DNA of 64,000 nucleotides from contig CACWQS010000002.1 in assembly GCA_902763155.1 (NCBI GenBank), positions 62,001-126,000 on the forward strand, given 5' to 3'. The notes beneath the pieces were generated by a model that was given only the letters and a program-made list of their open reading frames with translations, did no database searches and had not been told where the DNA came from. How positions within the stretch are numbered: position 1 is the stretch's first letter; each line of letters begins with the position of its first letter. Of this stretch, positions 1 to 64,000 are shown one piece after another. The position numbers were made by a program, and so were the translations under genes. The stretch is from an uncultured Pseudomonadota bacterium. GTDB lineage: Bacteria > Pseudomonadota > Alphaproteobacteria > RF32 > CAG-239.

Positions 1-476
1 GTCGTATCCAAACCAATCACATCTTCTATCTGTTGCTTAACCCGTGCCACATCGGCCGACGGCAAATCAATCTTGTTGAGCGCCGTAATAATTTCGTGGT
101 CGCTATCAAGCGCCAAATACACATTTGCCAGCGTTTGCGCTTCCACCCCCTGCGTTGCATCAACCACCAATATCGTTCCTTCGCACGATGCCAATGAACG
201 CGATACTTCGTAAGTAAAATCGACATGCCCCGGCGTATCTATCATATTAAGCTGATACGTTTTGCCGTCTTGCGATTTAAAATTCAGCCGCACCGTCTGC
301 GCTTTAATAGTAATACCGCGCTCACGCTCGATATCCATCGAATCAAGCACTTGTTCAGTCATTTCGCGCTGTTGCAAACCGCCGCAATATTCAATCATAC
401 GGTCGGCAATCGTCGATTTTCCGTGGTCAATATGCGCTACAATGGCAAAATTGCGTATCAAACTTAAATCGGTCAT
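1..476 (-). CDS. lepA: Elongation factor 4 (LepA), N-terminal part
   Basis: Translation of the minus strand from the ATG at 474-476 gives the start of LepA/EF4, the ribosome-bound GTPase that back-translocates stalled ribosomes. The P-loop AHIDHGKST lies near residues 14-22, followed by the switch I stretch [11 protein letters not shown], the G3 motif DTPGHVDF and the G4 motif NKID. The phrase [13 protein letters not shown] separates LepA from EF-G and TypA. Only about 158 of roughly 600 residues are inside the window; the rest continues past base 1. A GGAG-type ribosome site precedes the start. The call rests on family motifs and is firm. Confidence 0.96.
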
Positions 477-590
477 AATTTCTCCTTAAAATTTGCCCTC
501 AAGATAATTTATTTTTTCAGCCCTTGCAATAGTTATTGTCAAATATGAAAAAATATGTTTTAATAATAGCAATAAGTAAGGAGAATAATA

Positions 591-1028
591 ATGCGCAAAA
601 TGATAGATATAGACTTCGGTTCCTCAAGATATAATGAACTGGTAGAGTTGCGGTATAAAATTTTGTTGGAACCGCTGGGATTAAAATTTCTCGATTCGTT
701 TCGCCCCGAAGAAGCCAAATATTTACATATAGGCTGTGTTGAATCACTTGACGGCAAACTCATCGGCGGGCTGATTTTAGCTCCGCTTGATGATGAAAAA
801 ATCCGCTTAATGCAAGTAGCGGTTGATAGCATTTACCAAGGTGAAGGTGTCGGTCGCGAACTGGTTAAATATGCCGAAAAACGCGCTAAAAGTGCCGGAT
901 ATTCCACCATTATAATGCACGCCATGCTTTCGGTAGTCGGCTTTTATGAAAAAATGGGATACCATGCCGAAGGAGATGTTTTTGAAGAACAAGGTATCAC
1001 CTTTATGAAAATGGTCAAACAACTCTAG
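591..1028 (+). CDS. GNAT family N-acetyltransferase
   Basis: A 145-residue protein with the GNAT fold. The acetyl-CoA motif A is visible as VAVDSIYQGEGVGRELVKYA (about residues 80-99), with the Q/E-G-x-G-x-G/R pattern for pyrophosphate binding, and the late VGFYEKMGYH motif B follows. The substrate cannot be read from sequence; similarity is to small ElaA-like cytoplasmic acetyltransferases. AAGGAG lies upstream of the ATG. It is divergent from lepA, and the next gene follows after 12 bases, so the two are probably cotranscribed. Confidence 0.85.
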   Translation: MRKMIDIDFGSSRYNELVELRYKILLEPLGLKFLDSFRPEEAKYLHIGCVESLDGKLIGGLILAPLDDEKIRLMQVAVDSIYQGEGVGRELVKYAEKRAKSAGYSTIIMHAMLSVVGFYEKMGYHAEGDVFEEQGITFMKMVKQL

Positions 1029-1040
1029 TTGGAGAAAACA

Positions 1041-1913
1041 ATGAGCACACACGACAACATCAAATTTGAGCGGCAAAAACTGCAGTTCGAAGCTGCGATT
1101 AAAGAAGCCGAAGACGATTATGCCGTGCGTGATTTGGCTGCGGACTATTTACCAAAAGTGTTGGCATTAAATGTATCTGATGCTCAGAAGGTCGCAGAAT
1201 TGGAAGAAATCTTGCGCTACGTTGAAACATCGGCAGCCGAAAAATTCAGCGAGGATATCGAAAAAGGCGACCATTGGCAATCTTTTGAAATTGCCGCCAA
1301 TAATGAAGCTATAATTAACAAACTGCTCGATAATATCATCAAACTCACTCCACAAGGATATGATGACAAACTGATGCGCTTGGCACGACAAGTAGCGATG
1401 AACAATGACGGCGGCAACCGAGATATACAGTATGACAATCCGACTTGCTTAAGTTTAATGAATATGGTTTATGAAAAATTAAGCAATAAAGACGGTTTTC
1501 AATACCTTGATTTAATCGCCGCTTATCAACATTTCCATGCTGAAAAAGATATCCAACAAAAGACGCAAACTCGTGAAGAAAAACGTAAAAATGAGCGCCA
1601 AAAGGCTTATAGCCGCTTAGATGAAATTGAAAAACAACTTAAAAGCAATATCTCGCCGATTGATAAGCTGGATTTACTTGATGAAGCAATTGAATTAAGT
1701 TCGCAAAAATATTTTTCACCGTCAACCGCTAACCGCAAACGTACCGGCTATTGCGAGCACGCTCTCGAAGTCTGCCGCCAAGAACTGCCTTTGCGCAAAG
1801 ATTTGGAGTATCGTTATGAAGAGTTACTCAAACGCTACACCACCCAAAAAACACACATTAAGCCGAGAGCCAAAATCGCAACTCGCAGATCTGTCGGTGT
1901 CTTTATCCGCTAA
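1041..1913 (+). CDS. Hypothetical helical protein, unknown function
   Basis: A 290-residue protein that I do not recognise. An in-frame TTG lies upstream at 1029, but the ATG at 1041 has GGAGA ten bases before it and is the better start. The protein is rich in Glu, Lys and Ala and looks largely alpha-helical; a charged stretch near residues 175-200 (KTQTREEKRKNERQK) could form a coiled coil. The C-terminus is basic. There is no signal peptide or membrane segment, so it is probably cytosolic. It closely follows the acetyltransferase gene and is likely in its operon. Confidence 0.75.
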   Translation: MSTHDNIKFERQKLQFEAAIKEAEDDYAVRDLAADYLPKVLALNVSDAQKVAELEEILRYVETSAAEKFSEDIEKGDHWQSFEIAANNEAIINKLLDNIIKLTPQGYDDKLMRLARQVAMNNDGGNRDIQYDNPTCLSLMNMVYEKLSNKDGFQYLDLIAAYQHFHAEKDIQQKTQTREEKRKNERQKAYSRLDEIEKQLKSNISPIDKLDLLDEAIELSSQKYFSPSTANRKRTGYCEHALEVCRQELPLRKDLEYRYEELLKRYTTQKTHIKPRAKIATRRSVGVFIR

Positions 1914-1985
1914 TCAAAAAAAATAGCCTTTTCGCCACATTTTATTTCTGCCGGAGAAACATATATTTTTTGCGGGAGAAACAAA

Positions 1986-2507
1986 ATGAAGAAAGGATTG
2001 TTAATACTCATGGCTATACTTTCAGCATGCGCGCCGCAAAAAGAAACGGCAAAAGCCGATGTGCATTTGGTCAGCGCCAACGGCATCGGTAACGAAATCG
2101 GCACCGTAACTTTTACCGACACAGATAAAGGTCTCAAAATTGATGTTGATTTGAAAAATCTGCCGCAAGGCGAACATGGTTTTCATATTCACGAACACCC
2201 GAGTTGTGAGCCGGCAATTGATAAAGACGGCACAAAAAAGGCTGCACTCGGTGCCGGCGGACACTTTGACCCTGACCATACAGGGAAACATTTGGGGCCG
2301 GATAACCACGGGCATAAAGGCGATTTGCCGGTGTTAAATGTTGCCGACGACGGCACGGTTAAAACCACATTTTATGTGCAAAACCTGACTGCCGCGGAAA
2401 CCAAAGACCGCTCGATTATGATTCACGCCGGCGGCGATAATTATGCTGACACGCCACAACCGCTTGGTGGCGGCGGCGCACGTATTGCCTGCGGAATTAT
2501 AGAATAA
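1986..2507 (+). CDS. sodC: Superoxide dismutase [Cu-Zn], lipoprotein form
   Basis: A 173-residue periplasmic Cu/Zn superoxide dismutase, which converts superoxide to oxygen and peroxide. The N-terminus has a short hydrophobic signal and a lipobox, LSAC (Cys15), so the enzyme should be lipid-anchored rather than soluble. Copper ligands appear in GFHIHEH (His67, His69). The zinc loop holds GGHFDPDH and NHGHKGDLP, and the C-terminal GGGGARIACGII carries the second Cys of the usual disulfide. The key metal ligands appear intact. It has its own ribosome site (GGGAGAA) and a strong terminator follows, so it is probably a single-gene unit. Confidence 0.95.
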   Translation: MKKGLLILMAILSACAPQKETAKADVHLVSANGIGNEIGTVTFTDTDKGLKIDVDLKNLPQGEHGFHIHEHPSCEPAIDKDGTKKAALGAGGHFDPDHTGKHLGPDNHGHKGDLPVLNVADDGTVKTTFYVQNLTAAETKDRSIMIHAGGDNYADTPQPLGGGGARIACGIIE

Positions 2508-2524
2508 TAGCCTAACTAAAAACC

Positions 2525-2560
2525 AAACTCCGCTTGAGGCACCATCGGCGGAGTTTTTTG
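2525..2560 (+). terminator. Rho-independent terminator after sodC
   Basis: Perfect 9-bp arms at 2525-2533 and 2548-2556 (AAACTCCGC and its complement) are followed by a T run. It ends the sodC transcript. Confidence 0.9.
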
Positions 2561-2680
2561 TTTGACTCCTGTTGTTTTTTTATTTAAGCTATCGTTCGAA
2601 AATCTATAATTATAACAGTGAATTATTAGCAACCTAAAATATTATTTAATAAATCTATAAATATTTAAAAATTTCCGCTT

Positions 2681-2926
2681 ATGATTACAAATGCAAAACA
2701 AGCTTTGTTGCTTTTGGTTCAAAAACAGCAAGGCCAATGGAACGAGGCGCAATCTCAGATTGAGCCGAAATTACTGGCTTGGTTCATAACCATGCGGTAT
2801 ATCCGCCACGTTAATGACAAATGGCAAATAACTTCCGACGGAATTAGGCAATCGTTGTTTTATCGTGAGCTTACCCCCGAGGAACGTGAAATAGCAGATG
2901 CTATGCATGAACAGGATTATTTATAA
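2681..2926 (+). CDS. Small hypothetical protein
   Basis: An 81-residue protein that I do not recognise. The middle (LLAWFITMRYIRHVNDKWQITSDG) resembles a small winged-helix or helix-strand unit ending in a 'W-x-I-T-x-D-G' wing-like turn, but this is only a pattern. No Shine-Dalgarno sequence precedes the ATG; the leader reads TTTCCGCTT, unlike the purine-rich leaders of neighbouring genes. The next gene follows after 19 bases with a similar leader. The coding call rests on length, composition and context, and is moderate. Confidence 0.6.
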   Translation: MITNAKQALLLLVQKQQGQWNEAQSQIEPKLLAWFITMRYIRHVNDKWQITSDGIRQSLFYRELTPEEREIADAMHEQDYL

Positions 2927-2945
2927 ACCGTTAAATTAACTGCTT

Positions 2946-3254
2946 ATGAAAAAAGAAATTGGAGTAGCAGAAGTCCGTGAGATTTTGGCCAGTATCTTGA
3001 TTGACAAGCCATTCTACTGGAATTATGTATGCAAAATGTCTGATGAGCAACTTCTGAAGACTAATCTCAGTTTTGAGTTTGAACTTGATTCTTTGGACTT
3101 CGAGGAAATGTTTGATACGCTCGACGAACTCTATGGTATTAGCGTTGATATATACTATCATCATCCTTTGACTCATTACTCATTCGAGGATGAAAAGACT
3201 GTTAAAAATTTTATTGATACAGTTAATTTCTATTTGGAAATAAGTCGTAAATAG
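2946..3254 (+). CDS. Acyl-carrier-protein-like protein
   Basis: A 102-residue acidic protein with the layout of an acyl carrier protein. It has a first helix (EVREILASIL), a long loop, then ELDSLDFEEMFDTLDELYGI, which matches the phosphopantetheine attachment motif D-S-L-D/E with Ser49 as the likely modified residue. A last helix (KTVKNFIDTVNFYL) follows, as in ACP helix IV. It is longer than housekeeping AcpP (about 78 residues) and stands apart from any fatty-acid gene. No Shine-Dalgarno is seen. It may carry an acyl or aminoacyl group in a specialised pathway. ACP fold likely; function unknown. Confidence 0.65.
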   Translation: MKKEIGVAEVREILASILIDKPFYWNYVCKMSDEQLLKTNLSFEFELDSLDFEEMFDTLDELYGISVDIYYHHPLTHYSFEDEKTVKNFIDTVNFYLEISRK

Positions 3255-3280
3255 ACATTACATATATAGATTAACTGACT

Positions 3281-3320
3281 AAAAAATCCGCTTTAGGCTA
3301 ATAACCTTAAGCGGATTTTT
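3281..3320 (+). terminator. Terminator after the ACP-like gene
   Basis: Arms AAAAAATCCGCTT (3281-3293) and AAGCGGATTTTT (3309-3320) form a strong hairpin with an A run before and a T run after, so it could act in both directions. Confidence 0.85.
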
Positions 3321-3322
3321 TA

Positions 3323-3351
3323 TTGACACTGACATGATTTTTGTTTAATAT
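3323..3351 (+). promoter_or_regulatory. Near-consensus sigma70 promoter
   Basis: TTGACA at 3323-3328, a 17-base spacer and TAATAT at 3346-3351 lie about 50 bases before the 130-residue gene. This is one of the closest matches to the consensus in the window. Confidence 0.75.
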
Positions 3352-3363
3352 ATATGGCAAGAG

Positions 3364-3384
3364 AATTACAATTATAATGTAATT
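3364..3384. promoter_or_regulatory. Operator-like dyad between promoter and gene
   Basis: Perfect 7-bp arms AATTACA and TGTAATT flank a 7-base AT core just after the predicted transcription start. The position suits a repressor site or a short 5' hairpin; no regulator is identified. Confidence 0.4.
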
Positions 3385-3401
3385 ATTAACCTCCGATTAT
3401 T

Positions 3402-3794
3402 ATGGAACTAAACGTACTTGATGAAAAAATTATCGAACGACTGGGATATCCTTTTTACTATTGGGCGTGCTATGGGAGATTTTCAATAACCGAACAAGAT
3501 TTAGAGTATCTTGAAAATATTAAAAATCATCCGTGTTTTCCCATGATAATCAGAGATTATCAAATCTTATCTCCGATACTTGATTGGGCAACCAAAAGAA
3601 TCAATCAAATCGTTTTTTATGAACGGTTTTATAAAGATCCTAAGTGTCCCCCGGGAGTAAAAAATATTCTATTCGCTTTGATAGGAACAGAAAGAGGGAA
3701 TCTGGAAGAACATAATATGTTAAAACTTCTCGAATTCCGCTACCCTTATGTCGAACAATGGATAAATTCCACTATGCAAAAAAACTCTCCTTAG
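3402..3794 (+). CDS. Hypothetical protein, 130 residues
   Basis: I do not recognise this protein. It is aromatic-rich with a helical pattern, has no signal peptide and no membrane segment, and contains GYPFYYWACYGRFSITEQDL near the N-terminus. No Shine-Dalgarno is visible (leader CCTCCGATTATT), as in the two preceding genes. It has its own near-consensus promoter and a dyad before the start. Its stop codon lies in the loop of the terminator hairpin, a compact arrangement that supports it being a real single-gene unit. The missing ribosome site hints at recent acquisition. Confidence 0.65.
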   Translation: MELNVLDEKIIERLGYPFYYWACYGRFSITEQDLEYLENIKNHPCFPMIIRDYQILSPILDWATKRINQIVFYERFYKDPKCPPGVKNILFALIGTERGNLEEHNMLKLLEFRYPYVEQWINSTMQKNSP

Positions 3795-3810
3795 ATAGGG
3801 AGAGTTTTTT
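3783..3810 (+). terminator. Terminator overlapping the 3' end of the 130-residue gene
   Basis: Arms AACTCTCC (3783-3790) and GGAGAGTT (3799-3806) followed by T's. The gene's TAG stop (3792-3794) is inside the loop. Confidence 0.85.
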
Positions 3811-3825
3811 GTTGCCTTTTCATTA

Positions 3826-5157
3826 TTAACTGGCTTCGGTCGCACATTCGCAATTTTTGAGTGTTGCCTTCAGACGTGTAATGCGCATATTATCAACACT
3901 CAAAACTTCATAAATACAATTTTCATCTTCGGCTTTATCACCCACATTCGGTTCTTCGCCCAAAAGATTAAACAGGTATCCGCCCATGGTGCTTTCTTCC
4001 AGCTCATGATACGGCAGCCCCATTTCCTCGTAGGCATCTTCCACCAAATATACCCCGTCAAATTCGTAGGTCTTTTCATCAATGCACTTACACGGCTCTT
4101 CTTCCACCTCGTCATGCTCATCTTGAATTTCACCGACCAATTCTTCCAAAATATCTTCCATGGTCAACAAACCGGCGGTACCGCCATACTCATCTACCAC
4201 AATGGCGATATGAATGCGTTTTTTCATCATTTCGTGCAACACATCGGAAATCGATTTATTTTCCGGAACAAACAAAATTTTGCGCACGATTTTTTTCAAA
4301 ATATCCTTATGTTGTGCATCTTGATTTTCCAACAAATCTCTGATGTGCACCATACCCAAAATCTGGTCTTTATCTTCGGCACAAAGCGGAAAACGCGTAT
4401 GCTTATGCTCGCGCACAAATGCCATAATATCTTCGAAACTGTCGTCTTGATAAATACACTTCATATCTTGGCGCGGCACCATAATTTCGTGAGCAAAAAT
4501 CTCGGAAAAATTGATGGCATTTTGGATAATTTCGCTTTCCGTATCATCAATCACCCCGCCTTTTTGCGAAGCATCAATAATCAGTTTGATTTCCTCCTCC
4601 GAATGCGCATCTTCGTTTTCATCAGCCTTTTGCACCTTCATCAATTTCAAAATCCACATCGAAACGTGGTCAAAGCACCAAATAATCGGCGTGCAAATTT
4701 TATTAAACGTATAAAGTGGCATTGCCACAAACAAAGCATAGCGCTCGGTATCTTGAATCGCCATTGACTTTGGCACCAACTCGCCAAGCACCACGTGCAA
4801 AAGCGTAATAAATGTAAAAGCAATACCAAAACTTAAAGAATGAAGCAAAACCTGCTGATTTTCAAAAAAACCGCCGAAAATATCTTCTAAAAGGCGAGAA
4901 ACCGCCGGTTCACCTAACCAACCCAAACCAAGTGATGCGAGCGTAATACCTAATTGCGTCGCACTCAAATAAGTATTCAAATGCCCGTTAATTTCGAGCG
5001 CTATCTTGGCTCGCTTGCTACCGGCATGTGCCAACTCTTCCAACTTCGTGCGGCGAATTTTTACTACCGCAAACTCTGATATTACGAAAAAAGCATTACA
5101 AAAAACTAAAATTAAAACTAAAATTAAATTTATAACATATGTTGATATGGGACTCAT
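3826..5157 (-). CDS. CorC/HlyC-type CBS-domain membrane protein
   Basis: A 443-residue protein of the hemolysin C/CorC (CNNM-like) family, linked to magnesium or cobalt transport. The N-terminal DUF21 domain has about four membrane spans (first at residues 8-30; others around 60-80, 100-125 and 135-160). The segment SEEEIKLIIDASQKGGVID leads into a CBS pair: MVPRQDMKCIYQDDSF and, near residues 290-345, the second CBS with DEYGGTAGLLTMEDILEELVGEI. A C-terminal CorC_HlyC domain follows (about residues 360-435). Length and domain order are normal. Substrate ion is inferred from family. It is convergent with the upstream small gene. Confidence 0.9.
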   Translation of the reverse strand: MSPISTYVINLILVLILVFCNAFFVISEFAVVKIRRTKLEELAHAGSKRAKIALEINGHLNTYLSATQLGITLASLGLGWLGEPAVSRLLEDIFGGFFENQQVLLHSLSFGIAFTFITLLHVVLGELVPKSMAIQDTERYALFVAMPLYTFNKICTPIIWCFDHVSMWILKLMKVQKADENEDAHSEEEIKLIIDASQKGGVIDDTESEIIQNAINFSEIFAHEIMVPRQDMKCIYQDDSFEDIMAFVREHKHTRFPLCAEDKDQILGMVHIRDLLENQDAQHKDILKKIVRKILFVPENKSISDVLHEMMKKRIHIAIVVDEYGGTAGLLTMEDILEELVGEIQDEHDEVEEEPCKCIDEKTYEFDGVYLVEDAYEEMGLPYHELEESTMGGYLFNLLGEEPNVGDKAEDENCIYEVLSVDNMRITRLKATLKNCECATEAS

Positions 5158-5329
5158 CGTCTGATATTACAATTTACCTCAATTTGTTAAAACTTCTTAT
5201 GATATTACACTTATAACCTGGAGTTGTCAATAAATGATTAATAGGCATATTAATATATTTTTTAGTTGAATTTACAATGCAATCTGATTATGATGTGCCA
5301 AGATTGTAAATAATAACGGAAGATTTGAT

Positions 5330-6652
5330 ATGTCTGAAATAAAAGTTAGATTTGCACCGAGCCCGACCGGATTTATGCACATCGGCAATACCCGCACGGC
5401 TCTGTTCAACTATTTACTGGCCAAAAAACTGGGCGGAAAATTTATGCTCCGTATTGATGATACGGACTTTGCCCGTTCGAAAAAAGAATACGAAGATGCC
5501 ATGCGCGAAAGCCTTAAATGGCTTGGTTTTAATTGGAGCGAAGAAGCACGCCAATCGGCTCGTTTTGCTCGCTACGATGCCTTGCGCGATAAGTTAATCG
5601 CTGACGGGCGCATTTATGCCTGCTATGACACACCGGAAGAATTGCAAATCAAACGCAAACGCGCTATGGCGAAAGGACAAGCACCGATTTATGACCGTCA
5701 AGCCTTACGCTATACACCGGAAGATATTGCCCGTTTTGAAGCCGAAGGACGCAAACCGCATTACCGTTTCAAACTTGAGTCGGGAGTTATTGAGTGGGAA
5801 GATATTGTGCGCGGACATTGCCAATATGACGCCGAAAAGCTCAGCGACCCGATTATTATTCGCGAAGACGGTAGCTATCTTTATCACTTCCCGTCTTGCG
5901 TAGATGATTCCGACTTTGGCATTACCCACATTGTGCGCGGCGAAGACCACGTTACCAATACCGCAGCGCAAATCCAGATGTTTGAAGCTATCGGCGGTAA
6001 AGTGCCGACTTTTGCCCACCTACCATTACTGACCGGTGTTGAAGGAAAACTTTCTAAACGGTTAGGTAGTTTGGGTGTGCGCGAACTAAAAGCCGAAGGT
6101 GTGGAAGCTATGGCTATTTGTTCTTTCTTAGCTAAGCTCGGCACATCAGATGCTATTGAACCGTTTTACAGCCTTGATGAATTGGCCGATTCGCTTGATT
6201 TTGCCAAACTCGGTCGTTCGCAGCCGAAATTTGACGAAGCTGAACTCAAACATTTCAACACCAAGTTTGTGCGCAATATGCCTTATGCTTCAGTTAAAGA
6301 ACGCATTGATGTAAACGAAGATTTTTGGAATGAAGTGCGCCCGAATTTGGATATTGTGGCCGATATTGAAGCATGGGCAAACATTTGCTATCATGAAGTA
6401 GCGCCGATTATAGAAGACAAAGCACTTACTGATTTGGCCGCTTCGCTTTTGCCGCCTGAACCATGGGACGAAAACACTTTTAACGCTTGGATGAATGAAG
6501 TCAAGACGCAAAGCGGTAAAAAAGGAAAGGAACTTTTCCACCCGATTCGCAAGGCCTTAACCGCCCTTGATAACGGACCGGAATTAAAAACACTGTTGCC
6601 GCTCATCGGTTTTAATAAAACCTTAAAACGTCTTAAAGGCGAAAAAGCATAA
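5330..6652 (+). CDS. gltX: Glutamate--tRNA ligase
   Basis: A 440-residue class I aminoacyl-tRNA synthetase. The HIGH-type motif is PSPTGFMHIGNTR (residues 9-21) and the KMSKS-type motif is GKLSKRLG, both placed as in GluRS. SYLYHFPSCVDDSDFGITHIVRGEDH is the typical Glu-binding region. The KLSKRLGSLGVRELKAEG form and short anticodon domain fit the second GluRS group (GltX2) that many alphaproteobacteria carry beside a canonical one, so it could charge tRNA-Gln as well. That point is inference. It is followed after a short palindrome by cysS, and the two are probably cotranscribed. Confidence 0.95.
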   Translation: MSEIKVRFAPSPTGFMHIGNTRTALFNYLLAKKLGGKFMLRIDDTDFARSKKEYEDAMRESLKWLGFNWSEEARQSARFARYDALRDKLIADGRIYACYDTPEELQIKRKRAMAKGQAPIYDRQALRYTPEDIARFEAEGRKPHYRFKLESGVIEWEDIVRGHCQYDAEKLSDPIIIREDGSYLYHFPSCVDDSDFGITHIVRGEDHVTNTAAQIQMFEAIGGKVPTFAHLPLLTGVEGKLSKRLGSLGVRELKAEGVEAMAICSFLAKLGTSDAIEPFYSLDELADSLDFAKLGRSQPKFDEAELKHFNTKFVRNMPYASVKERIDVNEDFWNEVRPNLDIVADIEAWANICYHEVAPIIEDKALTDLAASLLPPEPWDENTFNAWMNEVKTQSGKKGKELFHPIRKALTALDNGPELKTLLPLIGFNKTLKRLKGEKA

Positions 6653-6660
6653 GAAAAAAT

Positions 6661-6690
6661 CGTCATTCTGAGGCATAGCCGAAGAATCTA
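6661..6690. repeat. REP-like palindromic extragenic sequence
   Basis: The sequence between gltX and cysS has arms ATTCT (6665-6669) and AGAAT (6683-6687) with an inner GGC/GCC. It resembles the short GTCATTCTGAG...GAAGAATCT extragenic repeats scattered through many bacterial genomes. I see only one close copy here. Confidence 0.5.
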
Positions 6691-6700
6691 TTGCAGAAAG

Positions 6701-8089
6701 ATGAAAAAAATGACACAGATATACTTGCATAACACTTTAAAACAACGTAAAGATGCGTTTTACCCTATTGATGAAAAAAACGTGCGCATGTATGTCTGTG
6801 GTCCGACGGTTTATGACAAAGCACACCTCGGTAATGCCAAAACACCGGTGGTATATGACGTTTTGTATCGCTTGTTATGCCAAGTTTACGGCAAAGAACA
6901 CGTTACTTACGTTTCCAACATTACCGATGTTGACGATAAAATTTTAAACAAACACAAAGAAACCGGCAAACCTATTCGCGAAATTACCGAACAAACCTAT
7001 AATTGGTATATTGAAGACATGGCAAAACTCAATGTTTTGGCACCAAATTATCGTCCGCGTGCTACCGAATATATTGCCGATATGATTGAACTGGTCAAAA
7101 AATTGCTTGCTAACGGCCATGCCTATGAAGCTGATAAACAAGTGCTGTTTGATGTCGATTCGATGCCAAATTACGGTGCACTTTCTAATCGTTCGATGAA
7201 AGAAATGCTCGCCGGCGCCCGCGTAGAAGTGGCTGACTACAAAAAAAATCCAGCCGATTTTATTTTGTGGAAGCCGTCCGATGCTGACCAACCGGGATGG
7301 GACAGCCCGTGGGGATATGGTCGTCCGGGGTGGCACTTGGAATGTTCAGCAATGAGTTCCAAACTGCTCGGTAATGATTTTGACATTCACGGTGGCGGCT
7401 CCGATTTAATCTTCCCGCACCATGAAAACGAATTGGCGCAATCATGTGGTGCATTTCCGAACACCCATTTTGCGCACTATTGGGTTCATACCGGTATGCT
7501 AATGATAAACGGCGTCAAGATGAGCAAATCTCTCGGCAATTTTTATACCGTGGAAGAAGTGTTGGCAAAGGCTCCGGCCGAAGCTCTGCGCTTGCTGTTT
7601 CTGACCACTCACTATCATCAACCGTTTAATTTCACTTTTGAGGGATTAGAACAGGCAAAAGCAATTTTGGATAAGTTCTATAATGCGCTCTTGAAAAACG
7701 CCGATGTATCTGCAAACAAAGTTGCCCCAAGCGAAAAACTGATTGAAGCCTTAGCTGACGATTTGAATACTCCGCTTGCACTCTCGTATTTGCACGAAAC
7801 GGTTAATGAATTAAATAAGGCAGAATCAATCGATGACCGCACACGCTTAAAGTCACAATTGATGGCTGATGCTTATATGTTGGGCTTGCTCTACAATGAT
7901 CCGGAAAAGTGGTTCAAAGGCGAAGGTGATGATACTGAAGCCGCAGAAATCGAAGCACTGATTGCCAAACGCGCCGATGCCAAGAAGAATAAGGACTGGG
8001 CAACCGCCGATGCCATTCGCAACGAACTCAAAGAACGTGGTATTATCTTAGAAGATTCACCAACCGGTACCACATGGAAACGTATTTAG
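6701..8089 (+). CDS. cysS: Cysteine--tRNA ligase
   Basis: A 462-residue class I synthetase. The family marks are clear: CGPTVYDKAHLGNAKT near residue 33 (first zinc ligand Cys and HIGH-type motif), HLECSAMS (catalytic zinc Cys), FPHHENELAQS, and KMSKSLGNF as the KMSKS loop. The C-terminal helix bundle with KNKDWATADAIRNELKERGI, IxLEDxPxGTTW, is typical. The first ATG (6701) is used; a second in-frame ATG at 6710 is possible and the ribosome site is weak. It monitors and charges tRNA-Cys in the cytosol. Confidence 0.97.
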   Translation: MKKMTQIYLHNTLKQRKDAFYPIDEKNVRMYVCGPTVYDKAHLGNAKTPVVYDVLYRLLCQVYGKEHVTYVSNITDVDDKILNKHKETGKPIREITEQTYNWYIEDMAKLNVLAPNYRPRATEYIADMIELVKKLLANGHAYEADKQVLFDVDSMPNYGALSNRSMKEMLAGARVEVADYKKNPADFILWKPSDADQPGWDSPWGYGRPGWHLECSAMSSKLLGNDFDIHGGGSDLIFPHHENELAQSCGAFPNTHFAHYWVHTGMLMINGVKMSKSLGNFYTVEEVLAKAPAEALRLLFLTTHYHQPFNFTFEGLEQAKAILDKFYNALLKNADVSANKVAPSEKLIEALADDLNTPLALSYLHETVNELNKAESIDDRTRLKSQLMADAYMLGLLYNDPEKWFKGEGDDTEAAEIEALIAKRADAKKNKDWATADAIRNELKERGIILEDSPTGTTWKRI

Positions 8090-8123
8090 TTACCTAGCTT
8101 ATAAAATTAGTAAGAAAAATTAA

Positions 8124-8618
8124 ATGACCTATCTGATTATCGGTAACATATTTTCTTTTTTATCGGCTCTCTGTATTGCTATATCTGTAATTAAGAAAAG
8201 CAAAAATGATTTAATTTGGTGGCAGATTTTAGACGTTGTTTTTTGTATTTTATCAAACATTGCACTTTACACCTACGCCGCCCTAACAACAAATTCGATT
8301 GCCTTAATCAGAAACATTTTAGCTTATAAAAATAAGCTGACCAAAAACCTGACCTTTATATTGTTAATCCTATGTATAATTGTCGGTTTGTGGGCAAACA
8401 ATCGCGGATTTATCGGACTCTTTCCCATCACGGCATCGGCAAGCTATACCATTTTTATGTACATAGCCCAAAACGAACAACAGATGCGCTGGGCTCTGGT
8501 TTCTAACTTGCTTTTATGGTTCGTTCATGACATCTATGTCCAAGCCTACCCCTCTGCTATTACCGATATAGCGCTGAGTATATGGACATTGCTGCAAATT
8601 ATCAGAAACCGCAAGTAA
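8124..8618 (+). CDS. YgjV-like inner membrane protein
   Basis: A 164-residue, very hydrophobic protein with about five to six membrane helices (residues 3-22, 33-52, 75-95, 97-120 and 130-160). The pattern of helices and the central NRGFIGLFPITASASYTI stretch resemble the YgjV (Imp-YgjV) family, whose function is unknown. It lies just after cysS on the same strand and ends two bases before the convergent accA gene. No signal peptide cleavage site is seen. Confidence 0.65.
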   Translation: MTYLIIGNIFSFLSALCIAISVIKKSKNDLIWWQILDVVFCILSNIALYTYAALTTNSIALIRNILAYKNKLTKNLTFILLILCIIVGLWANNRGFIGLFPITASASYTIFMYIAQNEQQMRWALVSNLLLWFVHDIYVQAYPSAITDIALSIWTLLQIIRNRK

Positions 8619-8620
8619 CT

Positions 8621-9610
8621 TTATTTTTTCTTAGCCGGCTGGTCTTTTTCAATAAATTTTGCACCGATTTTCATAAATTTTTCCGTACGGGCTTTTTTGA
8701 GCTTCTCATAATCTTGCGCTATCAACTCTTGCAGTTGCTTTTTCAATACCGCACGCAAATTATCAAACGCCTGTTCATGGTCGCGATGCGCCCCCCCCAA
8801 CGGCTCCGGCACAATCTCATCAATAATTTCGAAAGTTTTCAAATCTTGCGCAGTCAAACGTAATGCTTCCGTTGCTTCCTTGGTCTTATCAGCAGAACGC
8901 CACAAAATAGAGGCACACCCCTCCGGCGAAATTACCGAATAAATAGCATGCTCCAGCATCAACACCTTATCGGCCGTAGCAATAGCAATAGCACCGCCGG
9001 AACCACCTTCGCCGATAACCGTAGCAATAATCGGCGTTTTGACCTGCAAACATTTTTCTATCGACGCAGCTATGGCTTCCGCCTGACCGCGTGCTTCGGC
9101 ATCTACTCCCGGATAAGCTCCGGCCGTATCCACAAACGAAAGTATCGGCAACTTAAAATTCTGCGCCATATCCATCAAACGCTGCGCCTTACGATACCCC
9201 TCCGGCTTAGCCATACCGAAATTATATTTGATGCGAGAATCCAGATCATTGCCTTTTTCCTGCCCGATAACCACTACCGGAGTTCCCTCAAAGAAACCTA
9301 CTCCGCCAACCATAGCCGCATCATCGGCAAAACGACGATCGCCCGCTAACGGCACAAAATCTGTTATCAATGCATTGATGTAATCCAAACAATGCGGACG
9401 CTCCGGATGACGAGCAATTTGCGCTTTCTGCCATGGGCTCAAGTGTTTATATACATTAGTCGAATGAGCTTTTAGCGTTTTTTGCAATTTTTTGATTTCT
9501 TCGCTCATATCCATATCATCATTAGAAATGGATTTTAAGTGATTGATTTTTTCTTCAATTTCAATAATTGTTTTTTCAAAATCAAGAATTACGGTATCGT
9601 TTTCGCGCAT
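8621..9610 (-). CDS. accA: Acetyl-CoA carboxylase carboxyltransferase, alpha subunit
   Basis: A 329-residue AccA. With AccD it transfers carboxyl from biotin-BCCP to acetyl-CoA in the first step of fatty acid synthesis. The N-terminal helix-loop (LDFEKTIIEIEEKI) and the core motifs HPERPHCLDYI, GDRRFADDAAMVGG, FVDTAGAYPGVDAEARGQAEAIA and GEGGSGGAIAIATADKVLMLEH are canonical and place the oxyanion-hole glycines. Length is normal, with a Lys-rich C-terminal tail. It is transcribed alone and converges with the YgjV-like gene. Confidence 0.97.
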   Translation of the reverse strand: MRENDTVILDFEKTIIEIEEKINHLKSISNDDMDMSEEIKKLQKTLKAHSTNVYKHLSPWQKAQIARHPERPHCLDYINALITDFVPLAGDRRFADDAAMVGGVGFFEGTPVVVIGQEKGNDLDSRIKYNFGMAKPEGYRKAQRLMDMAQNFKLPILSFVDTAGAYPGVDAEARGQAEAIAASIEKCLQVKTPIIATVIGEGGSGGAIAIATADKVLMLEHAIYSVISPEGCASILWRSADKTKEATEALRLTAQDLKTFEIIDEIVPEPLGGAHRDHEQAFDNLRAVLKKQLQELIAQDYEKLKKARTEKFMKIGAKFIEKDQPAKKK

Positions 9611-9702
9611 ATTTTTACCTCTAAAAATTTTTCTGCCTTGGAGTGTAACACATTTTTTAGAAATGTTTAGCCTTAAATTTTATTGCTGTGAATGATTTTT
9701 GC

Positions 9703-9731
9703 TTGACGATACCCATTTTTATCGCTATTTT
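9703..9731 (+). promoter_or_regulatory. Sigma70-like promoter for the HAD gene
   Basis: TTGACG at 9703-9708, a 17-base spacer and TATTTT at 9726-9731, about 30 bases before the start at 9763. Confidence 0.5.
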
Positions 9732-9762
9732 AACAAAACTGTGTAAGGTATAAGGAAAACAA

Positions 9763-10431
9763 ATGGAAAATAAGGTTATTGTTTGGGACTTAGATAATAC
9801 TTTGTATCGCGAAACACCCGAATTTCACGACTTGATGGACTCTATTACCGCCGAAGCGGTAATAGAGGATTTACACCTGCCCCTTAAAATGGAAGAAGCC
9901 AAAGCAATGGTGACCGAGTCGTATCGCACTTATCGCGATGGCGGAGAAATTTTTGTGCGTAAATACGGAGTTTCACCTAAAGAAATTTTTGAGGCCTATC
10001 ATAAACGCAAGGAACAACACCTGGCCCCGATTGTTCCCTATGAAGGTTTGCTTGAAAAGCTGAAAAGTTTGCAATGCCCGCAATACATATTTTCCACCAG
10101 TTCGCATGATGCTTGCGAAGCAATTTTGAAGCATTTAGGGCTGTTGGAATTTTTCGCCGAGCACTTTTATTCGGTTGAAGATTTCGATGCTTATAAAAAA
10201 AACGAAACAGCCGATATTTACATAAAATTCTGCACCAAAATCAACATCGAACCGCAAAATTGTCTGTTTGTTGATGACAGCTATTCAAACTTAGAATATG
10301 CCAAAAAAGCCGGTATGCAGACCATTCGTTTATGCCACGGCAAACCTAACGACATGGCAACCGAATATATCGACTATGCTGCAGATAATATCGATGAATG
10401 TCTGACCTTACTTTCTCTACTTTGCGCTTAA
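9763..10431 (+). CDS. HAD-family hydrolase, pyrimidine 5'-nucleotidase type
   Basis: A 222-residue HAD phosphatase. Motif I is WDLDNTLY (Asp at residues 9 and 11), motif II is the FSTSSHDA Ser/Thr region, Lys lies in the AYKKNETADIY region, and motif IV is FVDDSYSNLEYA. The variant DxDNTLY together with cap placement after motif I matches the SDT1-like pyrimidine 5'-nucleotidases of alphaproteobacteria, which dephosphorylate UMP/CMP or damaged nucleotides. The exact substrate is inferred. It is preceded by a promoter and a good AAGG site. Confidence 0.8.
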   Translation: MENKVIVWDLDNTLYRETPEFHDLMDSITAEAVIEDLHLPLKMEEAKAMVTESYRTYRDGGEIFVRKYGVSPKEIFEAYHKRKEQHLAPIVPYEGLLEKLKSLQCPQYIFSTSSHDACEAILKHLGLLEFFAEHFYSVEDFDAYKKNETADIYIKFCTKINIEPQNCLFVDDSYSNLEYAKKAGMQTIRLCHGKPNDMATEYIDYAADNIDECLTLLSLLCA

Positions 10432-10507
10432 AATAATTGTTCAGAAAATTTTAACGCTCCGGAGTTACTATTTATCCATCAAAAGTTTAATTGAAAGGAT
10501 AAAAAAT

Positions 10508-10819
10508 ATGAAAAAATTGTTTTTAATTGCCGCTATTGCTACAATTGCCGGCTGTGCCGATATGAATTTATCTTCTTTAATGGGAGGTTCTTCAAGCGAT
10601 TCTTCCGTGCGCGGCCGGATGCAAACCTGTATGCTTAGCGAGGCACAAAGCCGCTTACAAGCCGGCACATTGTTTAACGGCACTATCAGTGCTACTGCAC
10701 AAGATTTAGCTTCAACCTGCGCTAAAAAATTGGCACTGGAATCGATGGGTATCAGCCAACAATCACAAAGCGATGCCGTTAACATCATCAATAACCTGCG
10801 CAACTTAAGCAATAACTGA
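10508..10819 (+). CDS. Small lipoprotein
   Basis: A 103-residue putative lipoprotein. A short basic start and hydrophobic stretch end in the lipobox IAGC (Cys16), so it should be anchored to a membrane facing the periplasm. Two further cysteines (TCMLS, STCAKK) may form a disulfide. The C-terminal half is predicted helical. I do not recognise a family. GAAAGGA precedes the ATG, and a very strong terminator follows 10 bases after the stop, so it is a single-gene unit. Confidence 0.75.
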   Translation: MKKLFLIAAIATIAGCADMNLSSLMGGSSSDSSVRGRMQTCMLSEAQSRLQAGTLFNGTISATAQDLASTCAKKLALESMGISQQSQSDAVNIINNLRNLSNN

Positions 10820-10829
10820 TTTTACCGAT

Positions 10830-10880
10830 AAAACAAGAACCTTCCGGATGCGATTGCATCGGGAAGGTTCTTGTTTTGTT
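10830..10880 (+). terminator. Strong terminator after the lipoprotein gene
   Basis: A long stem pairs AAAACAAGAACCTTCC with GGGAAGGTTCTTGTTTT around a loop near 10846-10860. Its A/T ends make it bidirectional, serving the convergent 58-residue gene too. Confidence 0.9.
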
Positions 10881-10891
10881 GATAGATTTTG

Positions 10892-11068
10892 TTACCACAG
10901 TTTACGAAGCTTTGCTCCTTTAAACACAGCTGCCGCAAAACAAGCCACAGCCGCATAAGCGGTAATCAAAAATCCTACTACATCATGGTCCCACAAACAT
11001 CCGGCACTTGCGAAGCCTAATAAAATTCCTGCCACCGTTGCCGTTACGGCGAAATCATTTTTCTTCAT
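10892..11068 (-). CDS. Small membrane protein, 58 residues
   Basis: A short open frame on the minus strand, from ATG at 11066-11068 to TAA at 10892-10894. The product begins MKKNDFAVTATVAGILLG and has two hydrophobic segments (about residues 7-22 and 30-50) and a basic end (KGAKLRKLW), typical of a two-span membrane protein. AAGAGAG lies upstream as a ribosome site. No family is recognised. It ends close to the shared bidirectional terminator. Length makes this a moderate call. Confidence 0.6.
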   Translation of the reverse strand: MKKNDFAVTATVAGILLGFASAGCLWDHDVVGFLITAYAAVACFAAAVFKGAKLRKLW

Positions 11069-11164
11069 ACTCTCTTATTTAAGTTATACATTGTTTATAT
11101 ACTACTTTTAACATAATTTATATTTTTTGTCAATAAATTTTTATAATTTTAAAGCAAAAACCCT

Positions 11165-11192
11165 TTGACAACCTCATAATTTTGATTATTAT
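11165..11192 (+). promoter_or_regulatory. Promoter of the tRNA-Val pair
   Basis: TTGACA at 11165-11170 and TATTAT at 11187-11192, spacer 16, ending 15 bases before the first tRNA. Confidence 0.65.
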
Positions 11193-11206
11193 ACGCTTGA
11201 GAAGTC

Positions 11207-11281
11207 AGTTCCGTGGTGAAACGGTTATCACGTATCCTTGACATGGATGAGTCAGCAGTTCAACTCTGCTCGGGACTACCA
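11207..11281 (+). tRNA. tRNA-Val (GAC)
   Basis: A full cloverleaf with encoded CCA. Acceptor AGTTCCG pairs with CGGGACT, D stem GTGA/TCAC, anticodon stem TATCC/GGATG with loop TTGACAT (anticodon GAC), and T stem AGCAG/CTGCT with loop TTCAACT. First of a tandem pair. Confidence 0.95.
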
Positions 11282-11295
11282 ATTAAAATTCTTAC

Positions 11296-11370
11296 AGTTC
11301 CGTGGTGAAACGGTTATCACATATCCTTCACATGGATGGGTCAGCAGTTCAACTCTGCTCGGGACTACCA
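11296..11370 (+). tRNA. tRNA-Val (CAC)
   Basis: Nearly identical to the tRNA 14 bases upstream, with anticodon loop TTCACAT (CAC) and a changed base after the D stem and in the variable loop. All stems pair and CCA is encoded. A tandem duplication with anticodon divergence is the simplest history. Confidence 0.95.
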
Positions 11371-11391
11371 AAAGATTTGATAATTATCCGC

Positions 11392-11416
11392 ACTGCCTAA
11401 CTATGGCAGTTTTTTT
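11392..11416 (+). terminator. Terminator after the tRNA-Val pair
   Basis: Arms ACTGCC (11392-11397) and GGCAGT (11405-11410) followed by T's. Confidence 0.85.
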
Positions 11417-11503
11417 GTATGTCATAAAACCTCACAAAAACTAATTATTTTAGTTATCATATTTTCTCTGCACAAACACTTTATACAAACCGTTTTAATA
11501 ATA

Positions 11504-11530
11504 AAAAACCCCGTCTTTTTCAGACGAGGT
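11504..11530 (-). terminator. Terminator of the Skp-like operon
   Basis: On the minus strand the arms 11522-11529 and 11509-11516 pair with one mismatch and are followed by a TTTTTT run, 22 bases after the stop of the 163-residue gene. Confidence 0.8.
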
Positions 11531-11552
11531 CTGAGGAAGTTATGATGAAACT

Positions 11553-12044
11553 TTACTTTTTCAAACGTTTTGCCACATCAGCTGTAATATCGGTTCCTCC
11601 GAATACAACCATTCCCTTAGCAAAAACATAATCTAACTTTTTCTCATTAGCCACATCAGAAACGAGCTTTGAAAGTTCAGCATCAATAGCTTGAACTTTT
11701 TGAGCATATTGGCTTTGCAAAATTTGTTCACGCTTATTGAGTTCAATCTGATATTGCTGTGTCAGCGAAGCTCGTTGATTTTGGTCAGCAATTTGGCTCA
11801 ACTGATTATTTACGCCGGCAACCCAATTTTGGATAATTGCCATATTGTTTTGTTGTTCGGCACGCAAAGCAATTACCGACGGAGTCTGGTTAACCAAAGC
11901 TTGCACATCTACAACAGCAATCTTTGCATTACCTAAAGATGCTGATGCACTTGTTGTAGTTGTAGTTGCAGTATTAGTCGTCGTTTTCTTAGCTTCAATT
12001 TTCTTATCTGTCGATTTTTTATTGTCTGTCTTGTTTTTAATCAT
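11553..12044 (-). CDS. Skp/OmpH-like protein without signal peptide (copy 2)
   Basis: A 163-residue protein with the Skp/OmpH pattern: a start strand KIAVVDVQALVNQTPSVIALR, a long helical arm rich in Gln, Asn and Glu (about residues 65-125), and a closing LDYVFAKGMVVFGGTDIT strand, as in OmpH 'vdyvl..gavly...diT'. Skp is a periplasmic outer-membrane-protein chaperone, but this copy has no signal sequence. Instead it starts with a Lys/Thr-rich low-complexity tail (residues 1-36). It is a paralogue of the gene 15 bases upstream. A cytosolic coiled-coil role is possible; function unknown. Confidence 0.7.
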   Translation of the reverse strand: MIKNKTDNKKSTDKKIEAKKTTTNTATTTTTSASASLGNAKIAVVDVQALVNQTPSVIALRAEQQNNMAIIQNWVAGVNNQLSQIADQNQRASLTQQYQIELNKREQILQSQYAQKVQAIDAELSKLVSDVANEKKLDYVFAKGMVVFGGTDITADVAKRLKK

Positions 12045-12059
12045 ATTTTTATTCCTTTA

Positions 12060-12461
12060 CTATTTTTTCAAAGCATCTATTGCTTGTTGGGTCAAATCTT
12101 TTCCGCCAAAAAGCAACGAACCGGTATTGAATATATATTCAACTTTTTCTTTTTTAGCTAATTCACTGATTAGTTTCAAAATATCTGCATCAATTGCTTG
12201 AACTTTTTTAACATACTCAGCTTGCATTGCCTGTTGACGAGCATTTAATTCTGCTTGATATTTCTGCGTCAGTTCATTCTTTTTCGCAGCATCAACTTCG
12301 TTAGCAATTTCCTGATTAACACCGTTAACCCATTGTTGCAAAGCATTACGTTTAGACATTTCTTCATCGCGCAAAGCAATTACCGAAGGAACTTGACTGA
12401 CCAGAGCCTGAACATTGATAATTCCCATTTGCAATACCTTAGTTTTATTATCGTTCGCCAT
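12060..12461 (-). CDS. Skp/OmpH-like protein without signal peptide (copy 1)
   Basis: A 133-residue paralogue of the next gene in the operon. The two share the start strand (MGIINVQALVSQVPSVIALRDEE), a helical arm with YQAELNARQQAMQAEYVKKVQAID, and the end strand VEYIFNTGSLLFGGKDLTQ. It begins MANDNKTK with no hydrophobic leader, so export by Sec is not expected. Length is near that of mature Skp. Proteins this close to each other may form a hetero-oligomer. Family assignment rests on pattern only; confidence is moderate. Confidence 0.7.
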   Translation of the reverse strand: MANDNKTKVLQMGIINVQALVSQVPSVIALRDEEMSKRNALQQWVNGVNQEIANEVDAAKKNELTQKYQAELNARQQAMQAEYVKKVQAIDADILKLISELAKKEKVEYIFNTGSLLFGGKDLTQQAIDALKK

Positions 12462-12563
12462 CTAATTTCTCCATTGTTTATAACTAAAATCAGAGCCAAT
12501 ATACTTGCAATTTATTAAAAAGATATAAATAAAAGGCTCTATTTTATCAATTTAAACAAAAAA

Positions 12564-13265
12564 TCACATAAACTTCAAAGCTATTGAACAACTGCGCCAC
12601 AACAAACAACCGCAGGCTTTTTCTGCTTCATCATCAGTGAAATGGCGACGTAAAGCTACACCTTGATCAACCGTTTTTTTTATAAACTCACCCTCGTTAT
12701 CTGTCAAAATATAGTTGCTCAAATTATAAACACCGTTATTCTGACTGGTTGGTGTTGTATATGCCGCTTCAATCCCCATAAAATTCGGAATTTTAGCCGA
12801 CCAATCAGTCTGAGCTAAAGTCTTGCAAATTCTGCTGTTCAAATTTGTAAGCAAAATAACATACGCGCTAACTCCGTCATATACCTGATGATAACGCTCC
12901 GGATTATTATATAGCCCAAAATACAAAGTGCGTTCTTTTTTGTTACCGACTGCCTCCAAAAAATGCATTTGTCCGCCAAAGCGATTGCTTATCAAATAAT
13001 GACCATTTTCCTCTTCAACTGAAACATCATAAGGCAAAATTTCTCCCACAGCAACAGCATCGTCGCCAAATAAATGATAATTATGTTCTTGATAGTTTTC
13101 TGCCAACTTATACGTCACTTTAACAATATCGTCAATTGTTTGACTAACATTGTTACGTTCAATTATGCTCATGAAAAAATATACACACAACCCAACTGAT
13201 ATAATTGGAATCAAAATTCTAGTAACAAATAACGCTGTGCGACTATCTCTACTTAATCCACTCAT
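12564..13265 (-). CDS. Putative membrane-anchored, pilin-like protein
   Basis: A 233-residue protein with one N-terminal membrane helix (about residues 12-33) and a long extracytoplasmic part. The layout, with a short basic start, a hydrophobic helix, then a globular domain ending in a Cys-rich tail (KACGCLLWRSCS) and an earlier Cys (SRICKTL), resembles type IV pilin or PilS-like subunits. No prepilin peptidase motif is obvious, so the label is tentative. It sits upstream of the Skp-like pair on the same strand, but the 100-base gap leaves cotranscription uncertain. Confidence 0.5.
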   Translation of the reverse strand: MSGLSRDSRTALFVTRILIPIISVGLCVYFFMSIIERNNVSQTIDDIVKVTYKLAENYQEHNYHLFGDDAVAVGEILPYDVSVEEENGHYLISNRFGGQMHFLEAVGNKKERTLYFGLYNNPERYHQVYDGVSAYVILLTNLNSRICKTLAQTDWSAKIPNFMGIEAAYTTPTSQNNGVYNLSNYILTDNEGEFIKKTVDQGVALRRHFTDDEAEKACGCLLWRSCSIALKFM

Positions 13266-13456
13266 TCTAACTCACACCATTGCTAAATAAAAAAACTAAA
13301 AGGGGCAGACACTCCTTCTCAAAGTTATTTCTTCCCAGCTACTGTTTTTTTAGCAGCGGTTTTCTTGGTGGCTGCCTTTTTCACCGCCGCCTTCTTAGCA
13401 GTGCTTTTCTTAATTACCGTTTTTTTAGCAACAGTTTTCTTCGCCGGAGCTTTCTT

Positions 13457-13566
13457 GCTTGCCGCTTTTACTGTTGTTTTCTTAGTCACGGCTTTTTTCG
13501 TAGCCTTCTTGGCTTGCCGCTTTTACTGTTGTTTTCTTAGTCACGGCTTTTTTCGTAGCCTTCTTG
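13457..13566. repeat. Exact 55-bp tandem duplication in the DUF1013 gene tail
   Basis: The 55-base unit 13457-13511 is repeated exactly at 13512-13566. As 55 is not a multiple of three, the second copy shifts the reading frame of the Lys/Ala-rich tail. The region around it contains further imperfect repeats of the same tail. Confidence 0.95.
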
Positions 13567-14270
13567 GCAGTGCTTTTCTTAGCTACCGTTTTTTTAGCAA
13601 CAGTTTTCTTCGCCGGAGCTTTCTTGCTTGCCGCTTTTACTGCTGTTTTCTTAGTCACGGCTTTTTTCGTAACCTTTTTGGCAGTGCTTTTCTTAGCTAC
13701 CGCCTTTTTGGTTGTTTTCTTAGCTTTCTTCTTAGTCTTCTTTTTCGGACTGTTCAAAGCTTCAGAAACCAAAACCGCTTTCTCTAATGCCACTTCATCA
13801 CACAAACCCAATGTCATCGGGTTCTTCGGTGCCAATTCGCCATATTCACCGTTACGGACTTTATCAATCGTCGGTTTGGTTGTCCCCAGCAACTTAGCAA
13901 TTTGCGAATCAACAATCTTATTATTCGGAAATTGTTGCAAAATCCACAAAATAGCCGCCGGCTTTTCGCTACGTTGCGTAGGTGTAAGCAACTTTTTGGC
14001 TTTGGCATTACGCTCTTTAACATTGTTTTCCAGCACATTCGCTACCAAATCAGCGTGCGAATCCGCTTCACAACGATGAATTTCTTCCCAAGTAAGCTGA
14101 TTATTGTTAATCGGGCTTAATCCCACAATATTATAAGCCACATCACCATCGGCTATTGCTTGAATTTCCAATTCGTGAATTTCGCAAAACTTTGCTATCT
14201 GCCGAAATGTTAACGTTGTATTTTCCACAAGCCAAACGGCGGTAGCTTTAGGCATTAAAGGTGCTGTCAT
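13482..14270 (-). CDS. DUF1013 (TrcR-type) regulator with histone H1-like tail, frameshifted
   Basis: The start was set at 14270 (MTAPLMPKATAVWLVEN) because the family begins there and an AAGGA site precedes it; a longer frame exists upstream. Residues 1-175 match DUF1013, the alphaproteobacterial family of TrcR, an essential transcription-associated cell-cycle regulator in Caulobacter. The usual family then ends, but here a tail of KKAVAKKSTAKK-type repeats follows, like histone H1/AlgP. An exact 55-bp duplication throws the frame out and ends it at 13482; removing one unit restores a frame running to the TAA at 13325-13327. The core should be functional. The break may be real, variable, or an assembly error. 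Confidence 0.85.
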   Translation of the reverse strand: MTAPLMPKATAVWLVENTTLTFRQIAKFCEIHELEIQAIADGDVAYNIVGLSPINNNQLTWEEIHRCEADSHADLVANVLENNVKERNAKAKKLLTPTQRSEKPAAILWILQQFPNNKIVDSQIAKLLGTTKPTIDKVRNGEYGELAPKNPMTLGLCDEVALEKAVLVSEALNSPKKKTKKKAKKTTKKAVAKKSTAKKVTKKAVTKKTAVKAASKKAPAKKTVAKKTVAKKSTAKKATKKAVTKKTTVKAASQEGYEKSRD

Positions 14271-14365
14271 AATCTTATTCCTTTCCAATAAATTTTCTTT
14301 ATACTCATACAATAAACAAGCTGTCTGCAATATACAAGCATATTTTTATGGTTATAAACGCAAAA

Positions 14366-14394
14366 GGCCCGCTTAGTCTTAAGCAGGCGCTTTT
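14366..14394 (-). terminator. Hairpin after rpmE
   Basis: Arms 14380-14388 and 14367-14375 pair with one G-U; only a short T tract follows on the minus strand, so termination may be weak. Confidence 0.5.
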
Positions 14395-14411
14395 ACAAAA
14401 ACGCACGGAAA

Positions 14412-14639
14412 TTAGCCGTTCTTCAAACCAAAAGCGGCAAACTTACTGTTAAACTTACCAACCTGACCGCCATTATCTACAATACGGCGAACACCGGTCC
14501 AAGCCGGATGCGATTTCGGGTCAATTTCGAGCAACATTTTGTCGCCTTCCTTACCCCAAGTCGATTTGGTTTTAACTTCTGTTCCGTCTGTCATCACATA
14601 CGTAATCTCGTGATAATCAGGGTGAATTCCTTTTTTCAT
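14412..14639 (-). CDS. rpmE: 50S ribosomal protein L31
   Basis: A 75-residue L31 protein of the large ribosomal subunit. It begins [19 protein letters not shown], the standard L31 start, and has the HPAWTG region near residue 44. It lacks the CxxC zinc pair of zinc-type L31, so it is the zinc-independent form common in alphaproteobacteria. A GGAGA site precedes the ATG. A hairpin with an A-rich flank follows the stop. Confidence 0.95.
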
Positions 14640-14740
14640 CTGTATTCTCCAATTTTATACTTGCAATATTTTCTGCCCTTATACATTAAGTCTTACAAAT
14701 AAGCAAGCATTATTTTCATCATTTTTTAATTTTTTTACGT

Positions 14741-15523
14741 CTAAGCAAACAAGTCAGCCGCTTTTTGACGCAGAGCTTCATTAGTGGCAATAATACTACC
14801 TCCGAGCAAAACCTTTGGCAAATCTTCACTTCTCACATCGGTTTGTCCGATTTTCGCAATATACCCACCGGCCTCTTTAACAAGCAACATACCTGCCGCT
14901 AGAGAAGTTAAAGAAGTATTAGTTGCTACTGCAATATCTGTTTTACCTGCTGCCAAATAGGCTAAATCAAGCGCCACACTGCCGCTCACATTCAAATTAG
15001 GCGATGTTTGCAATGCCTTTTGCACCAAAGCCGTATCGGCACCGCAGCTAAATAAAGCACGTTCAATATTTTTGGTCCCTGCAACCCGCAAACGCTCATG
15101 ACTGCGGAATCCTTCTTTGAAAGCTCCGGCGCCTTTCTCGGCAAAAAACATCTCATCGGTAATCGGATTATATATTACAGCACACATCGTAATATTGTTT
15201 TCCACCATTGCTACCGACATTGCAAATCTGGTATTACCATGCCCGAAATTAGACATTCCGTCAATGGCATTTATCGCAAAGTAATTGCCGGATTTAGGTA
15301 ACGCATCGCCCGATTCGCATACAAAAGCGTAATTAGGCTTTAATTTTGCCAATTCTTCACATAAAGTCTTTTTGACTTTTTCATAGGAACGGAGTGCAAA
15401 CTTACCGTCATTATGCACCGAAGTCTGCAAATGTTCCAACTCATTAAAATCGCGCGCCATAGCCACGGCAGCTTTCTTCACCGCACCGATAATAAGAGTT
15501 AAAGATGGAGAAATATATGCCAT
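14741..15523 (-). CDS. Inositol monophosphatase-like protein, probably inactive
   Basis: A 260-residue member of the IMPase/SuhB superfamily. Normal enzymes bind magnesium with Glu in the GEE motif, D-P-x-D-G-T and W-D. Here the motifs read VCESG (Glu70 kept), NAIDGMSNF (first Asp is Asn85, Thr is Met90, Asp88 kept) and TSLAAG (Asp is Ser207). GSVALDLAYLAAGKTD, YNPITDEMFFAEKGAGAF and KEAGG remain conserved, so the fold is intact while metal ligands are lost. The start codon overlaps the efp stop by one base (TAATG), implying coupled translation. A non-catalytic role is inferred, perhaps linked to translation or RNA polymerase as known for SuhB. Confidence 0.85.
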   Translation of the reverse strand: MAYISPSLTLIIGAVKKAAVAMARDFNELEHLQTSVHNDGKFALRSYEKVKKTLCEELAKLKPNYAFVCESGDALPKSGNYFAINAIDGMSNFGHGNTRFAMSVAMVENNITMCAVIYNPITDEMFFAEKGAGAFKEGFRSHERLRVAGTKNIERALFSCGADTALVQKALQTSPNLNVSGSVALDLAYLAAGKTDIAVATNTSLTSLAAGMLLVKEAGGYIAKIGQTDVRSEDLPKVLLGGSIIATNEALRQKAADLFA

Positions 15524-16086
15524 TATTTTGCTCTTTCCACATAGTTTGCTTCGGCTGTGCCGACCACAATTTTATCACCAACATTGATAAACGGCGGAAC
15601 TGTTGTGCGTACCCCGTTATCCAAAATTGCCGGCTTATAAGAAGAAGAAACGGTTTGTCCTTTCAAAGCCGGCTCTGTTTCTACTACTGTACAAACCACC
15701 TGTAACGGCAAATCAACCGAAATCGGACGACCATCAATATACGAAATTTTAACATCCATACCATCTGTCAAAAACGGACGCGAATCACCCAAAATATCTG
15801 CCGGCATGGTAAATTGTTCATAAGTATCCGATTCCATAAAGGTCAAACCGGAGGCATCTTCAAACAAAAATTGACAATCTCTGTCTTCCACCATCAACTT
15901 TTCAACCGTATCTTCGGTTCTGAAACGTTCATTGGTCTTTGTTCCGGCTTCCACTTCCTTCATTTCCACCTGCATAAAAGCACCGCCTTTACCCGGCTTA
16001 ATATGTACCGCTTTGGTAATAGTCCACGGTTTTCCTTTATATTCAATAACCCATCCGATTCTGATTGCACCTGCAAGTTGTTTCAT
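15523..16086 (-). CDS. efp: Elongation factor P
   Basis: A 187-residue EF-P, which relieves ribosome stalling at polyproline. The start at 16086 (MKQLAGAIRIG) follows a GGAG site; a longer frame upstream is not supported. The modified loop KPGKGGAF has Lys33 at the position that EpmA or other enzymes modify in species with a lysine-type EF-P. The OB domains end with PFINVGDKIVVGTAEANYVERAK, as in the family. The 3' end overlaps the IMPase-like gene by one base. No modification enzyme is seen in this window. Confidence 0.97.
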   Translation of the reverse strand: MKQLAGAIRIGWVIEYKGKPWTITKAVHIKPGKGGAFMQVEMKEVEAGTKTNERFRTEDTVEKLMVEDRDCQFLFEDASGLTFMESDTYEQFTMPADILGDSRPFLTDGMDVKISYIDGRPISVDLPLQVVCTVVETEPALKGQTVSSSYKPAILDNGVRTTVPPFINVGDKIVVGTAEANYVERAK

Positions 16087-16190
16087 TTTTTTATCTCCAT
16101 ATTTACAATTTTCAACAATGATTGATGGCGCTAACATAATATATTTGTTTTGATTTCGCAACAAAAATCTTCATGCCGGAATATTTTTTA

Positions 16191-16225
16191 TTGACAAGCC
16201 ATAACAAACAGAACTAAACTAGAAC
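16191..16225 (+). promoter_or_regulatory. lexA promoter with alphaproteobacterial SOS box
   Basis: TTGACA at 16191-16196 and a TAAACT -10 at 16215-16220 (spacer 18). GAAC-N7-GAAC at 16211-16225 is the reverse form of GTTC-N7-GTTC, the LexA operator of alphaproteobacteria. It covers the -10 element, so LexA should repress its own gene. Confidence 0.85.
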
Positions 16226-16247
16226 AAAATTTATGATTTTATAAAGC

Positions 16248-16295
16248 GGTCATCCCTCGCTTCAACGCAGTTGAATGCGTCAAGGGATCTTCCGA
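16248..16295. repeat. Palindromic extragenic sequence in the lexA leader
   Basis: Outer arms ATCCCT and AGGGAT enclose an inner TTCAAC/GTTGAA pair. It would fold as a nested hairpin in the lexA 5' leader, about 20 bases before the start. It is similar in style to the palindrome before cysS. Confidence 0.5.
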
Positions 16296-16311
16296 TTTTT
16301 TGGAGAGATGA

Positions 16312-16965
16312 ATGCTTACTCAAAAACAATATAACTTATTAATGTATATAAATAAAGTTAATCGTGAAACCGGTCAATGTCCGTCGTTTGATGAAATGAA
16401 AGCCGCTATCGGCTTAAAATCAAAATCGGGAATACATGCCCTCATTACTTCTTTAGAAGAGCGTAACTTTATCCGCAGGATGCCGCATAAAGCTCGCGCA
16501 CTTGAAGTCGTACGATTACCGCGTTTTAAACCGCAAGCAGTTATTGACGAAGAAAAAAAACGTGAACAAGCTTTGCAAAACTCCAGTGCTGTTATCCCTC
16601 TTTACGGAAAAATTGCCGCCGGCACACCAATAGAGGCTATTGCCAACGAAACTGAATCTGTTGCGGTGCCGTTTGATATGGTAGCTTTGGGGCAATATTA
16701 TGCCTTAAAAATTGAGGGAGATTCTATGGTAGAAGCCGGCATTATGGATGGCGATACAGCCATTATTCGTCGCCAAGAACAAGCCGATAACGGTAAAATA
16801 GTGGTGGCATTGGTTGATAACAGCGAAGCCACACTGAAAATCCTTAAAAAAGACCGTGAATGCGTGCATCTCATTCCGTGCAATAAAGATTACCAGACCC
16901 GCACATTGCCGGCGGAAAGAGTAAAAATCCAGGGGGTTTTATCCGGAATTATCCGTAAATATTAA
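16312..16965 (+). CDS. lexA: LexA repressor, SOS regulator
   Basis: A 217-residue LexA. The N-terminal winged helix (residues 1-65) has PSFDEMKAAIGLKSKSGIHALI as its recognition region. The self-cleavage bond is Ala103-Gly104 in KIAAGTPIEA. The catalytic dyad is Ser138 (GDSMVEAG) and Lys176 (EATLKIL). RecA filaments trigger cleavage after DNA damage, releasing the SOS genes. The upstream operator shows autorepression. The 3' end overlaps that of the convergent nth gene by four bases. GGAGAG precedes the ATG. Confidence 0.97.
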   Translation: MLTQKQYNLLMYINKVNRETGQCPSFDEMKAAIGLKSKSGIHALITSLEERNFIRRMPHKARALEVVRLPRFKPQAVIDEEKKREQALQNSSAVIPLYGKIAAGTPIEAIANETESVAVPFDMVALGQYYALKIEGDSMVEAGIMDGDTAIIRRQEQADNGKIVVALVDNSEATLKILKKDRECVHLIPCNKDYQTRTLPAERVKIQGVLSGIIRKY

Positions 16966-17603
16966 ATCTGGCGTTTATCAGTAGAGTGGCAATATTCAAA
17001 AATCGGGCATTTTTCACATAAGGGCTTTTGCGCCTTGCAAATATAACGTCCGAACAATACCAACCAATGATTGGTATTTATAACTATTTCTTTGGGCAGT
17101 AATTTCATCAAATCTTGTTCCACCTCAAGCGGAGTCTTTCCTTTACTGAAATCCAAACGATGCGCAATCCGCATAACATGCGTATCCACCGCCAGCGTCG
17201 GCTGATGATACCACACATTCATCACTACATTGGCGGTTTTTCGTCCCACACCGGCCAGCGTTGTCAGCGTGTCGCGGTCGGTAGGCATATCGCCGCCAAA
17301 ATCTTCCACCAATTGCCGGCTTAAGGCCATAATATTTTTGGCTTTATTATTAAAAAGTCCGATGGTTTTAATATATTCTTTTAATTTTTCTTCTCCCAAA
17401 GCGAGCATTTTTTGCGGTGTATCTGCCACTTTGAATAAAGCCTCGGTTGCTTTATTCACACTTTTATCAGTGCTTTGTGCCGAAAGCACCACTGCCACCA
17501 ACAATGTATACGGATTATGAAAATTAAGTTCACATTGCGGATTCGGATTTTCACGTTCAAAAATCCGCATTATCTCTAAAATTTCCTTTTGCGGACGTGT
17601 CAT
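16962..17603 (-). CDS. nth: Endonuclease III
   Basis: A 213-residue base-excision repair enzyme with DNA glycosylase and AP lyase activity on oxidised pyrimidines. The helix-hairpin-helix LAGVGRKTANVV carries catalytic Lys122 and AVDTHV carries Asp140. The C-terminal CKAQKPLCEKCPIFEYC has the C-x6-C-x2-C-x5-C spacing of the 4Fe-4S cluster. The start overlaps the tsaD stop by four bases, so the two genes form an operon. It runs convergently into lexA. Confidence 0.97.
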   Translation of the reverse strand: MTRPQKEILEIMRIFERENPNPQCELNFHNPYTLLVAVVLSAQSTDKSVNKATEALFKVADTPQKMLALGEEKLKEYIKTIGLFNNKAKNIMALSRQLVEDFGGDMPTDRDTLTTLAGVGRKTANVVMNVWYHQPTLAVDTHVMRIAHRLDFSKGKTPLEVEQDLMKLLPKEIVINTNHWLVLFGRYICKAQKPLCEKCPIFEYCHSTDKRQI

Positions 17604-18676
17604 GCTTTCACTCCACCGGCACCTGCCGCTTTGGGTGCATTTTCATCTAAAGGCCAACGCGGACGTGGTTTAAAGTCGAGTGGCGAAGTATATCCTGCTC
17701 TATATCTTTCTAAACCAGCCCAAGCCACCATTACTCCGTTATCGGTGCAGAAACGTATCGGCGGTGCCGCAAACTCCAATCCATGATTTTCCGCCAACTC
17801 GCGCAAGTGGTTGCGTAAATATGTATTTGAAGCCACTCCTCCGGAAACCACCACATGTTGCCCCTCAGGATAATTTTGCTTAAAATATTTAATTGCCCGT
17901 TCTAATTTACGCACCAAGCAATCAGTCGCTGTCATTTGGAAACAAGCACAAATATCTGCCACATCTTGCTTTGGTAAAATAGCGTGGTCAATATCGCCGT
18001 CGGTAGTATATGTTTCAATAATCTTGCGCACTGCAGTTTTAAGTCCGGAAAACGACAAATTACAGTCTCCTGAACCAATCAGTGGACGCGGCAAAGTAAA
18101 TCTGTTTTCGTCACCGGTTGCCGCCAGTTTTTCAATCATTGGCCCGCCCGGATACCCTAAACCAAGCATTTTTGCCACTTTATCAAATGCTTCACCGGCC
18201 GCATCATCTATTGTGGTTCCCAAACGCTGGTATTCACCGACATTTTTCACCACTAAAATTTGACAATGCCCACCGGAAACCAGCAACAACAAATACGGAA
18301 ATTCAATAGAGTGCGCAATCCTCGCACACAGAGCATGCCCTTCCAAATGATTCACCGCCACAAAAGGCTTATTCAATGCCAATGCCAAGGCTTTGGCTGT
18401 CATGGCACCCACTACCACGCCGCCAATCAGTCCCGGTCCACACGAAGCGGCAATAGCATCAACTTCGTTTAGGCTGATATGTGCTCTCTGCATACAAGAA
18501 TTGACAATCTCGTCAACATGTTCCAAATGAGCTCGCGCGGCAATTTCCGGCACCACTCCGCCGTATTGCTTATGTTCTTCTTGTGATTGCAATGCCTCTC
18601 CTAAAATTTCTTTACTGTCGGTAACTACAGCGGCACCGGTATCATCACAACTGCTCTCTATGCCTAATACAATCAT
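17600..18676 (-). CDS. tsaD: tRNA N6-adenosine threonylcarbamoyltransferase TsaD
   Basis: A 358-residue TsaD, the catalytic partner that places threonylcarbamoyl on A37 of ANN-decoding tRNAs (with TsaB, TsaE and TsaC). The start MIVLGIESSCDDTGAAVV is canonical. The metal-binding His pair lies in VNHLEGHALCARI. GGHCQILVV, GLGYPGGPMIE and SFSGLKTAVR follow in order, then the C-terminal VSGGVASNTYLR. Length is normal. nth follows with a four-base overlap. The gene is divergent from the mitofilin-like gene, an arrangement also seen in other alphaproteobacteria. Confidence 0.97.
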   Translation of the reverse strand: MIVLGIESSCDDTGAAVVTDSKEILGEALQSQEEHKQYGGVVPEIAARAHLEHVDEIVNSCMQRAHISLNEVDAIAASCGPGLIGGVVVGAMTAKALALALNKPFVAVNHLEGHALCARIAHSIEFPYLLLLVSGGHCQILVVKNVGEYQRLGTTIDDAAGEAFDKVAKMLGLGYPGGPMIEKLAATGDENRFTLPRPLIGSGDCNLSFSGLKTAVRKIIETYTTDGDIDHAILPKQDVADICACFQMTATDCLVRKLERAIKYFKQNYPEGQHVVVSGGVASNTYLRNHLRELAENHGLEFAAPPIRFCTDNGVMVAWAGLERYRAGYTSPLDFKPRPRWPLDENAPKAAGAGGVKA

Positions 18677-18779
18677 TTATTTAACCTAAAAACATCTCTT
18701 TTTGCTTGAAGAAGTCCTGACTTTTTTATATATATGAAATATATTTAACCCCAAATGTCAAGCAAAAGGATAATGAATT

Positions 18780-19754
18780 ATGATAAAAAATATGGAAAAT
18801 GAGCAGGAAACAAGTAACCAAACCGTATCAAAATCCTCCGGTTCGATTCTTAGTTTTGTAGTATTTATTCTCATTCTTACTTTCGCTATAGTGAGTATTG
18901 GCGGATTTTGTTATCTTAAACTACAAAAGCAACAGCAACAAATTGCCGATTTAGAACAAAAAACAACCGATTTACCCAAACTCTCCAACAAACAGAATGT
19001 TTTGGAACAGCGAATTTTAAATCTTGAAAATTCGTTGCTTAATGATTCCCCTGCTTTACCTACTGGCACTTCGGAGCTTGACGATATGCAGCAAAATTTT
19101 AACAAATGGTTGGCGGAAAAAGAAAATGCCCTTAACGGTGTTTTACAAAAGTTGCAAAATACCAAAATCAGCGATAAACCGCAAATGCCGGAAGTCCTCT
19201 TAGCCGCCGGTGCCTTAACTGTGCAAGATATTGCTGAGCGCGGCTTGCCGTTTGAATATGAAGCGGAAGTTTTGCAAATTTTGGCTCAAAACAACCCGCA
19301 AGCCCAAAAATACACTGCAGAAATTCAAGAATTCTCCCGTAGCGGTATCACCGGCTCTAAAGCACTGATTGAGGATTTTAACAATATTTATGCAATTTTG
19401 AATGATATGCCGACAGTGGAATTGCTACCGCAAGTTCAACCCGAGGAATCTGAAGCACAGAATTGGTATGAAAAGGCTTGGCAATGGGTTAAAAAATTTG
19501 CCGTTCACCGCAAAAAAATGCCTAAACCGGAATTTGCCGCCGATAAAGATGTGGTTCACAAACTGGTCAACGAAGCCCGTTTTGCCGAAGCACTAAACAA
19601 AATGAGAACTGATATTAAATACAATTCTATTGAAGCACCAATGTTGCTAGAATGGCAAAAACAGGCTGAAGCATACATCAAATTTGAAAGTGCTATGCAA
19701 GCACTGATTATGAACTCACTTGCCAGTATTCGCCTTAAGGAAATGCAACACTAA
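18780..19754 (+). CDS. Mic60/mitofilin-like membrane protein
   Basis: A 324-residue protein with one N-terminal membrane helix (about residues 22-46), a coiled coil rich in Gln, Lys and Leu (about 47-125), and a C-terminal domain with VHKLVNEARFAEALNKM and LLEWQKQAEAYIKFESAMQAL. This resembles the alphaproteobacterial Mic60/COG4223 family, which shapes inner-membrane folds and contacts the outer membrane. In many relatives it follows hemC-hemD, divergent from tsaD. Here those heme genes are absent and it follows the tsaD promoter region directly. The stop overlaps the next start (TAATG). Family call moderate to good. Confidence 0.75.
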   Translation: MIKNMENEQETSNQTVSKSSGSILSFVVFILILTFAIVSIGGFCYLKLQKQQQQIADLEQKTTDLPKLSNKQNVLEQRILNLENSLLNDSPALPTGTSELDDMQQNFNKWLAEKENALNGVLQKLQNTKISDKPQMPEVLLAAGALTVQDIAERGLPFEYEAEVLQILAQNNPQAQKYTAEIQEFSRSGITGSKALIEDFNNIYAILNDMPTVELLPQVQPEESEAQNWYEKAWQWVKKFAVHRKKMPKPEFAADKDVVHKLVNEARFAEALNKMRTDIKYNSIEAPMLLEWQKQAEAYIKFESAMQALIMNSLASIRLKEMQH

Positions 19755-21148
19755 TGAGCGATTGGAAGCAAATTTGGCAGCAAAAATACGATATTGTGCC
19801 TGCACAACTTGAAAAAATAAAGCATAAACACACAGTAGTTACCGCTTTTAATACCAACATTGATGCCGTCGTCAAAATCAGCGGCACCCAACTATCTGAA
19901 CTGGCACAAAAAATGCACGTTTCTGCCGATATGGCACAGACCGGAAAATGTCAAATTGATACCCCAAAAGATGTGCTGAGAGGTATTATTAAATGTTTTA
20001 TCAGCGGTAATGCCGAAGAGTGGATTGTAAGTAGCACCGAAATATATGACTGGATAAAGCAAAACATCGGCTATGATTGTCTGCAAATGGGCGGACAAGG
20101 CGGCATTGTTGCCAATGCTATGGCAGTCTTAGGAGTTAAAAAAGTTGTGGCACATACCGCATCGCATCCTTTGTTGCAAGCCAAACAGTTTTTAGACTTA
20201 CCTAACCTGTTTGCCATTGATGAAAACGGAAAATTAAGACCGGCTCGGCAAATCAATCGCCTTTCCGATGCACCGCTGATCCATTGGATTATCGAATTTG
20301 CCAAAGACGATTCGCTTAGCTTAGACGACCAAACTTATACCTGTCCGAAAGCTAATCGCTTTATCGCCTCTTATGATCCGTCTAATATTGATCTTGATAT
20401 AAACAATGCTTTTATTCAATACGCCGACAAAAACGGCTACGACTATCTGGTTTTATCTGGATTCCATGGGCTAAAATCGGAACAAAATGGTGTCGAGCGC
20501 ATTAAAACCGCTGCTGAAATTATCAAAAAATGGAAAAGTCTGCACCAGCAAGGAATCATTCATTTAGAATTGGCCTCAACCCAAGATAAAAACATTAGGC
20601 GTGCTATTATAGAAAATATTGCTCCACTTGCCGATTCGCTCGGCTTAAATGACCGCGAAGCATTAGATGCTTTGGAAATCATCAATCCTGCACAATATGA
20701 AGTTTTAAGACAACAAGAACTGCATGCTCCGCAACTGTTTGCAATATGCCGGCAAATTATGCAAAAAACGCAAACATCACGTCTGCAAATGCATATGTTC
20801 GGATTATATCTCACTTTGCAAAACAAAGAGTTCTCTATTTCCTGCAATCAAAATTTGCATGGTATGATGCTGGCGGCAACTGTAGCCGCATCTAAAGCCG
20901 GTTTGGGTAAATTAGAAAAAAGCGCAGACCTGCTTTGGGCTCATCAAAATGTCCCAACAAATCTGCTTACTGATGAATTGCAAAATCTGGCGGAGTTCTT
21001 GCAAAAGCCGGAAATTTTGACTGACGGTATTGCCGAACTTGATGATTTTAATCTCATCGCCGTACCAACTCTGATTATTGCCAAACCGCGCACTTTGGTC
21101 GGCATGGGAGATACCATATCTTCGGTTTCTCTTGTCGCCGCACGTTAA
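19754..21148 (+). CDS. ADP-dependent phosphofructokinase/glucokinase family protein
   Basis: A 464-residue protein that resembles the archaeal and eukaryotic ADP-dependent sugar kinases. Visible marks: the substrate region TAFNTNIDAVVKI, the GGQGGIVANAMAVLGV nucleotide-fold glycines, LSGFHGL, HLELAST, and the ribokinase-type catalytic loop LVGMGDTISS with Asp as base. The family phosphorylates glucose or fructose 6-phosphate with ADP rather than ATP. Bacterial members are rare. Which sugar is used cannot be read here. It is translationally coupled to the mitofilin-like gene upstream. Confidence 0.8.
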   Translation: MSDWKQIWQQKYDIVPAQLEKIKHKHTVVTAFNTNIDAVVKISGTQLSELAQKMHVSADMAQTGKCQIDTPKDVLRGIIKCFISGNAEEWIVSSTEIYDWIKQNIGYDCLQMGGQGGIVANAMAVLGVKKVVAHTASHPLLQAKQFLDLPNLFAIDENGKLRPARQINRLSDAPLIHWIIEFAKDDSLSLDDQTYTCPKANRFIASYDPSNIDLDINNAFIQYADKNGYDYLVLSGFHGLKSEQNGVERIKTAAEIIKKWKSLHQQGIIHLELASTQDKNIRRAIIENIAPLADSLGLNDREALDALEIINPAQYEVLRQQELHAPQLFAICRQIMQKTQTSRLQMHMFGLYLTLQNKEFSISCNQNLHGMMLAATVAASKAGLGKLEKSADLLWAHQNVPTNLLTDELQNLAEFLQKPEILTDGIAELDDFNLIAVPTLIIAKPRTLVGMGDTISSVSLVAAR

Positions 21149-21156
21149 AAAATTTT

Positions 21157-23556
21157 CTATTCACCTTTGTGAACCACCACTTGCGGAAACGGAATTTCTA
21201 TTCCTTCATCAATGAAACGTTTATTTATATCATAACGTAACTGACTAGGCACTGTCCACCCGCTGTAAATATCTTTCACATAAAAACGCAATTCAAAATC
21301 CAAACTGCTGGAGCCGAAGTCAGTAAACAAAACATACGGTGCCGGATTTTTCAGAACCAGCTTATGTCCGGCAGCGCAGTCCAGTAAAATTTGCGTTACT
21401 TTCTCAACATCTGAGCCATAAGCCACTCCAACCGCTACACTCTGACGCGAAGTATTATCGCCATGTGTTTTATTGGTAACAGTCGAAGATATCAGCGTAG
21501 CATTCGGAATAATAACACTGGTCTTATCAAAGCTTTCCAGCTCGGTGGAACGAATATTTATTTGCTTAATTTTACCTTCAACACCGCTCAAAACCACCCA
21601 ATCTCCCACGCGAAACGGACGCTCAAGCAAAATAATAACGCCGGCAACCAAGTTCTTAATCACATCTTGTAAGCCGAAACCGATACCAACCGAAAGAGCA
21701 CCGGCAATAAACGCAAGGTTTGTTAAGTTAATGCCTATGGCCATAATGGCAAACAGCGTTGAAAGAATAAAGCCCAAAAAACCAATGCCGGATATCAACG
21801 AATGGCGCACACCGTCGTCCATATCTATTTTTGCCAAAACATTTGCCGCCAATTTGTTTTTAACGATTCGCGACACCGTAAGCGAGCCAAAGAAAACCAC
21901 AATTCCCAAAACAATGGCAATCAGCGAAATTTCAATACCGCCAATCTTGAACCCAAAAAGAATTTTACGCGCCGCCGCCAACATAAAGTCCCCCGGCAAG
22001 CCCCATAAATTCAGCAACATAAACACCAATACCATAATCATTGTCGGGTTGATAATGGCACGAAGCCAGAAATCAATTTTTGTAATCGCTGTTTTTTTGT
22101 AACCTCGCAAACCTTTCATCCATGGTCCGGAAACAATAATTTTGCGCAAAACATCTATCAGTGAACGGCGCAAAACCTCAAACATACCACACAAAATAAG
22201 CGACATAATGATATGGTTGAAAATAAACATCGAAAGCTCCGGATAACCCAATAGCGAAAGCGCAAATACGCCAATACAAAACAGATGGCTGATAACAATC
22301 ATCTTCAGGCCGCGGTCAACAGTTTCTTCGCCTTCAAGCGTTTCTGCTTCTGTCGATACTTCTTCTTTATAAGTATCAAACGAAATTTTAGCAAACCAAA
22401 TCAGGAAAAAAGCTTTAACAGCGCAACAGGTAATCATTAAAAAGTGGATTGTTTCGGTGGAATATTCAGCCTTTTGTGCCACTAAAAGTTGAATAGTTGC
22501 CGCGGCATTAACCAAAATAAAAGTAAAGATCATCCGCGTAAATCTTGCCGCTTTTTCGCTTGGAATATTCACCAAACGCCATTGTGGATAGTGTGGAGCA
22601 AATGTCACGCGAGAAACTGTGGCTTCTGCTATGGCAAGCAAGGTAACAAACGCCGTTGTCATTAAAATATTTTCTAAAAGACTGCCATCAAAAATTTTAG
22701 TGCTAACCATCCACAAAATGCAACCACCTACCAAAAAGGCAAAAATCAATCCGCGGGCAATAGCAACCGCCACCGCAGCGATTACCTTTCGGTTGAATGT
22801 CGGATTTTCAATATCAGATTTATAGCCCCAATACTTTAAAATCTGTCTGCGCAAAAATATAGCAAGCGCCAACGCAATCATTAAAATAATGAACATAACC
22901 ACAATGCTGAACAGCGCATAAGAACGTTGGTCTTGCGGCAGATTTTGATACCACTCCAACGGTGATTTAACCACGTCCCAGAAAAAAATGCCGTATGCTT
23001 TCACGCCTTGGAAAAAAATCAGCGGGTTAATAAACGCCGATTGCTTAGTCATCATATCGCCATACAAACGTTGATTGCGCACATTCAAAATTTGCACCGT
23101 CAAATCTTCCATTTGCACCAAAAGCAGGTCTGCTTCCTTAATTACGCGGTCTTGAGAGGAAAGCTGTTGCACCAAGTCTTCGCGCTGCTTGGTAATGGCG
23201 GCATCTTCGGTTTCCCCGTCTTTCGGACCGCTGCCAAGGGCATCGAGCTGCTTTTGCACAAACCGAGCTTGCTTTTCAATTTCTTTTTTGTTTTCAACAA
23301 TTTGAACTTCTATTTTGCTCAAATAAGTAGAATAATCATCAAGTTTTTCTTTAGAAATATTAGATTTCGCCAAGCCTTTTTTTATTTTTTCCAATTCGGC
23401 AGTAATTTTAGGATGCTCCAACGCCTGATTGAGTTGCGCCTGACTCAAACTTTTAGCTTCAGGCACAGGCGCCGAAAAAACTTCGGACGAAAACCCCACA
23501 CCAAAGCCTAAAACAACCAAACAAACAGCAAAAATTTTCAAAAATATTTTTTTCAT
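21157..23556 (-). CDS. Mechanosensitive ion channel, large MscS/DUF3772 type
   Basis: A 799-residue MscS-superfamily channel that releases solutes under hypo-osmotic shock. A signal peptide (residues 1-28, ending VFSAPVPEA) leads into a periplasmic coiled-coil region (about 30-165, DUF3772-like). About ten membrane helices follow. The pore helix is SVGIGFGLQDVIKNLVAGVIILLERPF, then the MscS beta domain with VGDWVVLSGVEGKIKQINIRSTEL. The cytosolic vestibule ends near residue 795. The start overlaps the stop of the ASADH-like gene upstream (TGATG), so the two are coupled. Confidence 0.9.
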   Translation of the reverse strand: MKKIFLKIFAVCLVVLGFGVGFSSEVFSAPVPEAKSLSQAQLNQALEHPKITAELEKIKKGLAKSNISKEKLDDYSTYLSKIEVQIVENKKEIEKQARFVQKQLDALGSGPKDGETEDAAITKQREDLVQQLSSQDRVIKEADLLLVQMEDLTVQILNVRNQRLYGDMMTKQSAFINPLIFFQGVKAYGIFFWDVVKSPLEWYQNLPQDQRSYALFSIVVMFIILMIALALAIFLRRQILKYWGYKSDIENPTFNRKVIAAVAVAIARGLIFAFLVGGCILWMVSTKIFDGSLLENILMTTAFVTLLAIAEATVSRVTFAPHYPQWRLVNIPSEKAARFTRMIFTFILVNAAATIQLLVAQKAEYSTETIHFLMITCCAVKAFFLIWFAKISFDTYKEEVSTEAETLEGEETVDRGLKMIVISHLFCIGVFALSLLGYPELSMFIFNHIIMSLILCGMFEVLRRSLIDVLRKIIVSGPWMKGLRGYKKTAITKIDFWLRAIINPTMIMVLVFMLLNLWGLPGDFMLAAARKILFGFKIGGIEISLIAIVLGIVVFFGSLTVSRIVKNKLAANVLAKIDMDDGVRHSLISGIGFLGFILSTLFAIMAIGINLTNLAFIAGALSVGIGFGLQDVIKNLVAGVIILLERPFRVGDWVVLSGVEGKIKQINIRSTELESFDKTSVIIPNATLISSTVTNKTHGDNTSRQSVAVGVAYGSDVEKVTQILLDCAAGHKLVLKNPAPYVLFTDFGSSSLDFELRFYVKDIYSGWTVPSQLRYDINKRFIDEGIEIPFPQVVVHKGE

Positions 23557-24569
23557 CAGTTAACCTTTTTATTGAGCAAAAGTTGAAGCACATTGTAGGC
23601 ATTTTGCGCCCCGCCGGCACGCAAATCATCAGCTACACACCAAAAACTGAACCCGTTTTCAACCGAAACATCTTGACGCAAACGGCTAACGTAAATATCG
23701 CTCTCGCTTTGAACGTCATTGAGCGAAACGTAGCCTAAATCGGTGTGTTTATCAAACACCACAACGCCTTTGGTGCCGCGCATCAAGTTTCGCACATCAT
23801 CAACATCTACCTCTTGTGTGCATTCTACATTGACAAAGGCACCAATGCCGATAAACGCCGGCACAAAAGCGCAATTGGCATGCACTTTAATATCCGAATT
23901 GAGCAATTTTTTAATTTCCACATTCATTGCCCATTCGTATTTTGTTTCATCGCCGATAAATTCCCCTACTTGCGGCAACACATTAAAAGCAATTTGTTTA
24001 TGGAAAATCTCTTCATCGTCAACTAAAGGCTCATTCATAAAAATTTTGCGCGTTTGGTTAAACAACTCATCCATAGCTTCTTTGCCATAGAGTGAAACCG
24101 CCATATAGGTATTTATAACCAAACGCCGAATACCATATTTTTCCGCCACATTTTTGAGCGGAACCAAAAGCTGTGTTACCTGCGGAGATGGCAAAGCCAC
24201 AATTCCTTTTTTGGCTTCGCTGATTTTCTCATCGTTTAGACCGGCGATAATCAGCGGCACATCAGAATCCGTTGTATAAGCCGTTGAACAATCTATTACA
24301 AAGGCTTTTTTGGCGGCTGCTCGCGGCACATAGTGCTTAGAAAGTTCTTCTGAGGTGGCAAATACCGCTATATCAACAGCCGAAAAATCAAAATCTTTCA
24401 AGTTATACACGTCCATATCCACATCTTCGCCATACGAAATCTGCGTGCCGAGCGGACTATCGACATCAACAGCAAAAATATCATCTGCCGACATTCCGTT
24501 TTCTTCCAAAATGTTTAAGAGTTCCCGACCTTTACTATTCGTTACACCGACTATTGCAATTTTTTTCAT
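23556..24569 (-). CDS. Aspartate-semialdehyde dehydrogenase-like protein lacking active-site residues
   Basis: A 337-residue protein clearly descended from ASADH, the enzyme of lysine, threonine and methionine synthesis. The start at 24569 (MKKIAIVGVT) is preferred over an upstream ATG. Alignable blocks include GKEAMDELFNQTRKIF, IAFNVLPQVGEF and VENGFSFWCVADDLR. But the catalytic Cys of PNCST is replaced (PSPQV, Pro129), the Gln of TYQ is Met156, the Arg of CVRVP is Phe235, and the His of VGHS is Ile242. The NADP loop is also altered (GVTNSKG). It probably does not catalyse the classic reaction; it may bind a partner or nucleotide. A true asd gene may lie elsewhere. Confidence 0.85.
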   Translation of the reverse strand: MKKIAIVGVTNSKGRELLNILEENGMSADDIFAVDVDSPLGTQISYGEDVDMDVYNLKDFDFSAVDIAVFATSEELSKHYVPRAAAKKAFVIDCSTAYTTDSDVPLIIAGLNDEKISEAKKGIVALPSPQVTQLLVPLKNVAEKYGIRRLVINTYMAVSLYGKEAMDELFNQTRKIFMNEPLVDDEEIFHKQIAFNVLPQVGEFIGDETKYEWAMNVEIKKLLNSDIKVHANCAFVPAFIGIGAFVNVECTQEVDVDDVRNLMRGTKGVVVFDKHTDLGYVSLNDVQSESDIYVSRLRQDVSVENGFSFWCVADDLRAGGAQNAYNVLQLLLNKKVN

Positions 24570-24636
24570 CTGTTTTACCTCTTTTTCAAAAAAAATGAAA
24601 CGATGCCCCATTGTAGCATCTATATTTTAAAAATCT

Positions 24637-25299
24637 CTAAAGTCCGAATTTTTTATTGATAATTGCGGCAATATCCGCCAAATTTTGCGCCGTATCATGC
24701 AACGACGTATCAAATTCCACTGCGCCAATCGGTTTAGTCAGCGGTGCTGAAGCCCTGTTCATATCACGCTCATCGCGTGCTTTCATTTCGTTTAAAACCG
24801 TTTCATAATTCGTATCAACTCCAGCCTTAAGCAAATCTGCACACCGCCGTTTAGCTCTCACTTCAACCGGAGCCACAATGTAAAACTTCAAATCAGCTTG
24901 CGGACAAATCACGGTTCCGGTATCTCTGCCGTCATAAACTACACCGTTTGCAGCACTGCCATCAGCAAAAACCGGATTAAGTGCAAAGTCCTGTTGCATC
25001 TTCAAAAGTGCAGCGCGCACATCAGGATAAGACGAAACCACCGAAGCGGCATGACTTCCTACATCAGAACGAAAATCTTTATGTGCTGATAATTCCATCA
25101 TTTGCGGAAAGGTCAAATTTTTAGCAATTTCGGTAGCTGCGGCCACATCGCTCAAATCTTTTCCGCTTAAAACCATTTGCAACCCCACTGCCCGATAAAC
25201 CATACCCGTATCAAAATACGCCAATTTATACCTTTTTGCCACAAATGCCGAGATTGTGCCCTTACCGGCACCGGCCGGTCCGTCTATTGTAATAATCAT
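24637..25299 (-). CDS. cmk: Cytidylate kinase
   Basis: A 220-residue CMP/dCMP kinase. The P-loop is IDGPAGAGKGT (residues 5-15), the NMP-binding part is FDTGMVYRAVGLQM, and the lid and arginine region is VYDGRDTGTVICPQADLKFYI, then KARDERDMNRASAPL. All catalytic arginines appear present. Length is normal. It is on its own with a short gap to the ASADH-like gene on the same strand, so they may be cotranscribed. It balances CDP pools for RNA, DNA and lipids. Confidence 0.96.
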   Translation of the reverse strand: MIITIDGPAGAGKGTISAFVAKRYKLAYFDTGMVYRAVGLQMVLSGKDLSDVAAATEIAKNLTFPQMMELSAHKDFRSDVGSHAASVVSSYPDVRAALLKMQQDFALNPVFADGSAANGVVYDGRDTGTVICPQADLKFYIVAPVEVRAKRRCADLLKAGVDTNYETVLNEMKARDERDMNRASAPLTKPIGAVEFDTSLHDTAQNLADIAAIINKKFGL

Positions 25300-25410
25300 T
25301 AAACTTACCTCTTGCCTAATTGAAAATACGTTATAAATTCTTTAACATATTTTTTATACAATACCAATCAAAGAATGGATTTATACCATATTTTTTTATA
25401 GGAAAAAGTA

Positions 25411-26085
25411 ATGAAAATTCTGATTGCCGATGACCACGAACTATTTTTACAAGGTCTGGAATTTATTTTGCGTAAACAATACCCTGATGCCGAGATCACA
25501 CTGGCCGGCAGCTATACCGATATCTTTAATATTTTGCAAAATAAAAAAGATTTTGATCTGATTTTAACAGATCTCGCAATGCCGGGAGCCAAATGGCTCG
25601 ATGCCTTAAAAAAGATTCACCTTGAATGCCCCGAAGTCCCGATTATTATCATTTCGGCAGTGTTTGAACGCAGTATCTTGCAAAAAACATTTGATATCGG
25701 GGTTTCCGGCTATGTTTCCAAGTCTTTTTCCAACAACTTAATTATCAGCGCCATCAATTTAGTTATGGCCGGCGGCATGTATGTTCCTCCGGAAGTTTTG
25801 CAAATGAGTATGCAAACATCGCCGGAACCAATGCGCGAATTGCTCGCTTCACTGAGTGATGATGAAGAGGTAGACAGTAAGATATTAACACCACGGCAAA
25901 AAGAAGTTTTAAATTATTTGGCAGAGGGACTACCCAATAAAGAAATCGCCTATCGTTTAGGACTTAGTGAAGGAACGGTTAAAATTCACATAACGCTGAT
26001 ATTACGGGCCTTAGAGGTCAGTAATCGTCTGGCCGCTGTCCGCAAAGCAGTCCAAATGGGGATTATCCGCGAAGAAAAGAAGTAA
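25411..26085 (+). CDS. NarL/FixJ-family response regulator
   Basis: A 224-residue two-component regulator. Receiver domain (residues 1-120): acidic pocket at ADDHE, phospho-acceptor Asp in ILTDLAMPG (about residue 54), Thr/Ser in IIISAVF, and Lys in GYVSKSF. Output domain: LuxR-type helix-turn-helix LTPRQKEVLNYLAEGLPNKEIAYRLGLSEGTVKIHI (about 150-205), with ILTPRQ at its start. No histidine kinase gene is near. AGGAAAAAG precedes the start. It is followed after 12 bases by the RquA-like methyltransferase gene, so it may control or share expression with quinone synthesis. Confidence 0.93.
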   Translation: MKILIADDHELFLQGLEFILRKQYPDAEITLAGSYTDIFNILQNKKDFDLILTDLAMPGAKWLDALKKIHLECPEVPIIIISAVFERSILQKTFDIGVSGYVSKSFSNNLIISAINLVMAGGMYVPPEVLQMSMQTSPEPMRELLASLSDDEEVDSKILTPRQKEVLNYLAEGLPNKEIAYRLGLSEGTVKIHITLILRALEVSNRLAAVRKAVQMGIIREEKK

Positions 26086-26097
26086 AAGGAGTCATCT

Positions 26098-26847
26098 ATG
26101 GCAATTTCAGAAAAAAAAATACCGCTTTATATGCAAATTTTGTTCAATAAAATTTACGAAAATCCAAGTATTTGCGATATTTTAGATGATAATCGCATAG
26201 TGCAACTGAGTAACTTTTTTGCCACAAATAAACTGATTAAAGATTTGTTGCGTGATGTGCCTAAAAATGCCCATGTATTGCAAATAGGCCTAACTTTCGG
26301 CAAAGAAATCGATGCGATATATAACAAAGTTCAAAAACAAGGCAAATTTGATATTTTTGATTTATCTGAAACCCAAATTAAACGTGCCGCTGAAAAATAT
26401 ACTCATCACAACATGACAATTACAAACTACAATGCCGCAATCCCTTGGGACGAAAAATACGATGTCATTATTTGCTACCAACTGTTGCACGAGCTTCCGA
26501 TGAAAACCAGACAACAAGTAATGGATAACATTCTAAACAATTTAACAACCGGCGGCAAAGCCATTTTTATTGACTACGCTAAGCCGGAAGGATGGAACTT
26601 ACTGAAATATCCGCTCAAATGGTTTAATCGCCTGTATCGTCCGTTTGCAGAAAGCTTGTGGAATGAGCCGATTGAAAATTTCTGCTTGAAAAAAGACGAA
26701 TTCCGTTGGCACCATACATATTACCACGGCCATATGTTCCAAAAAGCCGTGGCAATCCGTAAAATTTTAAGCAACGAAGACGTGCTGAAGCTAACCAGAA
26801 TGTTCAATAGCATTGAAAAAAATCATAATAAAAAACGCCCGTCATAA
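26098..26847 (+). CDS. rquA: RquA-like methyltransferase (rhodoquinone biosynthesis)
   Basis: A 249-residue protein with a Rossmann SAM-methyltransferase-like core. VLQIGLTFG is the motif I region, then DIFDLSETQIKRAAE, and YDVIICYQLLHELPMKTRQ with the LLHELP block typical of RquA. The C-terminal IDYAKPEGWNLLKYPLKWF, PFAESLW and YHGHMFQKAVAI also match the RquA pattern (family: WNPLR, EPFA, GLYQKV). RquA converts ubiquinone into rhodoquinone, used to run fumarate reduction at low oxygen. If correct this organism can respire fumarate. It follows the response regulator closely. The stop lies inside a terminator hairpin. The gene symbol is tentative. Confidence 0.7.
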   Translation: MAISEKKIPLYMQILFNKIYENPSICDILDDNRIVQLSNFFATNKLIKDLLRDVPKNAHVLQIGLTFGKEIDAIYNKVQKQGKFDIFDLSETQIKRAAEKYTHHNMTITNYNAAIPWDEKYDVIICYQLLHELPMKTRQQVMDNILNNLTTGGKAIFIDYAKPEGWNLLKYPLKWFNRLYRPFAESLWNEPIENFCLKKDEFRWHHTYYHGHMFQKAVAIRKILSNEDVLKLTRMFNSIEKNHNKKRPS

Positions 26848-26857
26848 TGCGGGCGTT
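26831..26857 (-). terminator. Terminator of alaS overlapping the end of rquA
   Basis: Arms 26834-26841 and 26850-26857 (AACGCCCG and complement). On the minus strand a six-T run follows, which fits alaS. The rquA stop is in the loop. Confidence 0.85.
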
Positions 26858-26865
26858 CATCTCTT

Positions 26866-29496
26866 TTATAGCATTGCCTTTATACCGGCAATAGCCTCGC
26901 CTATTTTGCCGACATCGGTTCCGCCGGCTTGCGCCATATCCGGTCTGCCGCCACCACCTTGTCCGCCTAAAACGCCGGCTGCCGCACGAACCATATCCAC
27001 AGCATTATACTTACCGACCAAATCAGTGCTCACACCAACCACAACCGAAGCCTTGGCATCTTTGTCAGAGCAAAGTACCACCACTCCGGAACCGATTCGC
27101 TGCATTATATCATCAACAAACGCTTTCAATTCTTTCGGATGTGCATCAGGCACCAATTTACCGACAAATTTAATACCGTTAATAGTTTCAACCTCGTCTT
27201 TGGCACCACCTTGCCCGCCGGAAGCTAAACTTTTCTTCAAATTGAAAATTTCATTTTCGAGCTTTTTGCGTTCTTCCAAAAGCCCGTTGATACGATTTTC
27301 CAAATCATTAATATTGGTCTTGAGGCTGGCGGCAACATGGTGTAACTTGTCTTCTACATTATGAACATAATCATCAGCACCTGCACCGGTAACACATTCT
27401 AAACGACGCACACCGGCAGCCACCGCCGATTCGCTCAAAATATGGAAATACCCGATATTGCCTGTATGATTAACGTGTGTTCCGCCGCAAAGCTCTCGTG
27501 AAAACGGGCAGGTTTCGTCACCCATGGTTACCACGCGCACATCTTCGGCATATTTTTCATCAAACAATGCCATTGCGCCGAGTTTCACAGCCTCATCTTT
27601 ATTCATAATTACCGTAGAAACGGTCAAATCATTGCGAATTTGCTCGTTAACGATACGCTCAACTTCACGCAACTGCTCAGAGGTAATTTGCTTCGGATGC
27701 GAAATATCAAAACGCATACGTTCGGCTTCTACCATCGAGCCTTTTTGTGCCACATGGTCACCCAAAACCTGTTTTAGCGCCTTATGTGCCAAGTGTGTTA
27801 CCGAGTGATTGGCGCAAATACGCGCTCTGTTTTCGGCATCAACCGCAAAATTAGCCACATCGCCAACTTTTACGCTACCGTTTTTCAATTCGCAGACGTG
27901 CACGAAAATGCCGTTTAATTTGCGCTTGCAATCCACTACTTCGGCACTGAAATTTTTGCCGGTAATTGAACCTACATCGCCAACTTGCCCGCCGCACTCA
28001 CCATAAAACGGTGTCTGATTGGCAACCAACTCAAATTTACCGCTCGTTACCTCTTTAACTTCGGCATTGTCTTGCACCAAAGCCGTAATTTCAGCGTCGG
28101 CCTTCAAGGTACTGTAGCCCAAAAATTCAGTGGAGCCACACTTATCTTGAATTCCGTACCAAACTTTTGCCACTCCTTCATCACCGGAACCTGCCCAGTT
28201 TTTACGAGCTTCCGCTTTTTGCTTTTCCATACAAGCATCAAAGCCTTCCACATCTACTTCGATATTTTTATTTTTCAGCGCATCTTGTGTCAAATCAAGC
28301 GGAAATCCGTATGTGTCATATAATTTGAACGCTGTTTCACCGCTCAATTTTGTCCCGTTTGCCAGCTTTGATACTTCATCATCGAGCAATTTCATACCTT
28401 TATCGAGCGTACGTCCGAAACGTTCTTCCTCAATGGCAATGGTTTCTCTGATCAAATTCTCACGGGCATAAAGTTCCGGATATGCCTCACCCATTTCTTG
28501 TTGAAGAGTTGGCAAAAGTTTATAAATCATCGGCTCTTTAACGCCGAGCAAATAAGCATGACGCATAGCGCGGCGCATAATGCGGCGCAACACATAACCG
28601 CGCCCTTCATTAGACGGTAATACCCCGTCGGCAATCAAAAAGCAAATGGCGCGCAAGTGGTCAGCCACCACATTGTGTGAAGCTTTGAGCGGACCGTTCG
28701 GGTCGGTATTTGCCATATCGGCAATTGCTTTAATCAGGTGTTGAAACATATCGGTTTCAAAATTAGAATGAACGCCCTGTAAAATAGCGGCAATACGCTC
28801 CAAACCCATACCGGTATCAATTGACGGACGCTTTAGGTTGATGCGCGAACCGTCCGGCAAATCTTCAAATTGGTCAAACACCAAATTCCAAATTTCAATA
28901 AACCGGTCACCGTCTTCTTCCGGAGTCCCCGGCAAACCGCCCCAAACTTCCGGACCGTGGTCATAAAAAATCTCCGAACACGGCCCACACGGACCGGTAT
29001 CGCCCATCTGCCAAAAATTATCTTTGGTGGCAATACGGATAATTCTGTCTTCCGGCAAACCGGAAACTTTTTTCCAAATATCGTGCGCCTCGTCATCATT
29101 ATGATAAATCGTAACCGCTAATTTTTCTTTCGGTAAGCCAAATTCTTTGGTCAGTAACTCCCAAGCATACGGAATCGCATAATCTTTAAAATAGTCCCCG
29201 AATGAAAAGTTACCGAGCATTTCAAAGAACGTATGGTGGCGCACATCATAACCCACACTGTCCAAATCATTATGCTTACCACCGGCGCGCACACTCTTTT
29301 GTGCTGTGGTCGCTCGTGTATAATCCCGCGTTTCATTACCGGCTAATATGTTTTTGAATTGCACCATACCGGAGTTTGTGAACATTAACGTCGGGTCGTT
29401 ATCCGGCACCAGCGATGATGACGGCACAACCTTATGCCCTTGTTTTGCAAAATAATCCAAAAATGTTTTGCGGATTTGATTAACACTGACAGTCAT
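26866..29496 (-). CDS. alaS: Alanine--tRNA ligase
   Basis: An AlaRS of 876 residues, start at 29496 ([21 protein letters not shown]) with a GGGAAG site; a longer frame upstream is not supported. Class II motifs are visible: [33 protein letters not shown] and [10 protein letters not shown]. The editing domain has the zinc-binding [11 protein letters not shown] and [13 protein letters not shown] motifs. The C-Ala end reads [18 protein letters not shown], as in the family. It charges tRNA-Ala and clears Ser/Gly mischarged tRNA. It reads away from ssrA, whose tmRNA is itself charged by AlaRS. Confidence 0.97.
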
Positions 29497-29604
29497 TTTT
29501 TTATCTTCCCTAACCAAATAAAATTTAAACTGCCCTAAGTTAGCCCAAACTTTTGAACTTGGCAAGATATTTTTATTTTACCTTCGCAAACCTTGCAAAT
29601 GGAC

Positions 29605-29633
29605 TTGATTTTTATAAAAAACGTCGATATATT
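29605..29633 (+). promoter_or_regulatory. Promoter of ssrA
   Basis: TTGATT at 29605-29610, a 17-base spacer and TATATT at 29628-29633, predicting a start near 29641. Confidence 0.6.
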
Positions 29634-29640
29634 AACCATT

Positions 29641-29945
29641 GCCAAGTAATTGGCTGTGACACCAGAGACCTTATGGAATAGGTGCATTGGACCCGAGGGC
29701 AGTACTCGGCACCTCCACCAAATTTATGGGGGTGAAACAGGTTCGACAGTGTTCAGTAAAGATTTGTGTTGTGTCCGGCAAGATACCACCGTTATCGGTT
29801 CAAAATAAACGAATGCAAATGATAATTTTGCACCGGTTGCAGTTGCCGCATAATTTAAGCAAATGCAACAAATTTTAATCCTTTAAGCATTGGTTTGCCT
29901 AAAGTGGGGGCGGAGCCACCCAGCAACAGAACGGCTCGTTTTTAA
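29641..29945 (+). ncRNA. ssrA: Two-piece (permuted) tmRNA
   Basis: A transfer-messenger RNA gene in the permuted order found in alphaproteobacteria: the acceptor piece first, ending CACCTCC-A-CCA at 29710-29720, then 7 intervening bases, then the coding piece starting GGGGGTG at 29728-29734. These two strands pair base for base (one G-U) to build the acceptor stem. The tag starts at 29815 and encodes ANDNFAPVAVAA, with TAA at 29851-29853. The end near 29945 follows a GAGCC/GGCTC hairpin with T's that probably terminates the precursor. The 5' boundary is estimated from the promoter. Confidence 0.93.
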
Positions 29946-29959
29946 TAAACAAAAGAGAG

Positions 29960-30442
29960 ATGGATATGGATAAGTTTCTGGATGAAATAAATTATGATGA
30001 GCTGATTGAAAAATCTTTGCGTAATGTTGTCTATTTAGCACTGAAGATAGTTGAAGAACAAGGTTTGCCTGGCGAGAGCCACTTTTATATCAGCTTTAAA
30101 ACCGATTATCCCGGAACGGTCATTTCCCAAAATCTCAAGGTGCAATACCCTGAAACAATGACTATTGTTTTACAAAATCAATTCCGTAACTTAGTGGTTC
30201 GCCACAACAGCTTTTCGGTTGATTTGAGTTTTGGCGGCATAGAACAAACTATTACCATACCTTTCGATGCTATCACTTATTTTGCCGATCCGTCAGCTAA
30301 GTTCGGACTAAGTTTTGAAACTGAAGAATCTGTATTTGCCTCTGCCGAAGGTGATAATTCCTCCGGTAAAGATGAAACAGCCGATTTAAAAAACAAAAGT
30401 GCCGAAATCATTTCCTTTGATAAAATCCTGCGTAAAAAATGA
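29960..30442 (+). CDS. sspB: SspB-type ClpXP adaptor (alpha type)
   Basis: A 160-residue protein matching the alphaproteobacterial SspB family, which delivers ssrA-tagged proteins to ClpXP. Marks are the start helix YDELIEKSLRNVVYLALKIVEEQGLPGESHFYISF, TVYPETMTIVLQ-like strands, and SFGGIEQTITIPFDAITYFADPSAKFGLSF. The acidic linker and a C-terminal ISFDKILRKK serve as the ClpX-docking end. Two ATGs are possible; the second (29966) has better spacing from AGAGAG. It sits 14 bases after ssrA, so the tag RNA and its adaptor are adjacent. Overlaps the RHH gene by four bases. Confidence 0.88.
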   Translation: MDMDKFLDEINYDELIEKSLRNVVYLALKIVEEQGLPGESHFYISFKTDYPGTVISQNLKVQYPETMTIVLQNQFRNLVVRHNSFSVDLSFGGIEQTITIPFDAITYFADPSAKFGLSFETEESVFASAEGDNSSGKDETADLKNKSAEIISFDKILRKK

Positions 30443-30660
30443 AAAAAATCTCTGTTCTAATCGCCGGTCGTCATGCTACCAGTATCAGTCTGGAAGATGA
30501 TTTTTTTGCTGCGCTTACGCAAATTGCCGGCGCACAAAATATTAGTCTTAATCAACTGATAACAGAGATAGATAACAATCGTAAAATCGAAAATCTTTCC
30601 AGCGCGATTCGCCTTTATATTTTGCATTATTATCAAAATTTATCAGCGACGCCAAAATGA
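30439..30660 (+). CDS. Ribbon-helix-helix domain protein (RHH_4 type)
   Basis: A 73-residue protein of the alphaproteobacterial ribbon-helix-helix group. The strand-helix pattern AGRHATSISLEDDFFAALTQIA, then SLNQLITEIDNN and NLSSAIRLYILHYYQ, matches RHH_4. It probably binds DNA as a dimer, though the target is unknown. It overlaps the end of sspB by four bases, so it is in the same operon. Its 3' end overlaps the convergent trkH gene by 18 bases. Confidence 0.82.
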   Translation: MKKISVLIAGRHATSISLEDDFFAALTQIAGAQNISLNQLITEIDNNRKIENLSSAIRLYILHYYQNLSATPK

Positions 30661-32079
30661 CTTGGAAAAAACTACCATTACGGTAATTACTTCCAAACGC
30701 CCCAAAAACATCGCAAAAGTCAGTATACATTTGACTTCCGGCGCAAAGAAAGCATAATTTCCACGCGGCCCAATACTCTCAACTGCCCCCATACCCACAT
30801 TAGTGATGCACGCCATCACCGCCGCAAATGACGTAGCAAAATCATACCCGTTCAAACTGACTAACAAAGTCAACAACGTCAAGCTGATAAAAAACGAAAA
30901 CAAATACACAAAAACCGACACTGAAACTTTTTCCGACAGGTTAATTGAACCGATTTTCATTAAAATTACCCGATTTGTTTCAATAGCAGATACTAAAGAT
31001 TTACGCAAAAACGCAAAAACTACCTGCCAACGAAAAATCTTAATTGAGCCGCTGGTCGAACCTGTGCATCCGCCACACAACGATAAAAGCAAAATCAAAG
31101 ATGTTGCCCAACCGCCCCACTTAATGTAATCACACGAAGTCAAACCGGTCGTTGTTACGGTAGCTATTACCGTGAAATATCCTTGTCGCAAAGCATTGAA
31201 AAAAGAACTTTCATTAACAAAATAAAGATAAAATGCAAGAGCCAAACCACAATAACCGACAATCTTCAATAAGGTGGCAATTTGCCTGTTACGATCAGCC
31301 GGCGCACCGCGGATAAACAAAATATATGAAGTCATTGGCACCGCGCCGCACAACATAAATAGCATAGTCCAAAGCTCTATCGGCAGACTGTTAAAGGATT
31401 CTATTGAATTATTTTTGGTTGAAAAACCGCCGGTTCCGATAACCGAAATTGCATGATTTACAGCGTCAAACCAACCCATGCCGCAAAAAATATACACCGC
31501 GCAACAAACACCGATTAGGGTTAGATATACCGCCACAATTCGCTTGGCAATATAACTGAATTTCGGCATAAATTTATCATTTGAATCCGAATTTTCGCGT
31601 TGGAACATCTGCATTCCGCCAATACCCAAAATCGGCAAAAGTGCCACCGCAAAAATTACCACTCCCAAACCGCCGATTCCGTTTAACAGCGATCGCCATA
31701 GCAATATCGGTTGCGGTAATGCCTCAACATCGGAAATAATCGTAGCTCCGGTTCCGGTTAAACCGGACATCGCCTCAAACCACGCATCTGCTGGAGATGA
31801 AACTACTCCGTATAAATAGAACGGAACCGCCGCAAATACACACACCCAAAGCCAGCTGATTGTCGTTACCAAATAAGCCTGTTTCACTCCTATTCGTTCA
31901 AATTTGGTATTATTTGATAAAAAAAGCGAAAATCCGAAAAACATCGAAGCAGTAGCTGCCGCCAGAAAGGGCGACCAAACCGCACCGCCCTGCCATATAT
32001 CAAAACCGGCCGGAATAAGCATAATCAACCCCAAAATACCCAGTATATACCCGCTGATTGTTAAAACCGGCTGCCACAT
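30643..32079 (-). CDS. trkH: TrkH-type potassium uptake protein
   Basis: A 478-residue membrane protein of the Trk/Ktr/HKT K+ transporter group, with about ten membrane segments arranged as repeated membrane-pore-membrane units. Selectivity-filter-like glycines occur at AMSGLTGTGATIISD, VIGTGGFSTKNNS, TTTGLTSCDYIKWG and CITNVGMGAVESIGP, which give the four pore loops. TrkH normally works with the TrkA NAD-binding regulator, which is not in the window. The 3' end overlaps the RHH gene on the other strand. It continues into the SNase-like and metG genes in the same direction. Confidence 0.93.
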   Translation of the reverse strand: MWQPVLTISGYILGILGLIMLIPAGFDIWQGGAVWSPFLAAATASMFFGFSLFLSNNTKFERIGVKQAYLVTTISWLWVCVFAAVPFYLYGVVSSPADAWFEAMSGLTGTGATIISDVEALPQPILLWRSLLNGIGGLGVVIFAVALLPILGIGGMQMFQRENSDSNDKFMPKFSYIAKRIVAVYLTLIGVCCAVYIFCGMGWFDAVNHAISVIGTGGFSTKNNSIESFNSLPIELWTMLFMLCGAVPMTSYILFIRGAPADRNRQIATLLKIVGYCGLALAFYLYFVNESSFFNALRQGYFTVIATVTTTGLTSCDYIKWGGWATSLILLLSLCGGCTGSTSGSIKIFRWQVVFAFLRKSLVSAIETNRVILMKIGSINLSEKVSVSVFVYLFSFFISLTLLTLLVSLNGYDFATSFAAVMACITNVGMGAVESIGPRGNYAFFAPEVKCILTFAMFLGRLEVITVMVVFSKSFWRR

Positions 32080-32095
32080 TTCTATCTCTTTTGCC

Positions 32096-33028
32096 TTATT
32101 TTAAAGCTACATCTTCGGCCAATCCGGCTTCAACCATTTCACGGTTAATCAATTTTCCATCAACAAAACAAAGTGCGGTAGCTGCTTGTGTTTGCGAAGT
32201 ATAAGCTACAATATCACAATGCACCGACTTGTTTTGCAAACGTTTCTCCAAAAAGAGCTGTGCAGATTGCGAATCATAATCATTCGGATTAGTAAAAATA
32301 CCGTATAGATACATATAAGTATTATCCAAATACAAACTGTTAGGTCCCATTACATCAGCATGTCCGTAAAGTTTTTCCGACTCGGCCAAATATGTCAAAT
32401 CCAAATCACGCCTTATCGTATAATAGTCCGACAGCTTTCCATCATAATACGGCTTTTCCGGAATTTTAGGTTTTTCAACTTTTTGCACCGGCACTGCTTC
32501 AACGAGTTGAGGAGCTATAATAGGGATTTCAGGTTGCTCAACAGATTCAATTTTTGGCTCATCTTCTGTTATTTGGGTAAATGTTGGCGCCTTGAGTTTA
32601 ACTTTCGGAGTATCTTCTTGCGGTTGATATTTTGCCTTATTAAACTTTGCCACATTCCAAGCCACAAATCGAATTGGTTCGTTGTTTTCTTTAGCTCTTC
32701 TGGCAGCCGCTATCTCCGGCGCCATTTTTTGCACCTTTTCTTTGACTGTATCAATCGATTCATCAACATGTTTCTGCGCTTCTGTCGCCACATTTTGCAT
32801 ATTTCCCGTAATACTTGCAACCGGTCCGCTTAATTTTACTTTATACCAATCAAACATCTCCGAAAATCTGACTCCGTGATAAAAAGCATACGCAATCATA
32901 AATAAAACAATGATTACTATCGCCGACAACAAATATTTCCAATTTCTCAACGGCCATGTAATAAACATCACTAAACGATGAATCCAGCCTAAAAATCCAC
33001 TGACCTGCATACTTGACCACTCACTCAT
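32096..33028 (-). CDS. Membrane-anchored protein with staphylococcal nuclease-like C-terminus
   Basis: A 310-residue protein. The N-terminus is cytosolic and basic, then one membrane helix (about residues 32-52), a long linker rich in Pro, Lys and Val (about 130-200), and a C-terminal part resembling the SNase fold: SAQLFLEKRLQNKSVHCDIV, then FVDGKLINREMVEAGLAED. The usual SNase active-site Arg/Glu positions are not clear, so nuclease activity is doubtful. Its stop is 16 bases before trkH begins downstream, and its start overlaps the metG stop by four bases, so it belongs to a metG-SNase-trkH operon. Confidence 0.65.
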   Translation of the reverse strand: MSEWSSMQVSGFLGWIHRLVMFITWPLRNWKYLLSAIVIIVLFMIAYAFYHGVRFSEMFDWYKVKLSGPVASITGNMQNVATEAQKHVDESIDTVKEKVQKMAPEIAAARRAKENNEPIRFVAWNVAKFNKAKYQPQEDTPKVKLKAPTFTQITEDEPKIESVEQPEIPIIAPQLVEAVPVQKVEKPKIPEKPYYDGKLSDYYTIRRDLDLTYLAESEKLYGHADVMGPNSLYLDNTYMYLYGIFTNPNDYDSQSAQLFLEKRLQNKSVHCDIVAYTSQTQAATALCFVDGKLINREMVEAGLAEDVALK

Positions 33029-34722
33029 TTGCTGCCTCCGTATTTTTGTTGTAATTCGCTCAATTTTTCCGGCGTTATCCGTTCAAACAGTGCTTCTCCT
33101 GTTTCAAATTTATGTCCTGCCGGTAACATTTCTATTTCTTTTGCCACATCAAAGCCTTTTAATGTCGGCATATCTTCGGTTCTCAAACCGAACTTTGCCA
33201 TAATTTTTTCGGCCGTGTTCGGCATCAGAGGCGCGCTCAAAATGCCGTAAATACGCACCAAATTCAAGCATAAGCGCAAAATCGTCGCCGCCCGCGTTTC
33301 ATCTTCTTTAATCACAGTCCACGGCTCAGTTTTGGTAATATAGTTATTACCTTCAACCCAAATTGCTCTAAGCTCGGCAACCGCTTTTCTGAATTCTAAA
33401 GCATCCATATATTTGAAGTAATCATTAACCCGCTGTTGAATTGCGGCAATCATCTCCTTATCTTCTGCTTGCCACTCGCCGCCTTCCGGCACAAAACTAC
33501 CTAATTTCGACGCTGTCATTTTCATCACACGTTGTGCAAAATTGCCCAATACACCATTCAAATCTTTATTTATGGTATTTACGAAGCCTTCAATGGTAAA
33601 GGAGGAATCCGATGCTTCCGGCGCATTTGCCATCAACCAATAGCGCCAATAATCTACCGGAAATTCTTTTACCGCATCTTCGGCAAATACCCCGCGATGC
33701 TCCGATTTGGAAAATTTTCCGCCTTCAAACGTTAAATAACTGAACCCCTTTAAATAATCCACCTTCGTCCAATTTTCGCCGGTACCGAGCATGGTTGCCG
33801 GAAACGTAATCGAATGATACGGCACATTATCTTTTCCCATAAATTCCACATAGCGCACATCTTTGGCATCTAACCACCAATCTTTCCAGTTACGCTCGTT
33901 CGGTTTTTCATCAGACCATTGTTTGGTAATGCCGATATAGCCGATTGGGGCATCAAACCATACATAAAAAACCTTATCTTCATAACCAGCTTTATTTACC
34001 GGAAATCCCCATTTCAAATCACGAGTAATACAACGCGGTTGCAATCCTTCCTTGAGCCATTTTTTAGCGATTGAATAAGCCACATCAGGCCAAAACGCCT
34101 CTTTTGTTTTCAACCACTCGGTCAATTTTTCTTCAATCTTCGGTAAATTCAAAAACAAATGCTTGGTCTCACGCACTTCCAAATTCGTGCTACCGGAAAT
34201 AGTGCTACGTGCATTTATCAAATCTGTCGGCTCCAATACTTTGGTGCAATTCTCACATTGGTCACCGCGCGCCTTTTCATAACCGCAATGCGGACAAGTT
34301 CCGGTAATAAAACGGTCAGCCAAAAACATTTTATCATCAACCGAATATATCTGTTGCATCGTTTTTTCGGCAATAAAACCGTTTTTATCAAGTTGTTCAA
34401 ATATATGATAAACAATTTCCTTATTTTGCTCGCTTGATGTGCGTCCGAAATAGTCAAATGACAAATTGAAATCCTTATAAGTTTGCGCGTGTCTGGCATG
34501 ATATTTATCACAATATTGCTCTACCGGCAACCCTTCTTTTAGAGCACCGACTTCGGAAGCCGTTCCATGTTCATCGGTTCCGCAAATGTATAAAACTTCA
34601 TTTCCCATCATTCGCATATAGCGCGCATAAATATCTGACGGCAACAAACAACCGACCATATGTCCTAAATGCGGAACACCGTTAATATACGGTAATGCAG
34701 AGGTAATTAAAATTTTAGACAT
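33025..34722 (-). CDS. metG: Methionine--tRNA ligase
   Basis: A 565-residue class I MetRS. The HIGH-type motif is ALPYINGVPHLGH (residues 8-20) and the KMSKS-type loop is GGKFSKSEHRG. A zinc knuckle pair is visible, CPHCGYEKARGDQCENCTKVL, as in the four-Cys type MetRS. The anticodon-binding helices contain NFAQRVMKM. It lacks the C-terminal EMAP/Trbp111 domain found in some MetRS; its length is typical for the monomeric form. It overlaps the SNase-like gene downstream by four bases. Confidence 0.97.
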   Translation of the reverse strand: MSKILITSALPYINGVPHLGHMVGCLLPSDIYARYMRMMGNEVLYICGTDEHGTASEVGALKEGLPVEQYCDKYHARHAQTYKDFNLSFDYFGRTSSEQNKEIVYHIFEQLDKNGFIAEKTMQQIYSVDDKMFLADRFITGTCPHCGYEKARGDQCENCTKVLEPTDLINARSTISGSTNLEVRETKHLFLNLPKIEEKLTEWLKTKEAFWPDVAYSIAKKWLKEGLQPRCITRDLKWGFPVNKAGYEDKVFYVWFDAPIGYIGITKQWSDEKPNERNWKDWWLDAKDVRYVEFMGKDNVPYHSITFPATMLGTGENWTKVDYLKGFSYLTFEGGKFSKSEHRGVFAEDAVKEFPVDYWRYWLMANAPEASDSSFTIEGFVNTINKDLNGVLGNFAQRVMKMTASKLGSFVPEGGEWQAEDKEMIAAIQQRVNDYFKYMDALEFRKAVAELRAIWVEGNNYITKTEPWTVIKEDETRAATILRLCLNLVRIYGILSAPLMPNTAEKIMAKFGLRTEDMPTLKGFDVAKEIEMLPAGHKFETGEALFERITPEKLSELQQKYGGSK

Positions 34723-34816
34723 TTTACAACAAAATCCTTTCCATTTAAATAAATCACACGGAAAGGATTTTACTATATTTTCTTAAAATCGCAAGCAAAA
34801 AATACAGATTACCGCC

Positions 34817-35260
34817 TTATGCCTGATAATCGGTACGCGCGCGCAAAACCGATTCTGCCAACATCGTCGGCGGCGAATTCCTTGCTTCTCTAGAACGAAT
34901 ATTTATCATATCTTTCGATTTTTGCGCAAATTCCCGCGGATATGCAGCAGCAAAATCTTTCTTAAATTTTTCAGGATTACCATAACCCAAATCATTATAT
35001 TTTGCCATTATCATATACAGCATACCATCTGTGCCTTTATAACTCATGTGACTTCCACCGTTTTCGGCATTAACCCGTGCATATTTGGCCATCATTTTAA
35101 CTGCCGAGATGCTATCCCACAATTTTCGCTCGGCCAAACCGGCTTGCAAATTAGACTGCCTGATTGCCGCACAAGCCAAAAACAATAAATCTCTTTTATC
35201 TTTGCATAAATCTAACGCTGCAACAAATTGTTGTCCGCGAGTTTTCTTTTTTTCAGTCAT
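34817..35260 (-). CDS. Hypothetical protein, 147 residues
   Basis: I do not recognise this protein. It is basic and helical, starts MTEKKKTRGQQFVAALDLC and contains the run RDLLFLACAAIRQSNLQAGLAERKLWDSISAVKM in a helical stretch. There is no signal peptide or membrane segment. A GGAGAA site precedes the start. It is isolated between metG and tRNA-Thr. A possible nucleic-acid-binding role is suggested only by basic composition. Confidence 0.65.
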   Translation of the reverse strand: MTEKKKTRGQQFVAALDLCKDKRDLLFLACAAIRQSNLQAGLAERKLWDSISAVKMMAKYARVNAENGGSHMSYKGTDGMLYMIMAKYNDLGYGNPEKFKKDFAAAYPREFAQKSKDMINIRSREARNSPPTMLAESVLRARTDYQA

Positions 35261-35418
35261 GGCACTTCTCCTTGCATAATTATATCTTTTATCATTCGGT
35301 TTGATTATATCACATCACGAATAACAACGCAACTGTTTTTATTTCGCAAAATGTTCGCACAACAAAAAAAATAATGCTTGCAATCGTGAAAAAAATGACT
35401 TATGTATATCTTTAAATT

Positions 35419-35494
<76 letters not shown>

Positions 35495-35501
35495 ATAAAA
35501 T

Positions 35502-35527
35502 AACTCTCCTCCATGGAGAGTTTTTTT
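35502..35527 (+). terminator. Terminator of tRNA-Thr
   Basis: Arms AACTCTCC (35502-35509) and GGAGAGTT (35515-35522) with seven T's. Confidence 0.9.
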
Positions 35528-35661
35528 GTTGGTATCTGTTAGGGGAGAAGAACGCACGGAAAGGGCGTTTGACAAGGAAGCGCCGACAGACGGAAGTATG
35601 TCGGTCAGCGAAGCTGATAGCTGACGCAGCGCCGAAGGCAATCTCCTAACCGACACCAATA
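35528..35661 (+). repeat. Repeat element bounded by copies of the tRNA-Thr 3' end and terminator (E1)
   Basis: A 134-base unit that starts GTTGGTATC right after the tRNA-Thr terminator and ends CGACACCAATA. A 50-base block, 35478-35527, recurs at 35642-35691 with only two differences; it holds the last 17 bases of the tRNA, the CCA linker and the terminator. The unit ends are imperfect inverted repeats (TTAGGGGAGA against TCTCCTAACC). A related unit (E2) lies on the minus strand near 53.6 kb; both contain GTTYGACAAGGA followed by CAGACGGxAGTATG. Confidence 0.75.
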
Positions 35662-35665
35662 AAAT

Positions 35666-35691
35666 AACTCTCCTCTATGGAGAGTTTTTTT
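35666..35691 (+). terminator. Duplicated terminator after element E1
   Basis: Arms 35666-35673 and 35679-35686, same as the tRNA-Thr terminator apart from one loop base. Confidence 0.85.
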
Positions 35692-35781
35692 ATACTGTTT
35701 ACGTTGTTTATTTTATAAAATTATTAACATTTTTTTGATAGCGTACCATTGGTTTAGTTTTATAATTAAAGGTGTGTAAAT

Positions 35782-36093
35782 ATGGACAACGAAAGCGAAG
35801 GACTCAAAATAAAACAAATTCGTGATGGTAATACATTAACATGCAAGTTAACCGGATGGCTTGATCCCAATACATCACCAGATTTGATCTCAAAGATAGA
35901 TTTAAACGGCATAACTTTGTTGGTTTTTGACATGAAAGACATCGAATACGTATTTTCTTCAGGTATTCGTGCATTTCTGATTTTGCAAAAGATGCTGGCT
36001 CCGGTTAACGGAAGTGTTAAACTAATCAACGTTTCTGATAACATCAGAAGTATTTTCGAATATACCGGTCTGGAAAGTATGATAGATTTTTAA
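35782..36093 (+). CDS. STAS-domain anti-sigma factor antagonist
   Basis: A 103-residue single STAS domain, as in SpoIIAA and RsbV. The loop DIEYVFSSGIRAFLIL (about residues 52-67) holds the Ser pair where the antagonist is phosphorylated. In partner switching the unphosphorylated form binds an anti-sigma kinase and frees its target. The next gene begins two bases after the stop and contains both the phosphatase and the kinase-type domain that would act on this protein. No sigma factor gene is seen near it. Confidence 0.88.
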   Translation: MDNESEGLKIKQIRDGNTLTCKLTGWLDPNTSPDLISKIDLNGITLLVFDMKDIEYVFSSGIRAFLILQKMLAPVNGSVKLINVSDNIRSIFEYTGLESMIDF

Positions 36094-36095
36094 CC

Positions 36096-38447
36096 ATGAT
36101 AGATGCTTTTAAATTTTGGATGAGTAAACACTCCCTCAAATTTAAACTAAATGTTAGTATTCTAACATTTGTCTGTATTGCTTTTTTAAGTTTAGCTCTG
36201 TTTATTTCTAACTATTCGGCTCCTATTCTTAAGTCCCAACTTGACGATAACGCCCAAAAATCTGTTGAGGCATACGTTGCAGACTTCGCTCATCTGACTG
36301 TCCTAACCGAACGCATCATACTAAACACCAAAAACACTCTTTCCCAGATGTCTGAAGACAATGTTAATGCCATAAGAATGTTATTAAATTCGGCTATCGA
36401 AACAGTCATTCATACCGATTTGGACTTTACAAATGCATGGTTGTATATATTCAATCCTGAAGATGTGTCATCAGGAGACTTATATATCAGCACTGATTAC
36501 AAAAATAATATTATAGACTTTGAAATAGAACACATTGATAATTTATACAACAGATTTCCATGGTTTAAAGAGGTTCCCAAGAAGGAAAACATCTACTGGT
36601 CCGAGCCGTATCTAGATACCAAAACAAATAAAACCGTTTTCACTTGCCTTATTCCGTTTAAATTTATAAATCAAAAAGATTTCAACGGATTACTCGCTTT
36701 AACCATTGATTTAACCGATATTCAAGAGAGCATAAACAATTTCTCATTTTATGAAACCGGTAAATTACTTCTGCTGTCAAAAACAGGGTTATACGTAACC
36801 TACCCTGATCCGGATGTTGCCCTCAAATTAACTATTTTTGAATTAGCAAAGAAACTTAATCAACCCAAATTAAACCTTATCGGTCAAGATCTTTTAGCCG
36901 GTCGCGGCGGCCAGGTTATTATTCCGAATGTTCCCGTTTTTAACAATTCCGCAGCCGTATTTTTTTACGCTCCTATAAAAAATCTGGGATGGAGCTTTTG
37001 CTTGGTATATGCCCAACACGAATTTTTGAAGCCGATAAGACAATTTCAAATTATTATAGCTGTAGCTCTGCTCGTAAGCGTTCTCCTACTTATGTTAATA
37101 ATTAACATAATATTCCATCATTCTACCAAGCAACTATTGATGTTAAGTCGGATTGCCGCACAATACGGTCGTGGAAATTTTGAACAAAAATTTAAGTTTA
37201 TACCCAATTCGTATGACATTGGGATTCTTGCTAAAGCGCTCTCAAATATGCGAACCAATCTGCTGAATTACCTTGATAGAGAACGAAAAGCGGCCTCAGA
37301 AAAACAAAAAAGTCAAAGTGAACTTGATATTGCCAAACATATACAAAAATCAGCCTTATCAACCACCTATCCTGAAAATGAAGCATTTAAAATTGCCACA
37401 ACCATGATACCGGCCAAACAAGTCGGAGGAGATTTTTATGATTTTTTCTTTATTGATAAAAACAAGTTCGCAATTGTTATTGCCGATGTCTCCGGTAAAG
37501 GAATACCCGCTGCACTATATATGATGAAAGCCATCACACTGATAAAAAATATGAGTCGCAGTAAGCGAAGTTTGGATTTTATATTTAAAAGTGTCAACGA
37601 ACAACTCTGCGAAGGCAACGATACTTGTATGTTTGTAACAGCCTTTATGGCAATTATCGATCTCAGAAACGGCAGCACATCTTATGTCAGTGCCGGCCAT
37701 AATCCACCGTTATTAGGTAATAAAGACGGCTACAAGTTTATGATACCACCCAAAAACATTGTTTTAGGCATCAATGAAAAAGCAACTTTCACAAAAGGAA
37801 AAATAAATTTGAGCTCAGGTGATCATCTGTTTCTATATACCGATGGTGTAACCGAAGCTCAAAATTCATCAAGTAAATTCTATGGAGAAAAGCGATTGCT
37901 GAAAATTCTTAATAAAGCACACGATAATCCTCAAGATAACATTAACATGGTTCTAAATGATACACGAAAATTTGTAAAAAACTGTCCTCAATCAGATGAT
38001 ATTACCATGCTGGATTTTATCTTTTTAGGCAGAAAACAAAATTTACTGCAAACAACTGCAGATATTGCCAAATTAGAAAAAGTATTGATATGGATAAAAG
38101 ATGATATGAATAAGCATAACATTTCTGACAAAGCCCAATTTAACATGATAACAGCCGCTGAAGAAATATTTTCAAACATTGCATCTTATGCCTATCCCGA
38201 AAAAGAAAATGCCTTTATTAAAATTCAAACCGAATTGCGCAATAGTACATACTCGATAACATTTAAGGATAAAGGCAAAAAATACAATCCGCTAAATAAT
38301 AAATCACCGGATATCAAAGCTAAAATACAAGATAGAAAAATAGGCGGGCTTGGAATATTCATAGCTAAAAAAGTCACAGATATCATGACCTATACTCATA
38401 AAGATGGATATAATATCTTAAAGATAGGAATAGATATCAATAAATAA
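36096..38447 (+). CDS. Membrane sensor with SpoIIE-type phosphatase and RsbW-type kinase domains
   Basis: A 783-residue protein that joins the sensor, phosphatase and kinase of a partner-switching path. Order: membrane helix (about 18-42), extracytoplasmic Cache-like sensor (about 45-310), membrane helix (about 315-342), HAMP (about 343-395), a short coiled coil, PP2C/SpoIIE domain (about 410-640) with VGGDFYDFF and IADVSGKGIPAALYM metal motifs and LYTDGVTEAQ, then a HATPase domain (about 650-780) with AAEEIFSNIASYAYP (N box), FKDKGKKYNPLN and GGLGIFIAKK. The neighbouring STAS protein is the expected substrate. Confidence 0.9.
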   Translation: MIDAFKFWMSKHSLKFKLNVSILTFVCIAFLSLALFISNYSAPILKSQLDDNAQKSVEAYVADFAHLTVLTERIILNTKNTLSQMSEDNVNAIRMLLNSAIETVIHTDLDFTNAWLYIFNPEDVSSGDLYISTDYKNNIIDFEIEHIDNLYNRFPWFKEVPKKENIYWSEPYLDTKTNKTVFTCLIPFKFINQKDFNGLLALTIDLTDIQESINNFSFYETGKLLLLSKTGLYVTYPDPDVALKLTIFELAKKLNQPKLNLIGQDLLAGRGGQVIIPNVPVFNNSAAVFFYAPIKNLGWSFCLVYAQHEFLKPIRQFQIIIAVALLVSVLLLMLIINIIFHHSTKQLLMLSRIAAQYGRGNFEQKFKFIPNSYDIGILAKALSNMRTNLLNYLDRERKAASEKQKSQSELDIAKHIQKSALSTTYPENEAFKIATTMIPAKQVGGDFYDFFFIDKNKFAIVIADVSGKGIPAALYMMKAITLIKNMSRSKRSLDFIFKSVNEQLCEGNDTCMFVTAFMAIIDLRNGSTSYVSAGHNPPLLGNKDGYKFMIPPKNIVLGINEKATFTKGKINLSSGDHLFLYTDGVTEAQNSSSKFYGEKRLLKILNKAHDNPQDNINMVLNDTRKFVKNCPQSDDITMLDFIFLGRKQNLLQTTADIAKLEKVLIWIKDDMNKHNISDKAQFNMITAAEEIFSNIASYAYPEKENAFIKIQTELRNSTYSITFKDKGKKYNPLNNKSPDIKAKIQDRKIGGLGIFIAKKVTDIMTYTHKDGYNILKIGIDINK

Positions 38448-38585
38448 ATTAAGCTTACCGAAAGAACGCTCATAAATACAGGCAATATTATTAAATGGTT
38501 TATAACTAATTTTTATCTATGGCAAATTTAGAAAATAACTGATAGCTTCGGAATAAATTACTTTATACTATGTGGACTAGATAAT

Positions 38586-40220
38586 ATGAAAAAAATAACA
38601 ATCAGCAGTTCAAAATTGATTTTGATTTTGACAATTTACTTTTCGACAGTTTTGAATTTATCATTTTGGCGCTATATTTATAACAATTTAGATGTAACAA
38701 ACTTTCGGACTGCGTGTTTTGCGCTTTCAACTTGTTTCTTTATTGCTATTCCGCTCTTTCTCCTTTTTAATCTTACTATAGTTAAAAAATTAGCGAAACC
38801 GTTTACCATCATTCTGCTTTTATTAAGCAGTTCAACAAATTTTATGATGTTTAAGTATGGCGTATATATCGATAGAGATATGATGCAAAACGTTGTGGAA
38901 ACAAATTTTAGAGAAGCGACAGATTTGATTACTGTTTCACTTTTATTATGGGTATTTATAACCGGAATTATCCCCTCAATTTTGCTGATAATAACCAAAA
39001 TACAATATAAACCATTGAAAATAGAGCTTAAAACAAGACTTAAATATTCAATATTTTGCCTGCTTATTGCTTCTGTTTTTGCAGGTTTGTTGTATAAAGA
39101 ATACGTTTCTTTCGGCAGAAATAACGGACCGGTCAGAAGCCTGATAAATGTTTTTAATTATACAGTGGGAACTATTAACCATGTAAAAAGAATGCGCTTA
39201 GCCAAAAAACAATTTGTGCAAATCGATACATCTCCGCAATTTGTTGATTTTACAGAAAACGGGCAATTCTATACGGTGGTCATATTTATCATTGGAGAAA
39301 CCGCAAGAGCGTCAAGTTTTTCATTAGGCGGATATGAAAGAAAAACCAACCCATTGCTTGAAAAACAAGATATAGCATATTTTAAGAGCACAAGTTCGTG
39401 CGGAACATCTACCGCAATATCTATTCCTTGTATGTTCTCTCATCGGAATCGAAATGATTTTGATTCGTCAGAAGCCAGATATACGGAAAATTTAGTCGAT
39501 TTGGCCCAAAAATCCGGCTATAAGGTAATTTGGAAAGAAAATGATGATGGTTGCAAAAATGTATGTAATCGAATCAATAATTTGGAAGTTATGAAAGATA
39601 TAAATAATCCGAAATATTGCCGCGGAAATTATTGCTTAGATGAATCACTATTAGATGATTTAGAAAAAATCCTTGCTTCTACCAAACAAAATACTTTCAT
39701 TATTTTACATACCCAAGGTTCTCATGGCCCTACATATTATCAAAGATATCCGGATGAATTTAAGCAATTTACTCCTACTTGCGATACGGAAGACATCCAA
39801 AATTGTTCAACAGAGCAAATTGTAAATACTTATGATAATACAATTTTATACACCGACTTTATCATATCATCAACGATTGATATTGTTAAAAAATTTCCGC
39901 AATTCAAAGCCGGTGTTTTGTATGTTTCAGACCACGGAGAATCATTAGGAGAAAATAATATATATTTACACGGAATGCCTTATAAATTTGCTCCGGCCGA
40001 ACAAAAAAATGTGCCAATGCTGATATGGCTGAATGAAAATATGAAAAAATCGGATTATATTAATTATGATTGCTTAAAAGAACAGGTAAATAAAAATATA
40101 TACTCACATGACAATATATTTCACTCGCTGCTAAGAATGTTAAAAATCAAAACTTCCGTTTATAATGGTGATTATGATTTATTTAAAACTTGTAGCACTA
40201 AAGAATTGTCACAACCATAA
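38586..40220 (+). CDS. Phosphoethanolamine transferase (EptA-like), lipid A modification
   Basis: A 544-residue inner-membrane enzyme of the EptA/MCR family, which adds phosphoethanolamine to lipid A and lowers susceptibility to cationic peptides. Five membrane helices (within residues 1-180) precede a periplasmic sulfatase domain. The metal site and nucleophile region are IIGETARASSFSLGGY and SCGTSTAISIPCMFSH (nucleophile Thr in CGTST). VSDHGESLGENNIYLHG supplies the Asp, His and Glu ligands. Several Cys pairs would form disulfides, as in the family. The gene follows the partner-switch module in the same direction. Confidence 0.9.
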   Translation: MKKITISSSKLILILTIYFSTVLNLSFWRYIYNNLDVTNFRTACFALSTCFFIAIPLFLLFNLTIVKKLAKPFTIILLLLSSSTNFMMFKYGVYIDRDMMQNVVETNFREATDLITVSLLLWVFITGIIPSILLIITKIQYKPLKIELKTRLKYSIFCLLIASVFAGLLYKEYVSFGRNNGPVRSLINVFNYTVGTINHVKRMRLAKKQFVQIDTSPQFVDFTENGQFYTVVIFIIGETARASSFSLGGYERKTNPLLEKQDIAYFKSTSSCGTSTAISIPCMFSHRNRNDFDSSEARYTENLVDLAQKSGYKVIWKENDDGCKNVCNRINNLEVMKDINNPKYCRGNYCLDESLLDDLEKILASTKQNTFIILHTQGSHGPTYYQRYPDEFKQFTPTCDTEDIQNCSTEQIVNTYDNTILYTDFIISSTIDIVKKFPQFKAGVLYVSDHGESLGENNIYLHGMPYKFAPAEQKNVPMLIWLNENMKKSDYINYDCLKEQVNKNIYSHDNIFHSLLRMLKIKTSVYNGDYDLFKTCSTKELSQP

Positions 40221-40231
40221 AAATTTATTGT

Positions 40232-41614
40232 TTAATCTATCGGCGCAGCAACGGCTTTATAAAACGCAATCATATTTAGCAATACTTGTGCATTAATTGC
40301 CACATAGTCTTGTTCGGCAGTAATCAGATTTTGTTGAGTGCGAACAACCTCAGAAAATTCTATCAAACCATTTTCGTACTTTTTCTGCGTTAATTCGGCT
40401 ACTTTGCACATATTTTGTAAGGCTGAAGCTTTATTTTGTGCCGCCGAACGATTTTCGTAATACGCCGTTTGCGCATTTTTTATTTCACTGACGGCATCTA
40501 AAACGGTTTGTTTATACTCTGCCAACGCTTCTTTTTTAATGTATTTTTGCAAGCGAATGTTGTTTTGCAGACGATTCCAGTCCAACAACGGCAAACTTAT
40601 CAGCGGCGCATAATTATAAGTTTGGCTATTGGAACGAAATAACTTACTGCCGCCTTGTGAAGCATACCCCCATAGTCCGCTGATACTGATATCCGGATAT
40701 AATTCAGCCACCGCCGCACCAACCAGAGCATTTTTTGCAATTAAATTTTGCTCCGCAGTCGCCACATCGGGACGCATACGCACTACTGAGGCCGGAAATT
40801 CGCGCAGATTATTGCGCAAGGCAATCTTTGCCGTCAGCAAAGGTGTAAACTCTGCTGTGTTTAACGACAATTCGTCGGGCAAAACCCCGATAAGTGTGGC
40901 CAAAGCGTTACGATATTGTTCAACCGCCGCCCGATATTGCGGAATTTGCGCACGCGTATTTTCAAGCAAATATTTAGCTTCACTATAAGATGTTTCATCG
41001 GTCAACCCGTTATCATATTTTGCTTTTACCGTCTCTAAAATTTCTTGTTGCAAGCGGGCATTTTTCTCGGCCAAACGCAAATTTTCCGCATTCTGCCGCA
41101 GGTTAACATAATTCGCAACAATCTCGGCGGCGACAACAATTTTAACATTTTCAAGCGTATATTTTGCCGCTTTTAATGAAGCTCTGCCGGCCTCAATTTG
41201 CCGCCGATTTTTACCCCACAAATCTATTTCCCAAGAGGCATCAAATCCGGCCGAATAATAATGTGAATTCTCTGCCAAACCGATATTCTTGCTTTGCTTT
41301 TCATAATTGTATCCGCCTTGGGCATTAACTTGCGGCAATGCGGCTACTTTGGTTATTTGCAACTGCGCCCGAGCTTGTTTGATGCGCAAAACGGCAGTTT
41401 TAATGTTTGTGTTATTTCTTAACCCGCTTTCCACCAAATTTATTAACTGTGCATCTCCAAAGTCAGCATACCACTTTTGCGGCAACGGTTTTTGCACCGT
41501 TATGCCCAGATTTTGCGCCAAAGCAACATCCGAATAAGACTGCGGCGGCATATAATCTTCACCGACACTGCAAGAAGCACAGAAAATAATGCAAATACAT
41601 ATAATCCTACGCAT
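40232..41614 (-). CDS. Outer-membrane efflux lipoprotein (OprM/NodT type)
   Basis: A 460-residue TolC-family channel. A short signal with lipobox CASC (Cys15) shows a lipid-anchored form, as in OprM. Two repeated OEP domains are visible, e.g. [24 protein letters not shown] and [35 protein letters not shown]. It forms the outer-membrane exit of a tripartite pump with the RND and adaptor genes upstream in the operon; the start overlaps the end of the RND gene by eight bases. Confidence 0.93.
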
Positions 41615-44600
41615 TTTTCTTTTTCCTCTGCGGCAAATGAGATTGAAAACGCTCTTTTATGGTTTCAAAAACGGCAAACAACGGCGGAATAAAAACAATG
41701 CCGACAATGGTGGCAAAAATCATACCGTAAAACACCGCAGAACCGATGGCTATTTGCGAACCGGCACCTGCGCCTTTGGCTACAATCATCGGGAAAACGC
41801 CTAAAATAAAAGTGAACGCCGTCATCAAAACCGCCCGATAGCGTTCATCGGCACCTTTTTTGGCGGCTTCAACAATACTCATACCCTGCTCGCGGTACAT
41901 TTTGGTAAATTCAACAATTAAAATTGCATTTTTGGCCGCTAAGCCGATGAGCATTACCAAACCGAGCTGGGCATATATACTCAGCGACTGGTGCATAAAA
42001 AATAATCCGACCAGAGCTCCTAAAATAGCAAATACCGTGGAAAAAATAACCGACAAAGCTAACATCCAACTTTCGTATAATGCCACCAAAAATAAATAGC
42101 AAAAAACGACCGCCAATGCAATTAAAATGACAGCCAAACCGCGCGTTTCCACTTCTTGCAGACTCAAACCCGTCCACTGAATACCATATGACGGCGGCAA
42201 ACTTTTTTCCAAATTTTCCAAATCGGTCAGAGCCGTGCCGCTACTCACTCCTTCGCGCGACATTGCGGTAACGGCGGCGGTAGTGTATTGGTTAAAGCGA
42301 TATATTACTTTCGGCGAAAGTTCGGTTTTAATTTCGGCAAAATTATTTATTTGCACTAATTTACCGCTTTGCGAACGAACATAAAGCCTTCCGATATCTT
42401 CGACATTTTTACGAAAAGTATAATCAGCCTGCAAAATCACTTTATTAACCTGCCCACTCAAGGTTATGTTATTGATATAGCGCGAACCTAAATTATTTTG
42501 CAAAACCTCAAACAAATCAGCGACATTTATTTTATAATATTCCAACTTACGCCTATCAATATCCAGAAAGATATGCGGTGTATCCGCGGTAAAAGTCGAA
42601 AAAGCATAGCTGAAATCCGGACTTTTATTTACCGCATATAAATACTTATTCAACTCTTTCGAAAGCTCCTTGGCTGAAATTGCACCATCGGTGGTAATAA
42701 ATTGTAGCGAAATACCATTACTATCCCCTACTCCCGGAATTGACGGCGGAGCAAAAAAGTTTATTTTTGCGTTCTTGTAACCGAAAAATGTTTCACGTAA
42801 CTTATTTGTGATTGCATCTAAAGACAAATCTGCAGATTTACGCTTATCCCAAGGCTCCAGTCCTACCACCCCAAGTGCCACATTTTCACCGCCACCGCCC
42901 AGCATACTGTAACCGGCAACCGTCATAAAATATTTTACACCGGCAATCGGCAAAATGCGTCGGTTCATCTCATTTATCACTTCACTGGTGTAATTTATTC
43001 CCGCAATATCCGGCAGTTGTAAATCGGCAAAAATAATACCTTGATCTTCTTGCGGCAAAAAAGATGTCGGCGTCCAACGAAAAGCCAGAACAATCGCCGC
43101 AATCACTCCTAATACCACTAAAACCGTTAATTTAAGCCGCGTTGCAAAATATGCAACTAAACGCAAATAATGACGGCGGGTAAAATCCAGCAATTTATCG
43201 AATTTTTGAAAAAAAGCGCTTGGTTGCTTATCCGTTTCATTAGCAAAAAATACCGCACACAAAGCCGGACTTAAAGTCAAAGCATTGATAGAAGAAAAGA
43301 TAACCGCCGTGGCAATGGTAACAGCAAATTGCTGATATATTTTGCCGGTTATACCAGCCATCAAACCGACCGGAACAAAAATGGCCAACAGCACAAAAGT
43401 TGTGGCAACCACCGCACTGCCGATTTGTTCCATTGCTAAAATAGCCGCATCATGCGCCTTTTTATGCTCGTAAGTAATTAAATACTGCACGCGCTCAACC
43501 ACAATAATTGCATCATCAACCACCAAACCAATGGCCAAAATCATGGCAAACAAAGTTAAAATATTGATATTAAAACCCAAAACGTAAATTACGGCAAAGG
43601 TGGCGATAAGTGAAACCGGAATAGTTAACAGCGGAATAAGTGTGGTTTTTAACTTTTGCAAAAAAATGTAAGTTACGAGCACCACCAGCAAAAAAGTAAT
43701 CATTAAAGTATCAAGAATACCGGCAATGGAAGCACGCACATAATCGGTAGAATCGTATGCCACCTGCAATTGCATATCCGGCGGCATTTTTTGCGATAAC
43801 TCGGCAATTTTTTTATGGATATTATTCATAATTTGCAAGGAATTTGAATTCGGCGTTTGATTGATGCCGATAACCAATGCCGGCGCATTATTATATGCCG
43901 ATTTTATATTATAGGTATCAGCGCCAAGCTCAATATGAGCCACATCCTTCAAATAAACAATTCCCCCGTTCTCTGATGAAGCAACAATTATATTTTCAAA
44001 GTCTTCAACCGTCGAAAGCAGGCCTTTGGCCGTAAGCGAGAGTACAATTTTATTATCGCTCTTACTCGGAGCCGCCCCGATACTGCCCACCGATGCCTGA
44101 ACGTTTTGACTTTTTACCGCATTCATAACATCTGTCGAAGTTAAACCTAAACTGGTTAGTTTGTTACTGTTCAACCAAATGCGCATACTGTATTGCGGAC
44201 CGAAAATATTTATGTCTCCCACGCCTTTGACACGGGATAAGGCATTTTTTAAATTTGTATAGGCGTAGTTGCTTAAAAATAAATCATCATAAGTATGATT
44301 TGGCGAACGCAAAGCCAACATTGCCAACATATTTGAGTTTTGCGTTTTTACTTCAAGTCCGTATTGCGTTACCTCTTGCGGCAAATCTGATGTTACCTGC
44401 TGAAGCCGATTTTGAACCTTAACTTGTGCAATATCGGCATCGGTACCTACTTCAAAGGTAACGGTCAATTTATACGAGCCGTTATCATCGGACGAAGATG
44501 ACATATAGAGCATATTATCAACACCGTTGACTTCATTTTCTATCGGCACCGCCACCGTATCGGCCAAAACTTGAGCATTAGCACCGATATATGTGGTAGA

Positions 44601-44738
44601 AACAGCTATTTGCGGCGGCGTAATTTCCGGAAACTGAGCAACCGGCAATACAAGAATTGCCAATAATCCCAACAGAACCATAACTATGGATACAACTACC
44701 GCAAAACGAGGACGATTTATGAAAAAAGCTGAAAACAT
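41607..44738 (-). CDS. RND multidrug efflux transporter (AcrB/MexB family)
   Basis: A 1043-residue HAE1 transporter that uses the proton gradient to export drugs and toxic compounds through the TolC-type channel. Start [19 protein letters not shown] is typical. Family motif [14 protein letters not shown] (paired Asp of the proton relay, about residue 400) is present, and the second half repeats the membrane topology with [13 protein letters not shown]. It lies between the adaptor gene (three bases) and the channel gene (eight-base overlap). Substrates cannot be predicted. Confidence 0.95.
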
Positions 44739-44741
44739 TGC

Positions 44742-45887
44742 TTATTGCTCCGCAGTCAAATCAGTAGCTATATTTTTTATGCTGACTTTTTGATTGAGCA
44801 TATTATCGTCAACATCTTGAGCAACCCAAAATTCATCAGCGGAAAAATCATTTTTTGCTACATACTGATTCTCATATTCGCCGAGGATATCAATCTTACG
44901 CCGCTCTAAAATATCTTTATTAACCGCATAAATAAAATCACCATCCGGCTGCAACAAAACTTCAAATTTAGGAAGCAGCCAAACATCATCATAAGTTTTT
45001 TCAAGCAAAACTTCTACATAGGCATTGGGTAAAAGTTTGTTATCAGGGTTTTTAAATTCTGTATATATTGCCAGCGAATCCGTTTGCTTATCTACAATAT
45101 TTGCCGTATATTTTATTTCTCCGGTTTGCGGCAAAATTTCTCCGTTCGGAAGTTTTAGACGCAAAACAAAATCAACTGTTTTTTGTTTTTGAAAATGTTT
45201 AAAATATTCTTTATCGGAAACAGAGAAAACCACTCTAATAGGATCATATTGCACTAACTGCATTAAACCCTGACTGACCGGAGAAATATAATCTCCGAGC
45301 GAAAGTGCGATATTGCCCAAAACACCATCAAACGGAGCTTTCAGATAAGTATATTCTAAATTAGTTTGCGCTGTCTGGTACTGTGCTTGAGCTTTTTCAT
45401 AATTACCCAACGCCGATAAATATGCCGCCTTGGCATTATCCAATTCTGTTTGAGAAACCGCGGTAGTTCCGGCTTTTTTCATACGCTTATACTGCGACTT
45501 ACTGTTAATAAAATCCGCTTTTGCGGCCGCTAAATCTCCGGAAGCGGCAGTAACAGCAGCAATATACTCATCTTGCTTAATAATGGCCAAAATATCGCCT
45601 TTTTTAACGATTGCACCGCCTGTAGTCTTAATTTCATCAACATAACCACTTATATACGGCACAATTTGCGTATTGTTTATCGCCTCAACTCGCCCGATGT
45701 AGCTATAAGTGAGCGTAAGCGTGCGACTATGCGGTCTGATGACTGATATTTGCGGCAATTCCGATATATCATTCTTATAGGAGGAAAAATGATGATGATA
45801 ATAAGCTAAATACCCTAAACCGATAAGGCTGATAAATGCAATTGTTAAAACTGCACGTCTGATGATTTTACGTTTATTTTTTCGCAT
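44742..45887 (-). CDS. RND efflux adaptor (membrane fusion protein)
   Basis: A 381-residue periplasmic adaptor of the MexA/AcrA type. The chosen start at 45887 (MRKNKRKIIRRAVLTIAFI) has a perfect AGGAGG; the upstream ATG does not. One N-terminal membrane helix (about residues 10-30) anchors it instead of a lipid. Then a lipoyl half-domain (VDEIKTTGGAIVKKGDILAIIKQDEY), a helical hairpin, the other half (TYLKAPFDGVLGNIALSLGD), and a barrel domain. It links the RND pump to the outer-membrane channel and is the first gene of the pump operon. Confidence 0.93.
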   Translation of the reverse strand: MRKNKRKIIRRAVLTIAFISLIGLGYLAYYHHHFSSYKNDISELPQISVIRPHSRTLTLTYSYIGRVEAINNTQIVPYISGYVDEIKTTGGAIVKKGDILAIIKQDEYIAAVTAASGDLAAAKADFINSKSQYKRMKKAGTTAVSQTELDNAKAAYLSALGNYEKAQAQYQTAQTNLEYTYLKAPFDGVLGNIALSLGDYISPVSQGLMQLVQYDPIRVVFSVSDKEYFKHFQKQKTVDFVLRLKLPNGEILPQTGEIKYTANIVDKQTDSLAIYTEFKNPDNKLLPNAYVEVLLEKTYDDVWLLPKFEVLLQPDGDFIYAVNKDILERRKIDILGEYENQYVAKNDFSADEFWVAQDVDDNMLNQKVSIKNIATDLTAEQ

Positions 45888-45993
45888 TTTTCCTCCTGAT
45901 ATTTCGCAAAAAAATAAAGTAATAACCAAAAGTATGATTTCAAGTGCGATTCATCACTTTTGTATTGTTGTTTGTATTAGATTTATAAAAATT

Positions 45994-46647
45994 CTAGTAG
46001 TTGAAAAGTTTTTGTTTAAATTTTCTAATTTTCATAAGAAGCCTATTTGTTTCGGTAGGCTTTTGAACTTCCGGAGTCTTTTTCATCTCCGGATTCTTTT
46101 GGATATTTTGAAAATCTTTACACAAATCTTTTTCTTGAGCTATTAAAAGTTTTGGGTCAGAGTTCATTGTTAGTGCGCGAGGATGAGGCGGCAAATCGCG
46201 ACAAATAGAGATTAGTTTCATACCGTTTTGCTCTGTTATCGGTGCTTCTTCATTTACATAATAGCCGCTACGCTGCCAACGCGGAAGCAATTCTTCCTTA
46301 CACATACCGGAAACATGGCGAAATCCTTTAATGGCAACATAGTTATAGGCGTATTGCATAATATTTTCAGAAACATTGGTTTTTCTGAAATTACGTAACA
46401 CTGCCATGCGCTCAAACTTAACAAAGCCGCCAAAAAAACGGATACGCATTGTTCCTACCGGAAATTTATGGTCCTGCTTTTGAATATAGGCTATAATATG
46501 AGCGGCAGGACCGTCATTATCATCAAGATCATCATTTTTCGGAATGCTCAGTTCTTCCACAAAGACCTGTTTTCGAATAGCCATCGCTATATCACGTATT
46601 TCATCAACAGAGGCTAACTCAATCTTTATGTCATCATCAGTAATCAT
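45994..46647 (-). CDS. GNAT-family acetyltransferase with charged C-terminal tail
   Basis: A 217-residue protein. The GNAT core covers about residues 5-150: AIRKQVFVEELSIPKNDDLDDND, then VGTMRIRFFGGFVKFERMAV with the Arg-containing strand, LRNFRKTNVSENIMQYAYNY (acetyl-CoA loop variant without a clear Q/RxxGxG), and SGYYVNEE near the end. The last 60 residues are Lys- and Pro-rich and predicted disordered. The domain resembles ElaA-type and PEP-CTERM-associated acyltransferases. Function unknown. It is divergent from the short LysR-type gene. Confidence 0.75.
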   Translation of the reverse strand: MITDDDIKIELASVDEIRDIAMAIRKQVFVEELSIPKNDDLDDNDGPAAHIIAYIQKQDHKFPVGTMRIRFFGGFVKFERMAVLRNFRKTNVSENIMQYAYNYVAIKGFRHVSGMCKEELLPRWQRSGYYVNEEAPITEQNGMKLISICRDLPPHPRALTMNSDPKLLIAQEKDLCKDFQNIQKNPEMKKTPEVQKPTETNRLLMKIRKFKQKLFNY

Positions 46648-46742
46648 ATTGTATTATATGGTTGACAAAACAAAATTTAGAAGATACTAATTTTATGAAT
46701 AGGTTATATATTTTGGGGTATAACAATAGAGGATTTTTTAAA

Positions 46743-47324
46743 ATGAATATAAAAAATTATACCAGGCTCATTCGAGGAATCCTCTATGTTCAGGAAGTTA
46801 TTCGCTGTAAATCGATTAACAAAGCAGCGGAAGAAAATAATATCAAAGCTCCTAATTTAAGCCTTATTATTAATAATTTTGAAAAAGAACTCGGTTGCAA
46901 ACTTTTTAAACGCTCGCCCCGAGGATGCATTCCAACCAAGCAGGGGAATAAAATTGCCGAACTTGCCGCAGATTTAAAAGAACAAGTTCAGAAAATAAGT
47001 AATTGGCATGAAAAAATATATCCTAAAAACAGGAATTTAAACATATATGTCAGCCCTAATATGGAATTAACCGATTGGTTTGAATTTGAAAAAAATCATC
47101 CAACCATAAAACTGAACTTTGTTGAAGAAGACATTTTAGCAGATATAAAAATCAGCAACATTCCTCCCGCAGATCCGTTGGAAAAATATACAGAATTGCA
47201 TATCGGAGGCAGCTTAAGGCAAAAAATATGGATATGTTGTAATGAAAAAAATCCCAAAGCTCTTGAATTTTTTGATTTTATAGTTGCAAAGTTACTTCTT
47301 TTATATGATCAATCAGCGCTTTAA
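46743..47324 (+). CDS. Short LysR-type regulator, truncated effector domain
   Basis: A 193-residue protein from ATG 46743 (GAGG upstream), shorter than the usual 290-310 for LysR. The winged helix with SINKAAEENNIKAPNLSLII and EKELGCKLFKRSPRGCIPTKQG is intact. Only about 100 residues of the effector-binding region follow and it ends early. It is convergent with a full-length LysR gene; the two 3' ends overlap by 47 bases. It may be a truncated gene that kept DNA binding, or a natural short form. It is divergent from the GNAT gene. Confidence 0.7.
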   Translation: MNIKNYTRLIRGILYVQEVIRCKSINKAAEENNIKAPNLSLIINNFEKELGCKLFKRSPRGCIPTKQGNKIAELAADLKEQVQKISNWHEKIYPKNRNLNIYVSPNMELTDWFEFEKNHPTIKLNFVEEDILADIKISNIPPADPLEKYTELHIGGSLRQKIWICCNEKNPKALEFFDFIVAKLLLLYDQSAL

Positions 47325-48156
47325 TTTTAGGAATATCCTGTCCGGTTTTATGCGAAACAATCCAAAACGGGTGGCTGAGTTCCACGCCAATTTGTGATAA
47401 ATGCATCAAGTCTTTTTCTTTTTTGCCGATAGCGATAGGGTGGAGAGCTATGCCGATACCGTCGCACGTCATTCTAAGCAACATTGCCGAAGAATTGGTC
47501 GTTGCCACTACATGGTCGGCACCATCGATGATTTTCTTCCATTGCGGCCATACTTCTGCGAAATTTTCCCGATCACAAATGCGATGATTTTTTTGTAAAT
47601 CATCAATATTTCGAGGAAAACCATATTTGGAAAGGTATTCCATCGATGCAAATAAGCCGAATTTCAGTTCATATCGAGAGACAACTTCATTTTCATTTGC
47701 CTCAGGTTCATCATAAACTACCGCTATATCTACTGCAGAAAAACTCGGCCGTTCCAAAGAACATTCGACATCTGTTTTTATATCCGGATATTTAGCAACA
47801 AAACCGGATAAACAATTCGAAAGATAGCCGATTCCTAAACCATCACTGGTCCATAATCTTATCTTTCCGGAAACATTTATATCGGAAGCTGTAAAATTTT
47901 TAACTTTATAAATAACTTTATCGATATCACAAGCAACCTTAAAAACTTCTTTCCCGTTTTCCGTTAGTTTAACGCCGTTATAGTTTCTTTCCAATAATTG
48001 GCATTGGAGTTTATCTTCCAAACTTTTCAGGGTTTTTGAGAGGTTGGATTGTTTCATCGCATTATTTTCGGCGGTTCCGTTAATTGTTCCATTTTTGGCT
48101 GTTTCTAAAAAACTCAAAATTTCCCGAGCCCAGATGGTATTATCCTTAATCCCCAT
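47278..48156 (-). CDS. LysR-family transcriptional regulator
   Basis: A 292-residue LysR-type regulator of normal length. The HTH (ETAKNGTINGTAENNAMKQSNL, about residues 14-36) and linker EDKLQCQLLERNYNGVKLTENG are followed by two Rossmann-like effector halves (about 90-290) with GLGIGYLSNCLSGFVAKYPDIK and IGIALHPIAIG. Target and ligand are unknown. Its 5' end faces a 61-residue gene on the other strand; LysR genes often control a divergent neighbour, so that small gene is a candidate target. Confidence 0.88.
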   Translation of the reverse strand: MGIKDNTIWAREILSFLETAKNGTINGTAENNAMKQSNLSKTLKSLEDKLQCQLLERNYNGVKLTENGKEVFKVACDIDKVIYKVKNFTASDINVSGKIRLWTSDGLGIGYLSNCLSGFVAKYPDIKTDVECSLERPSFSAVDIAVVYDEPEANENEVVSRYELKFGLFASMEYLSKYGFPRNIDDLQKNHRICDRENFAEVWPQWKKIIDGADHVVATTNSSAMLLRMTCDGIGIALHPIAIGKKEKDLMHLSQIGVELSHPFWIVSHKTGQDIPKIKALIDHIKEVTLQL

Positions 48157-48259
48157 TTTAGATACCTATATGAAATTAGTTTCTTCTCAAATCAACAAAC
48201 ATGAAATACATAATACACGGAAAAATAAAATATTCAATCTAATTTATAAGGACTACTCA

Positions 48260-48445
48260 ATGAACGTTATAAAAATATCTGAAATCAAAAATATTGATTC
48301 AAAAGAATATTGCCGGATTATCACTCAAATATATCGCCAATTAAAAAGACTGGAAAAAACCATGAAACGATATTCTCTTAATGACAGCCTCCATTTTATA
48401 CAGCTTGCCACAAAATGCTTTAAGGACGAGATTATAAAAGATTGA
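48260..48445 (+). CDS. Small hypothetical protein, 61 residues
   Basis: A small gene with AAGGA eight bases before the ATG at 48260. A longer frame in the same phase runs upstream through the LysR gene and is not credible. The protein starts MNVIKISEIKNIDSKEYC and is helical and basic, with no membrane segment or known motif. It is divergent from the LysR gene (gap about 100 bases) and its stop is eight bases from that of the convergent XRE gene. It could be a regulatory target or an unknown small effector. Confidence 0.55.
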   Translation: MNVIKISEIKNIDSKEYCRIITQIYRQLKRLEKTMKRYSLNDSLHFIQLATKCFKDEIIKD

Positions 48446-48453
48446 TGAGCTTA

Positions 48454-48801
48454 TCAATGATTAAAATGCTTAAGAAGCAGAGAAAGTTGCTCATCAATAT
48501 AATCAAGAACATTATCATCGATTTGCTTGATTTTTTCAATAATTACATTTTCTTTTTCCAAACGAGATAAACTTTTTTGATTGTTAATCTTATGATCAAG
48601 CAATTCATCTATTCTAACATCAAATTTTTGAGCTATGCGATAAATCATAAACAAATCGGGAACCACTGTTCCTCTTTCTAAATTCGAAATTGTTCGCCAA
48701 CTGACATCACAAATCGCGGCCAATTCTTCCTGCGTCATGTTAGCTGCCTCTCTCATAGCTCGAACTTTTAAGCCCAGATATTTTCTTACATCATCTTTCA
48801 T
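48454..48801 (-). CDS. XRE-family helix-turn-helix regulator
   Basis: A 115-residue DNA-binding protein. The start MKDDVRKYLGLK at 48801 is preferred; the longer upstream frame is not supported. The HTH is LKVRAMREAANMTQEELAAICDVSWRTISNLERG (about residues 11-44), the normal xenobiotic-response pattern, followed by a helical tail (about 65-115) that may dimerise. It is divergent from a 57-residue gene whose start is about 97 bases away. Confidence 0.85.
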   Translation of the reverse strand: MKDDVRKYLGLKVRAMREAANMTQEELAAICDVSWRTISNLERGTVVPDLFMIYRIAQKFDVRIDELLDHKINNQKSLSRLEKENVIIEKIKQIDDNVLDYIDEQLSLLLKHFNH

Positions 48802-48897
48802 ATTATACTTATACCTTGAAATACATTGTTTATCCACGAACGGTATTTCATAAAATAAATAAAAAATAACAACAAAATTCATATTAAGGATAGAACT

Positions 48898-49071
48898 ATG
48901 AAACAAACAAAAAATATCAAGAAGCATAAAACAAAAGAACTGGCACAAAGAATCTCAAACTTTTCCCCGATAATTATAGGAAAATTTTTATATAATTTTT
49001 ACCGATTAACTCCAAATCAAAAACTTTATTTACTCAAAACAATGGAAAATATCAGAAAATATAATTTATAA
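48898..49071 (+). CDS. Small hypothetical protein, 57 residues
   Basis: A short frame, ATG 48898 to TAA 49069-49071, with AAGGA nine bases before the start. The product starts MKQTKNIKKHKTKELAQR and is very basic and helical. No known motif. It lies divergent from the XRE gene, which mirrors the LysR/61-residue pair next door, and its start also has the AAGGA site. The call is moderate because of length. Confidence 0.5.
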   Translation: MKQTKNIKKHKTKELAQRISNFSPIIIGKFLYNFYRLTPNQKLYLLKTMENIRKYNL

Positions 49072-49208
49072 GAATTCAAATCATATTGATAAGAATTATA
49101 AAAAGCCGTCCTCGCTCATCGATACGGGATGTTAATTGCGCCAAAATTAAACATGCAACCTTCACCGAAAACAGAAAATCCGATTGCATCAAGAAATTTT
49201 TAAATTAA

Positions 49209-49322
49209 TTTTCTGCAATAAATCCTGATAATAAATTGCCGTTACAAGGCGCTATTACGAAAAATTCGATTACAAACCACGTGCACACGAAATTTTGCTT
49301 GGTGCACGCTATGAATTTTAAT
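49209..49322 (+). pseudogene. Remnant of an outer-membrane beta-barrel protein
   Basis: A 37-codon frame without a start codon, preceded by stops. It ends HEILLGARYEF followed by TAA. A terminal Phe after a 'LLGARYEF' strand is the classic BAM-recognised end of outer-membrane barrels. The preceding residues (LPLQGAITKKFDYKPR) fit the last barrel strand. The rest of the gene is gone. A CGTGCAC/GTGCACG inverted repeat lies inside (49281-49287/49303-49309). The other bases between 49072 and 49341 show nothing I can name. Confidence 0.55.
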
Positions 49323-49341
49323 TGATTTTTACATTAACACA

Positions 49342-49374
49342 GAAACGGCAGATATTCCATCTGCCGTTTTCTTG
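49342..49374. terminator. Bidirectional terminator-like hairpin
   Basis: Arms AACGGCAGAT and ATCTGCCGTT around ATTCC, with T's on both sides. It sits just past the stop of the minus-strand 262-residue gene and is followed by TTGTTGGTAAT, the shorter form of the cassette motif. Confidence 0.75.
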
Positions 49375-49396
49375 TTGGTAATGTTTTACATAAGAG

Positions 49397-50185
49397 CTAT
49401 GAATTAAACTGTCTGACTGAGCCATTTAATTGTTGACAATTGCGGATGCTCTTATTTGATGGTTTTCCATATATTTTTCTCAAATTTTCAGACAAATCAT
49501 AAACCTTATCACCAATCGTAATTCCTCTGACTGGTTTGGAATCGCAAAATTTATCAATATCCGTAATTTTTAGCTCCTCATCAATAATTCCTTGTTTTTT
49601 CAAAGCTAAAAACTCCAGTCCCTCTTGCACGCCAGGTTTATTTTGATATTTTCGAGCAATTTCTTCCGGATATTTTCCTGAAACGATTCCATTTATCATA
49701 TTTATTTTGCTCAAAAACTTATTAATATCACGATAATCCTCACAAACATTTATCAATGCCAATGAAACATTTTTTAAGAATCCCAGTGCAAATCTGACTG
49801 TTTCGCTCTTTTGTCTTGCCTTGATACGCGTATTTATTTGGCGCATTTGCTGTTCAGTTGGTTCGCAATTAAAATCATATTCTTTTTTAAGATTAAATTT
49901 ACGCATAGTCATTTTAGCCATGAAGTATATCACGTCATCAGATAAATATCTTCCTTCATTATGCTTACTATGTGCTAAATCGGCGTAGTATTCAAGTGCA
50001 TCATTAAATTCCGGATACATTCCGGAAATATAATCTCCCAAATAAGAAGATTCATCAAAAGTAGTAAAAGGCGACAATTCATGTTTAGAAAAAGTATCAA
50101 GCGCTGAGTTAAACTCGTCGCTGTCACCTTTACTACAGCTATATCGTGTATTTGCGTATATATAAAGAGCGTATTCGGTTTTCAT
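49397..50185 (-). CDS. Hypothetical protein, 262 residues
   Basis: I do not recognise this protein. It has no signal peptide or membrane segment. The N-terminus reads MKTEYALYIYANTRYSCSK and the body looks helical, with a basic region near residues 120-135 (QINTRIKARQKSET). It is transcribed alone, between two terminator/CACCAAYA modules, like the genes around it. It may be a cassette-type accessory gene. Confidence 0.65.
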   Translation of the reverse strand: MKTEYALYIYANTRYSCSKGDSDEFNSALDTFSKHELSPFTTFDESSYLGDYISGMYPEFNDALEYYADLAHSKHNEGRYLSDDVIYFMAKMTMRKFNLKKEYDFNCEPTEQQMRQINTRIKARQKSETVRFALGFLKNVSLALINVCEDYRDINKFLSKINMINGIVSGKYPEEIARKYQNKPGVQEGLEFLALKKQGIIDEELKITDIDKFCDSKPVRGITIGDKVYDLSENLRKIYGKPSNKSIRNCQQLNGSVRQFNS

Positions 50186-50262
50186 CTCATTAGTCCTACA
50201 TCATACATACTACGTCATATTGATATTTTTGTCAATATATTATAAATAACAAGATACTATTT

Positions 50263-50311
50263 TTTAAAAAGAAAAAACAGCCATTTTGCAGGCTGTTTTT
50301 TGTATTGGTGA
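50263..50311 (-). repeat. Cassette boundary module C (terminator plus TATTGGTGA)
   Basis: A hairpin (ACAGCC...GGCTGT) with a T run on the minus strand, joined to TCACCAATAC. It resembles modules at 51361-51408 and 53544-53590 and follows the end of the GT2 gene. Confidence 0.6.
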
Positions 50312-50420
50312 AGGAAACTATCAGACGATGTAGTTCTCTATATCAGATCAAATTTGAATGGCAGGCGCAATAAAAGTAATGTATATATAAAGTTTTCGGT
50401 AAATTTACTTTATTCTGCGT

Positions 50421-51224
50421 TTACTTGCAGTTAAACTGATCTTTAATGTAAGACATATCAATATTGCATTTTCTTTTATATTTTTTTATGGCATTTTTAG
50501 CATAAGCCGCATAGCAAGAAATTTTTTCTATCGGCGAAAGACAAGGTTCGCTCATAAATCTCTTGAAGGCTGACCATGCCATTTTATGTTTATGGCGGCT
50601 AAGTTGATTTTGATGAATTCGGTATAGCAACAAAATTTTATTTAATCCATAAAATTTTTCACCACGACGCAAATAATGCATCCATAACCGTGCGTCTTCA
50701 CAAAGTTTTCTGTCATTCGGAAAATGAACATCTTTAATTTTTTCACGATCAATCATTACGGTTGACATACCTATTTGTGAAGTTTTCATATAGCGTTTTA
50801 TATCTATGCATTCATCAACATTAACTTGTCCGTTGCGACGAATATGACCATCTTCGGTTAAGCAGGCAAATGCAGTGTGTGACAATCCGGCATTATGTTT
50901 TTTCATAAAGAAAATTTGGCTGGATAACTTATTTTTTGCCCATAAATCGTCAGCATCAATAAAAGCTAAATATCTTCCTTTAGCATATTTTATTGCGGCA
51001 TTACGTGCCGGTCCGACACCTTTGTTAATTGGAGAAGAATAGACATTAATGCGAGAATCTTTTTGAGCATACTCAAACACTTTATCTAATGATTTATCTG
51101 TTGAACCATCATCCATAACAATCAATTCCCAGTTTTTATAATCCTGATTAAGCACAGATTCTATGGTTTGACAAACGTAGCTTTCACAGTTGTATACAGG
51201 TAAAATTATAGATACTTTGTCCAT
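50421..51224 (-). CDS. Family 2 glycosyltransferase
   Basis: A 267-residue GT2 enzyme with the GT-A fold. The start VSIILPVYNCESYVCQTIESVLNQ is canonical, followed by the nucleotide-binding MDDGSTD and the DADD metal motif (FIDADDLW). It lacks membrane helices, so it is probably peripheral. Sugar donor and acceptor are unknown; such enzymes act in surface glycan synthesis. It stands alone between two repeat modules. The sequence around it is more AT-rich than the housekeeping part. Confidence 0.88.
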   Translation of the reverse strand: MDKVSIILPVYNCESYVCQTIESVLNQDYKNWELIVMDDGSTDKSLDKVFEYAQKDSRINVYSSPINKGVGPARNAAIKYAKGRYLAFIDADDLWAKNKLSSQIFFMKKHNAGLSHTAFACLTEDGHIRRNGQVNVDECIDIKRYMKTSQIGMSTVMIDREKIKDVHFPNDRKLCEDARLWMHYLRRGEKFYGLNKILLLYRIHQNQLSRHKHKMAWSAFKRFMSEPCLSPIEKISCYAAYAKNAIKKYKRKCNIDMSYIKDQFNCK

Positions 51225-51360
51225 GTCTTTACACTCTTAGTTCTAGATATATGATAGTTTAGCAATTTTTAAAATTTTGTCAATAAGGAATATATAAGAA
51301 ATAGCGATATTTGCTAATATCATATGTGCGCAAACCATCGGCTAATGCCGGTGGTTCTTT

Positions 51361-51428
51361 TAAAAAGAAAAAGCAGGCTTTTAACAGCCTGCCGTTTGTA
51401 TTGGTGATGCTAACCTCGCAGATTACGA
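51361..51428 (-). repeat. Cassette boundary module B
   Basis: The hairpin GCAGGCT...CAGCCTGC with a T run on the minus strand, then the 28-base motif TTGGTGATGCTAACCTCGCA at 51401-51420 and onward to 51428. The same 28 bases with one change occur at 53762-53789. On the minus strand it reads like a tRNA 3' end (…ATCACCA). The NUDIX gene's stop is inside it. Confidence 0.7.
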
Positions 51429-52364
51429 GCTGAAATTGTCAAGATAATATTTAATTGCTATCAAAAATCCATCAAAAAATTGCTCGGGATTTTTTGTAAT
51501 TTCATGTTTTAAATCATGCAAAGAAACTTCTCTTACTTCTGCAACTTCGCTTTTATCCGGTATTGTTTTATCGTTAGAATGTGCTATAAAAACATGATGA
51601 AAAGCTATTTTTATGCCTTCTCTGATTATAGGGAAAGATGCAACTTCTCTATCAAATTCAGCGTTTATGCCGAGTTCTTCTTTTAATTCACGTTGAGCAG
51701 CAGTTATATAATCTTCTCCGGCATCAACATGTCCGGCTGCCGAATATGTCCATAATCCGCCCCATTTTTTATGTGAAGCAATTTTTTGCAAAATAAGATT
51801 ACCTTTTGAATTAAATAGCAAAACAGCCGCAATCATCGGATACCTATTTGCTTTCATCGGTGTTCCGCGTAAATGCGTTGATATTGTTTCATCATTTTCA
51901 TTTGCAACGGCAATCATCGGTAATCCCGCAGCTATCAATGCGTAAGGTGTTGCATTTTCTGTTGTTAATTTTTTAACATCCACCCAAACAGCACCGTTTG
52001 AATCAAAACCATCACCGCCTTTTTGCGGTATTCCTTTAATTTCAACATCATATAAAATTGCATTGTGTTGCAATACGCCTTTTTCTCCGCTGTCCGCAGT
52101 AAAATCCGAAAAAATTATCGATTTACAGCGTTCATTTTCTGCCTTCACAACTTCACAACCGGTTTCTTCCATAATTTCACGTTTCAAAGTATCTGCATAA
52201 CTTTCATCTTTTTCCTGACTTCCGCCTGGTAGATCATACATTCCGGTATAAGGACCGCGCGCTTTCTTAATTAGCAAAATTTTTCCGTTTTTAATTATGC
52301 TTCCGTAAACTCCGAAATGTGTTTTGGTTATTTTGGAATTGCGAATCAAAATTGCAGACAGCAT
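51423..52364 (-). CDS. Protein with two tandem NUDIX domains
   Basis: A 313-residue fusion of two NUDIX hydrolase domains. The first Nudix box lies at about residues 47-69 (GGSQEKDESYADTLKREIME, EETG) and the second at about 216-238 (GHVDAGEDYITAAQRELKEE, LGI). Both keep the REx2EE core that binds metal. Such enzymes cleave nucleoside diphosphates linked to other groups. Two full domains in one chain is uncommon in bacteria. The second half resembles isopentenyl-diphosphate isomerase-like NUDIX proteins (YPMIAAVLLFNSKG). It is 11 bases downstream of the kinase-GNAT gene, so they are cotranscribed. Confidence 0.85.
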   Translation of the reverse strand: MLSAILIRNSKITKTHFGVYGSIIKNGKILLIKKARGPYTGMYDLPGGSQEKDESYADTLKREIMEETGCEVVKAENERCKSIIFSDFTADSGEKGVLQHNAILYDVEIKGIPQKGGDGFDSNGAVWVDVKKLTTENATPYALIAAGLPMIAVANENDETISTHLRGTPMKANRYPMIAAVLLFNSKGNLILQKIASHKKWGGLWTYSAAGHVDAGEDYITAAQRELKEELGINAEFDREVASFPIIREGIKIAFHHVFIAHSNDKTIPDKSEVAEVREVSLHDLKHEITKNPEQFFDGFLIAIKYYLDNFSS

Positions 52365-52375
52365 TATTTTCTACC

Positions 52376-53347
52376 TCATAAATTTTTCTCTAGTTTTATA
52401 ATTGGAATTTCAAATTTCCACATTTTTTCATCATTTGTCGGCACAAAACCAATCTTTTTATAGAAAGGAAGAGACGGACCGAATTTCATTGTCCACACAA
52501 CGCATTTTAAGAATCCTTGTGCTTTTTTACTTTTGCATAAGTCATTTACCAATAAAGAACCCGCACCATGTTTTTGATATTGAGGATGCACGTATAGTGC
52601 GTTAATCTCAAAAACATCATCTGTAAGATATGATACATAAGCAAAAGCAATTGATTTATTTTCATATGTCACCAACCAACATTCTGTTTCTTTCAAATAC
52701 TTTTTTGTGCGTTCAATAATTTCACCATTAAATGGCATATTATCAATGTATTCATCAGGAAGATAGTTTTTATATGATTTTTGGTATGTTTCAATGTGTA
52801 TTTTCTTAATATCATAGGCATCATCAGGGGTTGCCCTGCAAATATTAAGACATAAAAAATTTAAAATTTTTTGCAAAGTTTCTTGAGGTGTTTGTAAGCT
52901 GTTATTTATAATTAAATCCGCAAATTTTGAACAATGATAACCTTCTTGATACATTTGCCTTATCCTTGCTTTTTCGCCTTCTGTTAACTTACGAGTTCCG
53001 CGATTTTGCAAACAAATATCAATATTAGGTGCTAATGTAATATTAATAAATTTTGTATTTTCATCTTCCCATAACTTCCATTGATGATATGTTTTATCTG
53101 TCATCGGATACGCAAAGATTATATTTTCATAGCATTGTAAATTTTTCTCTTGAACTATAATTGCATCAAGCCTTTTTAATCTTTCTGCCCAACCTTGTTC
53201 ACGAGTTAATTTCAACTTCACTTGCTCATCATCTGAAAGCAGATCATCTACCTCTATAAAAAGGCTTTGAGGTAGTTTTTCTTGCAACAATTTAGATATT
53301 GTCGTTTTACCGGAATTTATCGGACCATTGATATTTATGATTTTCAT
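52376..53347 (-). CDS. P-loop kinase fused to GNAT acetyltransferase
   Basis: A 323-residue fusion. The N-terminal half (about 1-165) has a Walker A GPINSGKTTISK and a kinase-like ADLIINNS end, as in small-molecule kinases of the CPT/shikimate kinase type. The C-terminal half (about 168-320) is a GNAT domain: ALYVHPQYQKHGAGSLLVNDL gives the acetyl-CoA loop and FYKKIGF the end motif. The pairing of phosphate and acetyl transfer suggests modification of a small molecule, perhaps an antibiotic; that is inference. The downstream NUDIX gene is in the same operon. Confidence 0.85.
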   Translation of the reverse strand: MKIININGPINSGKTTISKLLQEKLPQSLFIEVDDLLSDDEQVKLKLTREQGWAERLKRLDAIIVQEKNLQCYENIIFAYPMTDKTYHQWKLWEDENTKFINITLAPNIDICLQNRGTRKLTEGEKARIRQMYQEGYHCSKFADLIINNSLQTPQETLQKILNFLCLNICRATPDDAYDIKKIHIETYQKSYKNYLPDEYIDNMPFNGEIIERTKKYLKETECWLVTYENKSIAFAYVSYLTDDVFEINALYVHPQYQKHGAGSLLVNDLCKSKKAQGFLKCVVWTMKFGPSLPFYKKIGFVPTNDEKMWKFEIPIIKLEKNL

Positions 53348-53543
53348 TTTATACCTCTGAAAAGATTACACACTAAAATCAACAAAAAATCAATATCAGA
53401 TAAATTAATAACTCACAATTTTAGCCAATTATAATCAGCTAATCATTTGATTTTACCACATACTTACCGCAAAAGTTCGTAAAATTTCCCTTTAGTGCCA
53501 TTTTCAAAAAACAAAGATTCGAACTCGTATAAATGCTTGATTT

Positions 53544-53789
53544 AAAAAGAAAAAGCAGGCTTTTTACTGCCTGCCGTTTGTATTGGTGATCTTTGGCGGG
53601 ATTGACATTCGCTTCGCTCTTGTCCTGCGTCGTCGCTCGGTTTTTCAAACCTCACCGGCATACTCCCGTCTGCCTCTCCTCCTTGTCGAACCCAATTCCT
53701 ATGTGTTCGAACTCTTAAGAGTCACCAACAAAAAAGCCTCCCACAAGGGGAGGTTATTTTGTTGGTGATGCTAACCTCGCAGGTTACGA
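53544..53789 (-). repeat. Cassette boundary A and repeat element E2
   Basis: 53544-53590 matches module B (hairpin plus TATTGGTGAT). 53581-53730 is unit E2, minus strand, about 150 bases, related to E1 at 35.5 kb: both start GTTGGT, hold GTTYGACAAGGA then CAGACGGxAGTATG, and end CACCAATA. E2 ends are imperfect inverted repeats. A terminator (GCCTCCC/GGGAGG, 53734-53755) and a second 28-base copy of the tRNA-end-like motif (53762-53789) follow. The flanking 53348-53543 and 53790-53955 show no gene. Confidence 0.7.
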
Positions 53790-53955
53790 ACCAAACTATA
53801 ATTATTTTATGCCTTAGACGTATGTGTGACATTAGATGAATTTTTAATTAAAAAAATCATTGCATAATTATTTGAAATACCATATTTTTATTTCTAGCAA
53901 GAAAATCAGCTTTGAGAAGTAAATATTATATTATAAATAGCGGAGCGTGACATAC

Positions 53956-55446
53956 ATGAATAAGACAGAACTTGAAACCTTTATTAAAAATCAACGAGCT
54001 GTTTCTTCTAAACAAATTGTAAAACATTTTACTGACTTAGGAGAAAGAGCAGATACAGTAAGAAAAGCAATATCAAGACTCCATTCTCCTTATATGCGAT
54101 TAAAATATATTCGCTTAGCAAACAACGCCCAAATCCTGTATCATAAAGATAACTGGCTCACTACAGATTTTTATGAAACTGTTGTTGAAATTTTAAAAGA
54201 GGAGAATTCTATTTATGGTGCAGTATTGGAAGCAATAAAGGCCCGAGGAGGTTATGTCTTCGAAAAATATTTTCCCATATTATCGGGAACTGGAGAACAA
54301 AAAAATCACATTTGGCCTTCTCAAATAAAAGATAATTTAGTTATTTCAAAATTACTCATTGAAGATAATATAGAAAATTTTGGAAAGATATTATATTTAC
54401 CTGAACGTCAGACAGATAATATTGCTACACTTGTACGTGCAGATTGTGTACAAGAGCAGGTAATGCTACAAATTATGGAGAATTGGCTAAAAAAATTAAA
54501 CTTTATTACCTATAACCAAATATGCCATAAAAACCTGGATAATGATTTACCTAAATTTGCAACTACTTATTGGGACTTAACTTCACCATCTTATTTATTA
54601 CCATTAATGAAAAATAATAAACAAGGATCTGTCATTTGCGATTTGTTTTTAAAAGAAATTTCTGATGTTTCTCAAGTACAATATATTCTCAAAAAACTAG
54701 AATTACTATCTGTGCAAAAAAATATATCTAGGTACTTACCTATAATTATTTCACCAAATTTTTCTCAAGATGTATTTAAAGTATTGAAAGGACATGGAAT
54801 AATACCAGCTACCTTTAGTAATTTATTTGGAAAAGAAACTGCTGACTTATTTAGAGAACTATATATTTCACTACAAAATTTAACAGCAGCTATAATAAAG
54901 GATCCAAAGAAACAATATACTATTTTTGAAAAAATTGCTCGCTTTGAAAGTATCGCCAATCAAATAAGAGGACCTTTATTTGAAATGATTTGTGTGCATT
55001 TAGTTCACAGCATGAAAAACGGACTTATTGAAAATGGAAAAAACATATTTTGCAATCAGTTGAAAAAATCCCTTGAAATAGATATTATTAATGAAAGTCC
55101 AAGGGAAATATTTATTGTTGAATGTAAAGGATATTTGCCACATAATTTAGTAAGCTATGAAGAAGTAAGAAAATGGCTAGATAATATCACACATATCAGA
55201 AGAAGTCTTATTTCCGCAAATGAAGAAAGAAACAATAAAAAATTCATTTTTAATTTTTGGACATCAAGCGATTTTGATAAAGATGCTATAGAGTTATTCA
55301 GTGAAAGACATAGTAATTTATTGGAGATTCATTGGAAAAATGGAGATGAATTTATGCAAAAGTTGAAAGAATACAAATTAACCGGAGCTCAGAAGATGCT
55401 AAATGACTATTTTATTAAAAATTTTTTAGATAAACAATTATCTTAG
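53956..55446 (+). CDS. wHTH / PD-(D/E)XK-like nuclease, probable defence protein
   Basis: A 496-residue protein, start ATG 53956 (GGAG upstream) rather than GTG 53947. The first 70 residues (KQIVKHFTDLGERADTVRKAISRL) look like a winged helix. Near the end, EIDIINESPREIFIVECKGY has the Asp376, Glu389-x-Lys391 spacing of PD-(D/E)XK nucleases. The middle is helical and unknown. The gene converges on TcmP and DUF5131 genes. No known homologue is named with confidence. A restriction or abortive-infection role is inferred from nuclease motif and context. Confidence 0.7.
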   Translation: MNKTELETFIKNQRAVSSKQIVKHFTDLGERADTVRKAISRLHSPYMRLKYIRLANNAQILYHKDNWLTTDFYETVVEILKEENSIYGAVLEAIKARGGYVFEKYFPILSGTGEQKNHIWPSQIKDNLVISKLLIEDNIENFGKILYLPERQTDNIATLVRADCVQEQVMLQIMENWLKKLNFITYNQICHKNLDNDLPKFATTYWDLTSPSYLLPLMKNNKQGSVICDLFLKEISDVSQVQYILKKLELLSVQKNISRYLPIIISPNFSQDVFKVLKGHGIIPATFSNLFGKETADLFRELYISLQNLTAAIIKDPKKQYTIFEKIARFESIANQIRGPLFEMICVHLVHSMKNGLIENGKNIFCNQLKKSLEIDIINESPREIFIVECKGYLPHNLVSYEEVRKWLDNITHIRRSLISANEERNNKKFIFNFWTSSDFDKDAIELFSERHSNLLEIHWKNGDEFMQKLKEYKLTGAQKMLNDYFIKNFLDKQLS

Positions 55447-55475
55447 GATTGTATATACAAGAAGAACAATAAATC

Positions 55476-56396
55476 TTACTGTTTTCTAATATGTAATTTA
55501 TCCCCTTGTTGCATAACATAATTAGCTATTTTCTTTGCTGTAGCATTCTGTCCTGCCCAAATCAAGTAATACAATCCTCTGTTTTTTGTATTTTTAACCT
55601 TATATGGTATAGAAACATCACCGAATAATTGTTTTAATCTTTGGGCATACCATAATGCTAAAGTATCATCTGCACCCAAGTTCTTAGCAATTTCTGTTCC
55701 AAAAAGTGTTTGTTTTTCTGTATATATGAGGTTGAACCATTCATCACTGCCGAAAAAATCATTGTAGCTTTGAATTAATCTGCCGTTTTTCTCATTATAT
55801 TCAAATTTATTAGGTAGAAATCTTTCAATAGTTGTTTGAATAGGTAAATTTAAAATTATTTCCAAAGGTTGATTTGTAGGAGATAAATGTGCAATTCTTT
55901 CAATAGTTGCCCAAGGTATTTGCATCCCAAATGGATCTAGAAATATAACACCTCTTGATTTTTTCCAATTAAATCTAGATAAATAATCAAAAATGGCTTT
56001 ATTACAATCATCCTGAATAATTTCAATATTTTTATCTGGGTATTCCGTTTTAAGTTGTTGTAACTTCTTCACTCGATTTGCATCTAACTCTATAAAAAGG
56101 TAATGCGTAAAACACTTCTTTAAGTTTAAAGCTCTTAATGGAGAGCCATTAATATAAGCTGTTTCTTCTTCCTGTTTTTCATAGTTCCACAAATCAGGTA
56201 ATTCATCATCTTTTTCTTTGTTATATTTTCTTAATTCTGCCCTTCCCATTGCAGCAAAAGCATCAACATAAATAATATTTTCACACCATGATTGATTTTT
56301 AAGAATTGTAATATAAGCATTTAGATAATTCTCTAATTTGCTTAATTTATCTTCAGCCCATGGACCTACAGTATCATCGGAACAATAACTAGACAT
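55476..56396 (-). CDS. tcmP: Three-Cys-motif partner protein (TcmP)
   Basis: A 306-residue protein of the TcmP family. It has a Rossmann methyltransferase-like core: YVDAFAAMGRAE (motif I region), FIELDANRVKKLQQL and GVIFLDPFGMQIPW. The family name comes from its pairing with a three-Cys-motif protein, which here is the DUF5131 gene 11 bases upstream in the operon. The biochemical role is unknown. It converges on the nuclease-like gene, with 29 bases between the stops, so the three genes form one compact module. Confidence 0.85.
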   Translation of the reverse strand: MSSYCSDDTVGPWAEDKLSKLENYLNAYITILKNQSWCENIIYVDAFAAMGRAELRKYNKEKDDELPDLWNYEKQEEETAYINGSPLRALNLKKCFTHYLFIELDANRVKKLQQLKTEYPDKNIEIIQDDCNKAIFDYLSRFNWKKSRGVIFLDPFGMQIPWATIERIAHLSPTNQPLEIILNLPIQTTIERFLPNKFEYNEKNGRLIQSYNDFFGSDEWFNLIYTEKQTLFGTEIAKNLGADDTLALWYAQRLKQLFGDVSIPYKVKNTKNRGLYYLIWAGQNATAKKIANYVMQQGDKLHIRKQ

Positions 56397-56407
56397 ACAA
56401 TGACTCC

Positions 56408-57142
56408 TTATGCTGATTGAGGCATTTCTCTATATGTTTTATTTTCTAAAAGATGACCATTTTCTTTTTTAGAACGTTTTTTCATATCTTCGCCCCAAGT
56501 TCCCCATTGTTTAAAGTAAAAGGCAACATCTTGTTCTTCACATTGATTTTTTATATTGATAGCCCATTCTTTTTGCATAGGACGAGCCTTAGGGCCACTT
56601 TCTCCACCGACAATAATCCAATCTAATCCTGAAAAATCAACATCTCCTAAATCTTCCAACAAAGGTTCAACCGATAAAAATTTTATTGTTGCATCTTTAA
56701 CTGATTTTAAATAATCAATTCTAGGTAAACCTTCTTTCTTATTTTCAACAGTAACACCTAACCAAACATTTTCGGGAATCTTTCTTGTTTGAAAATATTT
56801 TGCCATAATATCAGCCCTTTTAGTTAATACTTGAAATTTATGCCAAGTTGCTTTTCTTATGGTATCAAAAACTTTATCAATAAATTCAAAAGGCACTTTT
56901 TCATGAAATAAATCACTCATAGAATTTACAAAATACATCGTAGGCTTTTTGTTATTTAGTGGTTCATTAAGACGATCTGGTCTCATTGTAAGTTGAAAAC
57001 CATTTTCATATCCTTTGGTTCCCATAGCTTGAAGCCTTCTGGCCATAACTTCCGCATAACAGTTTTTGCATCCTCCACTAATTTTTGTGCAACCAGTTAA
57101 AGGATTCCAAGTTTCTTCTGTCCACTCTATTCTACTTGCCAT
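56408..57142 (-). CDS. DUF5131 / phage Gp37-Gp68 family three-Cys-motif protein
   Basis: A 244-residue protein. The start MASRIEWTEETWNPLTGCTKISGGCKNCYAE has the three-Cys motif C-x6-C-x2-C (Cys18, 25, 28), which resembles a radical-SAM cluster site. The rest (MYFVNSMSDLFHEKVP, WHKFQVLTKRADIM, WLGVTVENKK, FLSVEPLLEDLG, WIIVGGESGPKARPM) is typical of DUF5131/Gp37-Gp68. The reaction is not known. The paired TcmP gene follows after 11 bases, and the recombinase genes are upstream. Confidence 0.88.
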   Translation of the reverse strand: MASRIEWTEETWNPLTGCTKISGGCKNCYAEVMARRLQAMGTKGYENGFQLTMRPDRLNEPLNNKKPTMYFVNSMSDLFHEKVPFEFIDKVFDTIRKATWHKFQVLTKRADIMAKYFQTRKIPENVWLGVTVENKKEGLPRIDYLKSVKDATIKFLSVEPLLEDLGDVDFSGLDWIIVGGESGPKARPMQKEWAINIKNQCEEQDVAFYFKQWGTWGEDMKKRSKKENGHLLENKTYREMPQSA

Positions 57143-57251
57143 ATCTGATACTTCCTAAATAAACGAAGTTATGCTATATATATCAAAAAGTATCTTAAAT
57201 TTTAATTAAAATCAAGAGAAATGTTCGACTTATGTTCTTTATGTTTATAAC

Positions 57252-58859
57252 TTACTCCTCATTCATATTCATTCTGATTTTATACATCTGTATTTGGTTG
57301 GCGAGGTTTTCGTATTCCGGTGCATCAGATTTATCAAACTCAAACCAATTATCGCTATTTTTCAAATTTATCAGCATATCAAATGGTTTTCTAAGTTTAT
57401 ATATCAGTTTTGTGCCGTCTAAGTAGCATTCATTAAGTATAAGCCCAAGCAAATTATTTTGTTGCTCTGGATTCGCTTTTTTCATAATTTCTGACGCACA
57501 AGCCGCAATATCCAAAACTTCATTAACTGTATATTGTATGTCTCTGCTTATATCTGCATATTTTTCCGCAGTGTGCTGTAATTCTTCTCTTTTACTTGCA
57601 ATATTGGCTTTTTCTTCGTTCCATTCTTCACGTGTTATGTCACCATTGAAAAAACAGTCCTTAACTCTCTGCTCTCGTGCTTCCAATTGGTTTAATTCAC
57701 AGGTAATCTGTCTTTTCATTACCGCATTAGCCTCTGAATCTTCCGTCATTTTCTTAATTACACATTTTTTGAGTAAATCAATAATGTTTGCATTTAGCCT
57801 GATTTTACTGAACACTTCATCATCAAGTTGCTGTAAAATAAGCGATTCTCTAACTGTTTTCTGATTGCAATTATCCCTTGGATGAGTACAACGCAAATAT
57901 ACGTAACCTTTATGATGTTCAGATGATATGGTACCACCGCATTCCGCACATTTTATTAATTTACGAAAAGCAAATGATATACCACCATATTCTCTAGTCG
58001 GCATAGATGCATTTTTACCTGACAATATGTCCTGCACTTTATCAAATAAAGCTTTTGATATAATTGGCTCGTATCTATGTGGCATTATTTCACCACGAAT
58101 ACGCATTTCTCCGTAGTAAAATGAATTCTTAAGCATATTCCAGATAGTTTCTCGGCCCAGAGGTTTATGATTTTTACTTCTGATTGAACATAAATTTATT
58201 TCTTCTGCAAATTTTTTTAGGCTTTTTATGGAATAACAACCGGTTGCGTACATTTCAAACATCTTTTTAACCAAAGGAGCACGTTCCGGATCTACAACAA
58301 TCGTTGCCGGTGTAGTTTTAGTTTTTGGTACATTTAAGTATCCGACAGGAGATTTTGATTGGTATTCACCATTAGACCATTTATACTCCATACCGCGATT
58401 AACATTATCTCTCAAGTTTGCAACATACATTTTGCCGGATAAAATGCCCATGTCCCAACGCATAATATCTGCTGAAGAACTATTTTTAGTCAGTATCAAG
58501 TCTTCTTTACAAAAATGTATATCAATCTTATCATCAAGAAGTAGCGTCTCAACTTCAACACATTCATTGAAACGACGTTGAAAGCGATCAATACAATGCA
58601 CAACAACAGCTGTTTTCTTTTTCTGCTTGCGAACGAAATCTAACATTTGATGAAAAACAATACGTTTACCATTGGTTGAACTTTCAATAGCCCTGTATTT
58701 ATTCAAAATTTTCAAACCTTTTTTAGCACAATACTCTTCCATTGCGACTTTCTGTGCATCCAAAGAAGCTCCCGGTTCCTGTTCTTTGGTAGATACTCTC
58801 GCAAAAATTATAGCCTGTTCGCATGGTGCAGCTTTTGCATATCTATATTTTTTTGCCAT
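57252..58859 (-). CDS. Large serine recombinase
   Basis: A 535-residue large serine recombinase (integrase or invertase). The catalytic domain has AIIFARVSTKEQ with nucleophile Ser23 and VVVHCIDRFQRRFNE (Arg cluster). A recombinase domain (about 170-290) with FYYGEMRIRGEIMPHRYEPIIS follows, then a zinc ribbon (CAECGGTI and RCTHPRDNC, near residues 318-345) and a coiled coil (about 360-450). All parts expected for an active phiC31/TnpX-like enzyme are present. An AAAGGAGAG site precedes the start. The promoter lies between inverted repeats (58874-58943). Confidence 0.93.
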   Translation of the reverse strand: MAKKYRYAKAAPCEQAIIFARVSTKEQEPGASLDAQKVAMEEYCAKKGLKILNKYRAIESSTNGKRIVFHQMLDFVRKQKKKTAVVVHCIDRFQRRFNECVEVETLLLDDKIDIHFCKEDLILTKNSSSADIMRWDMGILSGKMYVANLRDNVNRGMEYKWSNGEYQSKSPVGYLNVPKTKTTPATIVVDPERAPLVKKMFEMYATGCYSIKSLKKFAEEINLCSIRSKNHKPLGRETIWNMLKNSFYYGEMRIRGEIMPHRYEPIISKALFDKVQDILSGKNASMPTREYGGISFAFRKLIKCAECGGTISSEHHKGYVYLRCTHPRDNCNQKTVRESLILQQLDDEVFSKIRLNANIIDLLKKCVIKKMTEDSEANAVMKRQITCELNQLEAREQRVKDCFFNGDITREEWNEEKANIASKREELQHTAEKYADISRDIQYTVNEVLDIAACASEIMKKANPEQQNNLLGLILNECYLDGTKLIYKLRKPFDMLINLKNSDNWFEFDKSDAPEYENLANQIQMYKIRMNMNEE

Positions 58860-58873
58860 TTTATCTCTCCTTT

Positions 58874-58943
58874 AAGTGATGTTCTTTATTATGTTTCTAT
58901 TATAACGTGTAATTAACAAGAAAAACACTAAAAAACATCACTT
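58874..58943. promoter_or_regulatory. Inverted repeats bracketing the recombinase promoter
   Basis: Perfect 10-bp arms AAGTGATGTT (58874-58883) and AACATCACTT (58934-58943). Between them the minus strand has TATAAT (58899-58904). The recombinase may bind here to repress itself, or the arms may be half-sites of its crossover site. Confidence 0.65.
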
Positions 58944-58998
58944 TCTAACGACATTTTGTTACAATTTTTTAATGGAGATTCAACAATTTATATTAAAT

Positions 58999-59787
58999 TC
59001 AATGTGTGCGCTTAGCTAATACTTCCTGCACTCTATCAAATGTTGATTTATTAATAAAAGTAGGATAGTTGTGGTAATAAAGCTTTCCTTTCCAGCGTTG
59101 CATACCGTAATAGAATGGATTTTTGAGTATATCGTTTACACAGGTTTTTGAAACAGGCACACCTTTCTTGTTTTTCAATCCCAAAACATGTGCTAATTCG
59201 GTTAATTCTTTTATTGTATACAACTCTGTCTCATAAGCCATAAACAATTTCGCAATGATGGAAGCTGCCTTAGGCTCTACAACAACATTCGAGTGACCGG
59301 AAGCATCTCGAGTATTTTTATAACCAATAGGAGCCAAATGCATAAGATATCCCTGTTTTACATAATAGATTTGTGCTTTTTTTATGTTATTATTATACCA
59401 TTGAATACAATACACATTTGAAGTCATCATTAAATAACTATTTCTTTTATCAATAATTAGTGCTTCTTCATATGAATGTATAGTTACTTTGCCACCTATT
59501 ACAAGATTTTTAAATAAATACATTAAATTAAAATATAGGAATTTAGTTACGATATGAATTTTACCGGTTTGTTCTCTGACAAAAGCAAGCATATCATTTG
59601 CATTTTTTTTAGCATCTCTTGGAGTACATAAATATATTTTTATAACTTCAAGATTCTTGTCGCTACAGTAGTTAATTAGATTATCTATTATATTTTTGCT
59701 CGCTTTTCTTTTAACAGAACAAAAAATTACCGCTTTTTCTCTATTCGGACCAAAATTTTCTTCATCACCAAATATTATATTTTTCAT
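58999..59787 (-). CDS. Serine recombinase paralogue without catalytic serine
   Basis: A 262-residue protein related to the next gene. The N-terminal region aligned with the catalytic domain reads VIFCSVKRKAS instead of IFARVSTKEQ, so the Arg and Ser of ARVS are replaced (Ser24, Lys26), and the Arg cluster is not seen. The C-terminal recombinase-domain part is kept: YYVKQGYLMHLAPIGY, VVVEPKAASIIAKLF and DILKNPFYYGMQRWKGKLY. It stops before the zinc ribbon. It may bind sites or pair with the active recombinase as an accessory factor. It lies just left of the inverted-repeat segment. Confidence 0.8.
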   Translation of the reverse strand: MKNIIFGDEENFGPNREKAVIFCSVKRKASKNIIDNLINYCSDKNLEVIKIYLCTPRDAKKNANDMLAFVREQTGKIHIVTKFLYFNLMYLFKNLVIGGKVTIHSYEEALIIDKRNSYLMMTSNVYCIQWYNNNIKKAQIYYVKQGYLMHLAPIGYKNTRDASGHSNVVVEPKAASIIAKLFMAYETELYTIKELTELAHVLGLKNKKGVPVSKTCVNDILKNPFYYGMQRWKGKLYYHNYPTFINKSTFDRVQEVLAKRTH

Positions 59788-59830
59788 TTTATTTATTCCT
59801 CTTGTTATTATTAACTTTTACATTCACCGG

Positions 59831-59907
59831 TATGTCGAGATTATTTTTATTTGTAAAACCGTTTTTTTTAATGTTTTTCCATTAGTTGACATCAATGTCA
59901 TTTAATG
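59831..59907. repeat. Left arm of a long inverted repeat (IR-L)
   Basis: Starts TATGTCGAGATTA, includes TTGTAAAACCGTTTTT and ends with the near-palindrome TTGACATCAATGTCATTTAA. It matches, in opposite orientation, IR-R at 61475-61556. The inner end overlaps the 3' end of the 62-residue gene. Confidence 0.8.
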
Positions 59908-60070
59908 AAACATCCTCTGTCTTGTCTGATTTTTCGGCTTCGTAAATTGCTTTGGCACCAATCGCAAAAAATTCTATCAATCTGTCTGCCATTTCATTAA
60001 GTTCAGCATCCGTAACGTCGGGATAAAGAACCGATAGCTCTTGAGCGAGCAACTCTTTACAGTTTTTCAT
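59882..60070 (-). CDS. Small hypothetical protein, 62 residues
   Basis: The start at 60070 (MKNCKELLAQELSVLYPDVT) is chosen over an upstream ATG. A helical acidic protein with the pattern of a short two- or three-helix bundle (DAELNEMADRLIEFFAIGAKAI). No known family. The last codons (DIDVN) and stop lie inside the IR-L palindrome, mirroring the Rep-like gene whose stop lies in the other palindrome. An internal gene of the inverted-repeat segment. Confidence 0.65.
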   Translation of the reverse strand: MKNCKELLAQELSVLYPDVTDAELNEMADRLIEFFAIGAKAIYEAEKSDKTEDVSLNDIDVN

Positions 60071-60212
60071 ATTGCATAGAATTTTCGTTGTGTGCATATT
60101 CTACTGATTTAAAGTTCCAATTCTAATTTATAGCAGAATCGCTTTTTACGCGCGGGATTGCTTCATATGGTAGTAGGATTTAGTAGCATTCATAAAATTT
60201 TATCTCTTTCGA

Positions 60213-60237
60213 TTAAATGACACCGATGTCAGTTAAT
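60213..60237. repeat. Third copy of the near-palindromic 24-base motif
   Basis: TTAAATGACACCGATGTCAG, continuing to 60237, matches the palindromes at 59885-59905 and 61478-61500. It lies alone between the small gene and the structured element. The rest of 60071-60449 shows no gene or other structure I can support. Confidence 0.75.
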
Positions 60238-60449
60238 CAGAAAAAATTAATGAAATAGAAATTTTATCTGCGATTTTGTGAAAAAAAGTAATTCTATAAA
60301 AATATGTAGGTTGACTGTCTAACCGTAGCGATTGACCGGTAAAACGGCAAAAGAAGTTCGTTTGGGCTCCTTTGTGTTTAATTATTAAGATATGAATTAA
60401 AATATGGATCTGATAAATGTTTGTATAAATCAATACTAATCTAGAAAAT

Positions 60450-60690
60450 GCAGAAGAAGTAGCAGTTGGTATATAGCAGTTAAGTCTGACTTATAACAGC
60501 AGAATACAACAAGCTGAAGTCAAATCAGATACACAATGACAAGATGTCTCTATGTATCGCAAATGACTGAAAGCTGTAAAAGTCTGCGTCGCCAATAGAG
60601 CTGATGACAAGATAGCCAGTAGCTGAGATGTCATTATCGTTACGGCGACATAAGCAGACTTAAGCATACTCTGACTGTTGCTTCTTCTTT
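60450..60690 (+). ncRNA. Candidate structured RNA or replication origin
   Basis: A closed stem pairs 60452-60466 with 60674-60688; all 15 pairs hold as RNA, the two non-Watson-Crick pairs being G-U. Inside, AAGTCTGC (60580-60587) pairs with 60654-60661 and GTCGCC (60588-60593) with GGCGAC (60644-60649), with a four-base bulge. Smaller arms are ATGACA (60604-60609)/TGTCAT (60629-60634) and AGCT...GTCA (60512-60522)/TGAC...AGCT (60564-60575). It lies about 290 bases before the Rep-like gene. It could be a noncoding RNA or an origin; strand is uncertain. Confidence 0.55.
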
Positions 60691-60979
60691 ATCTGTTTAT
60701 CTGAATATCTTATTACTTCTTTCTATTATTCTATCCATACATATTATGCTTTTTACTATAACTGAAAATAAAGTAATATTGTAGCGAGATTTTTAGGCAA
60801 TTTATAAACTTTATCCGGTAAATAGTTAACACGTCTTCTATCCTCAAATGTTTGGAATAATCATCAATACAAGTCAAATTGCTATCCTTAGGACTCATTG
60901 AACGCCGTTCGGCAAGCCTCTTTTTATGAAAATGGTAAATTGTCAGCCAAAATTAAATTCGTTGTTATGGAGTCAAAAA

Positions 60980-61483
60980 ATGAACAATCTTAAAAAAACA
61001 CAAAAATTAAAAAATATCATTAATCGTTGGATGCAGTCATATAATCCTACCCATTTTCTGACAGTGAGATTGCCGGAGCATATAGAATCAGCTAATTTTG
61101 ATATATCGCAACGAATCTTAAAGAGAGTTATGGCAGCTTTTGAATATCGTTTGCTTGGCCGGCATTGGCATAAAAAGCATTTACCATTTATTGTGGCTAC
61201 AGAGAAAGGACATGGAACTGTTTGGCATTATCATATATTATTTAACCAGCAGACATTTAGCGAAGAAAGCTTAAATCTAGCCATATTCAGGACAATTACA
61301 GCGTTAAGATATCCATTTTATTCATTGGAACTGGAGAAAATTATGCAATATAAAGATTATGTTATCACATATTGCTCAAAAGAAATCCGTATTAAACAGT
61401 TTGATACTTCCGAGAGCGATAAAATAATCCCATCGCATGTATTGTTTGATATACCTGTCAAAAATCAAAATCCGATTAATTGA
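60980..61483 (+). CDS. HUH-type Rep-like protein
   Basis: A 167-residue protein; start ATG 60980 with GGAG seven bases upstream (a longer frame begins at 60926). Motif I is FLTVRL (about 26-31), motif II is WHYHILF (His83, His85), the HUH metal pair, and a Tyr set lies in YKDYVITYCSKE (Tyr124, Tyr127, Tyr131), one of which would be the DNA-joining Tyr. This matches the small rolling-circle Rep group seen in plasmids and inovirus-like elements. The stop lies in the IR-R palindrome. It is the main enzyme of the 1.7-kb segment. Confidence 0.75.
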   Translation: MNNLKKTQKLKNIINRWMQSYNPTHFLTVRLPEHIESANFDISQRILKRVMAAFEYRLLGRHWHKKHLPFIVATEKGHGTVWHYHILFNQQTFSEESLNLAIFRTITALRYPFYSLELEKIMQYKDYVITYCSKEIRIKQFDTSESDKIIPSHVLFDIPVKNQNPIN

Positions 61484-61556
61484 CATCAACGTCATTTAAT
61501 GGAATTGGAAAAATAATTTTAAAAACGGTTTTACAATTCAATAAAGTCACGACATA
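61475..61556. repeat. Right arm of the long inverted repeat (IR-R)
   Basis: Inverse of IR-L: near-palindrome 61475-61500, then AAAAACGGTTTTACAA, ending CGACATA at 61550-61556. Together the arms bound 59831-61556. The 61557-61728 stretch holds only the terminator below. Confidence 0.8.
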
Positions 61557-61634
61557 TCTGCATTATCAGAGCGATTAAGCTGTTATAAATCATCGTGAAT
61601 ATGTAAAAAAATGTTGGTATGGACTTAAAAAATG

Positions 61635-61703
61635 GCCCTATACAATCAAGTTTTATCTCTACTGATTAGTTTATAGTAAAAAATAAATCTATGCGTATAG
61701 GGC
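61635..61703 (-). terminator. Terminator-like inverted repeat after the DUF3768 gene
   Basis: On the minus strand 61695-61703 pairs with 61635-61643 (nine bases, GCCCTATAC) around a 51-base loop, followed by a T run at 61625-61632. The wide loop makes it an unusual terminator. Confidence 0.5.
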
Positions 61704-61728
61704 TGAAAAACAAGCTTTTGTGTTTGTG

Positions 61729-62046
61729 TTACCATTCATATACAGTCATGATAGTCAAAACTCTATTGGTTATATCAGGATTAGAAGGGTCCTCAGACAT
61801 ATACTTGTGATTTAGGTCATAATAATCTATTTTCCATAAGATTTTTTCACCTTTATAGTCAAAACTTCCAAAATCATGTTCTTTATAAGGGTCATTTCCT
61901 TCATTAAAATCATTGAAATTCCGCACCATTGATATGATATTTGCCTTATCTTCTGAACTCATGGCAGCAATACCGGCGGTCAAAAGTACCTGACCACCGA
62001 TAAATGTATGCCTAAAATTATCATTTAATGTTGCAATATAAGTCAT
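61729..62046 (-). CDS. DUF3768 protein
   Basis: A 105-residue protein of the DUF3768 family, common on plasmids and integrative elements of alphaproteobacteria. Marks: ATLNDNFRHTFIGGQVLLTAGI, NDPYKEHDFGSFDYKGEKI and the end WKIDYYDLNHKYMSEDPSNP then TNRVLTIMTVYEW. Function unknown. The start overlaps the stop of the 90-residue gene by one base (TAATG), so the operon is translationally coupled. Its presence supports a mobile origin of this region. Confidence 0.88.
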   Translation of the reverse strand: MTYIATLNDNFRHTFIGGQVLLTAGIAAMSSEDKANIISMVRNFNDFNEGNDPYKEHDFGSFDYKGEKILWKIDYYDLNHKYMSEDPSNPDITNRVLTIMTVYEW

Positions 62047-62318
62047 TAGTTAGCACTTCCAAATTTGATGTTGGTTTCTGATAAAAATTCAGCAAAACGA
62101 CGTAAAGCATTTATCACGCTACTATGGCTTCTCTTGCCATAAGATGACTTTTTACCGGTATTTTCATATTGTGGCATTATCTCAGCTAAATGTTGTGCAA
62201 GATGTTCATAAGAGATTTTTTCTTTACGGCAAAGTCTTTCTAAACGTGCCGGATAGTCAATAGAAGTTGTAGGTCTGTAATTCTTTGCTAAGAGATATTC
62301 TTCAAATTGTTTTTGCAT
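62046..62318 (-). CDS. Small protein resembling a phage-integrase SAM-like domain
   Basis: A 90-residue protein starting MQKQFEEYLLAKNYRPTTSI. The pattern of helices, with HSSVINALRRFAEFL at the end, resembles the N-terminal core-binding domain of tyrosine recombinases but there is no catalytic domain. It may be a DNA-binding accessory factor or a fragment. It is between the 45-residue gene and DUF3768 in one operon with good ribosome sites. The assignment is by pattern only. Confidence 0.55.
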   Translation of the reverse strand: MQKQFEEYLLAKNYRPTTSIDYPARLERLCRKEKISYEHLAQHLAEIMPQYENTGKKSSYGKRSHSSVINALRRFAEFLSETNIKFGSAN

Positions 62319-62360
62319 GGTATTATTCCTTTCAAGATTAGTTAAGATGATTGATATTTA

Positions 62361-62498
62361 TTAGTTTTGGTCGACATAGACAATTTCTGTTATGACGGCA
62401 CAACCGCGAGACTTTTCAATCTGACAAGCTTCCATTGCTTCGCGTAAAGACCAATAGATTGTTGGCATCAAAATTCCGTTTACTTTAATTTGCCACAT
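62361..62498 (-). CDS. Small hypothetical protein, 45 residues
   Basis: A short frame from ATG 62496-62498 to TAA 62361-62363, with GGGAGA upstream. The product starts MWQIKVNGILMPTIYWSLRE and has two cysteines. It resembles the small 'WxVxVxGxxxPxxYxTxxEA' proteins carried on mobile elements but no family is named. It heads the 45-90-105 residue operon. A 10-bp inverted repeat just upstream may control it. Confidence 0.6.
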   Translation of the reverse strand: MWQIKVNGILMPTIYWSLREAMEACQIEKSRGCAVITEIVYVDQN

Positions 62499-62510
62499 GT
62501 TATTTCTCCC

Positions 62511-62544
62511 TTCAAATAGTGTTATTACTCATTAACTATTTGAA
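62511..62544. promoter_or_regulatory. Operator-like inverted repeat before the small operon
   Basis: Perfect 10-bp arms TTCAAATAGT (62511-62520) and ACTATTTGAA (62535-62544), spaced by 14 bases, in the leader of the 45-residue gene. A dimeric repressor site or an mRNA hairpin is possible. Confidence 0.6.
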
Positions 62545-62652
62545 TCATATCGTAAATTTTTGCATTCGCGAGCCCCCTAAATTACTAAAATGTGCATTTT
62601 TTTCTATTTTTTGCATATAGTGAATCAAACCATTGTATTTAAAAGAAAAAAT

Positions 62653-62684
62653 AAATACCAAGCCCCGTGCGTAACTTGGTATTT
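62653..62684 (-). terminator. Terminator of the 224-residue gene
   Basis: Arms AAATACCAAG (62653-62662) and CTTGGTATTT (62675-62684); a T-rich stretch follows on the minus strand. Confidence 0.85.
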
Positions 62685-62717
62685 ATGGTGAAAATATGCT
62701 AAAACACTGATAAAATA

Positions 62718-63392
62718 TTAAAGTTCTAGCTTTCTACCTTTGTGTTTATCAGATTTTGAGCTATTCTCTGATAAAGGTTGTATAGTATTATCTTTAATAT
62801 TTCTACGCCTTCCAGAAGAAGTTACTGTTGTCGTAATTGTTCCTGTGTTAGAATCAGATACAGAAGAAATATTGAAATTACTCGGTTCATTAACTTCTGA
62901 TTTTATATTTGTTTCTACATAAACATTAATGTTTTTTGATTCAAGCAAGGATTTTACATTTTCCAAATATTGGGCAGAAGAAAAAACAGAAACATTTATT
63001 TGAGCTATTAATTTTTTATCCTTATCAAATATATTAATAGCAGATATTTTATTTTTAAGAAATTCATTTTTATCCATAGTTGCATAACTTATATCAGTCC
63101 ATGGTATCTTAAATTTTCCAAAAACTGATCTATATTTAGATTTGATAGCTGAACTACCAGACAAATATACATCATATATTTCTAATCGATTAGTGCTATA
63201 TATAATTGTAATTGTAGGAATCAGAAGCATTGGAACCACACAAATAAGCAGTATATCCATCGTTGCCAAGAATGTTATTTTAGTAGATATTGATATTACC
63301 AGAATCAATATTGTAAAAATCAAATACATTATTACACACTTAGAAAATTTCTTTTTAGCATATGTATCTTCTATAATTTCTATCGCTTTCAT
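62718..63392 (-). CDS. Hypothetical membrane protein, two helices
   Basis: A 224-residue protein. Two membrane helices lie at about residues 18-38 and 42-64, followed by a cytosolic strand-rich region (about 70-150, PH-domain-like in pattern: LEIYDVYLSG, FKIPWTDISYATM) and a disordered Ser/Thr-rich tail with a basic end. I do not recognise a family. It lies 20 bases downstream of the AAA ATPase gene on the same strand, so it is probably cotranscribed with it and may be its membrane partner. Confidence 0.7.
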   Translation of the reverse strand: MKAIEIIEDTYAKKKFSKCVIMYLIFTILILVISISTKITFLATMDILLICVVPMLLIPTITIIYSTNRLEIYDVYLSGSSAIKSKYRSVFGKFKIPWTDISYATMDKNEFLKNKISAINIFDKDKKLIAQINVSVFSSAQYLENVKSLLESKNINVYVETNIKSEVNEPSNFNISSVSDSNTGTITTTVTSSGRRRNIKDNTIQPLSENSSKSDKHKGRKLEL

Positions 63393-63412
63393 CTTATACC
63401 TCTTATATTTGA

Positions 63413-64000
63413 TTATAAATCTATTCTTCTGCCACCTAAAGAACTTGGTTTATCACTTGCCTTAATAGATACAGATGCACTTATGGCATTTTCATTTGCC
63501 CAATTTCTCAATTCCTTAAAATCTTCTATGCGCATTTTAGCCATAGGTACCATTCTTTTTAATACAATATTAAAATCATCCATGGATAAATCAGCATCTG
63601 CATCACCATTGGTTTTGCGAGCATATGCTTCCATTAGTGAATCCTTTACCCATGCTTCTATTTCAGCACCGGATAAACGAATGCTTTCACCTAAATTTTC
63701 TTCTCCAGAAAGTTCAGCTAGCCTAGCAATATCAAAACTAGATATATCTCTATTTAATTTGCTGATGTGGATTTCTAAAATCTTTTTGCGTTCTTCAAAA
63801 TCAGGTAAATCAACAAAGAAAATCTCATCAAAACGGCCTTTTCTCAATAACTCAGGAGGCAAATTTCTTATATTATTAGCTGTTGCAAAAGTAAATACCG
63901 GAGAAGTCTTATCTTGCATCCATGTCAAAATATTACCAAAAACTCTTGATGTCGTTCCACCGTCACCACCGCTTCCTGATAGCCCTTTCTCAATTTCATC
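63413..64000 (-). CDS. Ycf46-like AAA ATPase, C-terminal part
   Basis: Only the C-terminal region is inside the window; the gene continues past base 64000. Reading through the edge gives DEIEKGLSGSGG (Walker B), then GTTSRVFGNILTWMQDK, PVFTFATANNIRNLPPELLR (sensor 1 and arginine-finger region) and KGRFDEIFFVDLPDFEERK. These match the Ycf46-type AAA ATPases. The lid ends near residues 130-170. Function in bacteria is not well known. The membrane protein gene follows after 20 bases. Confidence 0.88.
   Translation of the reverse strand, partial: DEIEKGLSGSGGDGGTTSRVFGNILTWMQDKTSPVFTFATANNIRNLPPELLRKGRFDEIFFVDLPDFEERKKILEIHISKLNRDISSFDIARLAELSGEENLGESIRLSGAEIEAWVKDSLMEAYARKTNGDADADLSMDDFNIVLKRMVPMAKMRIEDFKELRNWANENAISASVSIKASDKPSSLGGRRIDL

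Follow-up and report, generated by a model that had tools for sequence, protein, structure and literature searches.

A PD-(D/E)XK-like nuclease gene and a TcmP-DUF5131 pair as separate modules of a recombinase-linked island

Gene organization of the locus

The window (the whole 64,000-nucleotide stretch of contig CACWQS010000002.1 analyzed here, from a gut bacterium) contains a nuclease-like gene on the plus strand (53956–55446, 496 aa), with an ATG start codon at 53956 or, alternatively in the ORF list, a GTG at 53947. Its product comprises a winged helix-turn-helix (wHTH), a middle domain and a C-terminal PD-(D/E)XK-like domain. ORF reading confirmed that this gene converges on two minus-strand genes, the first of which (55476–56396, 306 aa) encodes TcmP, resembling RlmJ-type class I methyltransferases, and the second (56408–57142, 244 aa) a DUF5131 protein with a CX6CX2C motif and a radical-SAM-like fold in its structure model. 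The convergent stop codons are separated by 29 bases (55447–55475), in which no terminator-like site was found, and TcmP and DUF5131 by 11 bases. Beyond DUF5131, the minus strand carries a large serine recombinase gene (57252–58859, 535 aa), the product of which matches all of the Resolvase, Recombinase and Zn-ribbon domains typical of these enzymes, and a recombinase-like gene (58999–59787, 262 aa) matching only the Recombinase domain, with no catalytic domain match in Pfam. This layout, including the 29 bases between stops and the adjacent site-specific recombinases, is as described in the original prediction, which was made from the sequence alone. The large serine recombinase gene has 89% DNA identity to a copy (G741:C55) flanked by different genes.

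A nuclease-like protein with an invariant motif

Asp376, Glu389 and Lys391 (numbered from the ATG at 53956) were identical in all 20 members of the nuclease family alignment (A1; L013 and L008 were omitted as near-copies of L012 and L017), an invariance far above chance expectation at an overall identity of 21–28% for most rows. E343, D229 and K247 were likewise invariant, and the conserved acidic residues and E-x-K signature of PD-(D/E)XK nucleases (E343, D376, E389 and K391) were present in 20/20 sequences. The family profile matched the nuclease domain of Card1 (E=0.0052), consistent with a PD-(D/E)XK nuclease domain related to that of Card1/Can2. The F-E ... E-x-D ... E-C-K pattern aligns residue by residue, with E374-x-D376 opposite Card1 E292-x-D294 and E389-x-K391 opposite E308-x-K310; the Can2 E276A/D278A mutant is reported to be inactive (PMC7969007). 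Unlike Card1/Can2, the window protein has a wHTH N terminus in its model, with no recognized CARF domain; no CARF family was found among the Pfam matches of the 20 members, and the model (pLDDT 54.8) is too poor for exclusion. CARF-PDDEXK/Csx1 models of PADLOC were each matched by one to three of the 20 members, and the window's nuclease matched no PADLOC model.

Two family members score above the gathering cut-off (22.1 bits) for NERD (PF08378; L011, 25.6 bits; L021, 25.1 bits), and those on small plasmids are annotated as NERD, whereas the window protein remains below it (18.3 bits) and PF08378 spans only the C-terminal part. The libraries searched contained no name for the family as such. 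The DefensePredictor paper lists 13 validated systems with PD-(D/E)XK domains, and the word NERD is absent from its main text (PMC13092281).

The structure model is poor (pLDDT 54.8, pTM 0.30), so the fold assignment relies on the sequence together with weak partial matches; because Foldseek returned nothing at E=0.001 or better, the model was used as support only. No weight was given to a family being missing from a list of fold matches. Its helix and strand order fits a PD-(D/E)XK fold, and restriction-endonuclease-like chains are among the best matches (Z 6–8) of this low-confidence model. At the same low confidence, the C-terminal part matches 1y88 and the ends of Avs3 and Avs4, and residues 224–302 align with EndoMS 174–240 (rmsd 2.1–2.5 over 64–67 residues), although chaperonin domains match this middle part equally well. 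D229 falls near EndoMS 179 in this low-confidence alignment, presumably the Glu of the EndoMS E-x-K; in contrast to EndoMS/NucS, there is no Lys two residues after D229, and the invariant K247 is placed elsewhere. NucS_C matched one relative weakly (L018, E=0.051). Matches to kinases and lectins, obtained when single sequences were searched against the PDB (E=0.09 or worse), were discarded as chance. At the sequence level, the PD-(D/E)XK-like core that had been predicted is supported by the invariant residues and the Card1 profile alignment; a fold lacking such a core, one half of the refuting outcome named in advance, is not what the motif, the profile and the partial fold matches indicate.

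TcmP and DUF5131 form a candidate defence pair

TcmP matched TIGR04474 with 188 bits (cut-off 53) and the PADLOC model PDC-M41A with 213 bits, and DUF5131 matched PF07505 with 351 bits (cut-off 28.9) and PDC-M30B and PDC-M41B with 378 and 364 bits, respectively. Both proteins therefore match the models and adjoin each other, with no structural difference from PDC-M41 (or PDC-M30), a known candidate defence system. In a search of 398 genomes of the phylum, DUF5131 adjoined TcmP in 23/23 other TcmP genomes, and the known family pairing named in the original prediction is supported. The literature searched yielded neither an assigned mechanism nor a phage-protection test for PDC-M41. In Sinorhizobium meliloti, a table assigns a TcmP gene and the phage-defence gene hna to a single putative unit and lists the TcmP gene as upregulated about twofold along with hna (PMC12445080).

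The TcmP profile matched structures of RlmJ, a 23S rRNA adenine N6-methyltransferase (E=0.0013, positions 34–156, spanning motifs I to IV), a resemblance that is new here and is seen at the level of sequence profiles. In the SAM-binding motif I, the window protein has retained D45, F47 and G51, but carries Ala at position 49, where 16/17 sequences have Gly. In motif IV, which is DPPY in RlmJ, D154 is conserved in 17/17 sequences and P155 in 11/17, followed by F, Y or C; TcmP differs from RlmJ in its D-P-F-G at this motif, in its DUF5131 partner and in the GMT-wHTH end of long TcmPs (6/17).

The structure model of DUF5131 (pLDDT 90.3) points to a radical-SAM fold, also new here. It has the partial TIM barrel of radical SAM enzymes, which account for each of the first 34 fold matches (Z from 13.5 down to 9.2). 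Spore photoproduct lyase comes first, with a Z score of 13.5 and an rmsd of 2.9 across 193 residues, and RlmN is also close (Z 11.2). Identity to spore photoproduct lyase is only 12%, and Pfam gave no radical-SAM match. The three cysteines noted originally (Cys 18, 25 and 28) are indeed invariant in 19 aligned DUF5131 proteins, but form a CX6CX2C motif, whereas the canonical radical SAM motif is CX3CX2C; we therefore describe DUF5131 as working like a radical SAM enzyme rather than assigning it to the canonical members.

The three-gene arrangement is not conserved

Among the 398 genomes of the phylum, TcmP exceeded its cut-off in 24 and the nuclease was present in two, the only overlap being the window genome. 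The nuclease was absent near TcmP in the 23 other TcmP genomes (0/23, in fetched stretches of up to about 10 kb on each side). More broadly, neither TcmP nor DUF5131 was found at any of 23 nuclease loci elsewhere, and the nuclease was found at none of 31 pair loci elsewhere. A further candidate relative (L002; G116, 111 residues, E=8.2e-6) was dropped from these counts, as the family HMM failed to confirm it, and fragment L126 was excluded from the locus count, although it is a row of alignment A4. At the locus of the nearest nuclease relative (L003, 71% protein identity), a different convergent gene occupies the place of the pair, together with what is left of a recombinase from the family present in the window. 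With counts of 0/23 and 0/31, the nuclease and the pair do not make up a conserved three-gene unit but are distinct modules within an island that is exchangeable and linked to recombinases.

The survey of genome neighborhoods does not support the reading of the three genes as one cluster; a nuclease gene not conserved beside the pair, the other half of the refuting outcome named in advance, is what was seen. The gene layout is confirmed, and the nuclease core by sequence and the family pairing are supported, as is a defence-island setting when each module is taken separately. In neighbor scans, for which loci were picked from annotation without a matched control, relatives of the nuclease lay near GajA and GajB of Gabija (L012, L013, L016 and L024), SIR2-HerA (L017), AbiU (L003) and PifA (L018), and relatives of the pair near HamA/HamB of Hachiman and BovA (L129), AbiD (L128) and PDC-S28 (L127).

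Two independent modules and the alternatives

We favor, with a probability of about 60%, two independent modules: a self-contained activated nuclease, and a two-enzyme nucleic-acid-modifying pair with a putative role in phage-host conflict. In the first, the wHTH (residues 1–65 or so) would bind nucleic acid or sense a trigger, the middle PD-(D/E)XK-like domain (about 205–300), which has no usual E-x-K, may help in sensing or act as a clamp, and the C-terminal domain (E343, E374-x-D376, E389-C-K391) would cut DNA or RNA upon invasion, using a metal ion. In the second, DUF5131 would act as a radical-SAM-type enzyme with a spore-photoproduct-lyase-like fold and TcmP as its RlmJ-like, methyltransferase-like partner, the two jointly making a chemical change to a nucleotide or nucleic acid during conflict between phage and host. 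In immunity, radical-SAM chemistry is not known outside viperin-type enzymes. More tentatively, and with the odds against it, the nuclease may be an unnamed, widespread and self-contained defence nuclease with a wHTH and with one active and one sensor-adapted PD-(D/E)XK-like domain, spread by plasmids in Enterobacteria and Alphaproteobacteria, and the pair a chemical defence altering invading or targeted nucleic acids or nucleotides. Two families labeled unknown become testable enzymes, the radical-SAM fold being the first concrete chemistry to seek for PDC-M41 and for phages carrying DUF5131; the locus also cautions that neighbors in a recombinase-linked island need not be one system.

The most serious alternative, possible but doubtful, is that the pair serves repair or RNA modification to the benefit of its mobile elements, rather than defence. 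The closest fold to DUF5131 is a DNA-repair lyase, with RlmN nearby, TcmP resembles an rRNA methyltransferase, and DUF5131 was found in 159 of 50,697 phage records, while in 17 of 19 viral contigs it stood without TcmP; however, the pair is on PADLOC's list of candidate defence systems, and the Hachiman, AbiD, BovA and PDC-S28 genes beside its relatives speak for a conflict role.

A role of the nuclease in keeping out rival plasmids or integrating elements, or in regulating the mobile element that carries it, rather than in acting against phages, is unlikely. The family is present in 357 plasmid records, 193 of which are typed conjugative, is the main gene of 3.6-kb plasmids of E. coli and Salmonella, and had no match among the 50,697 phage records. 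Nevertheless, Gabija, AbiU or PifA genes lie near it in six loci, relatives L003 and L061 come from genome contigs that were not classed as plasmids, and five viral-contig scans recovered one full-length locus (L081, on the same contig as L125), together with fragment L126; in L081, the nuclease lies beside a gene read as a putative phage terminase. Relatives on the small plasmids and on plasmid-sized records of E. coli W (NC_017637 and NC_017665) make a single-gene test easy.

Decay of one or both modules in the window is improbable: Gly49 of TcmP motif I is replaced by Ala and the recombinase-like gene lacks a catalytic domain match, but all three frames are open and full length, and the nuclease motif residues and DUF5131 cysteines are retained. 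Even less probable is a role for the nuclease as an occasional Gabija accessory, as GajA and GajB lie near it in four loci, but in only 4/23 and in varying orientations, tiny plasmids carry it without Gabija, and none of the window proteins scanned was a Gabija gene product (0/6). The least credible reading, largely refuted and rejected here, is a single defence system, with the pair marking or detecting a nucleic acid and the nuclease as executor, since the adjacency in the window is set against opposite strands, the 0/23 and 0/31 counts and the other gene in L003.

Elsewhere in the window, 49397–50185 gave an AbiTi match of 18.5 bits.

Organization of the three-gene region

The source genome (1.47 Mb in 21 contigs) is 98.45% complete. 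The nuclease-like gene (53956-55446, + strand), TcmP (55476-56396, − strand) and DUF5131 (56408-57142, − strand) are ORFs with the positions and convergent layout of the original prediction; the stops of the nuclease and TcmP genes are 29 bases apart, and 11 bases separate TcmP from DUF5131. The G+C content of this region (~0.29-0.34) is below that of most of the window. Beyond it lies a complete large serine recombinase gene, followed by a second recombinase-like gene.

The nuclease and the TcmP-DUF5131 pair are found apart

The three genes had been proposed to form a single defence cluster, a reading that the distribution of their relatives contradicts: the nuclease, TcmP and DUF5131 are not one unit. 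Searches for both families in one set of 398 genomes of the phylum found TcmP above the cut-off in 24 and the nuclease family in two, the genome of the window being the only overlap. In the 23 other genomes with TcmP (stretches of up to 20 kb, some shorter at contig ends), DUF5131 adjoined TcmP in all 23 and the nuclease was near TcmP in none. Any third gene was shared near the pair by at most four of the 24 loci compared, window included. The nuclease was also absent from five plasmid or phage loci of the pair (L127-L131), a further genome locus (L121) and two viral contigs (L102 and L105), giving 0/31 pair loci outside the window. Conversely, TcmP and DUF5131 were both missing from every one of 23 nuclease loci found elsewhere (L003, L005-L024, L061 and L081; ~2-9 kb on each side, three being whole small plasmids), although close copies (L012/L013; L008/L017 with L019 and L020; L021/L022) reduce the number of independent cases.

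The nearest relative of the nuclease (71% protein identity), from an uncultured proteobacterium (L003), is similar to the window at the DNA level (77%) over the whole gene and the 135 bases preceding its ATG. Upstream of it is an AbiU gene (581 bits). Downstream, the place of TcmP-DUF5131 is taken by a different convergent gene of 267 aa, which matched nothing in Pfam or PADLOC within the limits applied; a remnant of the window's recombinase family comes next. In another genome, G741, a recombinase with 89% DNA identity to that of the window adjoins a phosphoribosyltransferase-like gene. The nuclease, TcmP and DUF5131 stretches had no DNA match in the 21 same-genus genomes searched; DNA matches to DUF5131 came from a single genome of this order and, as short fragments, from a single genome of the class. 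On these comparisons, the nuclease, the pair and the recombinase appear to be parts that were exchanged separately.

The nuclease family

With the window protein as tblastn query, relatives of the nuclease were detected in 357 of 72,556 plasmid records, with 23-31% identity among the matches listed, and in none of 50,697 phage records; in 318 of the plasmid records the match spanned at least 80% of the query. Among 5,426 E. coli genomes, one type was present in 20 and another, which includes that of E. coli W, in 71; almost all were plasmid-borne.

An alignment of 20 members contained 19 invariant positions. Among them, the C-terminal part has E343, D376, E389 and K391, and the middle part has D229 and K247; position 374 was E in 18 members and D in two. 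NERD and Mrr_cat were each matched by 4/20 members, in the C-terminal part wherever positions were shown. The only match of the alignment profile below E 0.1 among PDB sequences was the nuclease domain of Card1 (E 0.0052), with E292-x-D294 aligned with E374-x-D376, and E308-C-K310 with E389-C-K391. In Can2, which is related to Card1, the E276A/D278A mutant is inactive (PMC7969007).

The fold prediction, from four sequences only, was poor (pLDDT 54.8, pTM 0.30). In this model, residues 367-474 matched RPB5, AF1548 (1y88) and Avs3/Avs4 (Z 6.0-8.2), residues 224-302 EndoMS (Z 6.1-6.7) and residues 1-65 MarR (Z 6.0, rmsd 2.1). The part of RPB5 matched is restriction-endonuclease-like. Chaperonin domains matched residues 224-310 at a Z similar to that of EndoMS, so an EndoMS-like middle domain is a suggestion only.

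PADLOC was run on 20 chosen neighbours in nine of the 23 nuclease loci. It identified GajA and GajB (L012, L013, L016 and L024), SIR2 and HerA (L017), AbiU (L003), PifA (L018), PDC-M01A/B (L012) and PD-T4-5 (L008); the sole neighbour scanned in L010 had no match. Defence neighbours in 8/9 loci do not constitute an unbiased rate, because the loci were picked from annotation. On four enterobacterial plasmids (L008, L017, L019 and L020), the nuclease is preceded by a HEPN gene (pEK499_p136) and a hypothetical gene, and followed by a DUF4238 gene and a small gene in L017, L019 and L020, or by an insertion sequence in L008; this order may represent a larger unit on such plasmids. On two 3.6-kb plasmids, the nuclease is accompanied solely by replication-type or short genes.

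The TcmP-DUF5131 pair

The pair was rightly described as a known pairing, being already a PADLOC candidate (PDC-M41); in word searches of open papers it appeared as names in tables, and no test of it was found. The DUF5131 model, from 19 sequences, was good (pLDDT 90.3, pTM 0.87). Its best fold match was spore photoproduct lyase (Z 13.5, rmsd 2.9, 193 residues), also first with Foldseek alone (E 2.1e-4), followed by viperin-like enzymes (Z 11.8) and RlmN (Z 11.2). Its cysteines are spaced CX6CX2C, whereas the canonical radical SAM motif is CX3CX2C. The TcmP profile matched RlmJ structures (E 0.0013), and a TIGR04474 search gave matches under the cut-off in E. coli and many genomes (profile positions ~20-136), which fit an RlmJ-like ancestry of TcmP. 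Long TcmPs (6/17) end in a GMT-wHTH, and two TcmPs lie beside one DUF5131 in L062, L066, L070, L127 and L129. The window TcmP has Ala at position 49, in the SAM-binding motif, where 16/17 TcmPs have Gly.

Three plasmid loci, selected by annotation or position, have the pair close to AbiD (L128), HamA/HamB and BovA (L129) or a PDC-S28 protein (L127, pSymA of S. meliloti 1021). A table in PMC12445080 groups the pSymA TcmP (SMa2243) and the phage-defence gene hna (SMa2245) as one putative unit, each about twofold up with NolR. An 845-aa ORF ~80 bases upstream of this TcmP is, from its position, probably Hna. In 50,697 phage records, DUF5131 was found in 159 and TcmP in five; 17 of 19 viral contigs (L102-L120) carried DUF5131 without TcmP.

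Proposed mechanism

The nuclease would be held off until a trigger reaches the wHTH or middle domain, a step for which conservation and modelling support the predicted residues and folds. For the later steps we infer that the C-terminal site would then cut nucleic acid, with invader clearance or cell killing both possible. Separately, DUF5131 might perform radical chemistry on nucleic acid or a nucleotide, and TcmP might either contribute a methyl group or keep the substrate in place.

Neighbouring features

The large serine recombinase and the second recombinase-like gene (58999-59787, − strand) are arranged in tandem, the latter with no catalytic domain matched; a short, putatively recombinase-like ORF occupies the equivalent position next to the G741 recombinase of 89% identity (L087, 266-649). 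A replication-associated ORF2/G2P-like protein (60926-61483, + strand; PF23343, 28.8 against a cut-off of 27.8 bits) hints at a phage or plasmid remnant. The intergenic stretch 53447-53591 recurs at other places in the source genome and across many contigs from the genus. One protein (52376-53347, − strand) has AAA_18/kinase-like matches followed by a GNAT acetyltransferase match, and the adjoining protein (51423-52364, − strand) has two NUDIX matches. A protein encoded at 49397-50185 (− strand) gave a weak PADLOC match to AbiTi (18.5 bits).

Follow-up and report, generated by a model that had tools for sequence, protein, structure and literature searches.

Chromosomal HUH enzymes that belong to neither phages nor plasmids are, in most known cases, transposases, relaxases or RAYTs; for TnpA-REP, a proposed action is the recognition of REP hairpins and the movement or exchange of the intervening DNA in single-stranded form. 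SCC elements have replication genes of their own, which are other than the HUH Rep described below. In RAYT loci, or REPtrons, HUH genes lie between inverted palindromes (PMC2817692), several palindrome families are found per locus, and some classes lack the GT[AG]G foot (PMC6006769). An initial annotation of the DNA studied here held that HUH elements usually lack inverted ends, which misses the RAYT/REPtron case, where the palindromes are inverted (PMC2817692). The segment at positions 59831-61556 of the window (the whole stretch of 64,000 nucleotides that was analysed) combines an HUH Rep gene with inverted repeats, and we tentatively interpret it as a composite within a hypervariable, recombinase-carrying island, in which the HUH Rep module might be an optional replication or processing cassette; this reading is plausible, though short of probable.

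The window is part of contig C2. The metagenome genome to which this contig belongs measures 1.47 Mb, has a tmRNA of the alphaproteobacterial type and has MAGs of gut and rumen alphaproteobacteria as its nearest named records. The segment lies where gene content changes in the hypervariable island, whose order is candidate defence genes, serine recombinases, rep segment, DUF3768 gene (c4) and c2, followed rightward by a C5-methyltransferase, K6, a copy of the palindrome A discussed below, and lysS. An island of the same kind adjacent to lysS is also present in four related genomes. The candidate defence genes are of the DUF5131 and TcmP-like type (PADLOC PDC-M41/M30); the three-Cys-motif-like and DUF5131 protein pair at 55476-57142 matches these PADLOC candidates and is adjoined by a 499-aa ORF (53947-55446) with a sub-threshold match to NERD (nuclease-related). 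An island cluster at L067 1019-3900, together with window positions 62718-64000, contains an AAA-type ATPase-like ORF, a membrane protein and a radical-SAM 4Fe-4S protein as well as DUF2997, SH3 and metallo-beta-lactamase-like proteins. In the proteins of L067 8811-10817 and K15, an N-terminal region is apparently common to the island C5-methyltransferase and an MT-A70-like methyltransferase.

The serine recombinases that had been noted beside the segment are indeed there, as a pair on the minus strand. The large one (57252..58859) has Resolvase, Recombinase and zinc ribbon domains and resembles CcrB/XisF with a score far below the equivalog cutoff; an invertase model also matches it weakly, the protein being of the large type and not a small invertase. 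In the second serine-recombinase-like protein (58999..59787) the Recombinase domain is the only one recognised. To the right of the segment, c4 (61729..62046, minus strand) adjoins c2 (62046..62318, minus strand), which encodes a 90-aa SAM-like domain with weak likeness to the XerC N-terminal domain and occurs in 37 of 128 family genomes.

The HUH Rep gene occupies 60980..61483 on the plus strand, its ORF being open from 60926; the probable start at 60980 is preceded by GGAG 7 nt upstream, giving a product of 167 aa. The protein matches PF23343 with 28.8 bits (gathering cutoff 27.8, E 1.6e-06), and at E values up to 1 this was its only Pfam match, with neither a Y1 transposase (PF01797) nor a Y2 transposase domain; PHROG and NCBIfam searches gave no match. 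Rep carries HUH and Y-x-x-K motifs. Across 21 relatives no variation is seen at H83, Y131, K134 or E75 and little at H85 (kept in at least 90%), the catalytic residues being conserved over about 40% identity. The predicted model (pLDDT 79) matches microvirus/G2P Reps in BFVD (best E 3.4e-05) and, as best PDB match, AAV Rep (E 2.2e-03), with low to moderate TM-scores. The PF23343 match, the conserved catalytic residues and the predicted Rep-like fold together indicate that Rep is a protein of the HUH replication-initiator type under constraint and not a Y1 or Y2 transposase, and the HUH Rep-like gene of the initial annotation thus proves to be an intact gene of the REP_ORF2/G2P type.

Of 152 family genomes, 28 carry the rep gene, and 35 GTDB loci contain it; the contigs are mostly long and chromosome-like. 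Searches of phages, plasmids and IMG/VR gave no match to Rep, and we therefore rejected an origin from a phage or plasmid with close relatives. No capsid or other phage gene was recognised beside rep, whose neighbours are c4, c2, the C5-methyltransferase and recombinases, in a scan that covered a minority of the relatives' cargo ORFs. With microvirus/G2P Reps as the nearest predicted folds, the segment could be what is left of a single-strand-DNA phage or a rolling-circle plasmid that once integrated and was later retained. We consider this improbable given the lack of a phage, plasmid or PHROG relative and of a recognised capsid gene alongside, the recurrence of the island context in many genera and the conservation of the active site.

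Several further rep copies were observed. The source genome holds a diverged second copy (G000:C8:48229-48699, L066) with an in-frame TAG and a copy of c2 7.9 kb off. In G079, which also holds a second rep copy, one copy (L035 92-796) shares 98.6% identity with the G074 copy (L036) across only about 705 bp while the flanks differ, a sequence pattern suggesting that the rep gene alone has recently moved or been duplicated. A 3.5-kb contig binned as Helicobacter (L123) holds an alphaproteobacterial methyltransferase-rep locus and is probably misbinned. At L051 (7983-8074 and 8781-8874, with rep turned to the plus strand) and at other loci, direct copies of an element termed D stand on either side of rep. 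The left copy, D1, overlaps the 5' coding region of rep in relatives; the right copy, D2, forms a strong hairpin, is also present in loci without rep and looks like a derived copy. D as IS200 LE/RE-like transposon ends is doubtful, as D1 overlaps the rep coding start and D2 looks derived.

In front of rep, positions 60450..60690 of the plus strand form a strongly folded, branched element, which may be an RNA leader or ncRNA or a single-strand DNA structure. Its folding exceeds that of shuffled sequences with z -6.25 for RNA, -3.80 for DNA and -4.33 for minus-strand RNA, so that the structured element claimed at the outset is real. It includes an arm of the form GTCGCC...TGACA...TGTCA...GGCGAC (60588..60649, plus strand), variable at its tip, which precedes rep in other genera as well (L048, L053, L057, L059, L061, L065 and L123). 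Away from rep the arm pattern, whose gap limit excludes the group with long tips, gave no match in 128 genomes or in IMG/VR. The folded region is not recognisable in several rep loci, such as G039, G050 and G074. As no Rfam match was found, we rejected a known RNA family. Among the close relatives, pairs with a change on one side are mostly preserved on the plus strand as G-U pairs, and no double compensatory change occurs; distant folded regions were left out of the covariation analysis since MAFFT misaligned their arms. The pairing changes favour an RNA on the rep strand, short of proof. That the region is an independent non-coding RNA with the Rep gene as a passenger would fit the preserved G-U pairs of the close group and the better folding of RNA than DNA and of the plus than the minus strand, yet it is a most unlikely explanation in view of the absence of the arm away from rep, the lack of double compensatory changes and the lack of an Rfam match.

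A conserved 11-mer, AATTCTATAAA, lies further upstream (60290..60300, plus strand). Loci totalling 1.02 Mb contain it 12 times, nine of them in the same orientation as rep and 170-790 nt before it. In the loci examined it is no general promoter motif; it may be a nick or binding site or a dedicated promoter. Some rep loci do not have it. In L117 BLAST homology begins within about 13 bp of AATTCTATAAA; a short AT-rich motif upstream of the 11-mer is common by eye, and a sharp left module boundary at this position is therefore not claimed.

The best reading of the cassette core is a stretch of about 1.3 kb with AATTCTATAAA, the strongly folded leader and the intact HUH Rep gene. Judging from conservation, Rep would nick at or near the conserved site before its gene, the folded region would serve as Rep origin or as a regulatory leader, and rolling-circle copying might apply to the island or to a cassette that the recombinases release. 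Against the cassette reading stand the fact that no excised or replicating form was encountered, the many c2-carrying islands without rep, the rep loci in which the folded region or the 11-mer is unrecognisable, and the possibility that the putative nick site is a promoter instead.

The inverted repeats that give the segment its limits are real: positions 59831-59881 and 61506-61556 are 78% complementary across 51 nt, and the top inverted-repeat score of the region is 29, compared to a maximum of 21 in 60 dinucleotide shuffles. The sequence TTGTAAAACCGTTTTT occurs exactly twice, at 59851 (plus) and 61521 (minus), with 0.26 occurrences expected at up to two mismatches. The limits themselves hold only in part, as the right repeat with known relatives runs to about 61605, past 61556. 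Each repeat consists of two parts, the inner one being palindrome A and the outer one containing GTTTTACA. Palindrome A is the 26-bp near-palindrome ATTAANTGACAYCRAYGTCANTTAAT, with three copies within 1.6 kb (expected 0) and a total of four in the 1.47-Mb genome, the fourth being located at C2:138199. Copy 1 (59881..59906) forms the inner part of the left repeat and contains the stop codon of c5, a 71-aa ORF (59882..60097, minus strand) that matches no known family and goes with serine recombinases in relatives. Copy 2 (60212..60237) is situated on the left side of the rep module and is oriented like copy 3 (61475..61500), which forms the inner part of the right repeat and contains the rep stop codon. 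Thus, both outward-pointing genes end in palindromes as first described, and the symmetric layout applies to the outer pair (59881/61475), whereas copy 2, which had gone unmentioned, and copy 3 are direct repeats around the rep module, inversion being limited to the left copy, which is joined to the leader of the recombinase. The palindromes were also considered as intrinsic terminators; this was rejected since no terminator-like site is present in 59700-61800. Some AACY...RGTT palindromes elsewhere are terminator-like.

The outer parts of the repeats were followed with a model built from 61521-61605 by iterated nhmmer. The B repeat (61521..61605, plus strand, E 2.8e-16) follows rep in most relatives, and is also found at the relatives' c4/c2 block and in loci without rep. 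Its shorter related form B' (59826..59865, minus strand; match to positions 2-41 of the B model) is part of the leader of the two serine-recombinase genes and directly precedes recombinase genes in L053, L054, L060, L061 and L062, as well as in G006 (L099), where B' and c5 have no A between them. As far as sequence can tell, the outer left arm is a recombinase leader repeat and the outer right arm belongs to the c4-c2 side; as att sites, B and B' are candidates only. An att-like duplicated 200-bp repeat around the L055 cargo was dismissed as an artefact of gapped alignment, the cargo lying between B and D.

The arm composed of A and GTTTTACA has one further occurrence in the source genome and is present as a single intergenic repeat, with no rep alongside, in the genus-mates G015 and G006; G004 has a degenerate A copy, likewise single and away from rep. 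Since the arms are found singly elsewhere (in the island, G015 and G006), they do not belong exclusively to one element as its ends. Layouts were compared at 21 rep loci from 20 genomes. In most of them rep is near c4-c2, with c4 downstream of rep, and genes vary on both sides while c4-c2 stays. In the window and in G036, rep has c5 and the recombinase on its left, pointing away from it, and a similar position is taken by the G134 recombinase and by c5 of G071; in G131, G129, G050, G074 and G064 both are located right of c4-c2. The c5/recombinase module is thus elsewhere in most relatives, so that 59831-61556 does not constitute a mobile unit that is conserved. The frame with B', A and c5 on the left and A-B on the right nevertheless recurs in G036, which belongs to another genus, and in G035, where a 243-aa gene takes the place of rep between two A copies and remnants of the rep leader remain. 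These cases show exchangeable content within a recurring frame.

The entire segment is present once in its genome, which led us to reject a multi-copy transposon, and no inverted, excised or transposed copy was found among the genomes compared. Inversion of the segment at B/B' by the adjacent serine recombinase would agree with B' and B being related and inverted in both the window and G036. It is nonetheless hardly credible, because the relatives' other layout, rep-B-...-c4-c2-...-c5-B'-recombinase, is not an inversion product of that in the window, the recombinase resembles the large Ccr/XisF type and is no invertase, and no inverted copy was found in related genomes. The initial annotation had also considered a new mobile element bounded by the inverted repeats, to be given up if the arms occurred elsewhere singly and the segment was never found as a unit. 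The first is the case and the second is not (G036, G035), so that the reading as a bounded element is partly right; a new mobile element of this kind is not supported, the arms being single in G015 and G006 and the outer arms being two other blocks. As best read, the inverted repeats would combine junction palindromes with a repeat common to the recombinase leader (B') and the region after rep (B), and would not be transposon ends or the ends of a stand-alone element.

Further palindromes of 26-28 bp (R, E, T and C) cluster in islands of this kind. Genome-wide searches for R and E found copies limited to a few contigs, with 0 matches for reversed-pattern controls, and the palindromes, A included, are almost confined to islands and sited where gene content changes. 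Two rep copies of G134 are homologous as far as palindrome R and diverge just beyond it; in L123 the divergence point lies inside R, in the spacer or right arm. Some of the palindromes are also present in genomes without rep, indicating that rep is associated with the palindromes and not required for their presence.

By analogy with REPtrons, the HUH enzyme might recognise hairpins formed by the palindromes of the island (A, R, E, T, C), and the DNA lying between two of them might be moved or exchanged by it in single-stranded form. This is the main rival of the cassette reading, although we rate it as unlikely. It would account for an HUH gene flanked by palindromes that also stand singly between genes, for the breakpoints at a palindrome in L123 and in the two G134 copies, and for the replacement of rep between A copies in G035; the protein is no Y1 transposase, however, reading of the three A copies found no GT[AG]G (GTAG or GTGG) tetranucleotide at the palindrome foot, and the palindromes number at most about eight copies per genome, are confined to islands and occur in rep-less genomes. 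Alternatively, the palindromes could be sites of a site-specific recombinase with a dif-like 10/11-6-10/11 design, making the HUH Rep one cargo among others. The spacer and arm lengths, the position of the L123 breakpoint within R, the core-binding-like domain of c2, the tyrosine recombinases (K7) in some islands and the palindromes of rep-less islands all point in this direction, but rep is among the commonest island genes, its active site is conserved and no single recombinase goes with all palindromes, so that we regard this alternative as rather unlikely.

An open-literature search of partial coverage for this combination of features retrieved no matching system. It is conceivable, if doubtful as a joint claim, that several island-specific families of 26-28-bp palindromes are processed by an HUH endonuclease of the G2P type, equipped with a folded leader, and that gene cassettes of the hypervariable island are exchanged in this way, which would be a previously undescribed system, a REPtron- or integron-like cassette exchange built on a phage-type Rep. 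Action of Rep on the palindromes, if true, would be a new route of gene-cassette exchange. A chromosomally kept G2P-type Rep with a conserved active site and a folded cis region, in an island whose cargo varies and whose palindromes are specific to it, is a testable example of how such islands may undergo copying or rearrangement via single-stranded DNA. Among known systems, IS91/ISCR elements likewise have an HUH enzyme next to variable cargo but differ by the Y2 transposase domain and the terIS/oriIS pair, neither of which was identified here, and by copy number, which is one to two per genome in this case. SCC elements share a large serine recombinase, a second recombinase-like ORF and variable cargo including candidate defence genes; host and insertion site differ, and an HUH Rep is present here in place of the SCC replication genes. 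The Pfam domain, the predicted fold and the HUH and Y-x-x-K motifs link Rep to microvirus VP4 and filamentous phage G2P (PF23343), whereas its setting is a recurrent chromosomal island with no structural phage genes recognised alongside and no phage relative in the databases. With REPtrons the locus has in common an HUH gene with short flanking palindromes, which also occur singly between genes, and several palindrome families per locus. Membership of the RAYT family itself fails by three sequence features, since neither a Y1 transposase domain nor a GTAG foot was found and the palindromes are not in high copy (four A copies per 1.47 Mb): the Rep of this locus is of the PF23343 (G2P/microvirus) type and not Y1, its palindromes are restricted to the island in few copies, and it is accompanied by a folded leader.
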